NCBI GenBank assembly: GCA_024280395.1
Contig: JAJRQG010000100.1
Coordinates: forward strand, 1-64,000
DNA: 64,000 bases
Direction: 5' to 3'
Origin: Gammaproteobacteria bacterium
GTDB taxonomy: Bacteria; Pseudomonadota; Gammaproteobacteria; Xanthomonadales; Marinicellaceae
Positions 1 through 64,000 of this stretch are shown here, piece after piece. Under the pieces are notes generated by a model that saw only the letters and a program-made list of their open reading frames with translations, was not told the origin of the DNA and did no database searches. The position numbers and the translations under genes are program-made. Within the stretch, counting starts at the first letter, position 1; each line of letters begins with the position of its first letter.

Positions 1-33
1 ACCGCAGATTTGAATCAAATCTGCGGTTTTTTT
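1..33 (+). terminator. Rho-independent terminator
   Basis: A perfect 12-bp stem (ACCGCAGATTTG at 1-12, CAAATCTGCGGT at 16-27) has a 3-nt loop and is followed by seven T. It ends a plus-strand gene that lies left of the window. The minus-strand secreted-protein gene ends 30 bp to the right, so the hairpin may serve both directions, but the minus-strand T run would lie outside the window. Confidence 0.85.
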
Positions 34-62
34 ACTTCTATTATGTGTACATAACAATCAAA

Positions 63-1535
63 TTAAATGGGCCCAAGTCGTTCAAAGCTATCTTTAAAAA
101 TGGGGTCCGCAGGCAATGCTAGTTTATAAAGTTCTTGTCCTAGAACCCCATCTTCCGCAATAAAATAAAGCTCTCCATTGTATTCTTGCATCTCAAAATT
201 AACTATGCTGCCTGCATTACCAGGATTGATATCACTAACCATCAAGGTTCCCGCAGTTTTTCCATCGGTATGCCACAGTTCAAATCCAAACCCTACTTTT
301 AACGCAGTGAAATATAGCTCGCCATTAAAAACAGCCATGGGTATTGGAAAACTGTCCACGCCTCCTGTATTTATGTCTTTTAGCATTTGTATTCCCATGC
401 TTGTTCCGTCGCTGCTCCAAAGCTCACACCCATTGGTATTGTCCTCTCTCGGAAAAAGCATAATATTTGTAAGAATCATGGGTTTTAAACTACCATTGCA
501 GCCAAAACTTCCTGTTGGAGGAATAAAATCAGGATCAAATGTAATTTGCGTTGGATGCCTGTCCCCAGTTGTTACCTTCCACAATTGCAAACGTGGAGAG
601 ACACCAGCTGTGGCAAAGAAATACACGCTCCCATCAAAAACAGATAAATATTTGGGTGAATCATAATCAACCTGACTACCATTGACTACACCCGCTTCAT
701 CATATATTGCAGTAGTACCAGCGTTTGTGCCATCAGAACGCCACAATTTAGTCCCAGTAGGATTACTTGAAAGAGCAGGAATATACAATTCATTGGCCAA
801 CACAACTCCTCCAGTGCCACTGACATCTGATAGACTGTAACCAACACCTACGTTAATGTCTTTTATCATTTGGGTGGTGGCAGTGGTTGCATCGGTACTG
901 TACAACTCTCTTCCTGTAGTTGTTTCTATCGCAGAAAATAAAAGTTTAGAACCGACTTTCCAAAAACCTCTAGGATTAGGACTATTGTTATCACTTACAA
1001 AGTTGCCAATAGCAACCGTACCCGATGTATCATTCCTCCTGCGATATAAATTAACTGGTGAACCTGACACACTCGAATCTTGGCCAGCTAACACTAATTC
1101 TGTAGTGTCCAATACGGTACTATAGTAAGAAGTACCTCCAAAAACATTGAAATCAGGCTCAATTTGAACAGCACTATCTATACCTCCAGTCGTATTCCAC
1201 CAAGCCTTTGTGGAAAAAGTATTAAAAAACAGCTGCCCATTAAAAACCAATAACTCACTAACATAATCATTCCCAATGGTATTAACACCATCAGCCAATA
1301 CTGTACCTGCTTCAGTTCCATCAGTCATCCATAAGCCATTCAAATCACTGGTTCCAAAATATAGCTCCCCTGCAAATGATGTCAAAAACTGTGGAGAACT
1401 AGATAAATTGCCAGAATTAATGTCTTTGACAAGTACAGGTTCTAGAACTTGAGCATTGGAAATATAGCTCAGTACTATTAATGACAACATCATTAAATAA
1501 TTGTTTTTTTTAGTAGGGGTATATAATTTTCTCAT
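63..1535 (-). CDS. ELWxxDGT-repeat secreted protein
   Basis: This is an exported, probable beta-propeller protein of 490 residues. A signal peptide follows the start (basic MRKLYTPTKK, then a hydrophobic run ending near SNAQ). The body has about eight repeats of the ELWxxDGT type, for example LWMTDGTEAGT, LWRSDGTNAGT, ELWSSDGT and ELWHTDGKTAGT, each preceded by a GELYF-like strand. The C-terminus carries DPIFKDSFE followed by six more residues, a tail shared with two other exported proteins here. I chose the start at 1535 because GAGGAAA lies just upstream; an in-frame ATG at 1568 would place that sequence inside the gene and precede the signal peptide with 11 polar residues. Ligand and partner are unknown. 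Confidence 0.85.
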   Translation of the reverse strand: MRKLYTPTKKNNYLMMLSLIVLSYISNAQVLEPVLVKDINSGNLSSSPQFLTSFAGELYFGTSDLNGLWMTDGTEAGTVLADGVNTIGNDYVSELLVFNGQLFFNTFSTKAWWNTTGGIDSAVQIEPDFNVFGGTSYYSTVLDTTELVLAGQDSSVSGSPVNLYRRRNDTSGTVAIGNFVSDNNSPNPRGFWKVGSKLLFSAIETTTGRELYSTDATTATTQMIKDINVGVGYSLSDVSGTGGVVLANELYIPALSSNPTGTKLWRSDGTNAGTTAIYDEAGVVNGSQVDYDSPKYLSVFDGSVYFFATAGVSPRLQLWKVTTGDRHPTQITFDPDFIPPTGSFGCNGSLKPMILTNIMLFPREDNTNGCELWSSDGTSMGIQMLKDINTGGVDSFPIPMAVFNGELYFTALKVGFGFELWHTDGKTAGTLMVSDINPGNAGSIVNFEMQEYNGELYFIAEDGVLGQELYKLALPADPIFKDSFERLGPI

Positions 1536-1694
1536 GCCGATTTCCTCTAGTAAGTCATTTGTAACCATGATAAAGAGCGTACTATATTTCGTAATAACAA
1601 TTTATTCTTCTAAGAACACTCATTAATTATACTTTGGACTTTATCGAGCAACTCTATTAATTTCGAAAAATCTCATTAAAACATGACATTGGTC

Positions 1695-1737
1695 TAACAA
1701 TAATCCAATTATTGTTATTGGTGTAATTACTCCAATA
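1695..1737. repeat. Two adjacent perfect or near-perfect palindromes
   Basis: TAACAATAA / TTATTGTTA (1695-1703 and 1709-1717, loop TCCAA) is followed at once by TATTGG-T-GTAATTAC-T-CCAATA (1716-1737). They lie between the end of sufS (1833) and the start of the ELWxxDGT gene (1535). They could be an operator for that gene, or an AT-rich 3' hairpin for the suf transcript. No T-rich tail fits a classic terminator. Nothing else is visible in 1569-1832. Confidence 0.4.
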
Positions 1738-1832
1738 TTAATTGTCTTGTAATCATCAGGCTCACATAAACACTTGTAGTGGGTTGATTCCTTACTGGTT
1801 AAAAGCAGTCACCCCTGAGACGCCGTGTAATT

Positions 1833-3035
1833 TTAAACAAACATTTCTCTGGCTTTTATCAAACTTTCAACAAAATAATCTATCTCATCTTTTGTATTAT
1901 AAAACGCAAGGGAAGCACGGGCAGTTGCAGGTAAATTGAAGTGTTTTATAGCAGGCATGGTGCAATGGTGACCGGTGCGAATGGCGATTCCGTAATGGTC
2001 TAGGATTGTACCCAAATCATGTGGGTGTACGCCTTTTAGTGTGAATGAGATAACTGATACTTTGTGACTCGCCGTTCCGATGATACGTAAACCTTCGACA
2101 TTTAATAGTTTTTTAGTAGCATAGTTCAATAATACTGTATCGGCTTTGTGTATGTTTTCAATGCCGTGTTTAAGAATATAATCTGCTGCAGCTCCAAGCC
2201 CTATGGCTCCTGCGATATTGGGTGTTCCTGCTTCAAATTTGGCAGGTACAGCATTGTATACTGTTTTCTCAAAAGTCACATGGCTTATCATTTCACCACC
2301 ACCGTGATACGGCGGCATGGCTTCTAAATGGTTCATTTTCCCGTACAATATTCCTATTCCAGTTGGGCCGTACATTTTATGACCAGAAACAGTATAAAAG
2401 TCACAATCAAGGTCTTGAACATCTATTTTTAAATGAGCAGTGGCTTGTGCACCATCAACCAGCACAGGCACATTTCGTGCATGGGCGATTTTAACAATTT
2501 GCTTGATTGGATTAATGGTTCCCAATGAGTTGGATGCGTGAACTACTGACATAAATTGGGTTTTATCGGTAATCAAATCGTTTAACAATTCAATTTGCAA
2601 TTCACCATCATCATTAAAAGGCAAAACTTTGAGAATAGCTCCTGTTTGTTCACACAACAACTGCCAAGGTACAATATTAGAATGGTGTTCCATTTCTGTG
2701 ACAATAATTTCATCGCCTGCTTTGACCCTTGAACGCACAAAAGTTTGCGCCACCAGATTCACACCTTCGGTACAACCACGGGTGAAAATTAAATTCTTTT
2801 CACTGGGAGCATTCAGCAATGTTGCCATCGACTCTCGTGCGGCTTCAAATAAATCTGTCGCATCGCCACTGAGTGTGTGTACACCACGGTGAACATTGGC
2901 ATTTGTTTTACTGTAATAATTGCTGATTGCATCAATCACTGATTGTGGGCGCTGTGCCGTAGCAGCATTATCAAAATAGACCAATGGTTTATTGTGTACT
3001 TTTACATCAAGGCAAGGAAAATCTTTTCTGTTCAC
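1833..3035 (-). CDS. sufS: SufS-type cysteine desulfurase
   Basis: A pyridoxal-phosphate enzyme of 400 residues that removes sulfur from cysteine and passes it as persulfide to the SUF Fe-S assembly complex in the cytoplasm. The PLP lysine is in TVSGHKMYGPTG and the persulfide cysteine in RTGHHCTMP, both in the SufS/CsdA arrangement. The N-terminus (VYFDNAATAQRPQSV) is typical. It starts 9 bp after sufD in the same direction, so it is the last gene of gltX-sufC-sufD-sufS. SufS normally needs SufE or SufU as acceptor, and neither lies nearby. Confidence 0.95.
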   Translation of the reverse strand: MNRKDFPCLDVKVHNKPLVYFDNAATAQRPQSVIDAISNYYSKTNANVHRGVHTLSGDATDLFEAARESMATLLNAPSEKNLIFTRGCTEGVNLVAQTFVRSRVKAGDEIIVTEMEHHSNIVPWQLLCEQTGAILKVLPFNDDGELQIELLNDLITDKTQFMSVVHASNSLGTINPIKQIVKIAHARNVPVLVDGAQATAHLKIDVQDLDCDFYTVSGHKMYGPTGIGILYGKMNHLEAMPPYHGGGEMISHVTFEKTVYNAVPAKFEAGTPNIAGAIGLGAAADYILKHGIENIHKADTVLLNYATKKLLNVEGLRIIGTASHKVSVISFTLKGVHPHDLGTILDHYGIAIRTGHHCTMPAIKHFNLPATARASLAFYNTKDEIDYFVESLIKAREMFV

Positions 3036-3044
3036 ATTATTTCT

Positions 3045-4202
3045 CTATAATTCTATTCGATCTAAAAAATCTTCTGCTTTAAAAATATTGGCATCTTGCA
3101 GGAAGGATTCTATCAACATAAACTTAGCTTGTTCTTTGGGTATTCCACGAGAACGCAGATAAGTTAATGACATTTCATCCAATTCACCAATGGTAGAACC
3201 ATGGGCTGCAATCACATCATCGGTATTAATTTCTAGCTCTGGGCGTGAATAGATTTTCGCATCATCGGACAACAATATATTCTTCAAGCTTTGTGCCACA
3301 TCACTGCCATCGGCTCCAACACTGACCACTGCCTTGGCATTGAGTGCAACTTGGCCCTTGTCTGTTGCCAATGAGCGTTTAATCACTTCGCTTTTGCAAT
3401 TGCCGACAACATGATTGGTTTGGACATTTTCTGCAATATGGCAACTGTTGTGCACCACATTGATTGATGCAGTCTTAAAAGAACTGTGTTCACCTTTAAA
3501 ATCAACATCTTGAATACTGTGTGACAGATAAGCATTGTTATTACTTGTACACTGTTCGATGGCAACATTTTCACCACAGTTAATTTTTGTATAATGAATT
3601 AAGGCAGCTGTTTTGGCCAATAACTTGTGTGATTGTAATTTTAAACGAGAGTTATTCTGCGCATTAATTATCGATACATGATTAATCCGACAATCGTAAT
3701 CATAACTTTCGGTTAAATCCAACTGGGCACTCTCACCAACATGAATAACGGTTCGAATATTTTCCCAATCGGCTGTTACTTGTTGGTACTGGATGTGTAG
3801 CTTCAATTTTGAATTGGCAGGAATAGTCAATTCAAAACCTGAATTTAACATGACAGTGTTGAGTTCTACAAAAACACGTTCTTTGTCATCTTTTTTGTCA
3901 AAGGTTAAATCTATCCAACTGTTTTCATCAACTTCAGTTATATTGAGCATACCAGTGTCTTTCGGCAATTCACTGTTAATAGTAAAGACAAAGTGCTCAT
4001 CACCTTCAGCAATATCCGTTACGTCTTCAAGACGTTCCAATCGTTTAACATCGGTATATTTCCACAACTCAGACTTGCGAGTTGGCAAACCCAATGTTTG
4101 AAAATTTTTCAAAGCTTGTTGGCGTTTAGTTTGTAACCAACTAGGTTCGTTTAACTGTTTTGTTAATTGATCAAAGACCAGATTAATTGGATTCTTAAAC
4201 AT
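3045..4202 (-). CDS. sufD: Fe-S assembly scaffold protein SufD
   Basis: A 385-residue SufB/SufD-family protein, part of the SufBC2D scaffold that builds Fe-S clusters. It has a divergent N-terminal half with a KNFQTLGLPTRKSELWKYTD segment, and the family core of beta-helix repeats ends in VIAAHGSTIGELDEMSLTYL and LRSRGIPKEQAKFMLIESF, typical of SufD. The sufC stop and sufD start are separated by a single base, so translation is probably coupled. Its usual partner SufB is not in this cluster. The N-terminal region and lower conservation argue for SufD, not SufB. Confidence 0.93.
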   Translation of the reverse strand: MFKNPINLVFDQLTKQLNEPSWLQTKRQQALKNFQTLGLPTRKSELWKYTDVKRLERLEDVTDIAEGDEHFVFTINSELPKDTGMLNITEVDENSWIDLTFDKKDDKERVFVELNTVMLNSGFELTIPANSKLKLHIQYQQVTADWENIRTVIHVGESAQLDLTESYDYDCRINHVSIINAQNNSRLKLQSHKLLAKTAALIHYTKINCGENVAIEQCTSNNNAYLSHSIQDVDFKGEHSSFKTASINVVHNSCHIAENVQTNHVVGNCKSEVIKRSLATDKGQVALNAKAVVSVGADGSDVAQSLKNILLSDDAKIYSRPELEINTDDVIAAHGSTIGELDEMSLTYLRSRGIPKEQAKFMLIESFLQDANIFKAEDFLDRIEL

Positions 4203-4203
4203 T

Positions 4204-4956
4204 TTACTTATTCAACCCATCTTCTAACCAACCATAACCGGTTTCTTCCAATTCAATGGCCAAAGATTTATCACCGCTGCGCACAATTTTACCATCAGCC
4301 AACACATGCACAAAATCCGGAACAATATAATCCAACAGTCTCTGATAATGAGTAATCACAATAAATGAACGGTCTTGATTACGTAGCTGGTTAACACCAT
4401 CGGCAACAATTTTTAACGCATCAATATCCAGGCCTGAATCGGTTTCATCAAGAATCGCCAGTTTTGGTTCTAAGATACTCATCTGAAATATTTCATTGCG
4501 TTTTTTCTCACCACCAGAAAAACCTTCGTTTACAGGTCGGCGCAACAAATCATCGCGCATATTCATCATCTTGATTTTTTCACGAACCAATTTTAAGAAC
4601 ACCGATGAATTAATCTCTGGTTCGCCACGGTATTTGCGCTGTGCATTCAGAGCAGCGCGCAAGAAATACATGTTATTAACTCCAGGAATTTCAACTGGAT
4701 ATTGAAAGGCCAAAAAGATGCCTTCGGCAGCGCGTTCTTCAATCTCTAAATCCAGCAAGTCTTTGCCCAAGAAATCAACCGAACCTTCGGTAACTTCAAC
4801 TTTGTCCATTCCTGCAAGCACATTGCCCAATGTTGACTTCCCTGCACCATTTGGACCCATGATGGCATGAACTTCACCGGGTTTTATCTCTAGGTTTAAG
4901 CCCTTTAATATTTTATTGTCGCCTACTTGTGCATGTATGTTGTTAATTTTAAGCAT
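4204..4956 (-). CDS. sufC: SUF ATPase SufC
   Basis: The 250-residue ABC-type ATPase of the SufBCD complex. Visible motifs are Walker A GPNGAGKST, Q-loop FLAFQYPVEIPG, signature GFSGGEKKRNE, Walker B LAILDETDSGLD and the switch histidine in VITHYQRLLDY, all in SufC order. I chose the start at 4956 (MLKINNIHA), which matches the family N-terminus and has AAAGAGA upstream. The ATG at 4974 is in frame but its AAGGAA sits directly against the codon. The gene begins 34 bp after gltX. Confidence 0.94.
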   Translation of the reverse strand: MLKINNIHAQVGDNKILKGLNLEIKPGEVHAIMGPNGAGKSTLGNVLAGMDKVEVTEGSVDFLGKDLLDLEIEERAAEGIFLAFQYPVEIPGVNNMYFLRAALNAQRKYRGEPEINSSVFLKLVREKIKMMNMRDDLLRRPVNEGFSGGEKKRNEIFQMSILEPKLAILDETDSGLDIDALKIVADGVNQLRNQDRSFIVITHYQRLLDYIVPDFVHVLADGKIVRSGDKSLAIELEETGYGWLEDGLNK

Positions 4957-4990
4957 TTTTTTCTCTTTATTCATTTCCTTACAAGGGAAT

Positions 4991-6406
4991 TTAGTTTCTT
5001 TGATTGGATAATTTTTCCATCAAAAAATTCAAAGCATTTTGGGTCCGGTTGATACTTTCTTGTTTGCCCAAAACTTGCATAATCTCATCATTGGCTGGAC
5101 CTGATGATTGTCCCGTTAATGCCACTCTCAAAGGTTGACCGACTTTTCCAAAACCTACTTCCAGCTCATTGACCGTGTCTTCGATTAAGCCATGTAGATT
5201 GGCATCTGCCCAATCTTCCACCGCTGACATTTTGTTGATTAACGTTTCAAATGGTAAAACAGCTGATTGTTTGAATACTTTTTTCACCGCCTTTTCATCA
5301 TACTGTTTGATGTCATCGAATAAAAACAAAGCAGAATCTGCCATTTCATTGATGGTGACTGCACGTGATTTAAACATATCCACCACTTGCACCAAATTAA
5401 TTGAATCCGGCACTATAACTCCCAATACATCCAAACGTGTTTTCAATAAATCAGCCAAACGCGAAGAATCGGCTTGTTGAATGTACTGTTGATTAATCCA
5501 GTTTAATTTTGATGTATTAAATGCCGAAGGCGCTTTGTTGACTTTTTTCAAATCAAACAACTCAATCATTTCTTCTTTGGTGAACAGCTCTTTGTCTTCA
5601 TGTGACCAACCCAAGCGCACCAAATAGTTCAATACTGCTTCTGGCAAATAACCATCTTTGGCATATTCCATCACACCTACCGCACCATGACGTTTGGATA
5701 ATCGTGCTCCATCATCACCTAAAATCATTGGCAAATGGGCAAATTTTGGCAAATCAGCACCCAAAGCTTGATAGATATTGATTTGTCTTGGCGTATTGTT
5801 GATGTGATCATCACCACGAATAACATGTGAGATATTCATATCAATGTCATCAATCACAACAGTAAAATTATAAGTAGGTGTTCCATCAGGTCGAGCAATA
5901 ATTAAGTCATCCAACTCCTGATTAGACGTAGTAATCACACCGCGTACATAGTCATCAAAAGTCACTTCGCCATCTTGTGGGTTGCGAAAACGCACCACAG
6001 CATCATCAGAGTCGGATAAATTCAAGTCACGGCATTTGCCATCGTAACGGGGTTTGCCACCGGCTTTCATCTGCGCTTCACGTATTTCATCCAATCTCTC
6101 TTTACTACAGGTACAGTAATAAGCTTTGTTTTCGTCCAGTAATTGTTGCACTTTTTCTTGGTACTGTGGGAATCGTTTGGTTTGAAAATAAACTTCACCA
6201 TCATTTTCAAGACCCAACCAAGCCATGCCTTCAAAAATTGCTTGTACCGATTCATCAGTAGAACGCTCTCTGTCTGTATCTTCAATTCTTAGAATAAATT
6301 GTCCATTGTTTGCACGTGCAAAAAGGTAAGAAAAAAGTGCTGTACGCGCACCGCCTACATGTAAATATCCAGTAGGTGAAGGTGCAAATCGTGTAATTAC
6401 TGTCAT
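4991..6406 (-). CDS. gltX: Glutamyl-tRNA synthetase
   Basis: A class I aminoacyl-tRNA synthetase of 471 residues that charges tRNA-Glu. The HIGH-like motif is PSPTGYLHVGG near residue 10, the KMSKS-like motif is LSKRHG near residue 240, and a zinc-binding CTC...C set lies near residues 98-125, as in bacterial GltX. It is the first gene of the minus-strand cluster with sufCDS, which is an uncommon neighbour. The start codon has no strong Shine-Dalgarno sequence but the N-terminus (TVITRFAPSPTG) is canonical. Confidence 0.96.
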   Translation of the reverse strand: MTVITRFAPSPTGYLHVGGARTALFSYLFARANNGQFILRIEDTDRERSTDESVQAIFEGMAWLGLENDGEVYFQTKRFPQYQEKVQQLLDENKAYYCTCSKERLDEIREAQMKAGGKPRYDGKCRDLNLSDSDDAVVRFRNPQDGEVTFDDYVRGVITTSNQELDDLIIARPDGTPTYNFTVVIDDIDMNISHVIRGDDHINNTPRQINIYQALGADLPKFAHLPMILGDDGARLSKRHGAVGVMEYAKDGYLPEAVLNYLVRLGWSHEDKELFTKEEMIELFDLKKVNKAPSAFNTSKLNWINQQYIQQADSSRLADLLKTRLDVLGVIVPDSINLVQVVDMFKSRAVTINEMADSALFLFDDIKQYDEKAVKKVFKQSAVLPFETLINKMSAVEDWADANLHGLIEDTVNELEVGFGKVGQPLRVALTGQSSGPANDEIMQVLGKQESINRTQNALNFLMEKLSNQRN

Positions 6407-6573
6407 AATGGTTTTTTTGTTAAATTTTCAATGATGGCATAATACCAAAACCCTGTATAAAAAGCATGAATGATGAAATTTGCAGGCATAATTAATCACA
6501 TTTTCTCTTTTGACCTTTGCATAATATCTATGAGAGGGTAAAATCTGCATTCCTTGAAATATCGTTGAATATA

Positions 6574-7623
6574 ATGAGTAATTCAGACAAAACTGGTTTA
6601 AGTTACAAAGATGCAGGCGTTGATATAGATGCAGGCAATGAATTGATCGAAAAAATCAAACCCATTGTCAAGACCACTACACGTCCAGGAGTGATGGGCA
6701 ATATTGGAGGATTTGGCGGTTTATTCGATTTATCACAACTCAATTATAGCAACCCAGTTTTGGTTTCAGGTACTGACGGTGTAGGCACCAAACTGAAGCT
6801 CGCCAATATGATGAATGACCATTCAACCATTGGTATTGACCTAGTTGCCATGTGTGTCAATGACATCATAGTATTGGGTGCTGAGCCCCTATTTTTCTTA
6901 GATTATTATGCTTGCGGACATTTAGAAACAAATGAAGCTGCAGCAGTTATTGGCGGTATCGCCGAAGGTTGTAAACAATCAGGTTGCGCCTTGATTGGCG
7001 GAGAAACAGCAGAAATGCCCGGAATGTACAGCAAGGGCGATTATGATTTAGCAGGTTTTGTGGTGGGTGCTGTGGAGAAAGATGCCGCACTTACGGGCAA
7101 CGATATTCAATCTGATAATGTTATTATCGGCATTGCATCTTCAGGCCCCCATTCAAATGGTTATTCACTGATTCGTAAAATTCTTGAAGTCAACAATACC
7201 GACTTAAATGAAATGTTAGGCGATAAAAGCATTGGCGAACAACTGCTACAACCAACACAAATTTATGTTAAACCATTATTAGAATTACTTGATTCAGCTG
7301 TTGATGTCAAAGGTATAGCGCACATCACTGGCGGTGGATTAATGGAAAACATATCACGGGTTATTCCAGAGGGTTTAGCCATAACTATAGATTTATCCAG
7401 TTGGGAGTGTGTAGATATATTCACATGGCTCCAAGAAAAAGGCGGTTTATCCGACAATGAAATGCTGCGAACGTTTAATTGTGGCATTGGCATGGTGGTT
7501 ATCGTCAATAAAGATGACAGCAACGATTGTCAGCAATTTATCAAACAATCTGGGTTAAAATGTTGGGAAATAGGAAAAGTTAGAACATCAATTGCAAACA
7601 AAGAAGATGTCGAATTTGTTTAA
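6574..7623 (+). CDS. purM: AIR synthetase (PurM)
   Basis: Phosphoribosylformylglycinamidine cyclo-ligase, 349 residues, which closes the imidazole ring in purine synthesis. Motifs include SYKDAGVDIDAG at the start, GTDGVGTKLKLA, GGETAEMPGMY, SGPHSNGYSLIRKI and AHITGGGLMEN. I chose the ATG at 6574 (MSNSDKTGLSYKDAG) because family members begin 5-10 residues before YKDAGVD; the ATG at 6517 adds 19 unrelated residues. No good Shine-Dalgarno is seen at either. It overlaps purN by 17 bp. The divergent gltX starts 167 bp upstream. Confidence 0.95.
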   Translation: MSNSDKTGLSYKDAGVDIDAGNELIEKIKPIVKTTTRPGVMGNIGGFGGLFDLSQLNYSNPVLVSGTDGVGTKLKLANMMNDHSTIGIDLVAMCVNDIIVLGAEPLFFLDYYACGHLETNEAAAVIGGIAEGCKQSGCALIGGETAEMPGMYSKGDYDLAGFVVGAVEKDAALTGNDIQSDNVIIGIASSGPHSNGYSLIRKILEVNNTDLNEMLGDKSIGEQLLQPTQIYVKPLLELLDSAVDVKGIAHITGGGLMENISRVIPEGLAITIDLSSWECVDIFTWLQEKGGLSDNEMLRTFNCGIGMVVIVNKDDSNDCQQFIKQSGLKCWEIGKVRTSIANKEDVEFV

Positions 7624-8239
7624 AATAGCCGTTTTCATTTCAGGCACTGGTAGTAATTTAAAATCCATTATTGAAAAACAACCCCAATACCCTTATCAGG
7701 TCAGTTTGGTTGTTAGCAACAATGAAAATGCCAAAGGACTGGCCATTGCCAAAAGTCACAATATTCCAACTTATGTCTTTAAGTGGGACAGAAATGACAG
7801 CTATTTATCAAAGGTTCACAATCAAATCAAACAAGCCGATTGCCAATTGATAGTTTTGGCAGGATTCATGAAAATATTACCCAAAGGATTTATTGACTCC
7901 TTTCAAAACCAAATCATCAACATTCATCCTTCATTGCTACCCAAATACCCAGGGTTACATACACACCAAAGAGTTTTAGATAAAGGTGATAAGTTCCACG
8001 GAACTACAGTACATTATGTTAATACAGAATTGGATGCAGGAAAAATCATTGCACAAAGCAAAATAAAAATAAAAAAAGACGACAATAAAGACACCTTAGC
8101 AGCTAGGTTATTGTTCAGGGAACATTCACTTTTTCCCTATACAATATACCTCATTGCTCAAAATCGTGTAAAATGGCGCGAAAATGAGTTATATTTTGAC
8201 CAAAAAATATTAACCCAACCGATTGAGATGAATGAATAA
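7607..8239 (+). CDS. purN: GAR transformylase (PurN)
   Basis: Phosphoribosylglycinamide formyltransferase, 210 residues, which moves a formyl group from 10-formyl-tetrahydrofolate onto GAR. The N-terminal ISGTGSNLKSII loop and the catalytic INIHPSLLPKYPG and HGTTVHYVNTELDAG segments hold the family's Asn, His and Asp. I prefer the ATG at 7607 to an upstream in-frame TTG at 7592. It overlaps purM by 17 bp and the DUF3108 gene by 8 bp, so the three are one operon. Confidence 0.95.
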   Translation: MSNLFKIAVFISGTGSNLKSIIEKQPQYPYQVSLVVSNNENAKGLAIAKSHNIPTYVFKWDRNDSYLSKVHNQIKQADCQLIVLAGFMKILPKGFIDSFQNQIINIHPSLLPKYPGLHTHQRVLDKGDKFHGTTVHYVNTELDAGKIIAQSKIKIKKDDNKDTLAARLLFREHSLFPYTIYLIAQNRVKWRENELYFDQKILTQPIEMNE

Positions 8240-8903
8240 AATATTACTAATACTGACGTTATCCGTAACAAATGCTTATGCTTTGGATCTATTCAAAGCC
8301 GACTATACAGTGTTTAAAGACGGCAAACAAATTGGCAGCAGCAGCATAGAACTGTCAAAAGAAGCCCCCTTTTACACCATCGCCGACAAAACTAAAGGAA
8401 CCCATGGAATGGCTTCATTGTTAGGATTTAAACGCTCTGAGACTACACTTTTTACAGAAGAAAATGGTGATTTAGTTCCTGAATCATACCAAATGAAACA
8501 AAAAGTCGCCTTCAATAAGCGTGCTTCAGAATACCAAGTAGATCGTGAAAACAATAAAGTCTATGGCAGCTACAAAGGAGATAATTGGCAACTGGAAGTT
8601 ACTGATAATTTTCTAACACCCAACTTGGTTTCGTTAAGACTATTCAATGATGTTTGTGAAGGAAAACGATCTGGATTAGACTACCATGTCTTAAAAAAAG
8701 GCAAAATTCAATCTTATAGATTCGTCATTACTTCTCAAAAAGACAACATAGTTGAAGTTGACAAAATCCACTCAAAGCCCACAAGGATTACCAAAATGTG
8801 GCTGGATACCAACAAACATTGTTTACCAGTAAAAACCTATCACATTGAGGATGATGACGACGCCCTAGAAACAAAGCTTGTTCAATTGAAAATTGAAAAC
8901 TGA
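8232..8903 (+). CDS. DUF3108 exported protein
   Basis: A 223-residue protein with a signal peptide (MNKILLILTLSVTNAYA). The mature part begins LDLFKADYTVFKDGKQIG and continues as a beta-rich domain with the pattern of DUF3108, a family of periplasmic proteins often next to purMN in gammaproteobacteria. It overlaps purN by 8 bp. No catalytic residues are apparent and the function is unknown. A link to purine synthesis is suggested only by position. Confidence 0.8.
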   Translation: MNKILLILTLSVTNAYALDLFKADYTVFKDGKQIGSSSIELSKEAPFYTIADKTKGTHGMASLLGFKRSETTLFTEENGDLVPESYQMKQKVAFNKRASEYQVDRENNKVYGSYKGDNWQLEVTDNFLTPNLVSLRLFNDVCEGKRSGLDYHVLKKGKIQSYRFVITSQKDNIVEVDKIHSKPTRITKMWLDTNKHCLPVKTYHIEDDDDALETKLVQLKIEN

Positions 8904-9067
8904 AAACTGAAACCAACAGCATTTTTTTTGACAAAAATAGATGACTGATATGAAAGCTATACAAATCACCGAACTTCAATAAGTATTCCTACAGATGTGA
9001 TTCTTGAGCTTCGTCAAATTAAAATTGGTATTATTCAAATACAATAATCCTGTTAACTCTGGGATAC

Positions 9068-10192
9068 TTATTCAAAACTATTGTTAAAAATGGGATCCCC
9101 CAAAAATGTTGATTCAAAAGCACCAGCATCACATGATGATCCCGTTGGTCTTGGAAATCCAGTTTGATCTGTAGTAACACCTGTGCCGCATTGAGCATCA
9201 CCTGTCGCAGTATCAACATGATCCCAAGCTATACTTCCATTTGTAGTGGCATGAACTTGTTGAAAAGAACCTGAAACCGACCCTAAAGCTAACAACCCAG
9301 GATCTTGCCCAATAATATTATTTGCACCCGTAAAATCACTGACGGTGGTTTCTATAATTGAGTTATTAATACTAAAATCTGTAGCAAAAGCAGAAAAGTC
9401 ATTAGTCGCAGAATTATCAGCAAATATGCTACCTTCAATTGTGGTTGTACCTGAGCCACTAAATATGGCTCCACTTGGGGATCCCATATTATTGGCTACA
9501 GTAATATATCTAATAGTAATATTTTGACCTATATTGGCAAGTGTACCTATACCAGACTCTGCTTGATTCCCGATGTTTCCACTGATGGTTACATTTTCTA
9601 CCAATACATCGTGACCAGTATTGCCATTAATACCTAATCCGGATTGCCTTGCGGCTGTATTTCCACTGATTTCACAGTTTCGAATAGTACCACCTGCAAA
9701 AAAGAAATACACCCCACCTCCCAACGAATCACTAAAACTGTTTATCACTCTTAAGTCTTCAAGAACAGGGGAGCCACCATTTGAAACATATATTCCAGCA
9801 CCAAGATGATTCAAAGTATCACTTAAAGAATTGCCATCGGCAATAGTCAACCCTTTAATGACAACATTGCTGTTAAAAATTCTAAATACACGCGTAGCAT
9901 CATTTCCAGAAATAGTGATTTTTTCTGGCCCAGGCCCCAAAATTTGCAGATCATTAAAATTAATAAATAATTGGCTGGCCAATACAATTGTTCCTGTGGT
10001 CCCGGCATTAAAAACAATGGTATCCGCACCAGCACCAGAAGAAGCACTAATGGCTTCTCTCAAGGTACATTCAGTCACATTACAACCTCCAGAACCTGGG
10101 TCTGCCAGAGAATTAACTGTATAAGTAGCTGAAAGGCTTATCATTGAGCTAAATAATAACGCCACAGTTATAAGAAATTTAATATTTTTCAT
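9068..10192 (-). CDS. CSLREA-domain beta-helix exported protein
   Basis: A 374-residue exported protein. A signal peptide (MKNIKFLITVALLFSSMISLSA) is followed by the CSLREA-type motif CNVTECTLREAISAS near residue 40. Then come parallel beta-helix repeats rich in N, G, I and S (NVVIKGLTIADGN, GGTIRNCEISGN, DVLVENVTISGN, NITIRYITVANN, TTTIEGSIFADN). The C-terminus has TDQTGFPRP..SSCDAGAFES, the choice-of-anchor Q pattern, and the last residues are DPIFNNSFE. I chose the start at 10192 because GGAGGGG lies 5 bp upstream. Probably surface or secreted; substrate unknown. Confidence 0.85.
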   Translation of the reverse strand: MKNIKFLITVALLFSSMISLSATYTVNSLADPGSGGCNVTECTLREAISASSGAGADTIVFNAGTTGTIVLASQLFINFNDLQILGPGPEKITISGNDATRVFRIFNSNVVIKGLTIADGNSLSDTLNHLGAGIYVSNGGSPVLEDLRVINSFSDSLGGGVYFFFAGGTIRNCEISGNTAARQSGLGINGNTGHDVLVENVTISGNIGNQAESGIGTLANIGQNITIRYITVANNMGSPSGAIFSGSGTTTIEGSIFADNSATNDFSAFATDFSINNSIIETTVSDFTGANNIIGQDPGLLALGSVSGSFQQVHATTNGSIAWDHVDTATGDAQCGTGVTTDQTGFPRPTGSSCDAGAFESTFLGDPIFNNSFE

Positions 10193-10244
10193 GAACCCCT
10201 CCTTTACTAATTGAATCATATTATATTTGGTTTTTAATTTACAT

Positions 10245-10285
10245 GTTTGTACTTATGATGCAATTGTTTGTATTTATGATGCAAA
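10245..10285. repeat. Two-copy 20-bp tandem direct repeat
   Basis: TGTTTGTACTTATGATGCAA (10245-10264) is repeated with one change at 10266-10285, a period of 21 bp or two helical turns. It lies 53-93 bp upstream of the CSLREA gene start, where an activator or repressor could bind. The remainder of 10286-10499 holds only the terminator described next. Confidence 0.45.
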
Positions 10286-10411
10286 ACACACCAAACAATA
10301 AGAAAGTTCTTTGAATAAGTACAAACTTAAATACTCACACAGTAAAAAGCCAAACATTATCAATAGAGTTTATAGGCAATAACCAATGATGGGGACTGAG
10401 GGAAATGCTAT

Positions 10412-10446
10412 AAAAAAACCAGATTCCCAAAACCTATCGGGAACCT
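10412..10446 (-). terminator. Probable terminator of the minus-strand secreted-protein gene
   Basis: On the minus strand AGGTTCCC (10446-10439) pairs with GGGAATCT (10428-10421), with one mismatch and a 10-nt loop. GG and seven T (10418-10412) follow. It lies 54 bp after the stop codon at 10500. Confidence 0.55.
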
Positions 10447-10499
10447 AGTTTCAAATTAAATCATGGATCAATTAATATGCTTATTATTAAAGTTGGTTA

Positions 10500-11609
10500 T
10501 TACAAATTACCACACAAAGAAGCCGTGGCTGGCAATAACCGTTGAATGGGTATGGTTCCGCTTAAATTGGCACTTGGGATAGTATATTGAATTGAGCCAC
10601 TACTACAATCATCAAATGAAATATTCAAGGTGCCATCTTGTACCGTTGTTACCGATTGTGGATTATCAAACTTACCACCCGAAGTTAAGAACAATGACAA
10701 ACTAGCACTGGTTCCTGAATAGTTACCTGATGCCGTTAACCACCGATGATTTGGTTCTCCTATGGCTTTTTGGGTAGTCACATCATTATAAGTAAACCAA
10801 GCAATAAACATAAAATTATTCACTGGATCTACATCGATTAAAAAGCCTTGACCGCTAGTGGCGGGTTCAAACCAGCCGCCAGAAAGCCCTTGATTAATCT
10901 GTGTAAAATTTTGTGCAGTCGCAGCAATAACAAATCGAATAGGAAACCCAAGATTGGGTAAAGTACCTGTTCCGTCAACAAAAACCAAACTCGAAGCACC
11001 TGCCACTTGGGCTTTTGGAATCAAAACAGAATCAAAATATGAATTCCCAGAACCTGTAGCAAAATCATTCGATTCAAGAAAAATAGCTGTACCACTTAAT
11101 ACCAATCCTGGTTCTGTTGAAGTCTGTCCATTGATTAAGAAGGAAATGTCTACATTGAGTGAAAATTGTTGTGTACTTGGATTGTAACTGCCGCTATTGA
11201 CCGCAGTGATGGTAGAAGTATATGCACCATGCCCAGGAAATGGTTCGGTACCACTGGTAACATTCAATGCGCTGACAATCGCACCACCGCCATTGGAAAA
11301 GACATTCTTATCAACAGCAATCGTTCCATTAACAAATGTTATGGCATTGAATCCTGTTGGCAAGCTATTTTCGTTGGTAGCTCCTCCAAAATTAAAGGCA
11401 TTGTGTCCATAACTGCTGGTCGAATTGGGTGCTGACCCATTGATTGATGTAAGAGCTCCTGAAACGACATCATCCGCTGTTCCTACTAGGCCATCATTTC
11501 CAGGATAGCTATTTTTAACATCTGAGTCTGTCAGTATTGTCATTTCCAGTTGTTGTGCCAAAACTGTACCAGAAAGTAGTAAAAATATTACAATGATTTT
11601 AGTTTTCAT
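10500..11609 (-). CDS. Secreted protein with a W-x-P/G-x-G module
   Basis: A 369-residue exported protein of unknown function. The signal peptide is MKTKIIVIFLLLSGTVLA. Residues 20-245 are a low-complexity beta-rich region rich in N, S, G and T. The C-terminal ~120 residues form a module starting GLSGGWFEPATSGQGF, continuing with FMFIAWFTYND and RWLTASGNYSG, and ending with CSSGSIQYTIP. The same G-x-W-x-x-P...G-x-G pattern occurs twice in the choice-of-anchor B protein at 13404-15485. The start has AGGAGTGATAAC upstream. It lacks the F-x-x-S-F-E tail. Confidence 0.8.
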   Translation of the reverse strand: MKTKIIVIFLLLSGTVLAQQLEMTILTDSDVKNSYPGNDGLVGTADDVVSGALTSINGSAPNSTSSYGHNAFNFGGATNENSLPTGFNAITFVNGTIAVDKNVFSNGGGAIVSALNVTSGTEPFPGHGAYTSTITAVNSGSYNPSTQQFSLNVDISFLINGQTSTEPGLVLSGTAIFLESNDFATGSGNSYFDSVLIPKAQVAGASSLVFVDGTGTLPNLGFPIRFVIAATAQNFTQINQGLSGGWFEPATSGQGFLIDVDPVNNFMFIAWFTYNDVTTQKAIGEPNHRWLTASGNYSGTSASLSLFLTSGGKFDNPQSVTTVQDGTLNISFDDCSSGSIQYTIPSANLSGTIPIQRLLPATASLCGNL

Positions 11610-11802
11610 GTTATCACTCCTATATAAGTTAAATTATAGTCACTTATATAAGCGTGAAATATACCCAAACAACGCCATTTTTTTTCATAGACTTGTGAAA
11701 AAAATAAACCAAACATAATCAAGAGCAATTTAACCACGAATGTCACTGAGTACTTGAATGAAAGTAAGAGGCTTTTGCTATACAATAAAACAAGTAGCAA
11801 CA

Positions 11803-11821
11803 AAGGAGGTGTGCGATGTGA
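11803..11821 (+). promoter_or_regulatory. Consensus Shine-Dalgarno followed by a start-stop codon pair
   Basis: AAGGAGGTG (11803-11811) is followed by ATGTGA (11816-11821), a start codon directly followed by a stop. The next gene, sbcB, starts at 11907 with no Shine-Dalgarno of its own. The site may be a minimal upstream ORF or the remnant of a lost gene. A GTG at 11811 could open a 12-codon ORF instead. Nothing else is apparent in 11610-11906. Confidence 0.35.
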
Positions 11822-11906
11822 TTACAGATTGTGGTTTGGTTTTAGTTAATGAGTTTACTATCTATGGTTTTAGGTGTAAATTGGTGTTTTAAAACAACTT
11901 TTTATT

Positions 11907-13331
11907 ATGAGCTCATTCTACTGGTACGACTTAGAAACTTTTGGTATTTCTCCACAATTGGATCGGATTGCACAGTTTGCAGGGATTCGAACTGACTTGG
12001 ATTTGAACACGATTGGTCAACCGGATATGTTCTATTGTAAGCCCAGTTTGGATACCATTGCTGACCCTGAGGCTTGTTTGATTACCGGGATCGCACCCCA
12101 AGAGTGTGAAGAAAAAGGAATTTTGGAAAAGGATTTTATGGGTAAAATAGACACTATTTTTACTGAACCACAAACTTGTGTAGTGGGTTACAATTCTATG
12201 CGGTTTGATGATGAGTTTATACGTTATGGCTTTTATCGAAATTTATTGGATCCTTATGCGCGCGAATGGAAAAACGGCAACAGTCGCTGGGATGTGATTG
12301 ACTTGGTTAGGGCTTGTTATGCTTTGCGCCCTGACGGTATTCAGTGGGCTTTTCATGAAGCTGGCAAACCCAGCTTTAAACTGACCGATTTAACCGAAGC
12401 CAACCATATGACACACACTTCGGCACATGATGCGTTGAGTGATGTTGAAGCAACCATTCAATTGGCCAAGTTGATCAAAGAAAAGCAGCCTAAATTGTTT
12501 GATTACAGTTTGAAATTGCGCAATAAAAACCATGTTAAATCGTTGTTGAATTGGCAAATAATGAAACCCATTGTGCATGTTTCAAATAAAATTCCTGCTG
12601 ATCGAGGTTGTTTGGCCATCATGTTACCGTTGGCGATTCATCCAACCAATCCCAATGGTGTCATTTGTTATGATTTAGCCTTTGATCCCTGTGACTTATT
12701 TGAATTAGATGTTGAGGATATTCGAGACAGAATTTTTACACCACAAAATGAGTTGCCCGAAGATTGCCCTCGTATTGCTTTAAAAACCATTCATTTAAAT
12801 AAATCTCCTTTTGTTTCACCTTTGAGTGTTTTAAAAGATGTTGATTTACAACGCATTAAAATGGATTATGCTGTAAACAAGGCCAATTTAGAAAAATTCA
12901 AATCAGCAGAAAGCGTTATTCAAAAAGTTCAGGAAGTGTTTAATCAACCTTTTGACAATGATTCTGATGATGTAGATACCATGTTATATTCTGGATTTTT
13001 TTCGGCGCAGGATAAAAATAATTTTGATGCCATTAAAACCATGTCTATTCAACAAATCCAGTCTTCTGACTTTCAATTCAAAGACAAACGGGCAAAAACG
13101 TTATTGCAAAGGTATATAGCTAGAAATTATCCCGAGTCATTGTCCACAACCGATAACTCCAACTGGACAAACGATATCAAACAGCGCTTAGAGTGGCGAT
13201 TTGGAGAGAACCTACATCTTTGGTTTGAAAAACTTAATACCTTGAAATCAGGCCAGTTAACTCCCGAACAGTTTAAGGTTCTTGATAACGTTGAAGTGGA
13301 TTGTAAAAACAAATTACTAAAATTATCGTAA
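11907..13331 (+). CDS. sbcB: Exodeoxyribonuclease I
   Basis: A 474-residue 3'-5' single-strand DNA exonuclease of the DEDDh type, acting in recombination and mismatch repair. The exonuclease motifs are YWYDLETFGISP (DxE), GYNSMRFDDEFIRYGFYRN, and HDALSDVEATIQLAK near residue 175. The central SH3-like region and C-terminal helical domain follow with the usual length. No Shine-Dalgarno precedes the ATG. Downstream is an unrelated exported-protein pair. Confidence 0.95.
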   Translation: MSSFYWYDLETFGISPQLDRIAQFAGIRTDLDLNTIGQPDMFYCKPSLDTIADPEACLITGIAPQECEEKGILEKDFMGKIDTIFTEPQTCVVGYNSMRFDDEFIRYGFYRNLLDPYAREWKNGNSRWDVIDLVRACYALRPDGIQWAFHEAGKPSFKLTDLTEANHMTHTSAHDALSDVEATIQLAKLIKEKQPKLFDYSLKLRNKNHVKSLLNWQIMKPIVHVSNKIPADRGCLAIMLPLAIHPTNPNGVICYDLAFDPCDLFELDVEDIRDRIFTPQNELPEDCPRIALKTIHLNKSPFVSPLSVLKDVDLQRIKMDYAVNKANLEKFKSAESVIQKVQEVFNQPFDNDSDDVDTMLYSGFFSAQDKNNFDAIKTMSIQQIQSSDFQFKDKRAKTLLQRYIARNYPESLSTTDNSNWTNDIKQRLEWRFGENLHLWFEKLNTLKSGQLTPEQFKVLDNVEVDCKNKLLKLS

Positions 13332-13403
13332 ATAATAAAAAATAATTTTTAAAATCTTGATTTTGTGATACCTTAGCGTGCTTTAATCACCCTACTTAGA
13401 TAT

Positions 13404-15485
13404 ATGAAAAGATATTTCCTGTTACTATTAGTAAGTTTCAACGTTTATTCTACTCCTTTTACAGCTTGTAATGAATCAGGTATGGCGGGCATTTATCCAT
13501 GCCAAGATATTGACTTAATGAGCCAGATTGCAATAACTGATATGGGCGGCACTCAAAATTCAACTGGTAGTGATATTTGGGGCTGGACAGACCCAGAAAC
13601 CAAGAAAGAATATGCGTTGATGGGACTGAGTAATGGTACCGCATTTGTGGATATTTCTGATCCAAAAAATCCAATATTTTTGGGCCATTTACCAGTAGTT
13701 TCAAATCCAACTAGACCCTTTTCTAGTAACAACAGTATGTGGCGTGATATCAAAACTTACCGCAACCATGCTTATATTGTCTCTGAAGCTTCTGCATATG
13801 GAATGCAAGTATTTGATTTAACCCAATTAAGAAACCTTACCGAAACTCCCCAGATATTTACTCACACATACCATTACAGTGAGTTTGGTCATGCCCACAA
13901 TATTGTTATCAATGAGTCTAGTGGTTTTGCTTATGCTGTGGACACAGATACATGTAATGGTGGATTGCATATGATTAATTTACAAGATCCAATTTTGCCT
14001 ACCAGTGCAGGTTGTTTTAGTAGCAATGCTGAAACCCACGATGCACAATGTGTTACCTATATTGGACCAGATACAGAATACCAAAATCAAGAGATTTGTT
14101 TTGATTCCGATGGAAGTGCCATTACCATTGTTGATGTAACCGATAAAAACTCACCCAATCAAATTTCTAGAACAGGCTATCAAGGAAGGGGATTTATACA
14201 CCAAAGTTGGCTTACTGATGATCAACACTATATGTTATCTAATGATGAACTTGATGAAGAAAACTTCGGGCACAATACCCGGACATATATTTGGAACATG
14301 TCGGATTTAGAGTCACCTGTGTTGATGGGCTTTTATGAAGGCCCTAAAAACTCCATTGACCACAATATTTACATTAAAGGGAAGTTGGCATATTTAACCA
14401 ATTATTCTAGCGGATTGAGAATAGTAGATATCAGTGACATAGGCAATGCCAACTTAAATGAAATTGCTAGCTTTGATAGTTTTCCTAATCATGACAATGC
14501 AAGTTTTGATGGTGCTTGGAGCAATTATCCATACTTTGAAAGTGGCAACATAATATTGAGTGATTTTGAAGAAGGTTTGCTTATTTTATCACCCAACATC
14601 TGCCCAACAGAAGCAACCAGTTCCATGGAAATTCCAGAGTACTGTGAATTCAAAGAAGTCAAAACAATTCAACCTGGACTTTGGTTTGACCCAGAACACA
14701 ATGGTCACGGCTTTTCTATTGAACCGATTGCCAATAGTGATTTGTATTTTACTATTTTTTATACTTACAAGGATGATGGAAGTCCTGAATGGTATACCTC
14801 TCTGTCTAAATTCGAAAATGGAAAGCTGAACTTCAATATGGATAGCGATACTTTACAAAGATTTAACTATGATTTTTCGATAGACCCAGTAGGAGCTACT
14901 TCCCCAAACATACTAGATACATCTCAAGGAATAAATATCCTCTCAATCGACTTTAACCCATCGCAACTTACTACAGATAATGCTTGTCAGGGTCAATTGG
15001 ATCAGAAATCTAATTCTGCTTTGGCATCATGGCAACTGGGAAACCAACAAGGCAGTTGGTGTGTTGTACCGCTGATTGATGAACAAAGCTACCCTACTCC
15101 TGATCTAGGAGCAACATGGTGGACAGGGTCCGATGATGACGGTTGGGGATTAACCCTGGCATTCAGTGGCAAGAAAATTGTAGTTGTGGTTTATTTTTAT
15201 GATGCCGATGGTTCTCCTCGTTGGGTTTTGGGACAAGCTTCTGGTTTCAATACTTCTGAGGAAATAAATGTTGACCTGCAACAATTCAAAGGCTATGGTA
15301 GAAACGACGATGCACAAACAGTTAGTTCCGAACTGGCTGGAACCATTACTCTAAATTTGAATTCTACAACATTTGACTTAAACCAAGATGGTACAATGTC
15401 AATTGACATAAAATATACAGGTGTAGAAGGCAACAACTGGCAAAGAAACAATGTACCCATTACAAATATTTCAAAACCACATTAA
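13404..15485 (+). CDS. Choice-of-anchor B protein with two W-x-P/G-x-G modules
   Basis: A 693-residue exported protein. A signal peptide (MKRYFLLLLVSFNVYS) leads into a beta-propeller region of about 385 residues with CNESGMAGIYPC, WGWTDPETKKEYALMG, MWRDIKTYRNHAYIVSE, HAHNIVIN, HDAQC and IHQSWLTDDQ, the choice-of-anchor B pattern. From about residue 420 come two copies of a ~100-residue module: PGLWFDPEHNGHGFSIEP...FYTYKDDGSPEWY and GATWWTGSDDDGWGLTL...VYFYDADGSPRWV. The module also ends the protein at 10500-11609. The downstream paralogue starts inside this gene, overlapping by 35 bp. Function unknown; probably cell-surface. Confidence 0.85.
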   Translation: MKRYFLLLLVSFNVYSTPFTACNESGMAGIYPCQDIDLMSQIAITDMGGTQNSTGSDIWGWTDPETKKEYALMGLSNGTAFVDISDPKNPIFLGHLPVVSNPTRPFSSNNSMWRDIKTYRNHAYIVSEASAYGMQVFDLTQLRNLTETPQIFTHTYHYSEFGHAHNIVINESSGFAYAVDTDTCNGGLHMINLQDPILPTSAGCFSSNAETHDAQCVTYIGPDTEYQNQEICFDSDGSAITIVDVTDKNSPNQISRTGYQGRGFIHQSWLTDDQHYMLSNDELDEENFGHNTRTYIWNMSDLESPVLMGFYEGPKNSIDHNIYIKGKLAYLTNYSSGLRIVDISDIGNANLNEIASFDSFPNHDNASFDGAWSNYPYFESGNIILSDFEEGLLILSPNICPTEATSSMEIPEYCEFKEVKTIQPGLWFDPEHNGHGFSIEPIANSDLYFTIFYTYKDDGSPEWYTSLSKFENGKLNFNMDSDTLQRFNYDFSIDPVGATSPNILDTSQGINILSIDFNPSQLTTDNACQGQLDQKSNSALASWQLGNQQGSWCVVPLIDEQSYPTPDLGATWWTGSDDDGWGLTLAFSGKKIVVVVYFYDADGSPRWVLGQASGFNTSEEINVDLQQFKGYGRNDDAQTVSSELAGTITLNLNSTTFDLNQDGTMSIDIKYTGVEGNNWQRNNVPITNISKPH

Positions 15486-16725
15486 AGCAGTAATATTTTT
15501 TTTATTGAGCTTATCAATTTATTGCCAAGCCAGCGACTCTAATACCTCTTGTGATGTATCTGGTTTTGCGGGGAATCATGCTTGTCTAAATATTGACTTA
15601 AGCAGTCATTTAGCATTCACAGATATGGGTGGCTCTGCTTCTGATGATGGAAATGATCTTTGGGGGTGGACAGACCCGTTAACCCACAAAGAATATGCTT
15701 TAATGGGAACCAACAGTGGTACTGTATTTGTTAATATCACTGACCCCACTAACCCAATATATTTAGGAAAACTACCTCCTGCTACAAGTAACAGTGTTTG
15801 GCGAGACATCAAGACATATGGTTCTTATGCCTATATCGTTTCTGAAGCCGCAGGTTATGGTATGCAAATTTTTGATTTAACCCTATTGCGGAACATTTCT
15901 ACACCTCCTGTCACTTTTACAGCGACCAGATATACGCAATTTGGTGAAGCACATAATATTGTTATTAATCAAGAAACTGGCTTTACCTATGCTGTGGGAA
16001 CCAACACCTGTTCAGGCGGTTTACACATGATTAACCTACAAAATCCCGCCTCACCTACTTTTGCAGGTTGCTTTAGCTCAGATGGATTTACCCATGATGC
16101 TCAATGCGTTAAATATCACGGGCCTGACTCAGATTATTCTGACAAAGAAATTTGCTTTAACGCCAATGAAGATGCTTTAACCATAGTTAACGTTTCTAAT
16201 AAAGCATCACCAGTACAGGTTTCTCGAACCAGTTACACCAATGCAAAATATATCCATCAAGGCTGGATCAGCGAAGACCATCGCTACTTTTTATCAGGAG
16301 ATGAATTGGATGAACAAACTTTTGGTCACAATACCAAAACCATTATTTGGGATTTATTCGATTTGGATGCACCTACAGTAATTGGAGAATATTTGGGTCC
16401 GACAGCATCTATTGATCACAATATTTATATCAAAGGAGAGTATGCCTATATGGCTAATTATACCAGCGGCTTAAGTATTGTGAATATTGCTGATATTGCC
16501 AATGCTAATTTGATTGAGTCTGCTCATTTTGATACCTATCCAGCCAATGATGGAGCCAATTTTAATGGGGCTTGGAGCAACTATCCATACTTTCAAAGTG
16601 GAACCATTATAGTAAGTGACATCAATAGCGGACTATATGTGCTGTCTCCAAACATTTGTTTAAAAACAGCGTATCAATGTTTTGTAATAGAAGATACATT
16701 ATTCAAATCCAGTTTTGAGAATTAA
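15451..16725 (+). CDS. Choice-of-anchor B protein, tandem paralogue
   Basis: A 424-residue paralogue of the preceding gene, closely similar along the whole propeller (WGWTDPLTHKEYALMG, VWRDIKTYGSYAYIVSE, EAHNIVIN, THDAQC, FGHNTKT). It lacks the two C-terminal modules and ends directly in DTLFKSSFEN. A hydrophobic stretch (KAVIFFLLSLSIYCQAS) is the signal peptide. The ATG at 15451 lies 35 bp before the stop of the upstream gene, in another frame, with AAAGAA upstream, so the two are probably co-translated. The pair suggests duplication with exchange of C-terminal parts. Confidence 0.85.
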   Translation: MYPLQIFQNHIKAVIFFLLSLSIYCQASDSNTSCDVSGFAGNHACLNIDLSSHLAFTDMGGSASDDGNDLWGWTDPLTHKEYALMGTNSGTVFVNITDPTNPIYLGKLPPATSNSVWRDIKTYGSYAYIVSEAAGYGMQIFDLTLLRNISTPPVTFTATRYTQFGEAHNIVINQETGFTYAVGTNTCSGGLHMINLQNPASPTFAGCFSSDGFTHDAQCVKYHGPDSDYSDKEICFNANEDALTIVNVSNKASPVQVSRTSYTNAKYIHQGWISEDHRYFLSGDELDEQTFGHNTKTIIWDLFDLDAPTVIGEYLGPTASIDHNIYIKGEYAYMANYTSGLSIVNIADIANANLIESAHFDTYPANDGANFNGAWSNYPYFQSGTIIVSDINSGLYVLSPNICLKTAYQCFVIEDTLFKSSFEN

Positions 16726-16738
16726 CTAAGACTTCATT

Positions 16739-17611
16739 TTACTTTTTTAACTTTAAAAATAAAGAATTATTAGTTATGCCATTCTGATGGAAATTGCGAT
16801 TATTATCTAAGACAATATAAACATTATCACCATCAACTACTAACCCTTCTGCATGACCATATTTCATGTCTTGGTACTTGAGTGATTCTTGATTGATTAT
16901 ATGTTCATAACCATATCCCTTAATTTCAGTATACTTGCCCTTGACTTTCTTTAATTTCGCCACTGAATAAGCATTCCTATCTAAAACATACAAGCCATTA
17001 TCGCAACTCAATCCAGTAAAATCTGGTGAACGCTGATACTGATAATCAAATACTGCTTGATTCATTTTATAGGCTTTCATTTCATCATTATTGGCATTGT
17101 ATTCAACAAAACCTCTGGGTTGACGTTCAGCTGCCAATAAAAATTGGTTATTATCTAAAACACAGATCCCTTCAAAATAACCATTGCGAGTCTGAAACAA
17201 GCCCACTTCACGCCCTTTTATTTTTAATATATCATCCAAAGGCAACCAACTTTGATTACTTCCATCTTTTGCAATCTTTAGTATTTGAAAATGCATTTCA
17301 CTGACTAAATAAAAAAACTCTTCGTCATGAGTGATGCCTTCAAAGTCTAGTTTCATGCCTTTATCATTTTCAATATAAATAATTGGCTCTAATTCGACTT
17401 TGTCATCTTTAAATAACAAGTGATAAATCACATTGTGTTTATCAGAAATCGTATAGAATTGTCCATCCCACAATGTTAATCCCGATGGCTCGATACTGTT
17501 ATTTGTTTCAACTTCATAGGCTTTTATCAACTTTAATTGATTGTGGAATTTGTGATTAAAACATGCTGTTAAAACTACTGACAAAATCAACCATGAAATT
17601 ATATTTTTCAT
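16739..17611 (-). CDS. Phytase-like (esterase-like) lipoprotein
   Basis: A 290-residue lipoprotein (lipobox VLTAC at residues 13-17). The body has the six-bladed pattern of the esterase-like phytase family: NSIEPSGLTLWDGQFYTISD, LDFEGITHDEEFFYLVSE, GYFEGICVLDNNQFLLAAE, SPDFTGLSCDNGLYVLD and HAEGLVVDGDNVYIVLDNN. These Asp/Glu-rich loops often bind calcium in such propellers. The start overlaps the kelch gene stop by 4 bp. Convergent with the choice-of-anchor B gene, 13 bp away. Substrate not known. Confidence 0.65.
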   Translation of the reverse strand: MKNIISWLILSVVLTACFNHKFHNQLKLIKAYEVETNNSIEPSGLTLWDGQFYTISDKHNVIYHLLFKDDKVELEPIIYIENDKGMKLDFEGITHDEEFFYLVSEMHFQILKIAKDGSNQSWLPLDDILKIKGREVGLFQTRNGYFEGICVLDNNQFLLAAERQPRGFVEYNANNDEMKAYKMNQAVFDYQYQRSPDFTGLSCDNGLYVLDRNAYSVAKLKKVKGKYTEIKGYGYEHIINQESLKYQDMKYGHAEGLVVDGDNVYIVLDNNRNFHQNGITNNSLFLKLKK

Positions 17612-18642
17612 TCAGGCACCTTAAATTGAATCACTTTATTTGAAATCTGTTGCTTAGAATCCATTCCGCCAATAATGTAAAACTTATATCCATCGGTCAA
17701 CAAAGCCCTATGATCCATCGATTCTGGAATCAGAGAATCATATTTTGTCCATTTTTTGGATGAAAGATTATATGTAAAAACCAAACTCGACGCTTTACTT
17801 GGGATACCATCATAACCTATTCCATTGTAGTTATAAGGGTTAGCACTGCCGCCAGCAAAGACAATTCTATTCTGATTGATATCACCGGTTGCTGCCATTC
17901 GATAATAAGAAGTTTGTGAATGATGTGGAATTTCTTGCCATTTAATTTTATGGGGTTGTACTGGATTGATAACACCTTGAACACAAACTGGCGAAGCAAC
18001 AAAGTCTCTTGAGTTCTTATTTGGCACCACTTTAACACCATCACAAATTAATAATTTATTATTAACAATTCCTCCAGAATGTCCAAACACTGCTGGTGCA
18101 GGAAAATCTGTAGCTGGAAACCAATGATCCATTTGTGTGTCGTAAATTTGCACATCACTGACATTGTCCACATCGTGCCAACCACTGATTAAATAAATAT
18201 ACCTATTGGCATATACCAATGCCACCGTATCATCAACAGGAATTGGCATGGTGGTTCTGAGTTTCCATAATTCATTAACTGTATCGAATTCAAAAATGTT
18301 TGGAACCGATTTTTCTTCGCCTTTGGCATTAACAGTATAACCACCAATTACATAAATAGATGATCCGATACTTACAGCAGTTGATGCCAATACTGGCAAT
18401 GTCTGTTGATGAATTTGGAGCTTCCTCCAACTGTCATTACTATAAACATAAGCGTTGTTAGTGATGTCTTTCCAAGTTTTACCCTTTAGTAGGCCATTAA
18501 ATGTATAGAATTGTGGGCCATTAATGTGATTCACCAAAGCCACTGCATTGTTAGACACTTCAAGGGGCAATGGTTTAATGAAACTACCATTGTTACATCC
18601 AACTAATATGCTAAGAGAACACACCATTATTAACCATTTCAT
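17608..18642 (-). CDS. Kelch-repeat lipoprotein
   Basis: A 344-residue lipoprotein (lipobox ILVGC near residue 16). It has kelch-type blades: GSSIYVIGGYTVNAKGEE, RYIYLISGWHDVDNVSDVQ, RIVFAGGSANPYNYNG and KFYIIGGMDSKQQ. A galactose-oxidase-like propeller is likely, but no catalytic Cu ligands are evident. It overlaps the upstream glutaredoxin-like gene and the downstream phytase-like gene by 4 bp each (ATGA), so the three are one translationally coupled operon. Confidence 0.75.
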   Translation of the reverse strand: MKWLIMVCSLSILVGCNNGSFIKPLPLEVSNNAVALVNHINGPQFYTFNGLLKGKTWKDITNNAYVYSNDSWRKLQIHQQTLPVLASTAVSIGSSIYVIGGYTVNAKGEEKSVPNIFEFDTVNELWKLRTTMPIPVDDTVALVYANRYIYLISGWHDVDNVSDVQIYDTQMDHWFPATDFPAPAVFGHSGGIVNNKLLICDGVKVVPNKNSRDFVASPVCVQGVINPVQPHKIKWQEIPHHSQTSYYRMAATGDINQNRIVFAGGSANPYNYNGIGYDGIPSKASSLVFTYNLSSKKWTKYDSLIPESMDHRALLTDGYKFYIIGGMDSKQQISNKVIQFKVPE

Positions 18643-18854
18643 GATCCAATAAACACCATTAATTGAGCTTCATCAAACGGCCATGCCAACTCTTGTTGTT
18701 GGTCATTAACCAATACCGGCACGCGAACATGGTATTTCTTTCGTAAAGTCTCGTCCTGGTCAATATCAATAAAAGTATATTTAACCTTCAATCTGACCAA
18801 ATTTTCTTCCACATCTTCACACAATGGACAATCTTCTCTGCTGTATAATTTCAT
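18639..18854 (-). CDS. Glutaredoxin-family thiol protein
   Basis: A 71-residue single-domain protein starting MKLYSREDCPLCEDV, with the CPLC redox pair at residues 9-12. A PVL segment (VRVPVLVNDQQ) carries the expected cis-proline. It belongs to the short glutaredoxin-like (DUF836) group. The ATG at 18854 gives the canonical start; the upstream ATG at 18911 adds 19 unlikely residues. First gene of the operon with the kelch and phytase-like lipoproteins. The physiological partner is unknown. Confidence 0.8.
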   Translation of the reverse strand: MKLYSREDCPLCEDVEENLVRLKVKYTFIDIDQDETLRKKYHVRVPVLVNDQQQELAWPFDEAQLMVFIGS

Positions 18855-19039
18855 TCTCAAAATTAGTATTAATTGCCAATATTTTATGCCAATTTCTGAC
18901 GCTTGACTCATTCAACAATAAAATAGTTAACAATTTATGACATTTTGAGTACGATTAACAAATTAATACTCTTTATATGTTTGAAATTTAATCTGTTTGG
19001 ATTAAAATAATAACAGATTAAAAATTTGGGAATAAAACA

Positions 19040-19405
19040 ATGGCACGTATTTTAGTTGTAGATGATTCACCATCACAATTGTTTGGCATGCAGAAAATCA
19101 TCGAAAAAATGGGACATGAAGTATTATCAGCGACCAATGGTAATGAAGGCGTACAAACCGCTAAAGAACAGATTCCCGATTTGATTCTGATGGATGTGGT
19201 GATGCCAGACTTAAATGGCTTCCAAGCCACTAGAAAGATATCTCGCGAGGAAAGAACTTCGCATATACCGATTATTATGGTTACAACCAAAAACCTACAA
19301 ACCGATAAAGTTTGGGGCATGCGTCAAGGCGCAAAAGACTATTTGGTAAAACCTGTAAGCGAAAAAGCTTTAATTAAAGCCATCAACGAACATCTTCCCG
19401 TTTAA
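19040..19405 (+). CDS. pilH: CheY-like response regulator, PilH-type
   Basis: A 121-residue single receiver domain. The acidic pair is D8-D9, the phospho-acceptor D52 in LILMDVVMPDLNGF, the switch Thr is at 82-83 in IIMVTTKN and the conserved Lys is K104 in YLVKPVS. MARILVVDDSPSQ and VWGMRQGAKDYLVKPV match PilH of the twitching-motility chemosensory system. The usual partners pilG, pilI and pilJ are not adjacent, so the name rests on sequence only; another stand-alone regulator is possible. Confidence 0.75.
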   Translation: MARILVVDDSPSQLFGMQKIIEKMGHEVLSATNGNEGVQTAKEQIPDLILMDVVMPDLNGFQATRKISREERTSHIPIIMVTTKNLQTDKVWGMRQGAKDYLVKPVSEKALIKAINEHLPV

Positions 19406-19413
19406 ATAATTAA

Positions 19414-19443
19414 GCCATGGTGGGTTCTGAAAACAACCATGGC
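19414..19443. terminator. 8-bp stem-loop after the response regulator
   Basis: GCCATGGT (19414-19421) and ACCATGGC (19436-19443) form a perfect 8-bp stem. No T run follows, so it is at most a weak or Rho-assisted 3' end. Confidence 0.3.
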
Positions 19444-19571
19444 AAATTTACATCTCCTTAATATTTTTTTATTAAACCAAAATTATAATATGGTCTATTC
19501 TTGACCACAATCAATTTGTAAAACATCATTCTCTCTATAATGGAAACATTCGAATAGCTAATGATTTCTTA

Positions 19572-21641
19572 ATGATTAATTCTCAATTGATTAACCCCAA
19601 TAGCATTGTGGTTGTAGGCGCATCTAACGACCTGCGTAAAGCTGGCGGTAAGATGTTACACAATTTACTTGCTGGCGACTTCGGTGGACCTCTCATGGCT
19701 GTCAATCAGCGAGAAGAAACCATTCAAGGCATTAAATCCTATAAGAATATTAAAGATTTACCCGATGTAGATTTGGCCATTTTATCTATTCCTGCACAGT
19801 TTTGCCCAGATACAATAGAAGAACTGGCAAAAAACCACAACACAACGGCCTTTATTGTTATTTCAGCAGGTTTTAGTGAACTCAATGAAGCCGGTAAAAT
19901 ACTCGAACAGCGCATGATAGATGTTGCCAATAAATATCAAGCAGCCCTGTCAGGACCCAATTGTATCGGAATAATTAACCAACATTACCATGGTGTCTTC
20001 ACCACGCCGATTCCACAGCTAGATAGCAAAAATGGCTGTGACTTTATTTCAAGTTCTGGAGCCACAGCAGTGTTTTTAATGGAGGCTGGCATGCAAGTGG
20101 GGTTGCGTTTTGCCAGTGTTTACTCTGTTGGTAATGGTAAACAAATTTGTGTCGAGGATTACCTTGAATATCTCGATGAAATTTATGACCCAAATACCAG
20201 TGCACAAACTATTCTAATGTATTTGGAGAACATTTCTAAACCTCAAAAATTGCTCAAACATGCCACTTCATTGATTGCTAAGGGCTGTAGAATTGCAGCC
20301 ATAAAATCAGGAAGCACTCAAGCAGGGTCGCGTGCTGCCAGCTCTCATACAGGCGCCATGGCAACATCTGATATGGCTACCCGTGCCCTATTTCGCAAAG
20401 CTGGCGTTGTCTATTGTAGCTCCAGAGATGAGCTGATTTCTGTGGCATCTGTTTTTTCTTACAATAAATTAGTGGGCAAAAATATTGCGGTGATTACCCA
20501 TGCTGGAGGATCGGCTGTGATGTTAACCGACACCTTAGAAAAAGGGGGGCTTTGCGTACCTTTAATTGAAGGTAAAATTGCCGATGATTTATTGGATTAT
20601 CTTCACAGTGGCTCATCGGTCTCCAACCCAATTGATTTTTTAGCCACGGGTACTGCAGAACAATTGGGTATTATCATTGATTTCTGTGAACACAAATTTG
20701 ATTTTATCGATGCTATGGTTGTTGTATTTGGAAGTCCTGGATTGTTTGATGTGGAAAATGTCTACAAAGTTTTAAATGTAAAAATGGATATTTGCAAAAA
20801 ACCAATTTTTCCAGTCTTACCCTCGTTGGTGAATGCACAAAAAGAAATCCAATACTTTTTATCCAAAGGCCATGTTAATTTTCCTGATGAAGTCATTTTA
20901 GGCAAAGCCCTTTGCGAGACTTACTTTACAGGAAGTCCAATCACTCCCTTAAATATTGACAATACGGTTGATGTTGAGAAAATTCGTTCTGTTGTTAAAT
21001 CTCTAAACACAAAGAAAGGTTATTTATCAGTTACTGATAACAATACCATTATGGATGCTTTGGCAATACCCAGAGCAATTGAAATATCTGCAACCAGCAA
21101 AGAAGAAGCACTGCAAGCCGCACAAAAATTGTGTTTCCCTGTGGTCATGAAGGTCGTCGGACCATTACACAAATCTGATGTTGGTGGCGTGGTTTTAAAC
21201 ATTAACTCCAATGAATTAATCGTCACACACTTTGCTGCAATGATGGAAATACCCAATGCAATAGGTGTCATCATCCAAAAACAATACACTGGACTAGAAT
21301 TGTTTATCGGTGTCTGTTACGAACAAGATTTCGGACACTTATTATTAATGGGTCTGGGTGGAATCTTTGTTGAAGTACTTGGCGATGTTAAAGTTTGTTT
21401 ATGTCCCTGTACCAAAGAAGAAATCATCTATCGTCTCAAAAACCTTAAAGGCTATCCACTGCTACAAGGTATGCGCGGAAAACCAGGCGTAAATATTGAT
21501 ACCTTCGCCAACATTATCCTAAAAATCAGTCAACTTACGCAAATAATGTCAGAAATCACCGAAATGGACATCAATCCTCTTATCGGTGTTGATAAAGATA
21601 TTGTTGCTGTTGATATGCGAATAAAAATTAACCATGAATAA
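19572..21641 (+). CDS. Acyl-CoA synthetase (NDP-forming), fused alpha-beta
   Basis: A 689-residue member of the acetate-CoA ligase (ADP-forming) superfamily. Domains in order: CoA-binding (IVVVGASNDLRKAGG, residues 10-130), two succinyl-CoA-ligase-like domains (LSGPNCIGIIN, FISSSGATAVFLMEAG, SHTGAMATSDMATRALFRKAG with the probable phosphohistidine near residue 258), and a C-terminal ATP-grasp domain (FPVVMKVVGPLHKSDVGGV; ITEMDINPLIG). No GNAT domain follows, so it is not a Pat-type lysine acetyltransferase fusion. The acyl substrate cannot be told. It overlaps trhP by 8 bp. Confidence 0.85.
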   Translation: MINSQLINPNSIVVVGASNDLRKAGGKMLHNLLAGDFGGPLMAVNQREETIQGIKSYKNIKDLPDVDLAILSIPAQFCPDTIEELAKNHNTTAFIVISAGFSELNEAGKILEQRMIDVANKYQAALSGPNCIGIINQHYHGVFTTPIPQLDSKNGCDFISSSGATAVFLMEAGMQVGLRFASVYSVGNGKQICVEDYLEYLDEIYDPNTSAQTILMYLENISKPQKLLKHATSLIAKGCRIAAIKSGSTQAGSRAASSHTGAMATSDMATRALFRKAGVVYCSSRDELISVASVFSYNKLVGKNIAVITHAGGSAVMLTDTLEKGGLCVPLIEGKIADDLLDYLHSGSSVSNPIDFLATGTAEQLGIIIDFCEHKFDFIDAMVVVFGSPGLFDVENVYKVLNVKMDICKKPIFPVLPSLVNAQKEIQYFLSKGHVNFPDEVILGKALCETYFTGSPITPLNIDNTVDVEKIRSVVKSLNTKKGYLSVTDNNTIMDALAIPRAIEISATSKEEALQAAQKLCFPVVMKVVGPLHKSDVGGVVLNINSNELIVTHFAAMMEIPNAIGVIIQKQYTGLELFIGVCYEQDFGHLLLMGLGGIFVEVLGDVKVCLCPCTKEEIIYRLKNLKGYPLLQGMRGKPGVNIDTFANIILKISQLTQIMSEITEMDINPLIGVDKDIVAVDMRIKINHE

Positions 21642-22983
21642 AACTGAACTATTGTCTCCTGCAGGGACCTATAAAAACATGCAGTATGCATTTGCCTATG
21701 GTGCAGATGCAGTTTATGCAGGACAGCCACGTTATTCACTGCGTGTGCGTGAAAATGACTTTAAAAATGCCGATCGTTTGGCACAAGGTATTGAGGAAGC
21801 ACATCGGCTGAATAAGCTGTTTTTTATAGCTTCTAATTTGGCACCTCACAACAATAAAGTTAAGACCTATATACGAGATTTAGCACCGATTATTGAAATG
21901 AAACCTGATGCCATGATCATGAGTGACCCAGGTTTAATTATGATGGTGCGGGAAAAATGGCCTAATATACCCGTACATTTATCGGTGCAAGCCAACGCCA
22001 TAAACTTTGCTACGGTAAAATTTTGGAAGTCCATGGGTCTAACAAGAATTATTTTATCACGCGAATTAAGCTTAGATGAAGTCAAAGAAATCCGCCAAGA
22101 GTGCCCTGATATAGAGTTGGAAGTTTTTGTACACGGGGCTTTGTGTATTGCCTATTCTGGTCGATGTTTATTATCAGGCTATATGACACACAGAGATTCA
22201 AATCAAGGCGCATGCACCAATTCTTGCCGTTGGAAATACAACGCTATGGAGGCCACACAAGATTCAACTGGAGATTTAATCCCCTTATACCAATCATCTG
22301 GAACAAATACCTACAAACCGCATGAGAATGATGACGACAACCCCATGTTCTTGTTGGAAGAAAAAGGCCGTCCCGGTGAATTAATGCCAGCTTATGAAGA
22401 TGAACATGGCACATATATCATGAATTCTAAAGATTTGCGTGCAGTACAACATGTCAAAACCTTAATTGATATGGGTATTGATTCGCTAAAAATTGAAGGC
22501 CGCACCAAATCACATTTCTATGCTGCCAGAACCACCCAAGTTTACCGAAAAGCCATTGATGATGCTCAGGCTGGCAAACAATTTGACATGGGCTTAATGG
22601 ACACACTTGAGGGACTTGCCAACCGTGGGTTTACCGAAGGTTTTTACCGACGCCATCCACCCAAAGAATTCCAAAACTACGAAAATGGTTTTTCAAGTAG
22701 TGACAAACAACAATTCGTTGGTGAAGTCATGAACTACGATAAAGATTCAGGGTTATTAAAAATTGAAGTAAAAAATAAATTTTTGGTTGGTGATCATTTA
22801 GAATTAATGACACCAACAGGCAATATTCAATTTAAACTAAGCGATATGATTGGCAAAAAAGGTCAAAAAATGGATTATGCTCCTGGTTCTGGACATGTTG
22901 TTGATATACCTGTGGAAATAGCTGATAAAGATTTAACGCAAATTGAGTTTGGGTTATTGGTTCGATATTTGCCAAACAAGTAA
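21634..22983 (+). CDS. trhP: tRNA U34 hydroxylation protein TrhP (YegQ, U32 family)
   Basis: A 449-residue peptidase-U32-family protein that matches YegQ/TrhP, which takes part in prephenate-dependent formation of 5-hydroxyuridine at tRNA position 34. The N-terminus is ELLSPAGTYKNMQYAFAYGA. The cysteine cluster HGALCIAYSGRCLLSGY...GACTNSCRWKY near residue 170, expected to bind Fe-S, is intact. SLKIEGRTKSHFYAA is the other family signature. It overlaps the acyl-CoA synthetase gene by 8 bp. A sibling such as RlhA or UbiU is less likely by length and N-terminus. Confidence 0.88.
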   Translation: MNKTELLSPAGTYKNMQYAFAYGADAVYAGQPRYSLRVRENDFKNADRLAQGIEEAHRLNKLFFIASNLAPHNNKVKTYIRDLAPIIEMKPDAMIMSDPGLIMMVREKWPNIPVHLSVQANAINFATVKFWKSMGLTRIILSRELSLDEVKEIRQECPDIELEVFVHGALCIAYSGRCLLSGYMTHRDSNQGACTNSCRWKYNAMEATQDSTGDLIPLYQSSGTNTYKPHENDDDNPMFLLEEKGRPGELMPAYEDEHGTYIMNSKDLRAVQHVKTLIDMGIDSLKIEGRTKSHFYAARTTQVYRKAIDDAQAGKQFDMGLMDTLEGLANRGFTEGFYRRHPPKEFQNYENGFSSSDKQQFVGEVMNYDKDSGLLKIEVKNKFLVGDHLELMTPTGNIQFKLSDMIGKKGQKMDYAPGSGHVVDIPVEIADKDLTQIEFGLLVRYLPNK

Positions 22984-23042
22984 GGCTTGTGTCCGCAGAT
23001 GGACACAGATAAAAACTCCCATTCATTAGGTGCGGTTATACC

Positions 23043-23240
23043 GAATGGCACTTACTTAAGGCATAACATATTGAAATTAATGAAAAAATCTAGCCTCAGC
23101 CAAAACAAATTTTTTCAACAAAGAAACTCGAAGGGGTAGTTGGGTTTAGCCAACTACCCGAAGGCTCTTTGGCCATGTTGATAATATATATTATATTTCA
23201 ATGACTTATGTTTATTAATCTTCTTAACTAAGTGCCCTTC
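23043..23240. mobile_element. MITE-like element with 11-bp flanking direct repeats
   Basis: Imperfect 18-bp terminal inverted repeats (23043-23060 and 23223-23240, two mismatches) are flanked directly by identical 11-bp copies of GCGGTTATACC at 23032-23042 and 23241-23251, a probable target-site duplication. A second inverted pair lies inside (23062-23077 with 23195-23210) and a perfect 10-bp hairpin lies at the centre (23134-23143 with 23150-23159). No ORF is inside. It fills the gap between trhP and the TlpA-like gene. Confidence 0.65.
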
Positions 23241-23273
23241 GCGGTTATACCACCTTACAGTTATGAGTTAAAA

Positions 23274-23804
23274 CTATGTTCTCAAACGCATACCAAGTTC
23301 TGTCGAATATCCAACTGAGCGATGAATAACTTTACCCTCATTATCAATAACAAAATAGGTTGGAAATCCTTTGATTTTGTAATCAATCATTTGTTGTTCA
23401 TTGCCATAAAGTACAGGCATAGTGAGTTCTAATTCATTGGCGAAATCTTGAATTTCACCTTCGAACTCATAACTTAGGCCAATAACTAGGATTTCTAATT
23501 CATCATTGTCTCGTGCTTTGCGCAATGCATTTAGATTGCCACCACTCATATGACATATACTGCACCACGGAGCAAAGAAATAAATCAAAACTTTTTTGCC
23601 CTTTAACTCTGATAATTGAATGGTTTTACCTGCTACCGACTTTAAGGTAAAATCAGGAGCCATTGCTCCATCTGCAGCCAATGTACCTCGGTTCTGAAAC
23701 CAAGAAAAAAGAACCAACACCAGTACTATAATACTGGCTTCAAAAAGGATTGAAGCCCATTTATGGTCTTTTACATATTTAACCAGTTTTTTGAAATTTG
23801 TCAT
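23274..23804 (-). CDS. Membrane-anchored TlpA/ResA-like thioredoxin
   Basis: A 176-residue protein with a cytoplasmic basic N-terminus, one membrane segment (about residues 18-37) and a periplasmic thioredoxin fold. The redox pair is C81-x-x-C84 in FFAPWCSICHMSG, and the cis-proline is in KGFPTYFVIDNEG. Such proteins reduce disulfides in the periplasm, for example during cytochrome c maturation, but no ccm gene is near. Its 3' end is 23 bp from the direct repeat of the MITE-like element. ATG at 23804. Confidence 0.82.
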   Translation of the reverse strand: MTNFKKLVKYVKDHKWASILFEASIIVLVLVLFSWFQNRGTLAADGAMAPDFTLKSVAGKTIQLSELKGKKVLIYFFAPWCSICHMSGGNLNALRKARDNDELEILVIGLSYEFEGEIQDFANELELTMPVLYGNEQQMIDYKIKGFPTYFVIDNEGKVIHRSVGYSTELGMRLRT

Positions 23805-23882
23805 AAATTTAAGTTTCTCTTATTATTTTTGTATTCTATAACCAATTGATTGGAATTTCAGTTAAAATCTTTCATTTCATTC

Positions 23883-24027
23883 GTCATTCTCGCGAAGGCG
23901 GGAATCTACCTTCAATAGAAATATCAATGTCTAAATTAAAACTATCGCTGAAGGTTTAATAGTTATTACACAAAGTCCAAAACATAAAATTCATTAAGTT
24001 CTGGATTCCCGCCTTCGCGGGAATGAC
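23883..24027. repeat. REP-like palindrome pair, copy A
   Basis: A 25-bp unit at 23883-23907 (core TCGCGAAGGCGGGAAT) and its inverted partner at 24003-24027 (ATTCCCGCCTTCGCGGGAAT) are about 95 bp apart. Each unit forms its own hairpin. The same paired arrangement occurs at 30928-30992. This GCGAAGGCGGGAAT class is widespread as a REP-type repeat in proteobacteria. It sits between the divergent TlpA-like gene and mutS. Confidence 0.75.
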
Positions 24028-24085
24028 GGTGAGGCAAAACTAGAATGACAGTGAGAAAAGCAAAAATAACAATGAGAAAAAACTA
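24021..24085 (+). repeat. Three imperfect 21-22-bp tandem repeats before mutS
   Basis: Three units beginning GAATGACGGTGAG (24021), GAATGACAGTGAG (24043) and AAATAACAATGAG (24064) run up to the mutS start at 24087. The first unit overlaps the end of the REP-like palindrome, so the series seems to have grown from it. The last unit holds the only candidate ribosome binding sequence (TGAG, about 10 bp from the ATG). Confidence 0.5.
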
Positions 24086-24086
24086 A

Positions 24087-26639
24087 ATGGCAAAAGTACA
24101 ACCAACACACACTCCAATGATGCTTCAATATCTGAAAATCAAGTCAGATTATTCTGATATGCTGGTCTTTTACCGCATGGGTGACTTTTATGAGTTGTTT
24201 ATGCAGGATGCGATTGATGCAGCCAAACTTTTAGACATTACTTTGACTTATCGTGGCAAAGCCAATGGTAATCCAATCCCAATGTGCGGTGTGCCCTACC
24301 ATGCGGTTGATCCTTATTTGGCTAAGTTGGTTAAATTAGGACGTTCTATTGCCATTTGCGAACAAGTTGGTGACCCCAAGACTTCAAAAGGACCAGTTGA
24401 ACGAAAGGTTATGCGCATTATCACACCTGGAACCGTCACCGAAGAAGCGTTAATGGATGCCCGTAGTGAGAGCTTATTGGTATCAGCTTATAGCAATAAA
24501 AATGGTTATGGTATTGCCACTTGTGAATTATCATCTGGGCGTATTGTTGTGATTGAAGTATCTGACAAAGAAACATTATTGGGGCAGATTGAACGATTGG
24601 CACCCAGTGAATTATTGTTAGAAGAAAACCATCCACTGTGTGAGGAATTAAGCAAGTACCCCGTCAATCAGCGCCCTTCTTGGGATTATGATAAAGACAC
24701 CGCTTTGATTACATTAACCAATCATTACAAAACCAAAGATTTAAAGGGCTTCGGCATTGAAGGAAGTTCATTAACAATCAACGCATTAGGCTGCTTGTTT
24801 AATTATCTGGCCCATACGCAAAAAGTGGTGATGAAACACATTCAACCGATTCAAACTGAATTACTGGATGAGTTTCTACACCTTGATGCCAGCACCCGTA
24901 AAAATTTAGAGATTGAAGTTAATAACAATGGCGGCGATGAGCATACTTTGTGCCAATTGATGGACTGTTCGACCACCGCTATGGGTTCAAGACAATTGCG
25001 CCGCTGGATTAAACAGCCTTTGCAGAATCGGGGCAAATTAAATTCACGCTTGAATTCCATTGGCACATTAATCGAACAAGGCATTATTTTTGATTTGCAA
25101 GAGACATTAAAAGGTGTTGGTGACATAGAAAGAATCACCACTCGTATATCTATGTGTACAGCCAGACCAAGAGATTTGGTGACTTTGGCTTATTCTCTCA
25201 GGCAGGTGTTGTTATTAAAAGAATCATTAAGTGCAATAAATTCCGATGAATTATCACAACTCGACAACAATCTTGGCACTCACACCGACATTATCAATTT
25301 ATTAGAAAGCGCCATTAAAGAAAACCCACCTGTTATTATTCGTGATGGTGGTGTGATTGCTGATGGTTATGATGAAGATTTAGACGAACTGCGAGCCATT
25401 AGTACCGATGCCAGTCAATACATGTTGGACTTCGAACAACGTGAGAAAGACACATCGGGTATCACTGCCCTTAAAGTTGGATACAACCGTGTGCATGGTT
25501 ATTTTATCGAAATATCTAAATTACATTCAGATAAAGCGCCTGAACACTATATCCGCAGACAAACACTTAAAGCAGTTGAACGTTATACGACACCAGAACT
25601 CAAAGTATTTGAGGACAAAGTATTGAGTGCCAAAGAACGATCATTGGCTTGCGAAAAAGCCATTTATCAAAATTTATTGGAATCTTTCGCTGATAAAATT
25701 AAAGCCTTACAACAAACAGGACATGCTGTAGCCAAGCTGGATGCATTAAACACCTTGTCAGAACGGGCCATGACTTTGAATTTTAATCGCCCTGAATTGT
25801 GTGATGACAATTGCATTGAAATTATTGCTGGCCGTCATCCTGTTGTTGAGCAGATTCAAAACACACCGTTTGAACCCAATGACATGACTCTGAACCAACA
25901 AACTCAGATGCTGATAATCACAGGGCCAAACATGGGCGGTAAATCGACCTATATGCGGCAAAATGCTTTGATAGTATTGTTGGCAAGTATCGGCAGTTAT
26001 GTGCCTGCCGCCACTGCAAAGATTGGAAAAATAGACAGAATATTTACCCGAATTGGTGCAGGAGATGATCTCACCAAAGGCCGTTCTACTTTTATGGTAG
26101 AAATGACTGAGACTGCCAACATACTTCACAATGCCACTGAAAATTCATTGGTATTGATGGATGAAATAGGCCGTGGTACTTCGACATATGATGGTTTATC
26201 ACTGGCTCAGGCTTGTGCGTTGCATTTAGCCCAGGTGAATAAATCTTTCACCCTATTTGCCACTCATTATTTTGAAATCACCGCTTTTGATAAAGAAATA
26301 GACAACATTGAAAATGTACACTTAGATGCCATAGAACACGATGATACTATTGTATTCCTACATTCGGTGAAAAAAGGTGCTGCCTCACGCTCTTACGGAT
26401 TACAAGTCGCTGCACTTGCTGGCATACCCAGTAAAGTCCTACAAAATGCCAAGAAGACCCTGGCAATATTAGAAGGAGGAAACACCTCAGAACCAATCCC
26501 AATGCAAACTTCATTCTTTGATGCCCTGCCCGAGGAAAGTGCTGTGGAAAAAGAACTCAAGCAAATTAACCCCGATGAATTGACTCCAAGGCAGGCATTA
26601 GATTTGTTATACAAACTGAAACAAGTGTATAAAAACTAA
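24087..26639 (+). CDS. mutS: DNA mismatch repair protein MutS
   Basis: An 850-residue mismatch-recognition ATPase. The mismatch-binding F-x-E is in [12 protein letters not shown] near residue 35. Connector and core domains follow, then the clamp ([18 protein letters not shown]). The ATPase has Walker [10 protein letters not shown] near residue 612, Walker [17 protein letters not shown] and FATHYFEIT. The C-terminal tail ends in a [16 protein letters not shown] helix that mediates tetramer formation in homologues. Length and order are normal. Translation seems to start from a weak Shine-Dalgarno in a tandem repeat. Confidence 0.97.
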
Positions 26640-26712
26640 AGTTTATTTATATTTTCAGCTTGTTCAATTCATTCAATTGCCATTATCTAGCCTGTTGTTT
26701 TTTTGTGAACTC

Positions 26713-26950
26713 CTATGCTTTGTTTATAGAATATTTTGCCTTAACCTTGTCTTTTATGACGCGGTGATATATAGCATAATTGGCGTGTATTTCAAAACAC
26801 TCAGAATTACTTTCACTAAAGCGCTTTAACATCTGCATTGCATTTTCAACTCTTTAGAATCAATTAAATGTGGAATTACTAAATTCCTATACTCACCAAC
26901 TTGAGCAGGAAAACATTTATCCAATGCATTTCTTGTACCTATATAATATT
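26713..26950 (-). pseudogene. Decayed gene fragment, family not identified
   Basis: Two protein-like stretches read on the minus strand in different frames. Upstream is TRNALDKCFPAQVGEYRNLV...LIDSKE, bounded by a stop near 26950. Downstream is MLKRFSESNSECFEIHAN..YAIYHRVIKDKVKAK, ending in TAG at 26713-26715. They join across a single frameshift near 26845, giving about 75 residues, possibly helical and repeat-like. No start codon or full domain remains. The rest of the 26640-27147 gap holds no other feature that I can support apart from the M16 gene leader. Confidence 0.4.
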
Positions 26951-27147
26951 ATAAGTTATATTAACATTATCCATGACTTTTGGACTAGTGAAATTTCACT
27001 AAAAGTTTAGTACAATAACGCAAGGATTTTGGGGGCACAAAACTTTTCAAGATAAAACTTGTCTTTAAAATGATAGTGACCTTTCATAACTAGTGGAACG
27101 TGTTATGCATGGTCTATGATAATTCAAACATTACAGAGGAATCATTT

Positions 27148-29901
27148 ATGTTTCATCAATTTAAAAAAATGGCACTTATAGGGTCTTTAGTGCTCACATC
27201 ATCAGCTTTTGCAAAGTTGCCAAAAAATGTAGAGAAGCTTACTTCAGTTGAGGGTATAACTGAATACCAATTAGACAATGGTTTGCAAGTGCTATTGTTT
27301 CCTGATATTTCTCAAGAAACCATTACTGTTAACATTACCTATCATGTGGGTTCAAAACATGAGAATTATGGTGAAACAGGCATGGCACATTTGTTAGAAC
27401 ATCTAGTTTTCAAAGGTACCCCCAATCACCCAGACATTCCAAAAGAATTAACCGACCACGGTGCCGAGCCCAATGGAACCACTTGGACAGATAGAACCAA
27501 TTACTTTGAAACATTTTCTGCTACTGATGAAAATTTGAATTGGGCCTTAGGCCTTGAAGCAGATAGAATGATTAATTCTTATATTGCAAAAAAAGATTTA
27601 GACAGTGAAATGACCGTAGTTCGAAATGAATTAGAAAACGGTGAAAATAGTCCGTTTAGAGTATTATTACAAAGAATGATGGCAGTAAGTTTTGACTGGC
27701 ACAACTATGGAAAAAGTACGATTGGTGCAAGAGCTGATTTGGAAAACGTAGATATTAAAAATTTACAAGCATTTTACCGCAAATATTATCAGCCCGACAA
27801 TGCAACATTAGTAGTTGCAGGTAAAATTGATGAAGATGTTGTCATTAAGTTGGTGAATAAATATTTTGGAAAAATCGAGCGCCCGACTAGAACAATTCAA
27901 GAGTTGTATACAGCAGAACCTATTCAAGATGGTGAAAGACAGGTCACTATCCGTCGCCCAGGAGATGTACAAATGGTTGCTGCCATGTATCATATCCCTG
28001 CTGGCACTCATGAAAACTATCCTGCAGTTGAAATTCTAACTGATATATTAGCAGACCCCAAAAGCGGTCGATTGCACAAAGATGTTGTTAAAAATAAATT
28101 AGCAGCAAGTACTTTTGGTTTTCCTTTTCAATGGGGTGAACCAGGTATCGTTACTTTTATGGCTCAAGTGGCCAAAGACAAAGACATCAATGCAACTGAG
28201 GATGCTCTTCTGCAAACTTTGGAAAATGTTATAGATACTCCAATAACACAAGAAGAAGTCGAACGTGCCAAAACGAAGTTTACAAAAAATTTCGAGTTGG
28301 GATTCAACTCTTCTGAACGCGTCGCTAAAAATTTAAGTGAATGGGTAGGCATGGGAGACTGGAGAATGATATTTTTAAACCGTGATCGCATGGAAAAAGT
28401 CACATTGGAAGATGTACAAAAGGCAGCAGAAGAATATTTAGTCAATGACAATCGAACACTGGGTTTATTTCTTCCCGAACAAAAACCCAATAGAGCTGAT
28501 TCGATTGTTAGACTAAATAAAACAGAAGTTAAAGCGATGGTAAAAGATTACAAAGGTCGCGAACTAGTTGCACAAGGTGAGATTTTTAATCCTTCGCACG
28601 ACAACATTGATAAACGCACACAACACAGCACATTAAAAAATGGTGCTAAAGTGGTTTATTTAACGAAAAAAACCCGTGGTGAGTCTGTAAATATGACCAT
28701 AAGCTTAGATTTTGGAAATGTTGATGACTTACAATTTAAAGGTAAAATTGGCTCACTGGCTGGTTCTATGCTAAACCGTGGTACAAAAAAATATAACCGA
28801 GAAGAGTTACAAGCTGAATTTGACAAATTGAAAGCTAATGTATCGGTATATGGTAGCGCAACTGGTGCCAGCGTTTCTATTAGAACAACCAAAGAAAACC
28901 TACCTGCAGTATTAGACTTGATTGAGGAAATCTTTAAAAACCCAGTGTTTGACAACAAAGAGCTAGAAGTTCTAAAACAAGAACAAATCGTCTCTTTAGA
29001 ACAACAAAAACAACAACCAACCTCACAGGTTTTCAGACAATTGGGCCGTTATTTAAGTCCTTATGAGCCCGGTCATCCAAGTTATCAAATGCCTATTGAT
29101 GAAGAAATTGAAGTCATTAAAAAAATATCATCTGATGACCTAAAAGACTTCCATGCAGCTTTTATGGGAGCACAAGATGCAGATATTGGAGTTGTTGGAG
29201 ATTTCGATCAAGAAATCATTCAAGATAAATTAGATAAAATTTTGGGTAACTGGAACAGTAAATCTGAATATAGACGAGTAGTGTCTTCGGTTGCTAATGT
29301 TGATGGCATAAACAAATTTGTCAACACACCTGATAAAGCAGGCGCGGCATTTGGTGCGATGATAAAATTCAAAATGAATGACAATGATCCTGACTACCCT
29401 GCACTAGAAATGGCCAGTCAAATGTTTGGTGGTGGTTTTCTATCAAGCCGTTTAGCAGATAGATTACGCCGCAAAGAAGGATGGAGTTATGGTGCTGGAT
29501 CATTCTTCAATGCTTCTTCATACGATGAAGTCGCAACTTTTGGTGCTTATGCCATTTGTGCTCCTGAAAACTTAGCCAATGTTGAAAAAGGTTTTTATGA
29601 AGAATTAGACCGTGTCCTTGAAGAGGGTTTTACTCAACAAGAACTAGATGATGTTAAAAAAGGCACCTTACAGAATAACAAATTAGATCGAGCCAAAGAC
29701 GCTAGGTTGGTTCGTACATTGGCAGGTGATTTAGACTTAGAGCGCAATATGCAATGGGATAAAAAATACGAACAAGCCGTTATGAATTTGACTTTATTCC
29801 AAGTCAACAATGCTGTCAAAAAATATTGGAAGCGCGATAATATTTCAGTAGTAAAAGCTGGAGACTCAACTAAAATGGGAATAAAAAAAGATTCAGATTA
29901 A
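27148..29901 (+). CDS. M16-family zinc metallopeptidase, two-domain
   Basis: A 917-residue exported peptidase of the pitrilysin family. The signal peptide is MFHQFKKMALIGSLVLTSSAFA. The first M16 domain has the inverted zinc motif HLLEH at about residues 81-85 and the distal glutamate in RNELENGENSPF near residue 160. The second, non-catalytic half begins near residue 500 and includes GGGFLSSRLADRLRRKEGWSY. I chose the ATG at 27148 (GAGGAA 7 bp upstream, signal peptide immediately after) over 27100. Likely periplasmic; degrades peptides, substrate unknown. Confidence 0.9.
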   Translation: MFHQFKKMALIGSLVLTSSAFAKLPKNVEKLTSVEGITEYQLDNGLQVLLFPDISQETITVNITYHVGSKHENYGETGMAHLLEHLVFKGTPNHPDIPKELTDHGAEPNGTTWTDRTNYFETFSATDENLNWALGLEADRMINSYIAKKDLDSEMTVVRNELENGENSPFRVLLQRMMAVSFDWHNYGKSTIGARADLENVDIKNLQAFYRKYYQPDNATLVVAGKIDEDVVIKLVNKYFGKIERPTRTIQELYTAEPIQDGERQVTIRRPGDVQMVAAMYHIPAGTHENYPAVEILTDILADPKSGRLHKDVVKNKLAASTFGFPFQWGEPGIVTFMAQVAKDKDINATEDALLQTLENVIDTPITQEEVERAKTKFTKNFELGFNSSERVAKNLSEWVGMGDWRMIFLNRDRMEKVTLEDVQKAAEEYLVNDNRTLGLFLPEQKPNRADSIVRLNKTEVKAMVKDYKGRELVAQGEIFNPSHDNIDKRTQHSTLKNGAKVVYLTKKTRGESVNMTISLDFGNVDDLQFKGKIGSLAGSMLNRGTKKYNREELQAEFDKLKANVSVYGSATGASVSIRTTKENLPAVLDLIEEIFKNPVFDNKELEVLKQEQIVSLEQQKQQPTSQVFRQLGRYLSPYEPGHPSYQMPIDEEIEVIKKISSDDLKDFHAAFMGAQDADIGVVGDFDQEIIQDKLDKILGNWNSKSEYRRVVSSVANVDGINKFVNTPDKAGAAFGAMIKFKMNDNDPDYPALEMASQMFGGGFLSSRLADRLRRKEGWSYGAGSFFNASSYDEVATFGAYAICAPENLANVEKGFYEELDRVLEEGFTQQELDDVKKGTLQNNKLDRAKDARLVRTLAGDLDLERNMQWDKKYEQAVMNLTLFQVNNAVKKYWKRDNISVVKAGDSTKMGIKKDSD

Positions 29902-29923
29902 TCACTTATTGATGCTATTTATT

Positions 29924-29956
29924 AAAAAGCCTGTGGTTATAACACACAGGCTTTTT
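29924..29956. terminator. Bidirectional terminator
   Basis: AAAAAGCCTGTG (29924-29935) and CACAGGCTTTTT (29945-29956) form a 12-bp stem with a 9-nt loop and T runs on both strands. It separates the converging M16 gene and DUF2237 gene, and its right arm reaches the DUF2237 stop codon. Confidence 0.9.
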
Positions 29957-30332
29957 AATTTAGATCAACTGCAAATTTCTTTAGAAGCTCTAGTGGTATA
30001 ATTTCTAATGAACGAATGTGTGTTTTCGTTAGATAGACATTAGGGGCCATATTTTTTTTATAGGCCTGTAACCATCTGGCCGCACACAAACACCAACTGT
30101 CCCCTTCTTTTAATCCTTGGAAACCAAAATCAGGGTTGGGTGTAGACAAGTCATTTCCAATGAAACGTGAGTATTCCAGAAAGTCCTGAGTTGCTTGGAT
30201 ACATACTGTATGAGAACCCATGTCTTCATTGCATGTATTACAATATCCATCACGAAAAAATCCAGTAATCGGGTCGTCTCCACACAACAATAATTCTTCA
30301 CCTAAAACATTAATTGATTCGTTTTTATTCAT
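29955..30332 (-). CDS. DUF2237 family protein
   Basis: A 125-residue protein with the DUF2237 signature: NVLGEELLLCGDDPITGFFRDGYC near the N-terminus, then CNTCNEDMGSHTVCIQAT and a GDSWCLCAARWLQAY segment. Its several cysteines (C-x-x-C pair and others) suggest metal or redox sensitivity. Function unknown in the family. It starts 5 bp after miaE and is probably co-transcribed. Confidence 0.9.
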   Translation of the reverse strand: MNKNESINVLGEELLLCGDDPITGFFRDGYCNTCNEDMGSHTVCIQATQDFLEYSRFIGNDLSTPNPDFGFQGLKEGDSWCLCAARWLQAYKKNMAPNVYLTKTHIRSLEIIPLELLKKFAVDLN

Positions 30333-30337
30333 AATGA

Positions 30338-30916
30338 TTAATGAACTGCCGCTTTAAATGGACATTGTATAACAATATCGACTTCTATTTGCAATAATTC
30401 ATCTAATCTGTTTTTTACCGTTTCTGTGTCATAGTATTTATGTGCCAATGATATAAATAGTTCGTAGTGCCTGTATTCAGCAGCGGCCAATCTTTGGTAA
30501 AAATCTTTTATCTTGGGTTCGATTAATGCCTCACCAACCAAACCAAATCGTTCTGCACCACGTTTTTCAACAATACTAAACATCAATAATCTATCCAACA
30601 AATAATGCTTAGGGTCTTTGCGCATGGTTTTCATAAATGAACCAATGTAAAAATTAGTTTTATCTGGAATTTGTTGTAGGCCGCGTTTAAGCATGATTTT
30701 AATCACTTCACGAAAATGTGCCATTTCTTCCATGGCCAAATCAATCATTTCTCGCACAATATCATCTTTATCAGGGTAGTGAACAACCATTGACATCGCC
30801 AAAGTTGAAGCTTTCCGTTCATTTGCTGCATGATCTATCAGGAATGCATCAAAGTCAGCCATGACCGCTTTGATCCAACGAGGATCGGTTTTGCATTTGA
30901 GGTTATAAGAGTACAT
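30338..30916 (-). CDS. miaE: tRNA-(ms2io6A37) hydroxylase MiaE
   Basis: A 192-residue di-iron monooxygenase that hydroxylates the isopentenyl group of ms2i6A37 in tRNA. The ferritin-like iron ligands are visible in DHAANERKAS, EEMAHFREV, SIVEKRGAERF and AAAEYRHYELF. The N-terminal CKTDPRWIKAV matches the family's CPTPQAWIEEA region and fixes the start at 30916. No Shine-Dalgarno is present; a REP-like palindrome begins 12 bp upstream. Followed by DUF2237. Confidence 0.93.
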   Translation of the reverse strand: MYSYNLKCKTDPRWIKAVMADFDAFLIDHAANERKASTLAMSMVVHYPDKDDIVREMIDLAMEEMAHFREVIKIMLKRGLQQIPDKTNFYIGSFMKTMRKDPKHYLLDRLLMFSIVEKRGAERFGLVGEALIEPKIKDFYQRLAAAEYRHYELFISLAHKYYDTETVKNRLDELLQIEVDIVIQCPFKAAVH

Positions 30917-30927
30917 AAATGACGCTC

Positions 30928-30992
30928 GTCATTCCCGCGAAGGCGGGAATCTATTTTAGATATAACTGGATTCCCGTCTTCACAGGAATGAT
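30928..30992. repeat. REP-like palindrome pair, copy B
   Basis: A 25-bp unit at 30928-30952 (core ATTCCCGCGAAGGCGGGAAT) and a more degenerate inverted partner at 30968-30992 lie only 15 bp apart between sdhB and miaE. Same class as copy A at 23883-24027. The pair fills the whole intergenic space and reaches to 12 bp from the miaE start. Confidence 0.75.
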
Positions 30993-30997
30993 GGTTT

Positions 30998-31780
30998 TTA
31001 CAAAGCGTGTCGTTCGGCAATCAACTTCTTAATTTCACCAATAGCCTTACCAGGATTCAAACCCTTTGGACAAGTATTGGTACAGTTCATGATAGTATGA
31101 CACCTGAACACTTTGAATGGGTCTTCTAAATCTTCCAAGCGTTCGCCTGTGTATTCATCGCGTGAATCAGCCAAGAAACGGTAAGATTGTAATAATACTG
31201 CAGGGCCTAAGTATCTATCACCATTCCACCAGTAACTGGGGCAAGATGTTTGACAACAAGCACACAAAATACATTCATAAAGACCATCTAATTTTTCACG
31301 GTCTTCAATTGATTGTAATCTTTCTGTATCTGGCAATGGCACTGAATCGGTTTGTATCCAAGGTTGTACTGATGCGTATTGTGCATAAAAATGCGACATA
31401 TCAGGAACTAAATCTTTGATAACATCCATGTGCGGCAAAGGGTAGATGGACACTGTATCTTTACAATCTCTCATTGATTTTGTACAAGCCAATGTATTTG
31501 TGCCATCAATGTTCATTGCACAACTGCCACATATACCTTCACGGCAAGAGCGCCTAAAAGTCAATGTGGTGTCTATTTCATTTTTAACTTTGATTAAAGC
31601 ATCTAAGACCATTGGACCACAACTATCCATGTCTATTTCATAGGTGTCAGTACGAGGGTTGTCTCCTGTATCAGGGTCCCAACGATATACCTTGAGTTTG
31701 CGTACATTGGTTGCACCTTGAGCTTTTATATACTTGCCTTTGGTGATTTTTGAGTTCTTTGGTAAGCTAAATTCTGCCAT
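30998..31780 (-). CDS. sdhB: Succinate dehydrogenase iron-sulfur subunit
   Basis: A 260-residue subunit that carries electrons from FAD to quinone. The [2Fe-2S] ligands are in [15 protein letters not shown]...C near residue 75. The [4Fe-4S] and [3Fe-4S] ligands are in [18 protein letters not shown] and [19 protein letters not shown] chose the ATG at 31780 because it follows the sdhA stop by one base and gives the usual N-terminus; 31822 lies inside sdhA. Last gene of sdhCDAB. Confidence 0.96.
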
Positions 31781-31781
31781 T

Positions 31782-33614
31782 TTAGTAAACCCTCTTTGCT
31801 GGTGGGATGACTTCACATTCATCGGTTAGTGTATTCATGTGAACTGGTCTATATTTGAAACTCACTTCGTTGTTTTCATCGACATAAGACAATGTATGTT
31901 TCATCCATTCAACATCATCTCTATCTGGAAAATCCTCACGGGCATGTGCCCCACGAGATTCTTCGCGTGCATTAGCACCAAAAATTGTAACCTTAGCTTG
32001 TGACAACAGATTTCTTAATTCAAGGGCTTCAATTAAATCCGTATTCCAAATCAATGAACGATCAGTTAGTTTCAAGTTTTGATAATCTTCAACAATTTTG
32101 GCTACTTTGTCACACCCTTTTTGCATGATTTTGCCTGTTCTAAACACCAAGGCATGCTTTTGCATGGTTGTTTGTAGTTCCAATCGCAATTCTGCGGTGG
32201 TTTTATCGCCATCGGCATAACGAATCTTATCAAAATCAGCCATGATTTTTTCTACGACATTGCTCTGTAAGTCTTTGTGTTTTGTTCCAGGCTTCACTTT
32301 GTCAGCCACTCGGTGAGCCACCGCTCGACCAAATACCACAATATCCAACAATGAATTTGAACCCAACCTATTCGCGCCATGTACAGAAACACAAGCGGCT
32401 TCGCCAATGGCATACAGTCCAGTAACCACTTTGTCTGGATCATCTCCAACCTTATTGACCACTTCTCCATGATAGTTGGTCGGAATTCCACCCATATTGT
32501 AATGCGCTGTAGGAATAACGGGAATAGGTTCTTTGGTCACATCAACACCGGCAAAAATTTCTGCTGATTCAGCAATACCAGGTAATCTTTTTTCAATAAC
32601 TTCAGGGCCTAGGTGTTCTAGATGTAAGAAGATATGGTCTTTGTTTTCTCCAACACCACGGCCTTCATTTATTTCCATGGTCATTGCACGAGACACCACA
32701 TCACGGGATGCCAAATCTTTGGCCGAAGGTGCATAGCGTTCCATAAAACGTTCGCCTTCTGAGTTGCTTAAAAACCCACCTTCGCCACGCACACCTTCGG
32801 TAATCAGGCAACCTGCGCCATAAATACCTGTTGGGTGAAATTGAACAAATTCCATGTCTTGTAATGCCAGTCCAGCACGCAACACCATGCCATTTCCATC
32901 GCCTGTACAAGTATGTGCTGAAGTACAAGAAAAATAGGTACGTCCATAACCCCCTGTAGCTAAGATGATTGCGTGTCCACGGAATAAATGCACAGTTCCA
33001 TCGGACATATCAATGGCTATCACACCTTTGCATTCGCCATCTTCCATAATCAAATCAACAGCAAAATACTCGATAAAGAAATTGGCATCGTGTTTGAGAG
33101 ACTGTTGGTATAAAGTGTGTAAAATCGCATGTCCTGTTCTATCCGCTGCTGCACAAGTTCTTTGAGCGGGAGCTCCTTTCCCATACTCTGTAGTCATGCC
33201 ACCAAATGGGCGTTGGTAAATTTTGCCCTCTTCTGTACGAGAAAACGGTACACCTTGATGTTCTAGTTCTACTACTGCTGGAACAGCTTCTCGACACATA
33301 TATTCAATGGCATCTTGATCTCCCAACCAATCTGAACCCTTGACTGTATCGTACATGTGCCAACGCCAATCGTCTTTGCCCATGTTTCCCAATGATGCAC
33401 TCATCCCGCCTTGAGCAGCAACAGTGTGCGAACGTGTTGGAAATACTTTTGTTACACAGGCAACCGACAAACCTTCTGCAGCTAAGCCCATGGTCGCGCG
33501 TAAGCCTGCTCCACCTGCTCCAACGACTACAGCATCAAATTTATGTTCAATAATTTTATAGCTCATAGTTTTATTCTCTTCGGTCGTTTTTTCTTTAGTT
33601 TTTGTTTCTGACAT
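31782..33614 (-). CDS. sdhA: Succinate dehydrogenase flavoprotein subunit
   Basis: A 610-residue FAD subunit that oxidises succinate to fumarate. Visible are the dinucleotide fold [12 protein letters not shown], the flavinylation histidine in [17 protein letters not shown], the HPTGIYGAG active-site region, and the [15 protein letters not shown]-terminal segment. The usual family start is [11 protein letters not shown] at 33566. The ATG at 33614 adds a 16-residue polar, Lys/Glu/Thr-rich extension and has AGGA 9 bp upstream, so either start is possible. Confidence 0.95.
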
Positions 33615-33625
33615 GTTATTTAATC

Positions 33626-34000
33626 CTATGAAGCCAATTTAAATAGTGAAAAGAATGTCGCCACAATCATGGCAAACATGGCAAATTTTATCAGTGTTAA
33701 CAAAGTCAATGCCATGGCCTTTCCATGCACATAATCTTCAATAATCACTTGCAAACCCAAAGTTGCATGATAAACCACAGTTATGGTCCAAAGCGCCATT
33801 AACAATGCTTGAACAGGATGTTGCAACCACACGATTACAGCATCAGCAGAAACTGTTTCCATGGTCATCAGCGAATAAAAGAACCACAAACCCAGTGGAA
33901 TCATCAATACAGCAGTTAATCGCTGCATCCACCAATGAGAAAAACCATGTTTGGCAGTTCCTAAACCTTTAACCCGTTTAATTTCAGATCTATACTGCAT
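33626..34000 (-). CDS. sdhD: Succinate dehydrogenase membrane anchor SdhD
   Basis: A 124-residue, three-helix membrane anchor of complex [22 protein letters not shown] precedes the first helix, as in Sdh[18 protein letters not shown] segment in helix two supplies the candidate haem-binding histidine and the conserved ED-Y. I chose the ATG at 34000 (GGGAG 8 bp upstream, directly after the sdhC stop) over 34021. Confidence 0.92.
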
Positions 34001-34002
34001 AA

Positions 34003-34380
34003 TTACGCTCCCACGACCCAAGTAATTGCTGTTAGTACCAATGCTGCTAGCACTGCGATGACACCAGAACGATTGACATCATCCATCTCAAAGCCTTTGC
34101 CCACATCCCAAAACAAATGACGAATACCATTACAAAAATGGTAGAAAAATGCAAAGGTCCAAGCAATGAGTACCAATTTGCCAATAGTTGAAGCAAACAA
34201 GACATGTAAAGATACTGCAACATCTGACATATAAGCCAAACTAAATAACCAATACACCAAAACTACCGCGCCCAATGACAGCGCCAATCCTGTTAATCTG
34301 TGTAAAATAGATAATTTTGCCGACAAAGGCATTTTGTACACCTGAATATGTGGTGACAAAGGTCGATTTGATGTTTTCAT
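34003..34380 (-). CDS. sdhC: Succinate dehydrogenase cytochrome b556 subunit
   Basis: A 125-residue, three-helix subunit. RPLSPHIQVYKMPLSAKLSI and LHRLTGLALS form the quinone-site N-terminus. FFYHFCNGIRHLFWDVG holds the axial haem histidine. First gene of sdhCDAB; the divergent ygfZ starts 89 bp away, so both promoters share that space. Confidence 0.95.
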   Translation of the reverse strand: MKTSNRPLSPHIQVYKMPLSAKLSILHRLTGLALSLGAVVLVYWLFSLAYMSDVAVSLHVLFASTIGKLVLIAWTFAFFYHFCNGIRHLFWDVGKGFEMDDVNRSGVIAVLAALVLTAITWVVGA

Positions 34381-34469
34381 TAAAAACCCCTAATTTATTA
34401 TTAACCTTGTGGATAAATATAACTTTGCAATTATAATTGAATTTTAATATTGCAGTAAGGATTTTGTGA

Positions 34470-35174
34470 ATGTGTGACAAAGATAATGATAAAAAGATGA
34501 TAACAGTCAACTCAACCTGTTCAACAATTTCTTTGAGTGGATTAAACAGTGTGGACTTTCTAAACAATCTACTTATCTCTAATCTAACCGAACTTGAACA
34601 CAAAACTTTCCATTACACAGCTTTGTGTAATCCAAAAGGACGGATTATTTCCAGTATGTGGATTAATATTTGCAGTGCAGATTCCGTTATTTTGATTTGC
34701 CCTAAAAACCTTTGCGCCGATTTATTGAGTTTTTTCAACATGAGAAAATTCCGCCTAAAAATTGATATTAAACTCACAGATGACTCGGTTGAAATAAAAA
34801 CTGAAGAAAACAAGATACAACTCTCATCTATCAAAAGCCAAGAAACTAATAACACTCAACAGTTTTATGCGTTTATGTTTGCTCAAAATTTGCCTTGGAT
34901 TGATGCCCGTAATTCTGAAAAATTTATTCCTCAACATGTAAATTTAGACCAGCATAAAAACACCATGAGTTTCAGCAAAGGCTGCTATCCAGGCCAAGAA
35001 ATAATAGCCCGAATAAAATATTTAGGAAAAATTAAGAAACGAATGTATTTACTGGGGAATATCAATGAACAAGCATTGTTGATTGAATCAGAGAACTATC
35101 AAGCAGTATCACCAATCATTCATAACTTTACAAATAATCTTTATAATATTCAAGTAATTAGATCAGGTATTTAA
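34470..35174 (+). CDS. ygfZ: YgfZ/GcvT-family folate-binding protein
   Basis: A 234-residue homologue of YgfZ, which helps maintain Fe-S enzymes in a folate-dependent way. The diagnostic KGCYPGQEIIARIKYLGK motif near residue 172 carries the conserved cysteine. It is shorter than E. coli YgfZ, with a trimmed C-terminal barrel. AAGGA 8 bp upstream supports the start at 34470. Its position opposite sdhCDAB, which encodes an Fe-S enzyme, fits the role. Confidence 0.9.
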   Translation: MCDKDNDKKMITVNSTCSTISLSGLNSVDFLNNLLISNLTELEHKTFHYTALCNPKGRIISSMWINICSADSVILICPKNLCADLLSFFNMRKFRLKIDIKLTDDSVEIKTEENKIQLSSIKSQETNNTQQFYAFMFAQNLPWIDARNSEKFIPQHVNLDQHKNTMSFSKGCYPGQEIIARIKYLGKIKKRMYLLGNINEQALLIESENYQAVSPIIHNFTNNLYNIQVIRSGI

Positions 35175-35382
35175 CCGTGTTACAACATGTAACAATATTT
35201 GTAATATATTACACATTACTAATATAGCTTAGATAAAATTCATTATTAAATGTATATTTATTAAAATATAGGTTTTGATGATTGATTTAATCTTAAACAA
35301 GTGTTAATTTTTAATTAAGAACTCTGAAAGAAAAACAGAATTCTAAGAGTTAAGGGGCATTTAAAAATAAAAAGGCTAGGAT

Positions 35383-36177
35383 ATGAAAAAGTTTATAATA
35401 ATTACAGTGGTACTATTCTTTGGTATTTCATCAAACGCTTATTCTGACAAGTATACGTTGGTGATAGAGCCGACATTTCCTGCAGATCAAGGCAAACAAG
35501 TTTATGAACCTTTACGACAATGGTTGAATAAAAAAACAGGACATCAATTTGAAATCATCATCGACAATAATTACTATTTCTATTGGAGAAATGCCAATGG
35601 AACTAGAATGCCTGATTTTACTTTTGATGCACCACATATTGCAGCGTTTAGAGCAAAAAAGAAAAATTATAAATTTGTTGCTGCCACTATGGAAAAACTA
35701 TCATACCACCTTATTTCTTTGGATGAACCAGCTGAAGGCCAAACTGTACAGGATTTCATGGTTGGGAAAAAGATTGTCATGTTGCCTAACCCTAGTTTGG
35801 CATCAGTCTATTTTACCAAGTGGTTTACCGATTTATTTGCTGCACCAAAAAAGGATGTAACTGCACTTTCTTGGCAAGAAGCGGTCGAAATAGTTTTTGA
35901 TGGCAGTGCGCAAGCAGCAATTGTTCCAAATTGGATGTTTGATCTCTATCCAAACTTTGCTTCGCTAATTGAAAGTAAAAAAATTCCAGGTTCTACATTT
36001 ATGGCCTCTCCCAATGTTCCTCAAGAAGCAATAAATAGCTTTCAGGAAGCATTAATCTCATTACAAAGTGACGAAGCAGCCTTTGATGTTTTGGTCGAGT
36101 TGAATACAGATGGATTTGTCAAACCGAATGAAACTGATTATGACGATGCAATTAAATTAGTTCCAGGAGTTTTTTGA
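35383..36177 (+). CDS. PhnD/SsuA-like periplasmic binding protein
   Basis: A 264-residue substrate-binding protein with a signal peptide (MKKFIIITVVLFFGISSNAYS). The mature part (YTLVIEPTFPADQGKQVYEPL, DFTFDAPHIAAFRAKK, GKKIVMLPNPSLASVYFTKW) follows the PhnD/transferrin-like fold. No ABC ATPase or permease gene is near, so it is an orphan. It may work with a distant transporter or as a sensor domain. AGGAT lies upstream of the ATG. Ligand unknown. Confidence 0.8.
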   Translation: MKKFIIITVVLFFGISSNAYSDKYTLVIEPTFPADQGKQVYEPLRQWLNKKTGHQFEIIIDNNYYFYWRNANGTRMPDFTFDAPHIAAFRAKKKNYKFVAATMEKLSYHLISLDEPAEGQTVQDFMVGKKIVMLPNPSLASVYFTKWFTDLFAAPKKDVTALSWQEAVEIVFDGSAQAAIVPNWMFDLYPNFASLIESKKIPGSTFMASPNVPQEAINSFQEALISLQSDEAAFDVLVELNTDGFVKPNETDYDDAIKLVPGVF

Positions 36178-36327
36178 TTATTGTTGTATATAAAAATCAA
36201 GTTTAGAAAATATACAAAAACTCAATATCCTCAATTGTTCTTTAAAAAGTTATTCACCGTATATTTTGTTTTACTATGATTTATATATAAGTATAATGTA
36301 ATACAAAATCTGTTACTTATAACTTTA

Positions 36328-36696
36328 ATGACAAAATCACAAATCCCGACTAATAATCGCAGACTATTTGATCGCCTACCCTTTGAAAGTAATGTTCAAT
36401 TATTTTCAGGAAGTGCTGTGTGGAAATGTCAAATCATTGATATTTCACTTAAAGGTGTCTTATTTTCCAAACCCGATGACTGGAATGGGAACATCCATGA
36501 AATTTATAGACTTTCTATGTCGCAAGAAAACTCACCCAGTATTAGCATGAGTATTGAAATCGCACACATAAAAAATGACTCGATTGGCGCCATGTGGAAT
36601 AAAATTGATGTCGGCAGTTTTAGTCAACTAAAAAGAATTATGGAGTTAAATACAACCACACGAAATAAAATCAACAAAGAAATATCTTCTCTTTAA
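36328..36696 (+). CDS. PilZ-domain c-di-GMP receptor
   Basis: A 122-residue single PilZ domain. The c-di-GMP motifs are RRLFDRLPF (RxxxR, residues 11-19) and DISLKGVLF (DxSxxG, near residue 37). It is followed by a beta-barrel and a short C-terminal helix. No Shine-Dalgarno is seen. It stands alone; a role in motility or surface behaviour is inference, supported weakly by the pilH-like gene elsewhere in the window. Confidence 0.88.
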   Translation: MTKSQIPTNNRRLFDRLPFESNVQLFSGSAVWKCQIIDISLKGVLFSKPDDWNGNIHEIYRLSMSQENSPSISMSIEIAHIKNDSIGAMWNKIDVGSFSQLKRIMELNTTTRNKINKEISSL

Positions 36697-36717
36697 ACAC
36701 CTAACCTAATTAAATAA

Positions 36718-37509
36718 TTAGGGCAAAGCCACTAAATAACAAATCCAACCCGCATCTGCAGTGCCTATTTTTGATGCTTTAAACACACCATCTCCCTCAC
36801 CTGATTTATCATCTGTACCTTCCCAATAGACATCGATTGTTGAAAAACCGGCTTTGTGTAGCATTTCTTGTAATTCTGGCAGCGTCCATAAACGCCAATA
36901 ATAAGAAAATGCTTTATGGAAATCAATGCCATCATCAGTAATAAAGTGGATATAACATTGCATTTCAGAATTAATCGGATTAAAACTGGCTTGGTCCCAA
37001 ATATAGGTAAAACCCTCACACTCACGTTCTTCCTTGAGTTCTTTTGCTGCTTCATAACCACCAAAGGCATCCAGAAAAAAAATACCAGTATCTTCTAGAG
37101 AATCTTTAACGGAGACAAAGTAATCAATCATGGTATTCCTATCCATAAAAAGAAAATAGCTAAAATTCATGGCCAAAACTATATCCATGTTTTTTATGCC
37201 GGAATTTCTTACATCCGCTTTTTTATAGTTTAAACCCTGTTTATTTTTTAAATGTGGAACAATATGACTTTGCCCCCAAGCCAAAACATCATCATCAAGA
37301 TCTACTGCCCATGCTTTGTTCTTTGCATTTCTATCGACCCACTCACCTGCAGTTTGTCCTGTTCCAGAAAAATCTTCACGCAAATAACGCGCCTCATTGC
37401 CACGAATTTCTTTATAAGTCACTTCAATAAAATCTATTTCAGCCTCAACACACTGAACGGATTCTTGGTACATTTTGTGAATATCATGTTTCATTATTAT
37501 TTTTTCCAT
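36718..37509 (-). CDS. Class I SAM-dependent methyltransferase
   Basis: A 263-residue Rossmann-fold methyltransferase. Motif I is unusual (LREDFSGTGQTAGEW), followed by AWAVDLDDDVLAWG and the DIVLAMNFSYFLF strand, the type seen in a conserved group of stand-alone methyltransferases. Substrate unknown. The start is uncertain: the ATG at 37509 sits directly after the mdh terminator's T run. An ATG at 37494 (MKHDIHKMYQES) is in frame and may be preferred because the AAGG upstream of 37509 lies inside the terminator stem. Confidence 0.75.
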   Translation of the reverse strand: MEKIIMKHDIHKMYQESVQCVEAEIDFIEVTYKEIRGNEARYLREDFSGTGQTAGEWVDRNAKNKAWAVDLDDDVLAWGQSHIVPHLKNKQGLNYKKADVRNSGIKNMDIVLAMNFSYFLFMDRNTMIDYFVSVKDSLEDTGIFFLDAFGGYEAAKELKEERECEGFTYIWDQASFNPINSEMQCYIHFITDDGIDFHKAFSYYWRLWTLPELQEMLHKAGFSTIDVYWEGTDDKSGEGDGVFKASKIGTADAGWICYLVALP

Positions 37510-37512
37510 AAA

Positions 37513-37541
37513 AAAACCTTGGCAAAATGTACCAAGGTTTT
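37513..37541 (-). terminator. mdh terminator
   Basis: On the minus strand AAAACCTTGG (37541-37532) pairs with CCAAGGTTTT (37522-37513) across a 9-nt loop, and the T run continues to 37510. It ends the mdh transcript, 23 bp after its stop. The start codon of the next minus-strand gene follows directly. Confidence 0.85.
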
Positions 37542-37563
37542 AGATTTTATCATTATTTGAGAC

Positions 37564-38544
37564 TTATCCCAATAAATGTTCAACCGCTTCGCGTTCTTCG
37601 CGCAATTCTTTTTCGGTCGCATCTAAACGATCTTGCGAAAAAGCATCAATGTCTAATCCCTGAACAATTTCATATTGGCCATTTTTACAGGTAACTGGAT
37701 AAGAGAAAATAATGCCCGCATCAACACCATAACTGCCATCGGCAGGAATAGCCATAGACACCCAATCACCATCTGTAGTACCTAGTGACCAAGTACGCAT
37801 GTGGTCAATCGCAGCACTTGCAGCAGAAGCGGCACTTGAAGCACCACGGGCTTTAATTATTGCCGCACCACGTTTTTGTACTGTTGGAATAAAATCATTT
37901 TCATAATAATCTCTATCGATTAAATCTGTTGCTGCAACACCATCAATCTTCACATTGGCAATATCTGGATATTGTGTTGAAGAATGATTTCCCCAAATAG
38001 TCATATTCGTTACATCATTGGTTTGCTTGCCTGTTTTGGCTGCCAATTGACCCATAGCGCGATTGTGATCTAAACGTGTCATTGCAGTAAATTGCTTGTT
38101 GGCAATATCAGGAGCTGATTCCATAGCAATCATGGCATTGGTATTGGCAGGATTTCCCACTACCAAGACTTTAATGTCTTTAGATGCATTGTCATTAATC
38201 GCTTTGCCTTGAACCGTAAAGATAGCACCATTGGCTTCTAATAAATCAGCACGTTCCATGCCAGGACCACGAGGGCGAGCACCAACCAATAAAGCGTAAT
38301 CTGCATCTTTAAAGGCAACATTTGGATCGTCACTTGCAATAACGCTATGTAACAAAGGAAAAGCACAATCTTCAAGTTCCATAACCACACCTTGAACTGC
38401 ACCCATGGCCGGAGGAATTTCCAAAAGTTGTAAGATAATAGGTTGGTCTGCGCCAAGCATATCGCCTGCAGCAATTCTGAATAATAATTGATAACCGATT
38501 TGACCGGCTGCGCCAGTGATGGCAACTCTTACTGGATCTTTCAT
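37564..38544 (-). CDS. mdh: Malate dehydrogenase
   Basis: A 326-residue NAD-dependent malate dehydrogenase of the cytoplasmic/Xanthomonas-like type. [21 protein letters not shown] is split by the nucleotide-binding glycines. [18 protein letters not shown] is the mobile loop with substrate-binding arginines, [10 protein letters not shown] follows, and the catalytic histidine is in [14 protein letters not shown] chose the ATG at 38544 (GAGG 6 bp upstream) over 38571. Works with succinate dehydrogenase in the citric acid cycle. Confidence 0.95.
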
Positions 38545-38626
38545 AATAGCCTCTTTGAGATAAAAGAGCATTACATAATTTATGCGAAGCTCTTGATAAG
38601 TATTCCCTGCAAATACTTGTTAAAAA

Positions 38627-38703
38627 TGGTCGGGATGAGAAGATTCGAACTTCCGACCCCCACAACCCCATTGTGGTGCGCTACCAGGCTGCGCTACATC
38701 CCG
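38627..38703 (-). tRNA. tRNA-Pro (GGG)
   Basis: A 77-nt gene including CCA. The acceptor stem is CGGGATG / CATCCCG, the D arm GCGC...GCGC, the anticodon stem CCACA / TGTGG with loop ATGGGGT (anticodon GGG), and the T arm contains TTCGAAT. The genomic CCA is encoded. It lies between mdh and rnd on the same strand. Confidence 0.97.
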
Positions 38704-38767
38704 AATTTGTGTGTGTATTTTAGTTTCAAACTTAAATAGTGCAAGGTTTTTTAACGTTCAAATCACA

Positions 38768-39823
38768 TTACTGAGTAATTAATTGCCACATATCAAGATC
38801 GGTTAATTCTTTGTCCGCCGCAATCAATGATTTCAAGTCAGTCATATTAATAACCAATGCCGATGGAATATCTAATTTTTCACAAGTCTCCATTAACTCT
38901 TGCTTTACTTTGACTAGTTTCACACCTTGTTTGGCAGACAATTTGTCAAACTTTGGCAAACTCTCAGAGCTTATGTTTAAAGCTCTATCATACAGTTGAA
39001 TGATTGCTTCCCAATTATGTTTTGCAAAACCTGGGTATAATCCAACATCATCAATAAATTGCCCTTTAGATTGTGGTTTTTTATAAACGATGCCTAATAT
39101 TTCGTCATTTTTCAAAATCCAATTTCTAGGCTTGTCTCGTTGTTTTGCCAACGTTTCTCGCCAACTCAACAAACTGTACAACAACTGCTGCTGTTCATTG
39201 TCTAAACGTTTTGACATGGCGATTTTAACAAAAGTTTTGTTGACATGATTGGCATCAATAACTGCGTCCATGCGTTGTTTTATTAATAAATCATACCATG
39301 TTTGCCGTCCTTGTTTTTCCAGTTCTTCTTGTAAAATAGACTGTAATTCAGGCAGGTAAACAACATCATCTAAAGCATACTGTAATTGTTCATCACTCAA
39401 TGGCCTTTGCATCCAATCTGATCGGCTATGGGCCTTATCCAACTCAACCCCAAGCAGTTCTTTCACAATGTTTTGGTAAGAAAAATGTAAACCATGACCA
39501 CACAAAGATGCAGCGATCTGTGTATCGAATACTTTTTCTGGCAATTGTTGATTTAAGTTGTAGAGAATTTCTAAATCTTCAGAGCCTGAATGTAGAATAA
39601 TATTGTCCAGCAGTTCTTTGAAAATCGAGTTCTGAGTGATCTTTTTCATGTCAATCAAATAATAACACTCGGCTATTTTCAATTGAAACAATGCTGGTTT
39701 CGGGTAAAAGGTATTGACTCTCTCAAACTCACTGTCAAATGCGATGGCATCATTTTTATTTATCGACAAAATGAGCGCTTCACATTCTGAATTATCGTCA
39801 ATCCACTGGTAATCTGTTATCAT
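38768..39823 (-). CDS. rnd: Ribonuclease D
   Basis: A 351-residue DEDDy 3'-5' exoribonuclease that trims tRNA precursors. The catalytic motifs are FDSEFERVNTF (DxE), HSGSEDLEILY and YALDDVVYL. Two C-terminal HRDC-like helical domains follow. It lies 64 bp upstream of tRNA-Pro on the same strand. The divergent nucleotidase gene starts 37 bp away. No Shine-Dalgarno is obvious. Confidence 0.94.
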   Translation of the reverse strand: MITDYQWIDDNSECEALILSINKNDAIAFDSEFERVNTFYPKPALFQLKIAECYYLIDMKKITQNSIFKELLDNIILHSGSEDLEILYNLNQQLPEKVFDTQIAASLCGHGLHFSYQNIVKELLGVELDKAHSRSDWMQRPLSDEQLQYALDDVVYLPELQSILQEELEKQGRQTWYDLLIKQRMDAVIDANHVNKTFVKIAMSKRLDNEQQQLLYSLLSWRETLAKQRDKPRNWILKNDEILGIVYKKPQSKGQFIDDVGLYPGFAKHNWEAIIQLYDRALNISSESLPKFDKLSAKQGVKLVKVKQELMETCEKLDIPSALVINMTDLKSLIAADKELTDLDMWQLITQ

Positions 39824-39860
39824 TTACCCATTAAAACATAGATTACATTTTTCAAGCAAT

Positions 39861-41495
39861 ATGAAAGTCAGCAAATCAATAAAACAAAGCATTTTATTTA
39901 GTTCAACCACACTCTTTTTAATGGTATTTATAACTGCATGTAATCAGAAAAAGCCATCTCCCATAAAATCCTTTAAAATTTTAGCAATCAATGATGTGTA
40001 CCGAGCCGAAGGGTTAGACAAAGGCACATTGGGAGGGCTAGCCCGTGTGCGAACCTTGAGAAAACAATTATTAGAAGAAGGCGAGCAAGTGTTGTTCTTG
40101 CATGCTGGCGATTTTCTACAACCTTCGTTTAGCAGTAGAGTCAATCAAGGCGTTGCCATGATTGATGTCATGAATAGGTTAGATGGACCTAACCAAATAT
40201 TTGATGGAAATATGATTGTCACTTTTGGCAATCATGAATTCGACAAATCCAAAATGAAATACTTACTCAGGTTACAACAGCGCATTGATGAATCCGAATT
40301 CACATGGCTTGATTCCAACATCAATTGGCTAAGAGATGAAAAATTTGGTGTAATTCACTCTAGCAAATTACAAAAATGGTTAATTAAAGACATTTCCGGT
40401 ATCAAAGTTGGACTATACAGCTTAACTACGGATATGGCAAAACCCGCATACATTGCCAGTTTTGACAACCCTATTGAGGTCACAAAGCATTTTGTTCCCT
40501 TCTTAAAATCGCAAGGAGCACAAATAGTGATAGCCTTAACCCACCAACGACTCAGCGATGATAAAAAAATTCTGAATCTAGAACAGAAATACAGGCCTGA
40601 TCTCGTCTTTGGCGGCCATGAACATTACCGTCAACTTGAACAAATCAATGGCAAATGGATTGTTAAGGCTGATGCTGATGCGCTTTCTGCGGCAGTGATT
40701 GATGTTTCTTTGGATTCAGATGGAATAATTAATATTCTACCTGTATTTATAGAACTCGATGAAACCACAGACAAAGATCTTTATTTACATCAGGAGATTA
40801 AAAACTGGCTACAAAAAACCAGTGTTAAATATTGCCAAAAGATAAAACAAGATAGCAATTGCCTAAAAGAGGCCTACGGAAGTACCAAGGTCAAATTAAT
40901 AGCAGAAGAAAGTGAAATCCGAAGATTTGAAACCAACATGGGAAATTATATCGCAGATACGGCCAAACAAGAATTTAAAGTCTGTGATGCCGATATCTCC
41001 TTAATTAACTCTGGCTCTATTCGCTTAAATCACAACATTGCTGCCAACAGTAACATCACTAGAAAACACTTAGAAGGCATGTTTCCCTACCCTTCAAATC
41101 TACAATTGATTAAAATCAATGGTAAAATTTTACGCAAAATGCTAACCCATACCATTGATAAATGGACAGCCAATGGTCATTGGTTGCTGGTTTCAGGAAT
41201 AAAATATATCCACAATCCAGAAAATCAAAGCTTTAGCCAATTAAGATGGAGTGATAACAATCAAGCTATTTCTGATGATGAAACTTTCACTGTTATAGTA
41301 CCAAAATACTTAATTGACAAACACACTGATCACGATGGTTACGACATGATAGATGAATCAATGATTCAGGACTGTGTAAAAAACGGTTCAGATTTAAAAA
41401 AATTACTCATTACTCGCATTAAAAACACGCCCAATGGTATTGATCCCAAAGTTGATGGTAGAATCTGTAATGTGTTAAGGAGTAATTGTCACTGA
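39861..41495 (+). CDS. 5'-nucleotidase / metallophosphatase lipoprotein
   Basis: A 544-residue UshA-like lipoprotein (lipobox FITAC near residue 27). The N-terminal metallophosphoesterase domain has LAINDVYRAEG, LHAGDFLQPS, VTFGNHEFD and VFGGHEHYR; the C-terminal 5'-nucleotidase domain has SLINSGSIRLNHNI and the HDGYDM region. The first metal motif reads ND-V-Y where UshA has ND-x-H, a change seen in some family branches. Probably a periplasmic nucleotide or related phosphate ester hydrolase. It overlaps the next ORF only if that gene starts at the TTG. Confidence 0.88.
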   Translation: MKVSKSIKQSILFSSTTLFLMVFITACNQKKPSPIKSFKILAINDVYRAEGLDKGTLGGLARVRTLRKQLLEEGEQVLFLHAGDFLQPSFSSRVNQGVAMIDVMNRLDGPNQIFDGNMIVTFGNHEFDKSKMKYLLRLQQRIDESEFTWLDSNINWLRDEKFGVIHSSKLQKWLIKDISGIKVGLYSLTTDMAKPAYIASFDNPIEVTKHFVPFLKSQGAQIVIALTHQRLSDDKKILNLEQKYRPDLVFGGHEHYRQLEQINGKWIVKADADALSAAVIDVSLDSDGIINILPVFIELDETTDKDLYLHQEIKNWLQKTSVKYCQKIKQDSNCLKEAYGSTKVKLIAEESEIRRFETNMGNYIADTAKQEFKVCDADISLINSGSIRLNHNIAANSNITRKHLEGMFPYPSNLQLIKINGKILRKMLTHTIDKWTANGHWLLVSGIKYIHNPENQSFSQLRWSDNNQAISDDETFTVIVPKYLIDKHTDHDGYDMIDESMIQDCVKNGSDLKKLLITRIKNTPNGIDPKVDGRICNVLRSNCH

Positions 41496-41497
41496 TT

Positions 41498-43366
41498 ATG
41501 TCTGGTAAAGAAATCTCTGTATTTATTCTTGGCCTTGTTCTGGTCGGGTTTCTTTATGTCATGAAAAACCCAACAAACCAATCTTCAATCGCCGAATCAG
41601 CGGCCACTCAACCAATACAAGTTGGTACCATTTCTAAACAACAATCCAGTTTTAATCCCAAAACAAAACAACCTACTATTGAAAATATACTCGACATACC
41701 AGCATGGACATTTGATTTTGCAGCAATAGAGGCATTAACCAGTGAAGAACTGGTCAAATCTATTAATTTAGCCGTTCAAGAACAACGTTTTTTTCAACCC
41801 AAAGAAAACAACGCCCTATTCTTTCTAAGCAATCTGAAGTCAATTGATCAGAACAATGAAAATCTAGCAGAACTGACTAAGATACTTACAGATGAAATAT
41901 CAAGCCAAACTCAAATAGCGCTACAAGACAACGATGATAAACGCTTGGTGAAAATTATCTCACGATTAAAAACATTGTCTTTTGACAAAAACGAAATAAA
42001 TTCACTAAAAGAAAAATTGGTCAGCATAAAAACAGTTAACAAACTGTTTATTAAAGGAATTAAACTAATTAACAACAACCGTATAGTTAGCGACGACTCC
42101 AATGATGCATGGCATATAGCCAAACAAATGCTCACGGTTGACAGTGAGAATACCAAGACCAAAGATTTAGTCAATCAAGTTAACCATGAATTGCTCAATA
42201 ACGCCTTACGTGCAGCCGAAGAGATTGACTTTGAAATGGCAGGCATACAAATTAAACAGGCTCAGCTATTGTCGCCAAATTCAGAATCAGTCATGTTTAC
42301 AATTGACACCATCAACCAACTTAAATTACAAAGATATCAATGGTTGGAACAACAAATTTCCCAAGCCATTGAAAAAGTCAATGTTCCACGCGCCAATCGA
42401 ATGTTGACGCAATTAATAGAGTTAGGAATTGAAGCATCTCAACTGGTTGAATTTAATCAAGAAATTGAGCGCATCACTATATTGGGCAAATACAAACCTT
42501 TAGAAACCTTTACCGATATTTCAATAGCCAATTCACCACTGCCCAAAATGGTGGTCATGCCAGTAGGCAGCTTTACCATGGGCTCTAATACCGATGCAAA
42601 AAATCAAAGACCCATTCACAAAGTATCCATCAATTATGGCTTTGCTGTCAGTCAAAACGAAATTTCTGTCGAGGATTTTGGCCTGTTTACACAAGACAGC
42701 GATTACAAAACCGATGCAGAAAAAAACAACTCATCTCGCATTTACGATATGCGAACAGGTCGTTTAAAAAATAAAAACAGAATCAACTGGCAAAAAAATT
42801 ACATGGGTAAAAAAGCCACCTTGCAAGATCCAGTAATCCATGTATCATGGAATGATGCTATTGCCTATACACAATGGTTAAGTGAACAAACGGGGAAAAA
42901 CTATCGGTTACTTAGCGAAGCAGAATTTGAATATGTATTAAGATCAAGCTCCAACAGCTACTATCCCTGGGGCGATGGCACTCCCAAACAAGTGATTGAA
43001 AACCTAACTGGCAAACTGGATAAATCAAAAAACGCATCAAGAGCCAAGTGGAAAAAAGGCTTTGAAAAATACAACGACAAATATTGGGGCCCTGCTCCTG
43101 TAGGCAGTTTTATCACCAATTCATTTCTACTCAACGATACAGCTGGCAATGTCATGGAATGGGTGGCCGATTGTTGGCATGACACCTATGCCAGAGCACC
43201 AATTGATGGCAGTGCATGGATCAATCCAGGTTGTGCAGACCACGTAATACGAGGGGGAAGTTGGAGCAGTGCAAAAGAAGAATTTTCTTCAGCGCACCGT
43301 TTTACAGCCAAAGCCAGTTTTACCGACGCCAGATTGGGGTTTAGAATAGCGGTTAATTTGAAATAA
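41498..43366 (+). CDS. Membrane-anchored formylglycine-generating-enzyme-like protein
   Basis: A 622-residue protein with one N-terminal membrane segment (about residues 6-21) and a helical middle part of roughly 300 residues. The C-terminal FGE-sulfatase (SUMF1-like) domain starts at PKMVVMPVGSFTMGSNTD and includes VIHVSWNDAIAYTQWLSE, YRLLSEAEFEYVLR, DTAGNVMEWVADCW and VIRGGSWSS...RLGFRIA. The catalytic cysteine pair of true FGE is not evident, so it may bind carbohydrate or protein instead. Start uncertain: ATG at 41498 is 15 bp after AAGGAG; a TTG at 41486 is 3 bp after it. Confidence 0.85.
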   Translation: MSGKEISVFILGLVLVGFLYVMKNPTNQSSIAESAATQPIQVGTISKQQSSFNPKTKQPTIENILDIPAWTFDFAAIEALTSEELVKSINLAVQEQRFFQPKENNALFFLSNLKSIDQNNENLAELTKILTDEISSQTQIALQDNDDKRLVKIISRLKTLSFDKNEINSLKEKLVSIKTVNKLFIKGIKLINNNRIVSDDSNDAWHIAKQMLTVDSENTKTKDLVNQVNHELLNNALRAAEEIDFEMAGIQIKQAQLLSPNSESVMFTIDTINQLKLQRYQWLEQQISQAIEKVNVPRANRMLTQLIELGIEASQLVEFNQEIERITILGKYKPLETFTDISIANSPLPKMVVMPVGSFTMGSNTDAKNQRPIHKVSINYGFAVSQNEISVEDFGLFTQDSDYKTDAEKNNSSRIYDMRTGRLKNKNRINWQKNYMGKKATLQDPVIHVSWNDAIAYTQWLSEQTGKNYRLLSEAEFEYVLRSSSNSYYPWGDGTPKQVIENLTGKLDKSKNASRAKWKKGFEKYNDKYWGPAPVGSFITNSFLLNDTAGNVMEWVADCWHDTYARAPIDGSAWINPGCADHVIRGGSWSSAKEEFSSAHRFTAKASFTDARLGFRIAVNLK

Positions 43367-43475
43367 AATCATTTTTAATTCAAATTATCTTGAACATCAA
43401 TTATTAATCTTTATACTAGCAAACCTTAATAACAATCACTGAATTGTTATTAAGAAACACAGTTAAAAATAGTGT

Positions 43476-43560
43476 GCCAGGGTGGCGGAACTGGTAGACG
43501 CGCCGGATTCAAAATCCGGTTTCTTCGGAAGTGCGGGTTCGATTCCCGCTCCTGGTACCA
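43476..43560 (+). tRNA. tRNA-Leu (CAA)
   Basis: An 85-nt gene including CCA. The acceptor stem is GCCAGGG / TCCTGGT-like, the anticodon stem CCGGA / TCCGG with loop TTCAAAA (anticodon CAA), a long variable arm TTTCTTCGGAAGT-like, and T arm GCGGGTTCGATTCCCGC. Its last 18 bases are part of the 25-bp direct repeat that bounds the integrated element, so the gene was rebuilt on integration. Confidence 0.97.
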
Positions 43561-43567
43561 TTTTTTA
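43543..43567 (+). other. Left attachment site (attL)
   Basis: TTCCCGCTCCTGGTACCA plus TTTTTTA spans the tRNA-Leu 3' end and the first bases after it. It is identical over 25 bp to 49841-49865. Confidence 0.85.
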
Positions 43568-44023
43568 ACTTATCCCATTGTTTTATAAGGAAATAATGAA
43601 ACACATCTAAATTTATACCAACAATTGTACCAAAACCCTGTTCAAGAACTAACCAATTAACGTGTATAAAAACCTTCTTTTTAATAATGTGCATAAATTC
43701 AACTAACCTACCCTTTTTTATCGGTGTTACTTTTGTTTCATTTATTCCTCATTCAACCTTTTATTATTATATTTAAATGAAATCAATACAACTGTTCATA
43801 ATAACATCCTAAATTATCAACAATTCAATATCCCATATAACTGTACAATATTACTATATTGCTCTATTTAATAGATGGTGTGTTTTGCATATTAACTACA
43901 TAGCTCTAAAGAATTATATAAATTTACTACTATGGTTGTTTTTATTAGAATATTATAAGTAAATAGATACTTATTCAACAATTATAGGAATGATTTCGAG
44001 TTTGCAAGTCCAATAAAGGGGTG

Positions 44024-44090
44024 GGTGTTTCTATTTTGAGATCCTTGAAGATCTTTATCATGAACACCCTAGACCAAAAATAGGGTTTTA
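44024..44090 (-). repeat. Structured repeat, copy 1
   Basis: Shares blocks of 14 (GGTGTTTCTATTTT), 15 (GAAGATCTTTATCAT) and 16 (CACCCTAGACCAAAAA) identical bases with copy 2 at 45333-45400. On the minus strand it can form ACCCTA / TAGGGT (44086-44081 with 44071-44066). It can instead form GGGTGTT / AACACCC (44069-44063 with 44029-44023) around an inner AGATC / GATCT stem. The two hairpins share GGGT and exclude each other. It lies 45 bp downstream of the SHOCT gene. Confidence 0.6.
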
Positions 44091-44134
44091 GTAGCTTTTC
44101 ATTTATGAAAAAAAATATGAAGTATTATTTAAGA

Positions 44135-44884
44135 TTATGAAAGTAGCTTGCTCTTTAGTTTTAAAAACTCTTCACTTGTTAGCAAGCCTTGTTCTTTTAA
44201 TTTTCCTAGCTTTACAATTTCATCCGCAACAGAATTATCGGATATCTGACTAGGCTTTTCTTCTATCAGCTTTGCTTGAGTTGCTGTGTCTTCAATATCT
44301 GCTTGCTTTATGATAACTTTCATTACACTGTGCCAATGCTGTGCTTGCTCCATAGCTGACCATTCTTGTCCAAAAGGTAAACTAATTTTATAATTTGGAT
44401 TTTTCACCCTATTAACTGTGATTAGTAATTCAGCACTATTTGTTTTATTTGATGATTCTGTTTTTCCTGAAAGTCCTCCAATAATTGCGCCCGCACCTCC
44501 AAATACTAAACCGCCAATAAGCGCACCCCCTAACTGGCTACCCCTTGATGTTTTTGTAATAGTTGTGCCATCTACAAGTATTTCAGATGAAAGAATGTCT
44601 TGGTATGATAATATATCTGCTTCAATAACTCTATCATAATAATGTTCATTTCTCTCATTTTGTTTCAATAGGCAGATTTTTTTTCTGTTTTCATCAATAG
44701 CAATAGCTAAAAGCCCATTTACTTGTACTACCATTTGACTAGGAGAAAAATCAGTAATTTTCATAAATTTATTTTCCATAATTTCAATATTTTCCTTGAA
44801 ACGAGTCTCTATATTAGCATTCATTATAGATCCAACCACTAAAATCCCAACAAAGATTACCGCCACCCATATTAAAAATTCCAC
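44135..44884 (-). CDS. SHOCT-domain membrane protein
   Basis: A 249-residue protein. An N-terminal membrane segment (about residues 4-20) is followed by a soluble beta-rich region, then a glycine-rich hydrophobic stretch near residues 117-135 (LGGALIGGLVFGG and GAIIGGLSG) that could insert in a membrane. The last ~30 residues (VKLGKLKEQGLLTSEEFLKLK) are a SHOCT domain, usually a short oligomerisation module. It is the left-most cargo gene of the element and is flanked by the two structured repeats. Function unknown. Confidence 0.7.
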   Translation of the reverse strand: MEFLIWVAVIFVGILVVGSIMNANIETRFKENIEIMENKFMKITDFSPSQMVVQVNGLLAIAIDENRKKICLLKQNERNEHYYDRVIEADILSYQDILSSEILVDGTTITKTSRGSQLGGALIGGLVFGGAGAIIGGLSGKTESSNKTNSAELLITVNRVKNPNYKISLPFGQEWSAMEQAQHWHSVMKVIIKQADIEDTATQAKLIEEKPSQISDNSVADEIVKLGKLKEQGLLTSEEFLKLKSKLLS

Positions 44885-45702
44885 TTTTATTTCTCCATTA
44901 ACTAGTTATTTTATCTTTATACATTATAACGTATTAGAATTTTCAAATAAATATTTATCTAGCAACTTATCCATATATTATTTTGGTATATAACGTAGCA
45001 ACCATTTCAAAGAAGTTAATAGCCATATAGTACGTTAATAAATTAAACACTAGTTTAATGGGTTTCGTTATATTGTTTATTTAAACTATTCCTGGTCAAT
45101 ACAACCAATAAGAATAAATCTTGGTTAAATGATAAATTCTATTATGACGAAAGTTAACTACTCCATATATTTATGGCTTTGTTTAAATCCTATATTTACT
45201 ATTCATTAAATATTGATTTGAATATTTGATGAATTTGTGTAAAAAGTGTACACATCAGTGTTTTTCTATTCAAAAAACATATGAATCTTAAGGAAAGTGG
45301 ATGTATCTGCTCGTATTTTAGATATGAGGGATGGTGTTTCTATTTTCAAAAAATGGAAGATCTTTATCATATGCACCCTAGACCAAAAACCAGGTTTTTA
45401 CTGTTGTTTCTTTCTGAATGAATAATACGCGATAAATTGAATGGAACCCTAATACTTGAAGTTAATCAAATATTAGGGCGTAGATAAGTACGTAGTTAAA
45501 AGCCTTCTACAATTCCATAGGCTAATTTCTTAAATTGTATTTATTCGTGCCAATACTTCTTTATTTTAATACCTCCCAAAGCTATATTGTCACTTGTTTT
45601 AAGCACTCTTTTACAATATGAATAAGTAGAGTAGAGTACAGTAGAGAAGAATAGTTTAGAAAAGATACATTAATAATGTAAATTTATAATCTCTTTTTTT
45701 TC
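44885..45702. other. Gene-free AT-rich stretch within the element
   Basis: No ORF with a believable start, composition or family pattern lies in this 818-bp interval on either strand. The one clear feature is copy 2 of the structured repeat. The space upstream of the SHOCT gene start (44885 onward) should hold its promoter, but no convincing -35/-10 pair was picked out. Confidence 0.5.
45333..45400 (-). repeat. Structured repeat, copy 2
   Basis: Same orientation as copy 1 and about 1.3 kb away. Where copy 1 forms CCCTA / TAGGG on the minus strand, this copy has CCTGG (45394-45390) and CTAGG (45381-45377), which still pair through one G-U wobble, so the stem is kept while the sequence changes. 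The outer GGTG / CACC is also kept. It lies about 300 bp downstream of the 138-residue island gene. Confidence 0.6.
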
Positions 45703-46119
45703 TCATGGCTTTAAGCTCACTATTTTTGATATCCTAAAATCTTTATCTATAAGTTTTTGTCTACAATCCCTTTCTCCTGCCTTTATTTTGGCTTGCAAAA
45801 CAATACCTTTTAAATTATTTAAGGCAAATCGATCAAATCTCTTAATTGATTCAGTTGGAAAAACCAACCTCCAAAACTTAGGGAAATCATGCCTTTTAGA
45901 GACCTTGAATTTATACTTCCCATTTTTAGATTTAGTATAATATTTGATATTAAACCATTTTGTAAAAATACAGTTTTGATACTCGCTTATTTCTGCTAAT
46001 TTGAAAAACAACATTAAACGTGGTTCACCAAATGAATTTCTAAATTTATAATCATGTAAAACTACTGAATATGAACCATCTTTTATCAATGGTTCATATT
46101 CTAATGATTTACTATTCAT
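45703..46119 (-). CDS. Island-associated hypothetical protein, 138 aa
   Basis: A 138-residue basic protein. The pattern DGSYSVVLHDYKFRN...PRLMLFFKLAEISEYQNC...KWFNIKYY, then FKVSKRHDFPKFWRLVFP and a closing basic segment, resembles short conserved proteins near AlpA genes in proteobacterial genomic islands. I cannot name a domain. It overlaps the upstream 71-residue ORF by 4 bp and is the last of five minus-strand genes. Confidence 0.65.
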   Translation of the reverse strand: MNSKSLEYEPLIKDGSYSVVLHDYKFRNSFGEPRLMLFFKLAEISEYQNCIFTKWFNIKYYTKSKNGKYKFKVSKRHDFPKFWRLVFPTESIKRFDRFALNNLKGIVLQAKIKAGERDCRQKLIDKDFRISKIVSLKP

Positions 46120-46331
46120 GTTATCAAACCATGATTGAGTATATCTAACGCTTTCAGACTATCGGCACAAATACCACATTGTTCAAGTAGCTTAGAAAAT
46201 CGGGTATTGCCTGTAGTTTTCAAGCTCAAACAATTACCAATAACCAAAGATGTTTCAATTTCAAAATACTTAGAATCTATTAACTGATAAAGATTAAAAT
46301 TAAAGTTGCTGTGAATTAATATTTTATTCAT
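46116..46331 (-). CDS. Hypothetical island protein, 71 aa
   Basis: A 71-residue protein with no family that I recognise. It contains three Cys (NCLSL, QCGICADS) and a C-terminal helix. It overlaps both neighbours (8 bp upstream, 4 bp downstream), which supports it as a real gene translated by coupling. Confidence 0.55.
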   Translation of the reverse strand: MNKILIHSNFNFNLYQLIDSKYFEIETSLVIGNCLSLKTTGNTRFSKLLEQCGICADSLKALDILNHGLIT

Positions 46332-46590
46332 CGTTAGCTACCACAAAATAATTAGCTACTTTGTGCCATGTACCTTGTGCCGTTACATCAAGAACCATTA
46401 TTTTATCAATGTTCATATTCTCAATGTTTTTAAGTTCCATTATTCTAGGTGCTGGACTTTGAATATGTAAAACTTCACGGGCATAGATAGTTGTACAACT
46501 GCCATGTTCTCTAATTTGTTTCTTTAATCGTTGCCTTTGTGCCTGTGCAGTATTAGAATTACGCACAGGCGATTTAGTTAAATCATTCAT
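46324..46590 (-). CDS. Small helix-turn-helix protein
   Basis: An 88-residue protein. AQAQRQRLKKQIREHGSCTT followed by IYAREVLHIQSPAPRIMELK fits the HTH_39-type helix-turn-helix seen in phage and island genes, where the segment REVLHIQSPAPRIMEL is the recognition region. I chose the ATG at 46590 (MNDLTKSPVRN), which overlaps the upstream gene by 8 bp; the longer ORF reaching 46722 has an unlikely N-terminus. Possibly a DNA-binding regulator. Confidence 0.65.
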   Translation of the reverse strand: MNDLTKSPVRNSNTAQAQRQRLKKQIREHGSCTTIYAREVLHIQSPAPRIMELKNIENMNIDKIMVLDVTAQGTWHKVANYFVVANDE

Positions 46591-46882
46591 GATTAATTTT
46601 CTCGCTTGTTTGTTGAATAGACAAATTAGAAACCGCAACGCCCGCCAAAGTGTTTGCGGTTTCATTGTTTTTGTAATGTCTGAAATTCCACAATGAACAA
46701 TCAGTAATTGTACAAAGGGCAATTTCTTTTCTTACGCCTTTACTTTCGCTTTGAGTCAAACCACCACCGCAACAATCCCAACATTGAGCGTTCATAGCGT
46801 GTTTGATATGAGTTAAGCGAGTTGTTTTACTAGAACCGCTATTAGGGTTCTTTTGTAAAGCTAGATTTTGATTATTAGGCAT
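46583..46882 (-). CDS. Cysteine-rich island protein, probable zinc ribbon
   Basis: A 99-residue protein. NAQCWDCCGGGLT and, 20 residues on, IALCTITDCSLWNFR give a C-x-x-C...C-x4-C set, a zinc-ribbon arrangement common in phage and P4-like island proteins. GAGGAA 8 bp upstream supports the ATG at 46882, which overlaps the AlpA gene by 8 bp. Function unknown. Confidence 0.65.
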   Translation of the reverse strand: MPNNQNLALQKNPNSGSSKTTRLTHIKHAMNAQCWDCCGGGLTQSESKGVRKEIALCTITDCSLWNFRHYKNNETANTLAGVAVSNLSIQQTSEKINHE

Positions 46883-47075
46883 TATCACGTTCCTCAATTT
46901 GTTGATTCAAATATGCTTGAATCTCATTATCGGGAAAGCCCACGGCTCTTGAAGAAATTTTGATAGGCTTTTTTAACTTGCCTTGAAGTACCATTCTCCA
47001 TATGGTCGAATCTGATACATTAAGCATTTTTGCAACCACCTTAGGGCGGTGGACTTTATTTATATTTACTGTCAT
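46875..47075 (-). CDS. AlpA-family regulator / excisionase
   Basis: A 66-residue MerR-like winged-helix protein: HRPKVVAKMLNVSDSTIWRM is the helix-turn-helix, then QGKLKKPIKISSRAVGFPDN forms the wing, as in AlpA. In P4-type elements AlpA controls integrase and excision. GGAG 6 bp upstream of the ATG at 47075 supports the start; 47105 adds 10 residues with no Shine-Dalgarno. First gene of the small-gene operon. Confidence 0.85.
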   Translation of the reverse strand: MTVNINKVHRPKVVAKMLNVSDSTIWRMVLQGKLKKPIKISSRAVGFPDNEIQAYLNQQIEERDNA

Positions 47076-47196
47076 ACGTACTCCAATTATTAAAAGTACG
47101 TCCATTCTATCGCAGTAAGTGTATTATGTAATTAACTCAGTTTTTGATGTTTTCACCTTAAGGTTAATAATAGAAAATGTACCTTAAGGTTGAAAA

Positions 47197-48330
47197 TCAA
47201 TCATTATTCATAATACTGTCATAAGAGGGGATGTCTAAATGATAAAAAGAATTCACCCAAAACTTACTTAACCATTTTTTAGCAGCAGGCTTTATAGAGT
47301 CATTCATTTTACTATGAGAAATAATTATATCTTTTTCTTTTTTATCTTTATATAAGTGGTTCAGATACCAGTCACTTGTTGATTCTTGGTTGTTTTCAAT
47401 ATTCCAAATGTATAAATCTAAGTACTGAACTACTCTTTGTTCAATTAAAGTTTTAATTTCTCTAATCCCTCCATTTTTCTTATTTTTCTCTTTAATATCT
47501 GTTACTAATCCTAGTTCAGGGTTATCTTTTCTTTTATCATTTACAATTTTTAAAACATTTTTGATTAATATTTCATCTGGTTGACTTATATCAATAGTGG
47601 TTAATATGAAATTTTTTGATTCTTCAGGTAAATGCTTGTAAAAAACCGTATCTAGAAATAATTCTTTTAATAATACAAGCTCTGCTTCCAAGCTAAAGCC
47701 GAACCAAAAATTATTTGACATTAGCTCATAATCTTTTCTTGGGATATCTTTCTCTTTGTAATCTAAGCAAATTTCTTCTACTACTTCTTTTAATACTTTT
47801 TTATCTAGTTTATCGTTGTTATAAACTGAAGGTTCATTCAATGCTTGTTCATATATTTCCAAAACTTTTCTTGGCACAAAAAAATGACTTTCAATGTGGT
47901 GAGATTGAAGAGGATTTTGATAATCATCATTTTTATCTAAAAATATGTTTTGTAAAATATTTGATTTTGATAAATACATCTGTTCATAAGCTAAAGTTAA
48001 TTTTGTAGATTTATTTATATCATAATCTGGGTTTTCAGTTCCCACTACTATCTCACCTAAACCATTTATACTTTCTTTAAATAAACACTCTAACCTAGTA
48101 GCATCTAATAGTATAGTTTTAAGAATTTGCTCTTTTTCATTCAAATCAATATGAAAAGTACAGACCACTGAGTCTTCAATTATTATACTTTCAGGGTGTT
48201 TTAATCTGTCTAACTGCAATTTACGAATTTCAATTTCATAGCAAATATTTTTGGAACAATAGCCATTTAAATACTTATACTTTTCTAAATTAACCCAATC
48301 TGGAGTATCTCCAAAATAAAACTCTTTCAT
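47197..48330 (-). CDS. Hypothetical element protein, possibly DUF6387-like
   Basis: A 377-residue charged, mostly helical protein without signal or membrane segments. The N-terminus (FGDTPDWVNLEKYKYLNGYC, then RKLQLDRLKHPES) resembles the opening of DUF6387-type proteins, which often sit next to integrases in genomic islands; this is from memory and weak. No nuclease, protease or ATPase motif was found. GGAAGG 6 bp upstream of the ATG at 48330 supports that start over a GTG at 48336. It lies between integrase and alpA and is the element's largest unassigned gene. Confidence 0.55.
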   Translation of the reverse strand: MKEFYFGDTPDWVNLEKYKYLNGYCSKNICYEIEIRKLQLDRLKHPESIIIEDSVVCTFHIDLNEKEQILKTILLDATRLECLFKESINGLGEIVVGTENPDYDINKSTKLTLAYEQMYLSKSNILQNIFLDKNDDYQNPLQSHHIESHFFVPRKVLEIYEQALNEPSVYNNDKLDKKVLKEVVEEICLDYKEKDIPRKDYELMSNNFWFGFSLEAELVLLKELFLDTVFYKHLPEESKNFILTTIDISQPDEILIKNVLKIVNDKRKDNPELGLVTDIKEKNKKNGGIREIKTLIEQRVVQYLDLYIWNIENNQESTSDWYLNHLYKDKKEKDIIISHSKMNDSIKPAAKKWLSKFWVNSFYHLDIPSYDSIMNND

Positions 48331-48463
48331 AACCACCCTTCCCAGTGATAACTTTCAAAGTAGAAATCAAGCCAAAGCAAATGAAAGTGTTTTGCGGTTC
48401 GGTTATGAGCCTATGGCTTGATAGTGTTTATATTGTAGCGGATTTATTTAATTTACAATAGTC

Positions 48464-49684
48464 TTAATTTTTAGATTGTTTACTGTTTATTGGGATTATT
48501 TGACCGTTGCAATTTTCAATAAATGAACTCCAGTGATTCATCATTTTTGTTCTATCGATCAAATACTCAGCCTTGTTATAGGTGGCTTCAACCTTACTGC
48601 CTGTTTCATGGCTTAATTGCTTTTCTACAACCTGTCTTTTATATCCCAATTCTCTAAGTGTTGTACTGGCAAGGTGTCTAAAGCCGTGAACCGTGGTTTT
48701 ACCTTTCCATCCCAACCGATACAAAGCAAAGAGCATTGTATTTTCTGAAAAGGGTTTTAATTCAGGTTGCTTAGTAGATGCAAAGATGTATTTATATTGC
48801 CCTGTAATAGGCTGTAAGGACTTTAATACTTCAATAACCTTATCACTCATAGGCACCACATGTTCACGTTTCTTTTTCATCAATTCCATTGGCACAATTA
48901 ACAAACGGTTTTCAAAATCAACACAATCCCACGTTAAAAAACGAATCTCACTTGTGCGTAAAAAAGTATGTAATGCCAAAGTCAAACCCGCTTTAGTTGT
49001 TGGTTCACTAATTAAAGATTCGATACTTGTTACTAATTCAGGTAATTGACTCGCTTTGATGTGATGGAAATTTTTTGGCACATACTCTTTGAGTAAAACT
49101 TCAATTCCTTCACATGGATTTGTTTTAATCAAACCTTTAGCTTTAGCAAAAATAAATATCTTACTACACCTACTTCTTATTTTATTAAGCTGTTCTAGTG
49201 AACCACGTTTTTCAATAATCTTTAAGACTTGAGTAATTTTAGTGGATTTGATGTTTTTTATTGGCTTGCTACCAATGTGATGAAAAATATTATCCTCTAA
49301 TGAACGCCACACATTTTGAGCGTGTTTTTCTGACCATTTGTTTTTTTTAATTTCAAACCAAGAACGTGCGATACTTTCAAATGACAATGTACCATTAGCA
49401 ATGGCTTTTTCCTTTTGTCTTTTTTTGCCAGGGTCTTTACCATCTGCAACCATACATTTAGCTTTAAAGGCTCTATTACGTGCCTGTGCAAGTGAAACAT
49501 AAGGATAGACACCCAATGCTAAGGTTTTCTGTTGATTGTTGAAACGATAGCTGAAACGCCAATATTTTGAACCGTTTGGATGAACCGTAAGATTCAAACC
49601 TTTACCATCTGTTTTCTTGTATATTTTATCAGTAGGTTTTAAAGCAATAATTTCAAAGTCATTCAGCTCTTCTTTTTTAGTCAT
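48464..49684 (-). CDS. P4-type tyrosine integrase
   Basis: A 406-residue site-specific recombinase. The DUF4102-type N-terminal arm domain (DGKGLNLTVHPNGSKYWRFS, LGVYPYVSLAQAR) precedes a SAM-like core-binding domain. The catalytic set is Arg in HTFLRTSEIRFLTW (R243), HGFRH (H333, R336), QLSHETG (H359) and the tyrosine in EATYNKAEYL (Y369). It reads inward from attR, 157 bp away. The start at 49684 is preferred to 49696; neither has a strong Shine-Dalgarno. Intact. Confidence 0.93.
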   Translation of the reverse strand: MTKKEELNDFEIIALKPTDKIYKKTDGKGLNLTVHPNGSKYWRFSYRFNNQQKTLALGVYPYVSLAQARNRAFKAKCMVADGKDPGKKRQKEKAIANGTLSFESIARSWFEIKKNKWSEKHAQNVWRSLEDNIFHHIGSKPIKNIKSTKITQVLKIIEKRGSLEQLNKIRSRCSKIFIFAKAKGLIKTNPCEGIEVLLKEYVPKNFHHIKASQLPELVTSIESLISEPTTKAGLTLALHTFLRTSEIRFLTWDCVDFENRLLIVPMELMKKKREHVVPMSDKVIEVLKSLQPITGQYKYIFASTKQPELKPFSENTMLFALYRLGWKGKTTVHGFRHLASTTLRELGYKRQVVEKQLSHETGSKVEATYNKAEYLIDRTKMMNHWSSFIENCNGQIIPINSKQSKN

Positions 49685-49840
49685 GATAAACACCATTCAA
49701 GGTTATACCAACGATTGTACCAACAATAATAGTGCAATGTAAAGAACTCTTTTGAAATCCTATGATAACAACAATCATATATATAAAGCCATACAAGGTA
49801 TTTATGATGTTTTATGAAAGCTAGAAAACTCTAGTTTAGG

Positions 49841-49865
49841 TTCCCGCTCCTGGTACCATTTTTTA
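49841..49865 (+). other. Right attachment site (attR)
   Basis: The second copy of the 25-bp sequence at the tRNA-Leu 3' end. The tRNA body is absent upstream, as expected for the distal junction. Between the integrase start and here (49685-49840) no gene is seen. Confidence 0.85.
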
Positions 49866-49953
49866 GCTGATATCACACCAATTAGTTTCCAATCTCAATC
49901 CTAAAAACACTCATCTATGGTATATAGAATTGTATTTTATTAGAATTGACCTT

Positions 49954-50066
49954 GAAAAACATTTCTGGAAAATATTTGACTTCACCCATCCTTGGGTTTT
50001 GCCCTTCGGGTTAACATGAAAATACTTTCCAGAAGTATTTTTCACGTAAGCCTTCATGGATGAAGG
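49954..50066. repeat. Long imperfect palindrome with nested hairpins
   Basis: Arms of 24 bp (49954-49977 and 50020-50043, three mismatches) enclose short hairpins. A perfect CCTTCAT-GG-ATGAAGG hairpin follows at 50051-50066. It has no ORF and lies 90 bp outside attR. The rest of 49866-50228 contains nothing that I can support. It may be a non-autonomous element or a structured RNA. Confidence 0.45.
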
Positions 50067-50228
50067 TAAGTATCAGGACGATACGCATAAAACTACTGTC
50101 GCATTCTAAGCTAAAAAACCACGAAAAACTCGAAGCACAAGAAAAAAATCAAACGGAAACGATGCTTTAGCTTCGCCAGATTAAATGCATCATATCAATT
50201 TACAATAACTCCATTGATTGGAAAACTA

Positions 50229-50516
50229 TTACGATTTTGCACTAACACTCAATTTCAATCCAATATTATCCAATACCTTAAACAAAGTGTTGTAAGTAGG
50301 GTTGCCATTTTCACTAAAAGTTCGGTATAAACTTTCACGAGCCAGTCCAGTTTCTTTGGCTAATTTGCCAATGCCACCCATAGAGTCAATGATTTCACGA
50401 ATGGCAAGCATAAGTACGCCTTCATCATTTTCTGCCATGATCGCTTTTAAATATTCTGCTCTATCTTCATTGGTTTTTAAATAGTCGCTTGTTTTAAATG
50501 CTTTAGCTTTGTTCAT
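50229..50516 (-). CDS. HigA-like antitoxin
   Basis: A 95-residue antitoxin of the putative addiction-module type. KTSDYLKTNEDRAEYLKAIM leads to an HTH (GGIGKLAKETGLARESLYRTF). GNPTYNTLFKVLDNIGLKLSV closes it. GGAG 8 bp upstream supports the ATG at 50516, which overlaps the toxin by 14 bp. Antitoxin follows toxin, the order seen in higBA-type loci. Expected to repress its own promoter. Confidence 0.85.
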   Translation of the reverse strand: MNKAKAFKTSDYLKTNEDRAEYLKAIMAENDEGVLMLAIREIIDSMGGIGKLAKETGLARESLYRTFSENGNPTYNTLFKVLDNIGLKLSVSAKS

Positions 50517-50820
50517 TGTAATCACTCCAATATTGCCTGGCTTTTTTGATGTCATTGTTTTGTGTGGACTTGTCACCACCGCATAATAATAAAATTATTT
50601 TCTTTCCAGTCCAACCATAATAAACCCGATAACCTTTACCAACTGATATTTTCAATTCTCTTACTCCTTCGCCAACTGACCGCCAATGACCTTCATTGCC
50701 TAATTGCAATCTATTCAGCCTTACCAGTATTTGAGCCTTTGCTCTTAGGTCTTTTAAACCATCTAACCAAATATCAAAAGGACACCAGTCATGCTTTGCT
50801 ACATATTTGACAATCTCCAT
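50503..50820 (-). CDS. RelE/HigB-family toxin
   Basis: A 105-residue addiction-module killer protein (Gp49-like). Visible are FDIWLDGLKDLRAKAQILVR, GHWRSVGEGVRELKI, GKGYRVYYGWTGKKIILLL and GGDKSTQNNDIKKARQYW, in family order, with the usual basic catalytic residues. Such toxins cut mRNA on the ribosome. First gene of the pair. It lies outside the attR of the integrated element by about 360 bp. Confidence 0.85.
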   Translation of the reverse strand: MEIVKYVAKHDWCPFDIWLDGLKDLRAKAQILVRLNRLQLGNEGHWRSVGEGVRELKISVGKGYRVYYGWTGKKIILLLCGGDKSTQNNDIKKARQYWSDYNEQS

Positions 50821-51056
50821 CATTCGAGCATTGTAACTTATAAGCTACATTCAATCAAGTGCAAATTTTGTTAATTGAAAATTACAAAAAGATACCTAGA
50901 AGATATTCTTATTCAAACAACTTGATATTCCCCCACTAAACTTAACACCCTTCTTTTTCTAAAATTATAGAAAAGTGCCGAATACATGACTTTTATCCCA
51001 TTCTATTTTATATCAATATTATGTATAATTAGTTAGGTGCATAACTTTTCGGAATT

Positions 51057-51353
51057 ATGGTGATAACTAATATTAAACACTTCTATAATATTGCTACAGA
51101 TCTAATAACTGGGATTAATTTTAGAAAAAAAGATAACTTTTTCCAATTGAAATTTATATCCATTTTTACTGCAATCATAGTAGTATTAGCTTATATATGG
51201 TATTTTATGTACTCAGAATTCTTATTGGCAACAACTTTTTTTGGAGTTGCGCTTACAAGTGCCTCTATTGGCGTTTTGGTAGGTATGATTATTAGTGGCG
51301 CATATTTAGCAATTAAAAAAACAATTCAACATATTAAAGCAATTGATTTCTAG
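51057..51353 (+). CDS. Small membrane protein, 98 aa
   Basis: A possible gene of 98 residues with two hydrophobic helices (about residues 32-52 and 58-84) and a basic C-terminus (IKKTIQHIKAIDF). GGAA lies close to the ATG at 51057. No family was recognised. It may be co-transcribed with the next small ORF, 5 bp away. The AT-rich stretch 50821-51056 has no other feature. Confidence 0.4.
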   Translation: MVITNIKHFYNIATDLITGINFRKKDNFFQLKFISIFTAIIVVLAYIWYFMYSEFLLATTFFGVALTSASIGVLVGMIISGAYLAIKKTIQHIKAIDF

Positions 51354-51358
51354 TATTT

Positions 51359-51550
51359 ATGAAACTCTCGAATAAGACTAAGTTCCTTTTTGGATTGCTA
51401 ATAATTGTTTTTTGTTTTGGTATTTATTCATTGTTAATTTATTGGTATATACAATCTGACTTTACAATTTTTATAAAAAGGCTAATAGTTTATATTATAG
51501 TTATCATATCCTTTTTAATCGGAAAATATCTATTTAAAAATTTCAGGTGA
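51359..51550 (+). CDS. Small membrane protein, 63 aa
   Basis: A possible gene of 63 residues with two membrane helices (about residues 9-29 and 39-57) and flanking lysines. It starts 5 bp after the preceding ORF with no clear Shine-Dalgarno. Composition is that of a real membrane protein, but AT-rich DNA gives such ORFs by chance. Confidence 0.35.
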   Translation: MKLSNKTKFLFGLLIIVFCFGIYSLLIYWYIQSDFTIFIKRLIVYIIVIISFLIGKYLFKNFR

Positions 51551-51567
51551 AATAATTAAATTCTTTT

Positions 51568-51692
51568 ACTTCTCCTGCAACATCTCCAATATACTAGAAA
51601 AATCTTTCATGCCTTTGCCATTGTATTTGTGCTTCATAAAGTTGTCCAGCGGCCAATCCCAGAAGAATTGGGCTTTTGGATTTATTGGCGAT
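51568..51692 (-). pseudogene. Duplicated 3' end of the hydroxyisobutyrate dehydrogenase gene
   Basis: This 125-bp stretch is a diverged copy of the last bases of the gene ending at 52193. On the minus strand it still reads KGMKDFSSILEMLQEK and a stop, against GGKDFSSILEMLKEK in the intact gene; upstream of that, small indels break the frame. The lipoprotein gene lies between the two copies. Confidence 0.75.
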
Positions 51693-51714
51693 TTTTCGTA
51701 CGTAACACTCCGAT

Positions 51715-52191
51715 CTATGTACAAGACTTACTGCCTTCAAACCAGTTACTAATTACTCGTACTGATTTATCTAGGTTGTCCACTGAGCTATCAAAGATTG
51801 TAACACTTGTTACACCATTAAAATCTTCATTTAAATCTATTAACAAAACAACGTAATCATAATCATATTTAACAACAATATTAGCTGAATTGTTATCACT
51901 AAATAATCTTGCTGTCACTCGAGTTGCTTGTGGCGATGGAAACGAAACAACATAATTCAAACCTGGAACGAACTGGTCAATAATTTCTCGTTTTTGGAAG
52001 CACCGTATAGAATTTGACGCTATTATATTATAGGCCTCAAAAATTGATTTTTTAATTTTTACAACTTTACTATTCCAAAATCCCTCTCTTATCTTATAAA
52101 TACTAGGAGGATTTAACCCGCACCCAAATAAATTTATACTGACTGTAAGTATAAATATAATAACGAATATTCTTTTAAGCTTATTATACAA
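51715..52191 (-). CDS. Hypothetical lipoprotein, 158 aa
   Basis: A 158-residue probable lipoprotein (lipobox NLFGC near residue 24). The remainder is beta-rich with no family recognised. The start is a TTG at 52191, 7 bp after AAGGAG that lies within the end of the dehydrogenase gene, so it should be translationally coupled. It is framed by the duplicated dehydrogenase 3' ends. Confidence 0.6.
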   Translation of the reverse strand: MYNKLKRIFVIIFILTVSINLFGCGLNPPSIYKIREGFWNSKVVKIKKSIFEAYNIIASNSIRCFQKREIIDQFVPGLNYVVSFPSPQATRVTARLFSDNNSANIVVKYDYDYVVLLIDLNEDFNGVTSVTIFDSSVDNLDKSVRVISNWFEGSKSCT

Positions 52192-52192
52192 C

Positions 52193-53080
52193 TCACTTCT
52201 CCTTCAACATCTCCAATATACTAGAAAAATCTTTACCACCCATACCATTATATTTGTGCATTTCATAAAGCTGTCCTGCTGCCGATCCTAGAGGGATGGG
52301 GCTTTTTGATTTACTGGCAAGTTCTTGGGCTAATCCTAGGTCTTTGCACATTAAATTGGTCATAAATCCACCTTGGTAATCATTACTAGATGGGACATTG
52401 GGCATGACATCGGGATAAGGGTTGTAAACTTGTAGCGACCAATTGTTACCAGAGCTGGCTTTCATGATTTCGGATAATACACCTGCATCTAAACCTTGTC
52501 GTGTTCCCATGTTTAATGCTTCAGCTGTGCCAATCATGTGTATGGCCAATAACATGTTGTTGCAAATTTTGGCGACTTGTCCTGCACCAGAACTGCCCGC
52601 ATGAAAGATATTCTTGCCCATGGCTTCTAGTATGGGTTTGGCCTTTTCAAAATCTTCGGGCTCTCCACCACAGATGAATGTCAAAGTGCCTGCAATCGCG
52701 GCTGCGGTTCCACCTGAAACTGGTGCATCAACCATGCTGATGCCTTTGACTTTGCAGGCTGTTGCGACGTGACGGGCATCATCTGCAGCAATGGTTGATG
52801 AATCGATCACCAATACATCTTTAGATATGTGGTTGATTAAACCGTTCTTTCCGGTAAACAAGGATTTGACAATTGAACCGTTGGGCAACATTGAAATAAC
52901 AACATTGGCATTAGTCAGTGCCGAAATAGCCGAATCTGCTTTTTTTGCACCCGATTGAACGGCTTTTGCCACGACTTCTTTATTCAAGTCATATACGGTG
53001 AGTTTGTGCCCGGCTTTGATTAAATTTTCTGCCATGGGTCCACCCATGTTGCCCAAGCCAATAAATGCGATATTTGTCAT
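52193..53080 (-). CDS. mmsB: 3-Hydroxyisobutyrate dehydrogenase
   Basis: A 295-residue beta-hydroxyacid dehydrogenase, the valine-catabolism type. The NAD site is IAFIGLGNMGGPMAENLIKAG. DAPVSGGTAAAIAGTL is the substrate-binding signature, and the catalytic lysine is in GAGQVAKICNNMLLAIHM. The C-terminal helix ends FSSILEMLKEK. Other valine-catabolism genes are not in the window. It could act on a related hydroxyacid. Confidence 0.88.
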   Translation of the reverse strand: MTNIAFIGLGNMGGPMAENLIKAGHKLTVYDLNKEVVAKAVQSGAKKADSAISALTNANVVISMLPNGSIVKSLFTGKNGLINHISKDVLVIDSSTIAADDARHVATACKVKGISMVDAPVSGGTAAAIAGTLTFICGGEPEDFEKAKPILEAMGKNIFHAGSSGAGQVAKICNNMLLAIHMIGTAEALNMGTRQGLDAGVLSEIMKASSGNNWSLQVYNPYPDVMPNVPSSNDYQGGFMTNLMCKDLGLAQELASKSKSPIPLGSAAGQLYEMHKYNGMGGKDFSSILEMLKEK

Positions 53081-53130
53081 TTTTCATCCCCAAAATGTGT
53101 TTCGTTATCAATAAATGGAATTATAACAAA

Positions 53131-54942
53131 TCAATGCAAATGTTCATACAAACGTTGTGCAATTTCTTTGCTAATGCCTTTGAGTGTTGACAATTCTTCT
53201 ACGCCTGCTTTTTTTAACCCTTGTAAACCACCAAAATGCTGAAGCAAATACAATCTTCTTTTCTCGCCAATCCCGTCGATTCCTTCCAACAGAGATTTCT
53301 TGCGTGATTTGGCCAGGGCTTTGCGGTGACCTGTGATGGCAAAGCGATGGGCTTCATTGCGAATGTACTGAGTCATGTGTGATAACAGTGAATTGGATTC
53401 GGGCTTTATCATGACATTTCGACTCAACACAAATAACCGTTCTTCCCCTGCCCGGCGATCATCATCTTTGGCAATACCGACTATTTCAACCCCTTTGATT
53501 TTATGTTCTTGTAATATTTTCAAGGCTTGGTTGGCCTGACCTTTGCCACCATCTATTAACAATACATCTGGCAGCCCATATTGGTGTTTCTCAATTGATT
53601 CCAGACGTTTGCTAATAACTTGGCGCATGGCTGCATAATCATCACCACCAGTAATCCCTGTGATTTTATAGTTGCGATACATGTTTTTCTTTACACCCGT
53701 GGCATCAAATACCACACACGAAGCCCTGGTCTTTTCTCCAAATACATGGGAAATATCAAAACACTCTACTCGATTGGGAGCTTTCTTCAACTTAACTTGA
53801 GTCACCCAAGTTTGCCATTTGTGTTGCCAATTGGCTTTCTTGGCCACATACAACTCCAAAGCATTGTTCATATTGGTCACATTTAAATCTAACATTTGTT
53901 TGCGACTGCCCCGAGGATTGCTGATTAGTTTTATGTTGCTGTTGGCGATTTGTGATAAAGCCGATTCCATCCAAGTTTTATCTGTGATTTTTTTATTTAA
54001 CACAATCAATTCAGGAACAGGTTTATCCTGATAATATTGACTGATAAATGCACTCAAGACCTCATCATCACTGCTGTCATTGGGTGCTTTGGGGTAAAAA
54101 TTTCTGTGTCCCAACATTTGACCACCTCGCACTGCACATAATGTCACGATAAACAATCCCAATTCATGGGCAACAGAGAAGATGTCCAAATTTTGGCTAG
54201 ATTTAGATTCGACCACTTGCTGTGACTGAATCATTTTCAATTCTTTGATTTGATCACGAATTTCCGCTGCTTTTTCGAAATCCAAATCTTTAGAAAAATG
54301 ATTCATGGCAACAATCAATTCTTCAACCACTTGCAGGGATTTGCCCGCTAAAAATTCATAGGTATAATGCAATTGTTGTTGATAGTCTTGTTTTGGAACC
54401 AAACCAACACAGGGTGCAGAGCAACGGTTGATTTGGTACTGCAAACAGGGTCTTGACCGGTTGGTATAATTGGCATTGTTGCATTGCCGGATTTTAAATA
54501 GTTTTTGTAAATGATTTAATGTGTGTCGTACCGCTTGCGCACTGGGAAAAGGCCCAAAATAACGGCCTTTGCCTTTTTTGGCTCCTCGGCGAAATTCCAG
54601 ACGTGGAAACTCATCTTCGTTTTCAGAACAATAGATATAAGGATAACTTTTACCATCTTTCAACAAGATGTTATATTTGGGCGTGTGCTGTTTGATTAAC
54701 TGGTTTTCGAGCAACAGCGCCTCACCTTCAGTCCGCGTAATGCTAAATTCCATACTGGCAACCATTTGCACCAAAGCCATGGTCTTTCTATCTTGTGCTT
54801 TTCCCGCAAAATAACTGCTAACACGGTTTTTCAGGTTTAATGCCTTGCCCACATAAATCACATCACCTTTACCATCGAACATTTGATAAATGCCAGGCTT
54901 GGGTGGCAGTTGTTTAGCGAATTGTTTGCCGTTGAAATCCAT
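53131..54942 (-). CDS. uvrC: Excinuclease ABC subunit C
   Basis: A 603-residue nucleotide excision repair nuclease. The GIY-YIG 3'-incision domain is KPGIYQMFDGKGDVIYVGKA. The cysteine patch C-x-Y-x-I-x-R-C-S-A-P-C follows near residue 165, the UvrB-binding helix near 205-235, and the RNase-H-like 5'-incision domain contains FDISHVFGE and LLIDGGKGQ. A C-terminal helix-hairpin-helix pair (LEGIDGIGEKRRLYLL; AGVEELSTLKGIS) closes it. It begins 5 bp after the HxlR-type regulator. Confidence 0.96.
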   Translation of the reverse strand: MDFNGKQFAKQLPPKPGIYQMFDGKGDVIYVGKALNLKNRVSSYFAGKAQDRKTMALVQMVASMEFSITRTEGEALLLENQLIKQHTPKYNILLKDGKSYPYIYCSENEDEFPRLEFRRGAKKGKGRYFGPFPSAQAVRHTLNHLQKLFKIRQCNNANYTNRSRPCLQYQINRCSAPCVGLVPKQDYQQQLHYTYEFLAGKSLQVVEELIVAMNHFSKDLDFEKAAEIRDQIKELKMIQSQQVVESKSSQNLDIFSVAHELGLFIVTLCAVRGGQMLGHRNFYPKAPNDSSDDEVLSAFISQYYQDKPVPELIVLNKKITDKTWMESALSQIANSNIKLISNPRGSRKQMLDLNVTNMNNALELYVAKKANWQHKWQTWVTQVKLKKAPNRVECFDISHVFGEKTRASCVVFDATGVKKNMYRNYKITGITGGDDYAAMRQVISKRLESIEKHQYGLPDVLLIDGGKGQANQALKILQEHKIKGVEIVGIAKDDDRRAGEERLFVLSRNVMIKPESNSLLSHMTQYIRNEAHRFAITGHRKALAKSRKKSLLEGIDGIGEKRRLYLLQHFGGLQGLKKAGVEELSTLKGISKEIAQRLYEHLH

Positions 54943-54947
54943 GACAG

Positions 54948-55286
54948 TTATTCCCTCAATTCTTCACCAAACTTTGCCATGGCATAAATTACCAATTCAA
55001 GCTTTTCACCCAGTTTGGTCAATTCATATTCAGTGGTGGGCGGTACAGTGGCGTAAATAGTACGGGTGAGTAATTTTTTACTTTCAAGCATGCGCAATCT
55101 TGATGTTAACACTTTGGGGCTAATTCCATCTAATGCTCTCTGAACCTCTGAATAACGTTTTTTTCCACTCAATAATTCTCTGATAACTTGAGTTGTCCAT
55201 TTGCCATCAATAATTTCTGCAGTTTTTTTAACGGGACATATGCCATCACATTGTTGATTTTCATAAAAGCGTTCATTCTTGTTCAT
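54948..55286 (-). CDS. HxlR-family transcriptional regulator
   Basis: A 112-residue winged-helix regulator: CDGICPVKKTAEIIDGKWTT, VIRELLSGKKRYSEVQRAL and GISPKVLTSRLRMLESKKLL are characteristic. The N-terminal C-x3-C could be a redox or ligand sensor, as in several HxlR members. AAGGA 6 bp before the ATG at 55286 sets the start. Divergent from the membrane protein-methyltransferase pair, which it probably controls; uvrC follows in the same transcript. Confidence 0.88.
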   Translation of the reverse strand: MNKNERFYENQQCDGICPVKKTAEIIDGKWTTQVIRELLSGKKRYSEVQRALDGISPKVLTSRLRMLESKKLLTRTIYATVPPTTEYELTKLGEKLELVIYAMAKFGEELRE

Positions 55287-55299
55287 TACTATCCTTTTG

Positions 55300-55336
55300 G
55301 TACGTACTTCCTTTAGTATAGTAACATCCCTATAAT
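55300..55336 (+). promoter_or_regulatory. Divergent promoter region with a GTACGTAC palindrome
   Basis: GTACGTAC at 55300-55307 is a perfect palindrome between the HxlR gene and the membrane-protein gene, of the kind that HxlR regulators use. A good -10 (TATAAT, 55331-55336) for the rightward gene follows, with only a weak -35. Binding is inferred from position. Confidence 0.45.
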
Positions 55337-55369
55337 ATGCAAACATTTTAAATAAAAAGAGAAAACAGA

Positions 55370-55753
55370 ATGAAGAAATTAACTTGGTTATTGCGTATCG
55401 TGGGTTTTATACAAATTGTTTTGGGAGTTATGTACTTATTAGCACCTGCCTATATCCTTAAATCAATGGGACACAGCGTTCCATCTCCCGACATATTTTA
55501 TCCGTTGGGTATGTTAGCCGCACGATTTATTGCTTATGGGGTTGCCTTTATTTACATTTCAAATGATCCAAGCAAACATCGACTTTGGATTGTTTTTATG
55601 ATAATGATTCAGGCCATTGATTTATTGGCTGGAATTTATTATACCGCGACTGGTGTTGTGTCATTGCAACTTTCAGGGTTTGCCATGTTTAACGCCACAT
55701 GGATAATGGTTTTGTGCTACGTTTGGTTACCAAAGGAATCTAAAGATACTTAG
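55370..55753 (+). CDS. Four-helix membrane protein
   Basis: A 127-residue protein with four predicted membrane helices (about residues 7-28, 42-62, 70-90 and 98-118). No family could be named with confidence; the length and layout resemble small DoxX-like or DUF4345-like proteins. Two base pairs before the methyltransferase gene and divergent from the HxlR regulator, which probably controls it. Confidence 0.7.
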   Translation: MKKLTWLLRIVGFIQIVLGVMYLLAPAYILKSMGHSVPSPDIFYPLGMLAARFIAYGVAFIYISNDPSKHRLWIVFMIMIQAIDLLAGIYYTATGVVSLQLSGFAMFNATWIMVLCYVWLPKESKDT

Positions 55754-55755
55754 AG

Positions 55756-56409
55756 ATGGTTAAATCATTGTATTATAAACTGTACATCAAAGCATTGTTG
55801 GCTCGAAATCCAACAATGCTTTTCGAAAAAATCAATCATTTGGATTGGTATCAGAATACACTACACAAATGGATAAACAACAGCAAGCTCAATAGTAAAA
55901 CAGTCTTAGAAGTGGGCTGTGCATCGGGTCGATTGACTCAACATCTGTCCGACATTGGCTACAAACCCTCAGGAGTAGATTTATCCATCAACAGTGTTCA
56001 ATTGGCTCAAGACAATTATCCAAGACTCATATTTGATCAACAAGACGTGGCCGATTTAAGTTATGCTGATAATTCATTTAATAATGTCATTGCCGCCTCG
56101 GTCATTAATATCGTATCAAACGAAGAAAAAGCCTTATCTGAAATGCTAAGAGTTTGCGAAAAAGGTGGAAAAATCAGTGTCTTAATCCCTGAAAAATCAT
56201 TCAATCAAGATCAATTCAATCTATTACTAAAATCATTAAAACTGACTGGGTTTTCTTTAGCCGCGTTAAAAACATGGAATATACGCGCACCAAAGATGGA
56301 ACTTAAATCTGTCCAGCAATTATTTATTGATCAAGGGGTTGAGAATATTAAGATCCATAGTTACTTATATGGGATGGTGGTTTCGATTGTTGGAACCAAG
56401 AAAACCTAG
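55756..56409 (+). CDS. Class I SAM-dependent methyltransferase
   Basis: A 217-residue methyltransferase. Motif I VLEVGCASGRLTQHL, post-I GYKPSGVDLSINSVQLA and motif II ADLSYADNSFNNVIAAS are clear, as in the Methyltransf_11 group. Substrate unknown. It follows the membrane protein by 2 bp and is convergent with the FAH-family gene. Confidence 0.85.
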   Translation: MVKSLYYKLYIKALLARNPTMLFEKINHLDWYQNTLHKWINNSKLNSKTVLEVGCASGRLTQHLSDIGYKPSGVDLSINSVQLAQDNYPRLIFDQQDVADLSYADNSFNNVIAASVINIVSNEEKALSEMLRVCEKGGKISVLIPEKSFNQDQFNLLLKSLKLTGFSLAALKTWNIRAPKMELKSVQQLFIDQGVENIKIHSYLYGMVVSIVGTKKT

Positions 56410-56435
56410 GTCCAGATAACAAAACCCCAATATAA

Positions 56436-57044
56436 CTATTTGACAAACCAACTGGATTCCACTAGCAAAGTATCATTTTCATAAACTTTACCCATAAAAA
56501 CATCACCACGTTTTATAACCCCAACGCCTTTGGGTGTTCCTGTCATGATGATATCATTGTCTTCGAGAGTAATAAATGTACTGATTTCTTTGAGGATCAC
56601 TTCTGGCTTATACAACATCAAATCAAATCCACCAGATTGAACCAGTTTATCATTAATAAACAGTTCCAATCTCAAGTCTTCAACATTATCAAAACCCACA
56701 AACTTACTAAAAACCGCCGCTCCATCAAATGCTTTGGCGCGTTCCCAAGGCAAACCCTTTGCTTTTAGTCGTGACTGAATTTCGCGTTTGGTTAAATCCA
56801 GTCCAAACCCCACTGCCGCCAATTTGCCTGATTGAACCACAAAGGAGATCTCCCCTTCATAATGAAGCGCATCGTTTTTATTCAATGTGATGTTATCAGT
56901 TATAGCTGAATTGGGCTTGATGAAAATAACAAGTTCGGTTGGTGTTTCGTTATTTAACTCTTTAATATGATCGACATAGTTTCGGCCTATGCAGACTACT
57001 TTTGATGGAGCGATTTGTTTCTTATTGTGTTTAATAGATTTCAT
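56436..57044 (-). CDS. Fumarylacetoacetate hydrolase family protein
   Basis: A 202-residue FAH-fold hydrolase or isomerase. VVCIGRNYVDHIKELN opens the fold, the metal-binding E-x-E is in LHYEGEISFVV, and DIIMTGTPKGVGVIKRGD is the closing signature. Members act on acylpyruvates or as oxaloacetate tautomerases; which applies cannot be told. Its ATG follows the stop of the DUF4124 gene directly. Confidence 0.88.
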   Translation of the reverse strand: MKSIKHNKKQIAPSKVVCIGRNYVDHIKELNNETPTELVIFIKPNSAITDNITLNKNDALHYEGEISFVVQSGKLAAVGFGLDLTKREIQSRLKAKGLPWERAKAFDGAAVFSKFVGFDNVEDLRLELFINDKLVQSGGFDLMLYKPEVILKEISTFITLEDNDIIMTGTPKGVGVIKRGDVFMGKVYENDTLLVESSWFVK

Positions 57045-57506
57045 TTAATTTTTATACAGTCGATTAAACCCTGCAATGCTAAATCCATTCATGCGTTTTT
57101 TTCCAACAAAGATGACAGGGATACCTTTCGCACCCAGTTTTTTATAACGGGCTTTTGCACTTTTACTTTTTTCAATATCATAACTGATATAGCGAATATT
57201 TTCTTTTTTAAAATATTTTTTAGCTTTTTTACAAACACGGCACCATTCTGCAGAATACATGATGACTTTTTTCGAACGGTTCGATCTTTGATTTTGTTCT
57301 ATTGACCTGGATATTAAGCTTTCATCAATCTTTTCTATAGAAACTTTGTTATAAGACTTAATATAAATTTCTTCGACTGTTATCGCTTCTGGTTTTTTTT
57401 CACTGTAATGAACAACACCTTTTTCATCAATCCATTTGTAAATTTCTGCAAATGAAAAAGTTGAACAAAACATCAATAAAATCAGAATAGCTTTTAGTAT
57501 TTTCAT
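57045..57506 (-). CDS. DUF4124-glutaredoxin fusion protein
   Basis: A 153-residue exported protein. The signal peptide is MKILKAILILLMFCSTFSFA. EIYKWIDEKGVVHYSEKKP is the DUF4124 motif. From residue 80 a glutaredoxin fold carries W88-C89-R-V-C92 and GIPVIFVGKKRMNGFS. Probably a periplasmic thiol-disulfide protein. It is followed without a gap by the FAH-family gene. Confidence 0.85.
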   Translation of the reverse strand: MKILKAILILLMFCSTFSFAEIYKWIDEKGVVHYSEKKPEAITVEEIYIKSYNKVSIEKIDESLISRSIEQNQRSNRSKKVIMYSAEWCRVCKKAKKYFKKENIRYISYDIEKSKSAKARYKKLGAKGIPVIFVGKKRMNGFSIAGFNRLYKN

Positions 57507-57563
57507 CTTTTAATAAAAAAATTAATAAACTCTATACTAAATTAATTTTTCACCATTGTAAAA

Positions 57564-57935
57564 TTAAACATCATAAACAACCGCACTAAATATCAACAAA
57601 TTATCATCTTCAAAGCTACACAAATACAAAGTACCAAAATCATAAGGTCCTGTTTCTAATTGTACTTGCCAATTAATATCAACTGAAATTATGTTGTCAC
57701 CAAATCTTACAATTTTACCCAATGAGAACTTCGAACCAGCATATCCCAAGTCTTGCATCTTAATGCAGTTGTTGAAAAATTTCGATGTCAACGTATTGAT
57801 ATAGTTATAAGCGTGTTGCCCATCAACATCTGAGATGAGGCATGGGAATTGATAGAAAGAAGCAATAGCATTTGCATCAAATTGATCAAATGCTTGTTTG
57901 TAAGATTTGAACAATAAATCTAATTTTGTTTTCAT
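57564..57935 (-). CDS. NTF2/SnoaL-like protein
   Basis: A 123-residue protein. The helix LLFSYKQ-like opening (KSYKQAFDQFDANAIASFY) and the following beta strands, with DINWQVQLETGPYDFGTLYL, fit an NTF2-like cone fold. Active site and function are unknown. The start overlaps the DUF1444-like gene by 4 bp. Confidence 0.6.
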   Translation of the reverse strand: MKTKLDLLFKSYKQAFDQFDANAIASFYQFPCLISDVDGQHAYNYINTLTSKFFNNCIKMQDLGYAGSKFSLGKIVRFGDNIISVDINWQVQLETGPYDFGTLYLCSFEDDNLLIFSAVVYDV

Positions 57936-58801
57936 TTTTCTCTTTTAAATTCAATCCATGTATTACCAGATCTTATAAAACCAACTTCCGCAACAATGTG
58001 CGGCCACTCTACATTTGGTGAATAAACAATTTCATGGATTTTATCTAAATTGATTTTATCATCAGAACCAGTTACTAAAACCGTATCTCTATTGGGAATA
58101 TAAACAACAATATTGCCTTTTACAGGGAAATTATTTTTATTCCATAAATCATCAATTAACAACAATGAGGCTTCATAGTTTCCATCGGCAATTACCACTG
58201 ATAACTCTGACGTATCACCTTGCGTTTGGATTTCAGGCAAGTAATTCAGCAAATTATTTTTAGCAATTTTTAGTAATTGAGTTTTATCTAGTTTAAGTAG
58301 TTTTAAGTCGTTTTGACTTAGATATCGGATATTTTCTCTGGTATCAAATGCGTAAACTATATATAAAACATCATTTAATTTTTCGTATATCAAAGGAATA
58401 ATTTTAACATTATCGTATTTTTGCATTTGGTCATGTGCATTTTTAATAAAAAGAAAATCCTTAATAATCGGCAATATACTTTCCTTGGTATATTGTGTAT
58501 CGATTGTTGAGATAGTGCTTAACATTGAAGAGCCATAACGATTTAGTATATCATCTATTTCCAAAGGGCTATTTTTATATTCTCTATAGGCATTGTCTAA
58601 ATATGATTGTTGCTCTGTTGCATTTCCTTTTATTATAAAAGTCACATGAAGAGAAGATATTTTTACAATTTCAATTTTATTCTCATTGATATTTAATTTT
58701 TCAATGTACATTTCAGTAAACTCATTTTTAGAAATATATTCATTGGAGTAGAGTTTAGGTGACGAACAACATATAGAAAAAAATATTAATACTAGTTTCA
58801 T
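57932..58801 (-). CDS. DUF1444-like exported protein
   Basis: A 289-residue protein with a short signal-like N-terminus (MKLVLIFFSICCSSPKLYS). The second half matches the DUF1444 layout: LYIVYAFDTRENIRYLSQND, LLKIAKNNL, GNYEASLLLIDDLW and VVYIPNRDTVLVTGSDD. Role unknown. It is the first gene of a pair with the NTF2-like protein. Confidence 0.65.
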   Translation of the reverse strand: MKLVLIFFSICCSSPKLYSNEYISKNEFTEMYIEKLNINENKIEIVKISSLHVTFIIKGNATEQQSYLDNAYREYKNSPLEIDDILNRYGSSMLSTISTIDTQYTKESILPIIKDFLFIKNAHDQMQKYDNVKIIPLIYEKLNDVLYIVYAFDTRENIRYLSQNDLKLLKLDKTQLLKIAKNNLLNYLPEIQTQGDTSELSVVIADGNYEASLLLIDDLWNKNNFPVKGNIVVYIPNRDTVLVTGSDDKINLDKIHEIVYSPNVEWPHIVAEVGFIRSGNTWIEFKREK

Positions 58802-59162
58802 GGATAAAGGGCTTCTTAAATTAACAAATCTAATCGTAGTTCATTTATGTGAAAATGTCATAACAATCTTAATTATAGATTCTATTATTAACAAATTTTA
58901 TGAGCCAAGTTTGCCACCTGAGCAGGAGATACAAGGAACCAAATTTTATTGAAAAACACTTAATCTTTAAGGTTATTGGTGAGTAATCCTGCCTTACAGC
59001 CCTTTGTACTTTGAGTGTAGCCTGAAATGATTCTATATTCCAATAGGTATTATTTGTCATTTTTTAAAATCGAGAATCTCCAATTAGAGTTTCAATTTAC
59101 ACACCAAATGCAGTATTTGATCCTTTGCTTCACAACTGAACTGCCATCACTATCACTGCATC
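58802..59162. other. Intergenic stretch without a supported gene
   Basis: A 63-codon minus-strand ORF (58869-59060) fits no family and has an unlikely composition. No tRNA, terminator or clear repeat was found. It should contain the promoter of the DUF1444-like gene at its left end. Confidence 0.4.
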
Positions 59163-59981
59163 CTATTTTTTAAGCGTTTCAATCAATGGAATACCATTCG
59201 CACCTGATGGAATATAAACAGTGGTGTGATTGGGCGATGATGCCATTTTCAATTGTGCATTGATAGCTTCGTGTTGTAGATAGTTTTGAGTCAACGTTGT
59301 ATTAATAATCCTCTGTGCCTCAGCTATCCCACGGGCTTCTTCAATTCTTATCTCTGCATCTTTTTTAGCAATTTCTTTTTGTGTTTCTTTTTCATCCAAT
59401 AATTGCTTAGCTGCCAATTTTTTCTCAACTGCTTCTGTTACAACCTTTGGGTAATCGATATTCCCGACAACACCAGAAGTCACTATAAATGGTGTATCTG
59501 ACAAATATGCTGTCAATTCTAGCATCACCGCATCAGCAATTTCATCTCTTTTTTCTTTCACTTGACGACTTTCTAAAGTTTGGACGTTCTTTCTAATCAT
59601 CGCTCTTAAAGGTTCTTTTATATAACGAACGTAAAATTCAGATCCCGCATACTCTTCAACAACCGACTTAATAGAACCCGATTTTATTTTTATTATTGTT
59701 TGAAAACGAAAGGATATATTTAACTCGTCTTTGGCCAATATATTAAAAGTTTCTGCGTATGTTTGAGGACGGAAATCAACATTCTCAACTTGATTTCTCC
59801 ACAACGATACCCCAAAATTTTCGGGCCCTTTCATCTTACCTTGAAAACCACCCTTCCCCCAAACTCTTGGATTCTCTTTTACATAACCTTCGTGTCCGGC
59901 AGGGGTTGAAGGATTTGAACATCCTACTAAAAAATACAAGCTACTAATTAAAACTAATTTTATGATAATTTTCATATTCAC
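59163..59981 (-). CDS. SPFH/Band-7 lipoprotein
   Basis: A 272-residue prohibitin-like protein with a lipobox (FLVGC near residue 21). The SPFH domain covers about residues 28-190 (FRPQTYAETFNILAKDELNI; YVRYIKEPLRAMIRKNV). It is followed by a charged coiled coil (EKETQKEIAKKDAEIRIEEA) and a short C-terminal tail. Members organise membrane domains or protease complexes. An outer-membrane lipid anchor instead of a transmembrane helix is unusual for SPFH proteins. GAGG 5 bp upstream supports the ATG at 59981. Confidence 0.82.
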   Translation of the reverse strand: MNMKIIIKLVLISSLYFLVGCSNPSTPAGHEGYVKENPRVWGKGGFQGKMKGPENFGVSLWRNQVENVDFRPQTYAETFNILAKDELNISFRFQTIIKIKSGSIKSVVEEYAGSEFYVRYIKEPLRAMIRKNVQTLESRQVKEKRDEIADAVMLELTAYLSDTPFIVTSGVVGNIDYPKVVTEAVEKKLAAKQLLDEKETQKEIAKKDAEIRIEEARGIAEAQRIINTTLTQNYLQHEAINAQLKMASSPNHTTVYIPSGANGIPLIETLKK

Positions 59982-60185
59982 CTCTTTCTTGATTAATCAT
60001 AATAATAGCAAGCAATGCATACCTTTGCACAGTGTCAAAAGTACTATTCGAGATTGGTAGCATTTTTTCTTATATAAAAACCAATACTCAATGTGATAAA
60101 TAACATTTGTTTTTGTCAATATCACGTTAATACATTAGCAAATACTAATTAATCATATTAAATTAGATATTTCTCAAAATAACTC

Positions 60186-60217
60186 TTGACACGTAAATTC
60201 AACTAAGAGATTATACT
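60186..60217 (+). promoter_or_regulatory. Probable promoter of the ilv operon
   Basis: A consensus -35 TTGACA (60186-60191) precedes the leader ORF by about 60 bp. A -10 can be read as GATTAT (60209-60214, 17-bp spacing) or TATACT (60212-60217, 20-bp spacing). The position fits transcription through the attenuator. Confidence 0.6.
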
Positions 60218-60249
60218 CGCAACATTAGAAATTATTATTAAAAGCACAA

Positions 60250-60303
60250 ATGAATTTAATCCTTATTATAGTCGTCATTATTATTCTCCTACCTATGAGG
60301 TGA
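60250..60303 (+). CDS. ilvL: ilv operon leader peptide
   Basis: A 17-residue ORF, MNLILIIVVIIILLPMR, in which 12 residues are Ile, Leu or Val. It ends at TGA 60301-60303. This matches the attenuator peptide of branched-chain amino acid operons, though its sequence differs from E. coli IlvL. Ribosome stalling at the Ile/Leu/Val codons when charged tRNA is scarce should keep the downstream genes on. Confidence 0.9.
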   Translation: MNLILIIVVIIILLPMR

Positions 60304-60366
60304 GAACGGCGAACAATTGGATTTCCAAAAAAGCCCTTCTCATAACAAGAGAAGGGCTTTTTTTTT
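60301..60366 (+). promoter_or_regulatory. ilv transcription attenuator
   Basis: The terminator stem is AAAAAGCCCTTCTC (60328-60341) with GAGAAGGGCTTTTT (60349-60362), loop ATAACAA, then T. The alternative antiterminator pairs TGAGAACGGC (60301-60310) with GCCCTTCTCA (60333-60342), nine pairs and one mismatch. The leader stop codon is inside the antiterminator arm, so a ribosome reaching the stop would block it and allow termination. A ribosome stalled in the leader would leave it free. Confidence 0.88.
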
Positions 60367-60402
60367 ACTAAAATGAAAACAACCAAAAAAGAGAGCAACA
60401 AA

Positions 60403-61266
60403 ATGTATTACGATAAGAACACAACCATTTACTTAAATGGTCAATGGATAAAAGCACAAGATGCCACAACTGGCTTGTACCAACAGTCATTTCATTATGG
60501 TAATGGTGTCTTTGAAGGTATGCGTTCGTATAAAACGTCCAAAGGTGCAAAAGTTTTAAAAATAAAAGAGCATTTTGAACGCCTACTCTATTCCGCTGAC
60601 AAGATGTATATCGATCTCAAGTATTCGGTTGATGAACTCACTGCCATTTGTTATGAGTTATTGGAAAAAAACAATATGCAAGATGCTTATATCCGTCCAT
60701 TAGTGTATACCGATGAAAACATGGGTTTACAACCAGAAAGCAAAGCCAATTTATTTATGTGCGCTTGGGAATGGGGAAAATACTACGACCAGCCTGTAAG
60801 AGCCATGACTTCACCCTTTAGGCGACCTGATCCAAAATCATGCCATGTTGAAGCCAAAGTCACAGGTCATTACACCAATTCATTGATCGCTATTAAAGAT
60901 GCCAAACAGAAAGGTTTTGACGAGGCATTATTGTTAGACAACCACGGTTTTGTAGCTGAAGCCACTGGCGCCAATTTCTTTTTCCAAAAAAACGATACCT
61001 TGTTTACTGCTCCTAGAGGCAATATCTTACCAGGTATTACACGTTCGTTGGTGATGGACTTGGCCAAGGAAAACGGCATCAAGGTCGAAGAAAAACATTT
61101 CACACCAGAAGAAGTATATAACGCTGATGGTGCATTTTTCACAGGTACTGCAGTTGAAATCAATCCAATTGAATCATTGGATGAAAAACCATTCAAGAAA
61201 GCTTGGAATGAAACCTTTGGTCATGAACTGCACCAACAATTCAACCATTTTGCCAGGACTGCTTAA
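60403..61266 (+). CDS. ilvE: Branched-chain amino acid aminotransferase
   Basis: A 287-residue fold-type IV PLP enzyme that makes Ile, Leu and Val from their keto acids. QSFHYGNGVFEGMRSY opens the fold, the PLP lysine lies in EAKVTGHYTNSL, and EALLLDNHGFVAEATGANFF with FFTGTAVEINPI close the active site. I chose the ATG at 60403 (GAGAG 9 bp upstream, usual N-terminus) over 60373, which has no Shine-Dalgarno and directly follows the attenuator. First structural gene of the operon. Confidence 0.93.
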   Translation: MYYDKNTTIYLNGQWIKAQDATTGLYQQSFHYGNGVFEGMRSYKTSKGAKVLKIKEHFERLLYSADKMYIDLKYSVDELTAICYELLEKNNMQDAYIRPLVYTDENMGLQPESKANLFMCAWEWGKYYDQPVRAMTSPFRRPDPKSCHVEAKVTGHYTNSLIAIKDAKQKGFDEALLLDNHGFVAEATGANFFFQKNDTLFTAPRGNILPGITRSLVMDLAKENGIKVEEKHFTPEEVYNADGAFFTGTAVEINPIESLDEKPFKKAWNETFGHELHQQFNHFARTA

Positions 61267-61272
61267 TAGACC

Positions 61273-62952
61273 ATGAATAAAGAATTGAACAAATATTCAA
61301 AAGCTGTCACGCAGGATCCTACACAACCAGCGGCTAAAGCAATGTTACATGCCATTGGTATGGACAATGATGATTTAAACAATCCTCTGGTTGGTATCGC
61401 CAGTACTGGCTATGATGGCAATCCCTGTAACATGCATTTAAATGATTTAGCTGCCAATATTAAGTTGTCAGTTAATCAACAACCCTTAAACGGCTTAATT
61501 TTTAATACCATCGGCATCTCTGATGGTATTTCCATGGGCACTGAAGGCATGCGCTATTCTTTGCCATCGCGCGATGTCATCGCTGATTCAATTGAAATGG
61601 TTACCTGTGGCATGAGTTATGATGCGAATATTTCCATTGTGGGTTGTGATAAAAATATGCCAGGTGCTTTAATGGCCATGTTGCGTTTTAATCGCCCTTC
61701 AATCTTGGTTTATGGTGGCACCATTGCTCCAGGTTGCCACGATGGTAAAAAGCTGGATGTAGTATCAGCCTTTGAAGCATGGGGAGAAAAAGTGGCTGGA
61801 AACATGGATGAAGACACCTATGAACTCATCATTCAAAAAGCCTGCCCATCAGCAGGAGCTTGTGGTGGCATGTACACAGCCAACACCATGGCAGCAGCGA
61901 TTGAAGCCATGGGCATGAGTTTACCCTACAACTCTTCTAATCCTGCCATTAGTGACAACAAATCACAAGAGTGTAAGGATTTGGGTGATGCCATTTATCA
62001 ACTCATGCAATCTGATTTAAAACCCAGAGACATTGTAACCAAAAAATCCATGGAAAACGCATTCAGGCTCGTCACAGTACTTGGCGGTTCTACCAATGCT
62101 GTACTGCATTTTTTGGCCATAGCCGATGCAGCTCAAATTGATTTTAGCCTTGAAGACTTTCAAAAAATCAGTGATAACACACCATTTTTGGCAGATTTAA
62201 AACCCAGTGGCAAATATTTAATGCAAGATTTGCATGATGTTGGCGGTGTTCCTGCTGTGTTGAAATATATGTTAGAACAAAACATGTTGCACGGAGACTG
62301 CATGACTGTAACGGGCAAAACCTTAGCAGAAAACCTGGCTTCAGCTGAAACTCTACAAGAAAATCAGGATGTTATTCACAAGATAAACAACCCGATAAAA
62401 GAAACAGGCCACATCAGAATATTATTTGGCAATTTAGCCAGTGAAGGATCTGTGGCTAAAATAACAGGCAAAGAAGGATTGAAATTTCAGGGCAAAGCCA
62501 AAGTTTTTGATTCAGAAGTCGCTGTGAATCAGGGCATTGCCAATGGCGAAGTTCAAAAAGGCGATGTTGTGGTCATTCGCTATGAAGGTCCAAAAGGAGG
62601 ACCTGGAATGCCAGAAATGCTTAAACCAACTGCAGCAATAATCGGCGCAGGTCTTGGCAATGATGTGGCATTGATTACAGATGGAAGGTTCTCAGGCGGC
62701 ACCCATGGTTTTGTGGTTGGCCACATCACACCTGAAGCACAAGTGGGCGGCACCATCGCTTTGGTTGAAAATGGCGATGCAATTACCATTGATGCAGAGA
62801 CCAATGAATTAACCTTGCATGTCAGTGAAGGGACTTTACAGACACGCAAACAAAACTGGCAAGCACCCGATATGAAATATAAAAAAGGTGTCTTATTCAA
62901 ATATGCAAAGAACGTAAGTTCTGCTTCAAAGGGGTGTTTAACCGATGTTTAA
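61273..62952 (+). CDS. ilvD: Dihydroxyacid dehydratase
   Basis: A 559-residue Fe-S dehydratase that acts before IlvE in Val and Ile synthesis. The cluster cysteines are in [12 protein letters not shown] and [16 protein letters not shown], with a third near the N-terminus ([12 protein letters not shown]). [15 protein letters not shown] and the C-terminal [18 protein letters not shown] are typical. It starts 6 bp after ilvE and overlaps the next gene by 8 bp. Confidence 0.96.
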
Positions 62953-64000
62953 AGCCGAAAATAGCAACATAAAACAAATCATCAACAACAACTGGCAACA
63001 AATTGATGATGAAATTCAATCTGACAGAGCCATAAACATGTTGGGCTCACAAGCCATCATCAATAGCTTAATTGCCGAAGGTGTTGAGTATATGTTTGGC
63101 TATCCGGGTGGCGCAATTATGCCTACTTACGATGTTATCCATCAAATGCAAGACAAAATCAAACATGTTCTAGTCAGACATGAACAAGGTGCAGTTATAG
63201 CTGCCCAAGGCTATGCAAGAGCCAGCGGCAAAGTAGGTGTGTGTATTGCTACTTCAGGCCCTGGAGCAACAAACCTGATTACTGGAATTGCCGATGCGAT
63301 GATTGATTCAACTCCCTTGGTGTGCATTACTGGTCAAGTACACAAAGATTTATTGGGCACAGATGCTTTTCAAGAAACAGACATCATTGATATCTCCATG
63401 CCTATCACCAAATGGAACTATAAAATTACCGAAGCATCAGAAATCCCTAAAGTAATGGCACGGGCATTTTATATCGCCAAATCAGGCCGTCCTGGACCAG
63501 TATTAATAGATATCACCAAAAATGCCCAAATAGAATTTTTAGAATACAGCTACAAAAAATGTTTACACTTCAATAGCTATTTACCTGAGCCAACACCCAA
63601 ATTACAAGCGATAAAAGAAGCCGCTAGTTTGATTAACCATGCTAAAAAACCAATGGTGGTATTTGGTCAAGGCGTTATATTGGGAAATGCGGAACAGGAA
63701 CTAAAAACTTTTCTTGATAAAAGTGGCATACCCGCAGCAGCGACCATTATGGGACTGTCGGCCTTGGATAACAAACACCCGAATTATGTGGGCATGTTGG
63801 GCATGCATGGCAATTATGCACCCAATTTATTGACCAATCAATGTGATGTTTTGATTGCCATTGGCATGCGCTTTGATGATAGGGTAACTGGTACATTGGC
63901 CACCTATGCCAAACAAGCCAAAATCATTCATTTAGAAATTGACAACAGCGAAATCAATAAAAATGTACGGGTTAATGTGCCTGTTTTGGGCAATGTTAAA
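62945..64000 (+). CDS. ilvB: Acetolactate synthase large subunit (partial)
   Basis: A gene open at the right edge, with 352 codons present. After a ~30-residue extension the TPP enzyme fold reads [20 protein letters not shown] and [12 protein letters not shown], the catalytic glutamate is in [19 protein letters not shown], and [18 protein letters not shown] follows. Acts first in valine and leucine synthesis, making acetolactate. The start codon overlaps the ilvD stop region by 8 bp. The ilvB, ilvG or ilvI assignment cannot be settled without the rest. Confidence 0.93.

Follow-up and report, generated by a model that had tools for sequence, protein, structure and literature searches.

Two similar repeats lie on either side of a single gene in a tRNA-integrated island of the 64,000-nucleotide stretch of DNA analysed here (the window), and the question is what these repeats are. 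The initial annotation took them to be a covarying functional RNA or a recombination site that marks a cargo cassette. The results given below lead to another assignment, in which the repeats are probably an old local direct duplication (~70-100 bp) in the cargo slot of the island and a separate element, named S, is a putative cis DNA-processing site.

Organisation of the tRNA-Leu island

The island is 6.3 kb long and is bounded by a tRNA-Leu gene and a repeat of the tRNA end. Its features are listed below (window coordinates, strand where applicable, description and source).

43476-43560, plus: tRNA-Leu (CAA), integration target (ARAGORN; Rfam RF00005)
43538-43573, plus: att core, left island end (tRNA end), 36-nt repeat 89% identical to 49836-49871
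43593-43633, plus: integrase arm-like repeat, left, putative arm, 76% over 41 nt to 49683-49723
44019-44090, plus: repeat copy 1 (self-comparison of the window, genome search)
44135-44884, minus: cargo gene, 249 aa, SHOCT-like C-terminus (ORF; Pfam; PHROG)
45328-45399, plus: repeat copy 2 (self-comparison of the window, genome search)
45446-45479: hairpin 1 of S, 47 bases right of copy 2, with a 14-bp minus-strand stem and the loop TTAACT
45501-45523: possible hairpin 2 of S (AGCC/GGCT), weak (75% of cells paired, no covariation)
45621-45684: TACTC-repeat box, inverted relative to siblings
45703-46119, minus: h138, predicted OB-fold protein (structure model and fold comparison)
46116-46331, minus: h71, small backbone protein (ORF; similar ORFs adjoin h138 in L134, L136 and L137, by eye)
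46324-46722, minus: winged-helix HTH_39 protein (Pfam 4.9e-8)
46583-46897, minus: h104, cysteine-containing small protein (no Pfam family; relatives in L045 and L048)
46875-47105, minus: AlpA-type regulator/excisionase (Pfam Phage_AlpA 1.9e-5; PHROG 66 1.4e-9)
47197-48336, minus: DUF6387 protein adjoining the integrase (Pfam 3.6e-13)
48464-49696, minus: tyrosine integrase (Pfam)
49683-49723, plus: integrase arm-like repeat, right, putative arm (self-comparison of the window)
49836-49871, plus: att core, right island end (self-comparison of the window)

From right to left, the backbone comprises the integrase, DUF6387, AlpA, h104, HTH_39, h71 and h138 genes, and between h138 and the left island end is the slot, which contains S, the SHOCT gene and both repeats. 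The motif TATACCAACAATTGTACCAA is present, with changes, inside both island ends. Relatives of the integrase (E <= 1e-40) were found in 19 of the 33 family genomes, its own genome counted; the XerA/integron integrase model scored 53 bits, below its cut-off of 220. No transfer gene was named among the larger island ORFs (Pfam, NCBIfam, PADLOC, PHROGs), and no scanned island protein matched a primase. Short tandem units of ~6 nt other than TACTC were seen by eye at the place of the TACTC box in distant islands.

The SHOCT match of the cargo protein (Pfam E 4e-5, 23.6 bits) lies below the cut-off of 27. The protein also matches PHROG 27819 (4.5e-27) and PHROG 888 (1.5e-24), two phage families without assigned function, and no relative was found in the 32 other family genomes, in plasmids, in viral contigs or (at E <= 1e-8) in 397 other genomes of the order.

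Several further features lie to the right of the right att core. A dispersed repeat R (49871-49957), tried as a relative of the two copies and rejected as unrelated, is present in 8 of the 11 genus genomes (1-7 each), is often paired ~110-150 nt apart, and is also present immediately past the att core of L040 and L039. It is followed by an inverted repeat (49953-50044; 25-nt arms, 88% complementary, 42 nt apart) and by a Gp49/HI1420-type gene pair (50229-50823) of the type carried as cargo by three siblings, which is possibly the remains of an older neighbouring island. Finally, 51568-51694 and 52195-52323 form a partial duplication, in two pieces 81-86% identical, involving the 3' end of a gene (52193-53080).

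Sibling islands and the cargo slot

Related islands are designated by locus number, and each was counted once. A search with the slot DNA in 11 genus genomes matched in 4 of them, its own included, and pointed to three islands that share the backbone. Seven loci came from a scan with h138; L137 and L139 had not been met before, and two, L143 and L138, are from Marinicella. L110 was added through the model of S. The slot genes between the att end and the shared backbone vary. They encode a Gp49-type toxin and an antitoxin-like partner in L134, L135 and L136, and other genes in L137, L139, L143, L048 and L110 (the names lipoprotein-like, SIR2-like and dehydrogenase were assigned by eye). The slot is thus a cargo slot, as proposed in the initial annotation, but the structured element at its edge is S and not the repeats.

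Other repeated sequences occur in these slots. Inverted copies of a repeat family, Q, lie on either side of the toxin-antitoxin cargo in L134 (1405-1449 and 3156-3200) and L135 (1023-1137 and 2096-2160), with related stretches in L136, L045, L046, L047, L111 and L119. Non-coding arrays of short motifs (CCTTTTTATAGTGTCCGAAAA, AACGTACTGAAAA) were seen in L046 (8690-9070), L048 (8280-8660), L049 (6690-6910), L111 (9320-9980) and L136 (3780-4030), and ACACAGAACTGACTAA-like units spaced every 30-40 nt form arrays in L117 (3440-3830) and L128 (340-700). An island with a related integrase, L042, encodes a type IV coupling protein (9183-10517; T4SS-DNA_transf, E 3e-47).

Sequence and folding of the repeat pair

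In register, 57 of the 72 bases of copies 1 and 2 are identical, with identical runs of 16, 15 and 14 that confirm the blocks of these lengths reported earlier for two same-orientation copies; the blocks GGTGTTTCTATTTT, GAAGATCTTTATCAT and CACCCTAGACCAAAAA are the same in both. Within the window's own 3.77-Mb genome the copies match each other at 82% over 66 nt (E 4.8e-12), and the BLAST alignment reaches 101 nt at 76%. They are in direct orientation and, as had also been noted, bracket only the SHOCT gene, the sole gene between them being that at 44135-44884 on the minus strand. Duplication of a larger unit was rejected, the flanking sequence and genes of the two copies being unlike. Mismatches between the copies are clustered (matched by 1.7% of 100,000 shuffles for the sum of squared runs, and by 0.16% of 100,000 for the three longest runs), so that the conserved blocks may be under constraint. 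Template switching is a conceivable origin of the clustered changes. A terminator scan gave no transcription terminator at the repeats.

The case for a functional RNA had rested in part on a stem, CCCTA/TAGGG on the minus strand of copy 1, that was thought to become CCTGG/CTAGG in copy 2 by compensating changes. This covariation does not exist, since the 3' arm TAGGG is unchanged in both copies and CCTGG/CTAGG arises when this same arm pairs with a shift of one base. With the pairs aligned as in copy 1, two of the five are invariant, two are changed on one side and one is broken in copy 2, none being changed on both sides. The hairpin GGGTGTT/AACACCC, proposed as a competing fold, has four invariant pairs out of seven and three broken in copy 2, again with no double change (0/7). 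Copy 1 can form both named stems; in copy 2, 3/7 pairs of the second stem are lost. RNAalifold on both copies returned no double change on the minus strand and one on the plus strand, in a helix other than the named stems; a single such change from only two sequences proves nothing.

Folding energies were compared with those of shuffled sequences. For copy 1, 17/300 (plus strand) and 10/300 (minus strand) shuffles folded at least as well, and for copy 2, 84/300 and 263/300; in a second run with 200 shuffles, the corresponding numbers folding as well or better were 23 and 7 for copy 1 and 133 and 178 for copy 2. Copy 1 is thus slightly better than shuffles on both strands, and copy 2 is no better on either. 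At the gathering score, Rfam 15 matched only tRNAs in the window; three matches at a lax threshold, all weak, to eukaryotic families and far below family scores, were discarded.

Search for further copies of the repeat

No third copy was detected in the window's own genome (E <= 0.001) or, by DNA search, in about 60 related genomes. Among 398 genomes of the order, only chance-level matches accompanied the two copies: 14 matches outside the window (E 0.016-0.1) were rejected, 8 after examination in genomic context and the rest as alignments only. A model built on the two sequences (R1), run on the 33 family genomes, scored the copies at 89.9 and 88.7 bits and the next match at 17.4; the weak matches (E <= 0.5 in 26/33 genomes, none above 17.4 bits) were likewise rejected, after viewing eight alignments (two of them island loci) and examining four in context. 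The 31 island loci held no further copy (best score 13.5 bits), the 8 near sibling islands had no match at E <= 10, and no copy was found in plasmids and phages or, with exact repeat patterns, in viral and genome contig collections. Single blocks allowing up to 3 mismatches are about equally frequent in the window and in shuffles.

The outcome that had been named beforehand as refuting the initial annotation was thus obtained, no further copy being found in related islands, and with no double change in the named stems the view of the repeats as a covarying RNA family is not supported. It is highly probable that the repeats are specific to this island and have no conserved RNA fold.

Covariation and conservation of element S

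Element S (45430-45534) starts thirty bases right of copy 2, between the cargo and h138. A hairpin is found between the cargo and h138 in all nine near islands (that of the window, L134, L135, L136, L137, L139, L143, L048 and L110). In the alignment of 8 islands, 8/12 pairs of the main stem are changed on both sides and 87.4% of the cells are paired. For the whole 16-pair structure, 0/500 shuffles reach the covariation score and 1/500 reaches the number of double-change pairs, one of the shuffle controls ignoring the relatedness of the islands. Sliding the structure by 1-3 columns lowered the covariation score, and in a comparison of six islands the conservation of the sequence rises sharply at hairpin 1.

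The model of S (R2) found one copy in each of 7 of the 33 family genomes and, with stricter filters, in the same 7 of 398 order genomes, all seven among those with a close h138; outside h138 islands it found nothing in the 33 family and 398 order genomes. Eight of the nine near islands are rows of the model and match by construction, L110 being the one independent member. One S sequence had no blastn match in plasmids and phages, two exact S patterns were absent from viral contigs, and Rfam gave no match in L134-L136. Literature searches on AlpA/satellite islands, Marinicella islands, oriT, DUF669 and satellite packaging returned no description of the S hairpin.

The possible kinship of the repeats with S was also considered. 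The S model does not match the repeats; with filters off, it scores no more than 4.0 bits in an overlap with copy 1 and finds nothing on copy 2. Ranked over the window against the S 3' half of other islands, the minus-strand TCTAGGGTG comes 2nd in copy 1 and 3rd in copy 2, although the S 3'-half profile scores both copies at chance (<=1.9 bits). The best match between the copies and distant S stretches (E 0.015 over 27 nt) was rejected, its coordinates lying outside the hairpin, and the idea that the repeats are the counterpart of the sibling hairpin was dropped, the true counterpart S being present in the window.

Distant islands, terminase genes and the h138 protein

Genes similar to h138 were found in 16 of 398 order genomes, its own included; of the 19 sites, 7 are near and 12 distant. 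The distant islands keep a hairpin after h138 with other stem sequences. In a scan of the 350 nt past the h138 stop, on the gene's strand, the 50-nt window of lowest energy starts 179-287 nt past the stop in 17 of the 18 islands with enough sequence; the exception, L160, still has a 9-bp stem round TTAACA ~200 nt past the stop. Stems of 8-14 bp closing on a TTAAC or TTCAC loop occur in 6/12 islands, the window's included, and are absent in the other six; each is reached by 0-1 of 2000 shuffles that preserve base composition only. In 14/18 islands the gene's strand gives the lower hairpin energy, a figure taken from the unbiased window scan and not from the hairpin finder, which allows G-T pairs and is biased towards that strand.

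A terminase small subunit (terS) is encoded one or two genes beyond S in 8 of the 12 distant islands, as identified by PHROG 309 in L159, L160 and L164 (E 8e-43 to 6e-46), by Pfam GP3_package in L162, L166 and L169 (E 4e-19 to 2e-23), and by PHROG 83 in L163 and L167 (E 4e-21 and 9e-19). As for the remaining four, L168 is cut off by the end of its contig, and in L158/L122, L161 and L165 the genes that follow gave no terminase match. The eight distant terS proteins were used to search the nine near islands, some of them cut by contig ends, and no terminase was found; the sole hit covers 53 residues in L048 (11122-11241), within the place of the AlpA gene.

The structure model of h138 (mean pLDDT 75.7) resembles an OB fold. 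Its best solved match is PrgE of plasmid pCF10 (Foldseek E 0.015; Z 7.7, rmsd 3.5, 106 aligned), at 11-12% sequence identity and in a score range that may reflect only a common arrangement; several viral models, named DUF669 or single-stranded DNA binding, match at E < 1e-3. These comparisons are suggestive only of h138 being an OB-fold protein.

Interpretation of the repeats

The repeats are best read as the duplication stated at the outset, and the chances that this duplication was a by-product of cargo gain or exchange, of which the repeats would be the leftover, are evenly balanced. Efficient recombination requires a minimum length of identity; the longest identical run being 16 bp, the present copies have probably diverged too far for it, and they are not a demonstrable recombination site. 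Three observations count against a simple duplication, namely the clustering of the mismatches, the folding of copy 1 above shuffles and the ranks of TCTAGGGTG for the S 3' half. The clustering would suit paired binding sites for an island protein (a regulator, an integrase helper or a packaging protein), possibly with looping round the gene, since three blocks of 14-16 bp split by changed spacers resemble footprints. The repeats were however not found in the 8 near siblings, which carry the same kinds of regulator gene, and single blocks with up to 3 mismatches are no commoner in the window than in shuffles, which leaves this explanation unlikely. IS200/IS605-like elements have subterminal hairpins in direct repeat, and a pair of copies enclosing a single gene in a variable slot, like the Q copies flanking toxin-antitoxin cargo in L134 and L135, might be viewed as the ends of a mobile SHOCT cassette moved by an enzyme encoded elsewhere. 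Yet the genome has a single such unit, none was found in the order genomes, family genomes and near siblings searched, the copies have diverged by 18% over the core, and the Q copies are inverted and not direct, so that a mobile cassette is improbable. Two copies of a functional small RNA able to fold in alternative ways would account for both named stems in copy 1 and its modest gain over shuffles; with no double changes in these stems, 3/7 pairs of the second lost in copy 2, folding of copy 2 at shuffle level, no Rfam match and no relatives, the probability of this reading is very low.

Interpretation of element S

For S, a cis DNA-processing site is slightly favoured over an RNA regulator. 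Island DNA would be opened or cut at S, for packaging in the first place and as a replication or transfer origin in the second; S would act with the adjoining predicted OB-fold protein and, in distant islands, also with the terminase small subunit beyond it. The segment from S to the left att end is exchangeable cargo. Packaging sites often adjoin terS, and the packaging reading derives from the S hairpin lying beside terS in distant islands. That S is specifically a packaging site is a tentative proposal, against which count the nine near islands in which no terS was found, the strand lean of the energies and the lack of covariation in hairpin 2. The lower hairpin energy on one strand (14/18) would suit a folded RNA that controls the next gene, either as the tail of the backbone transcript or as part of that gene's leader; in distant islands the gene would be terS, which the hairpin precedes in 8/12. 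S is nevertheless kept in the nine near islands, where terS was not found, and the genes beyond it often run in the opposite direction (L137, L139, L143, L048), and an RNA role is accordingly rather doubtful. An oriT at which a conjugative helper's relaxase would act, h138 being the accessory protein with a predicted OB fold, has in its favour that PrgE of the conjugative plasmid pCF10 is the best solved match of h138 and that OB-fold proteins act in the relaxosome of a conjugative element, according to the available part of PMC12614216. It is quite improbable, the S model having found nothing beyond the h138 islands (33 + 398 genomes) and blastn of one S nothing in plasmids, and the neighbouring genes in relatives being those of terminase.

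The processing site can be extended, speculatively and with low confidence, to a whole undescribed class of packaging or DNA-processing signal in a satellite-like island family. In such a class, the stem letters of S would be free to change while the fold, the place and partly the TTAAC-type loop are kept; islands devoid of terS would keep S for uptake by the terminase of a helper phage; and the repeats would mark a past change of cargo in the slot between S and att.

Comparison with known systems

Some PICI-type satellites carry terS, as do 8/12 distant h138 islands, and none was found in the island of the window. The island has the attributes by which IntY/AlpA tRNA islands are recognised (tyrosine integrase, AlpA, tRNA site, flanking repeats, no autonomous transfer genes). 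From the available portions of PMC12595487, IntY/AlpA islands lie at tmRNA or tRNA genes, one is transduced by a jumbo phage, and they share with the present island a tyrosine integrase, AlpA, flanking direct repeats, varied cargo and the lack of recognised transfer genes; they differ by a shared region of ~18 kb, YqaJ and Gp2-like genes and the tmRNA site, against 6.3 kb and tRNA-Leu here. As far as the consulted part of PMC10803314 describes them, PICMI (minimal marine phage satellites) are alike in being small, with an integrase, AlpA, a gene adjoining the integrase and few others, the near islands being similarly terS-less. Unlike PICMI, the present island has no primase match, lies at tRNA-Leu and not at fis, and has a predicted OB-fold gene and S; its distant relatives carry terS, not found in PICMI115 (same source). 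PrgE and other OB-fold proteins of mobile elements (PMC11137577 and PMC12614216, as available) are comparable in the predicted fold of h138, which shares 11-12% sequence identity with PrgE. No hairpin like S is described for IntY/AlpA islands in the portions of PMC12595487 at hand, nor in those of PMC12614216 and PMC10803314.

The present case shows that two diverged repeats in one genome can mimic covariation. Small islands that carry an integrase, AlpA and cargo and lack transfer genes are widespread (PMC12595487, as available). The covarying site at the border of backbone and cargo, which in relatives lies near terminase genes, is a concrete sequence for a deletion test.
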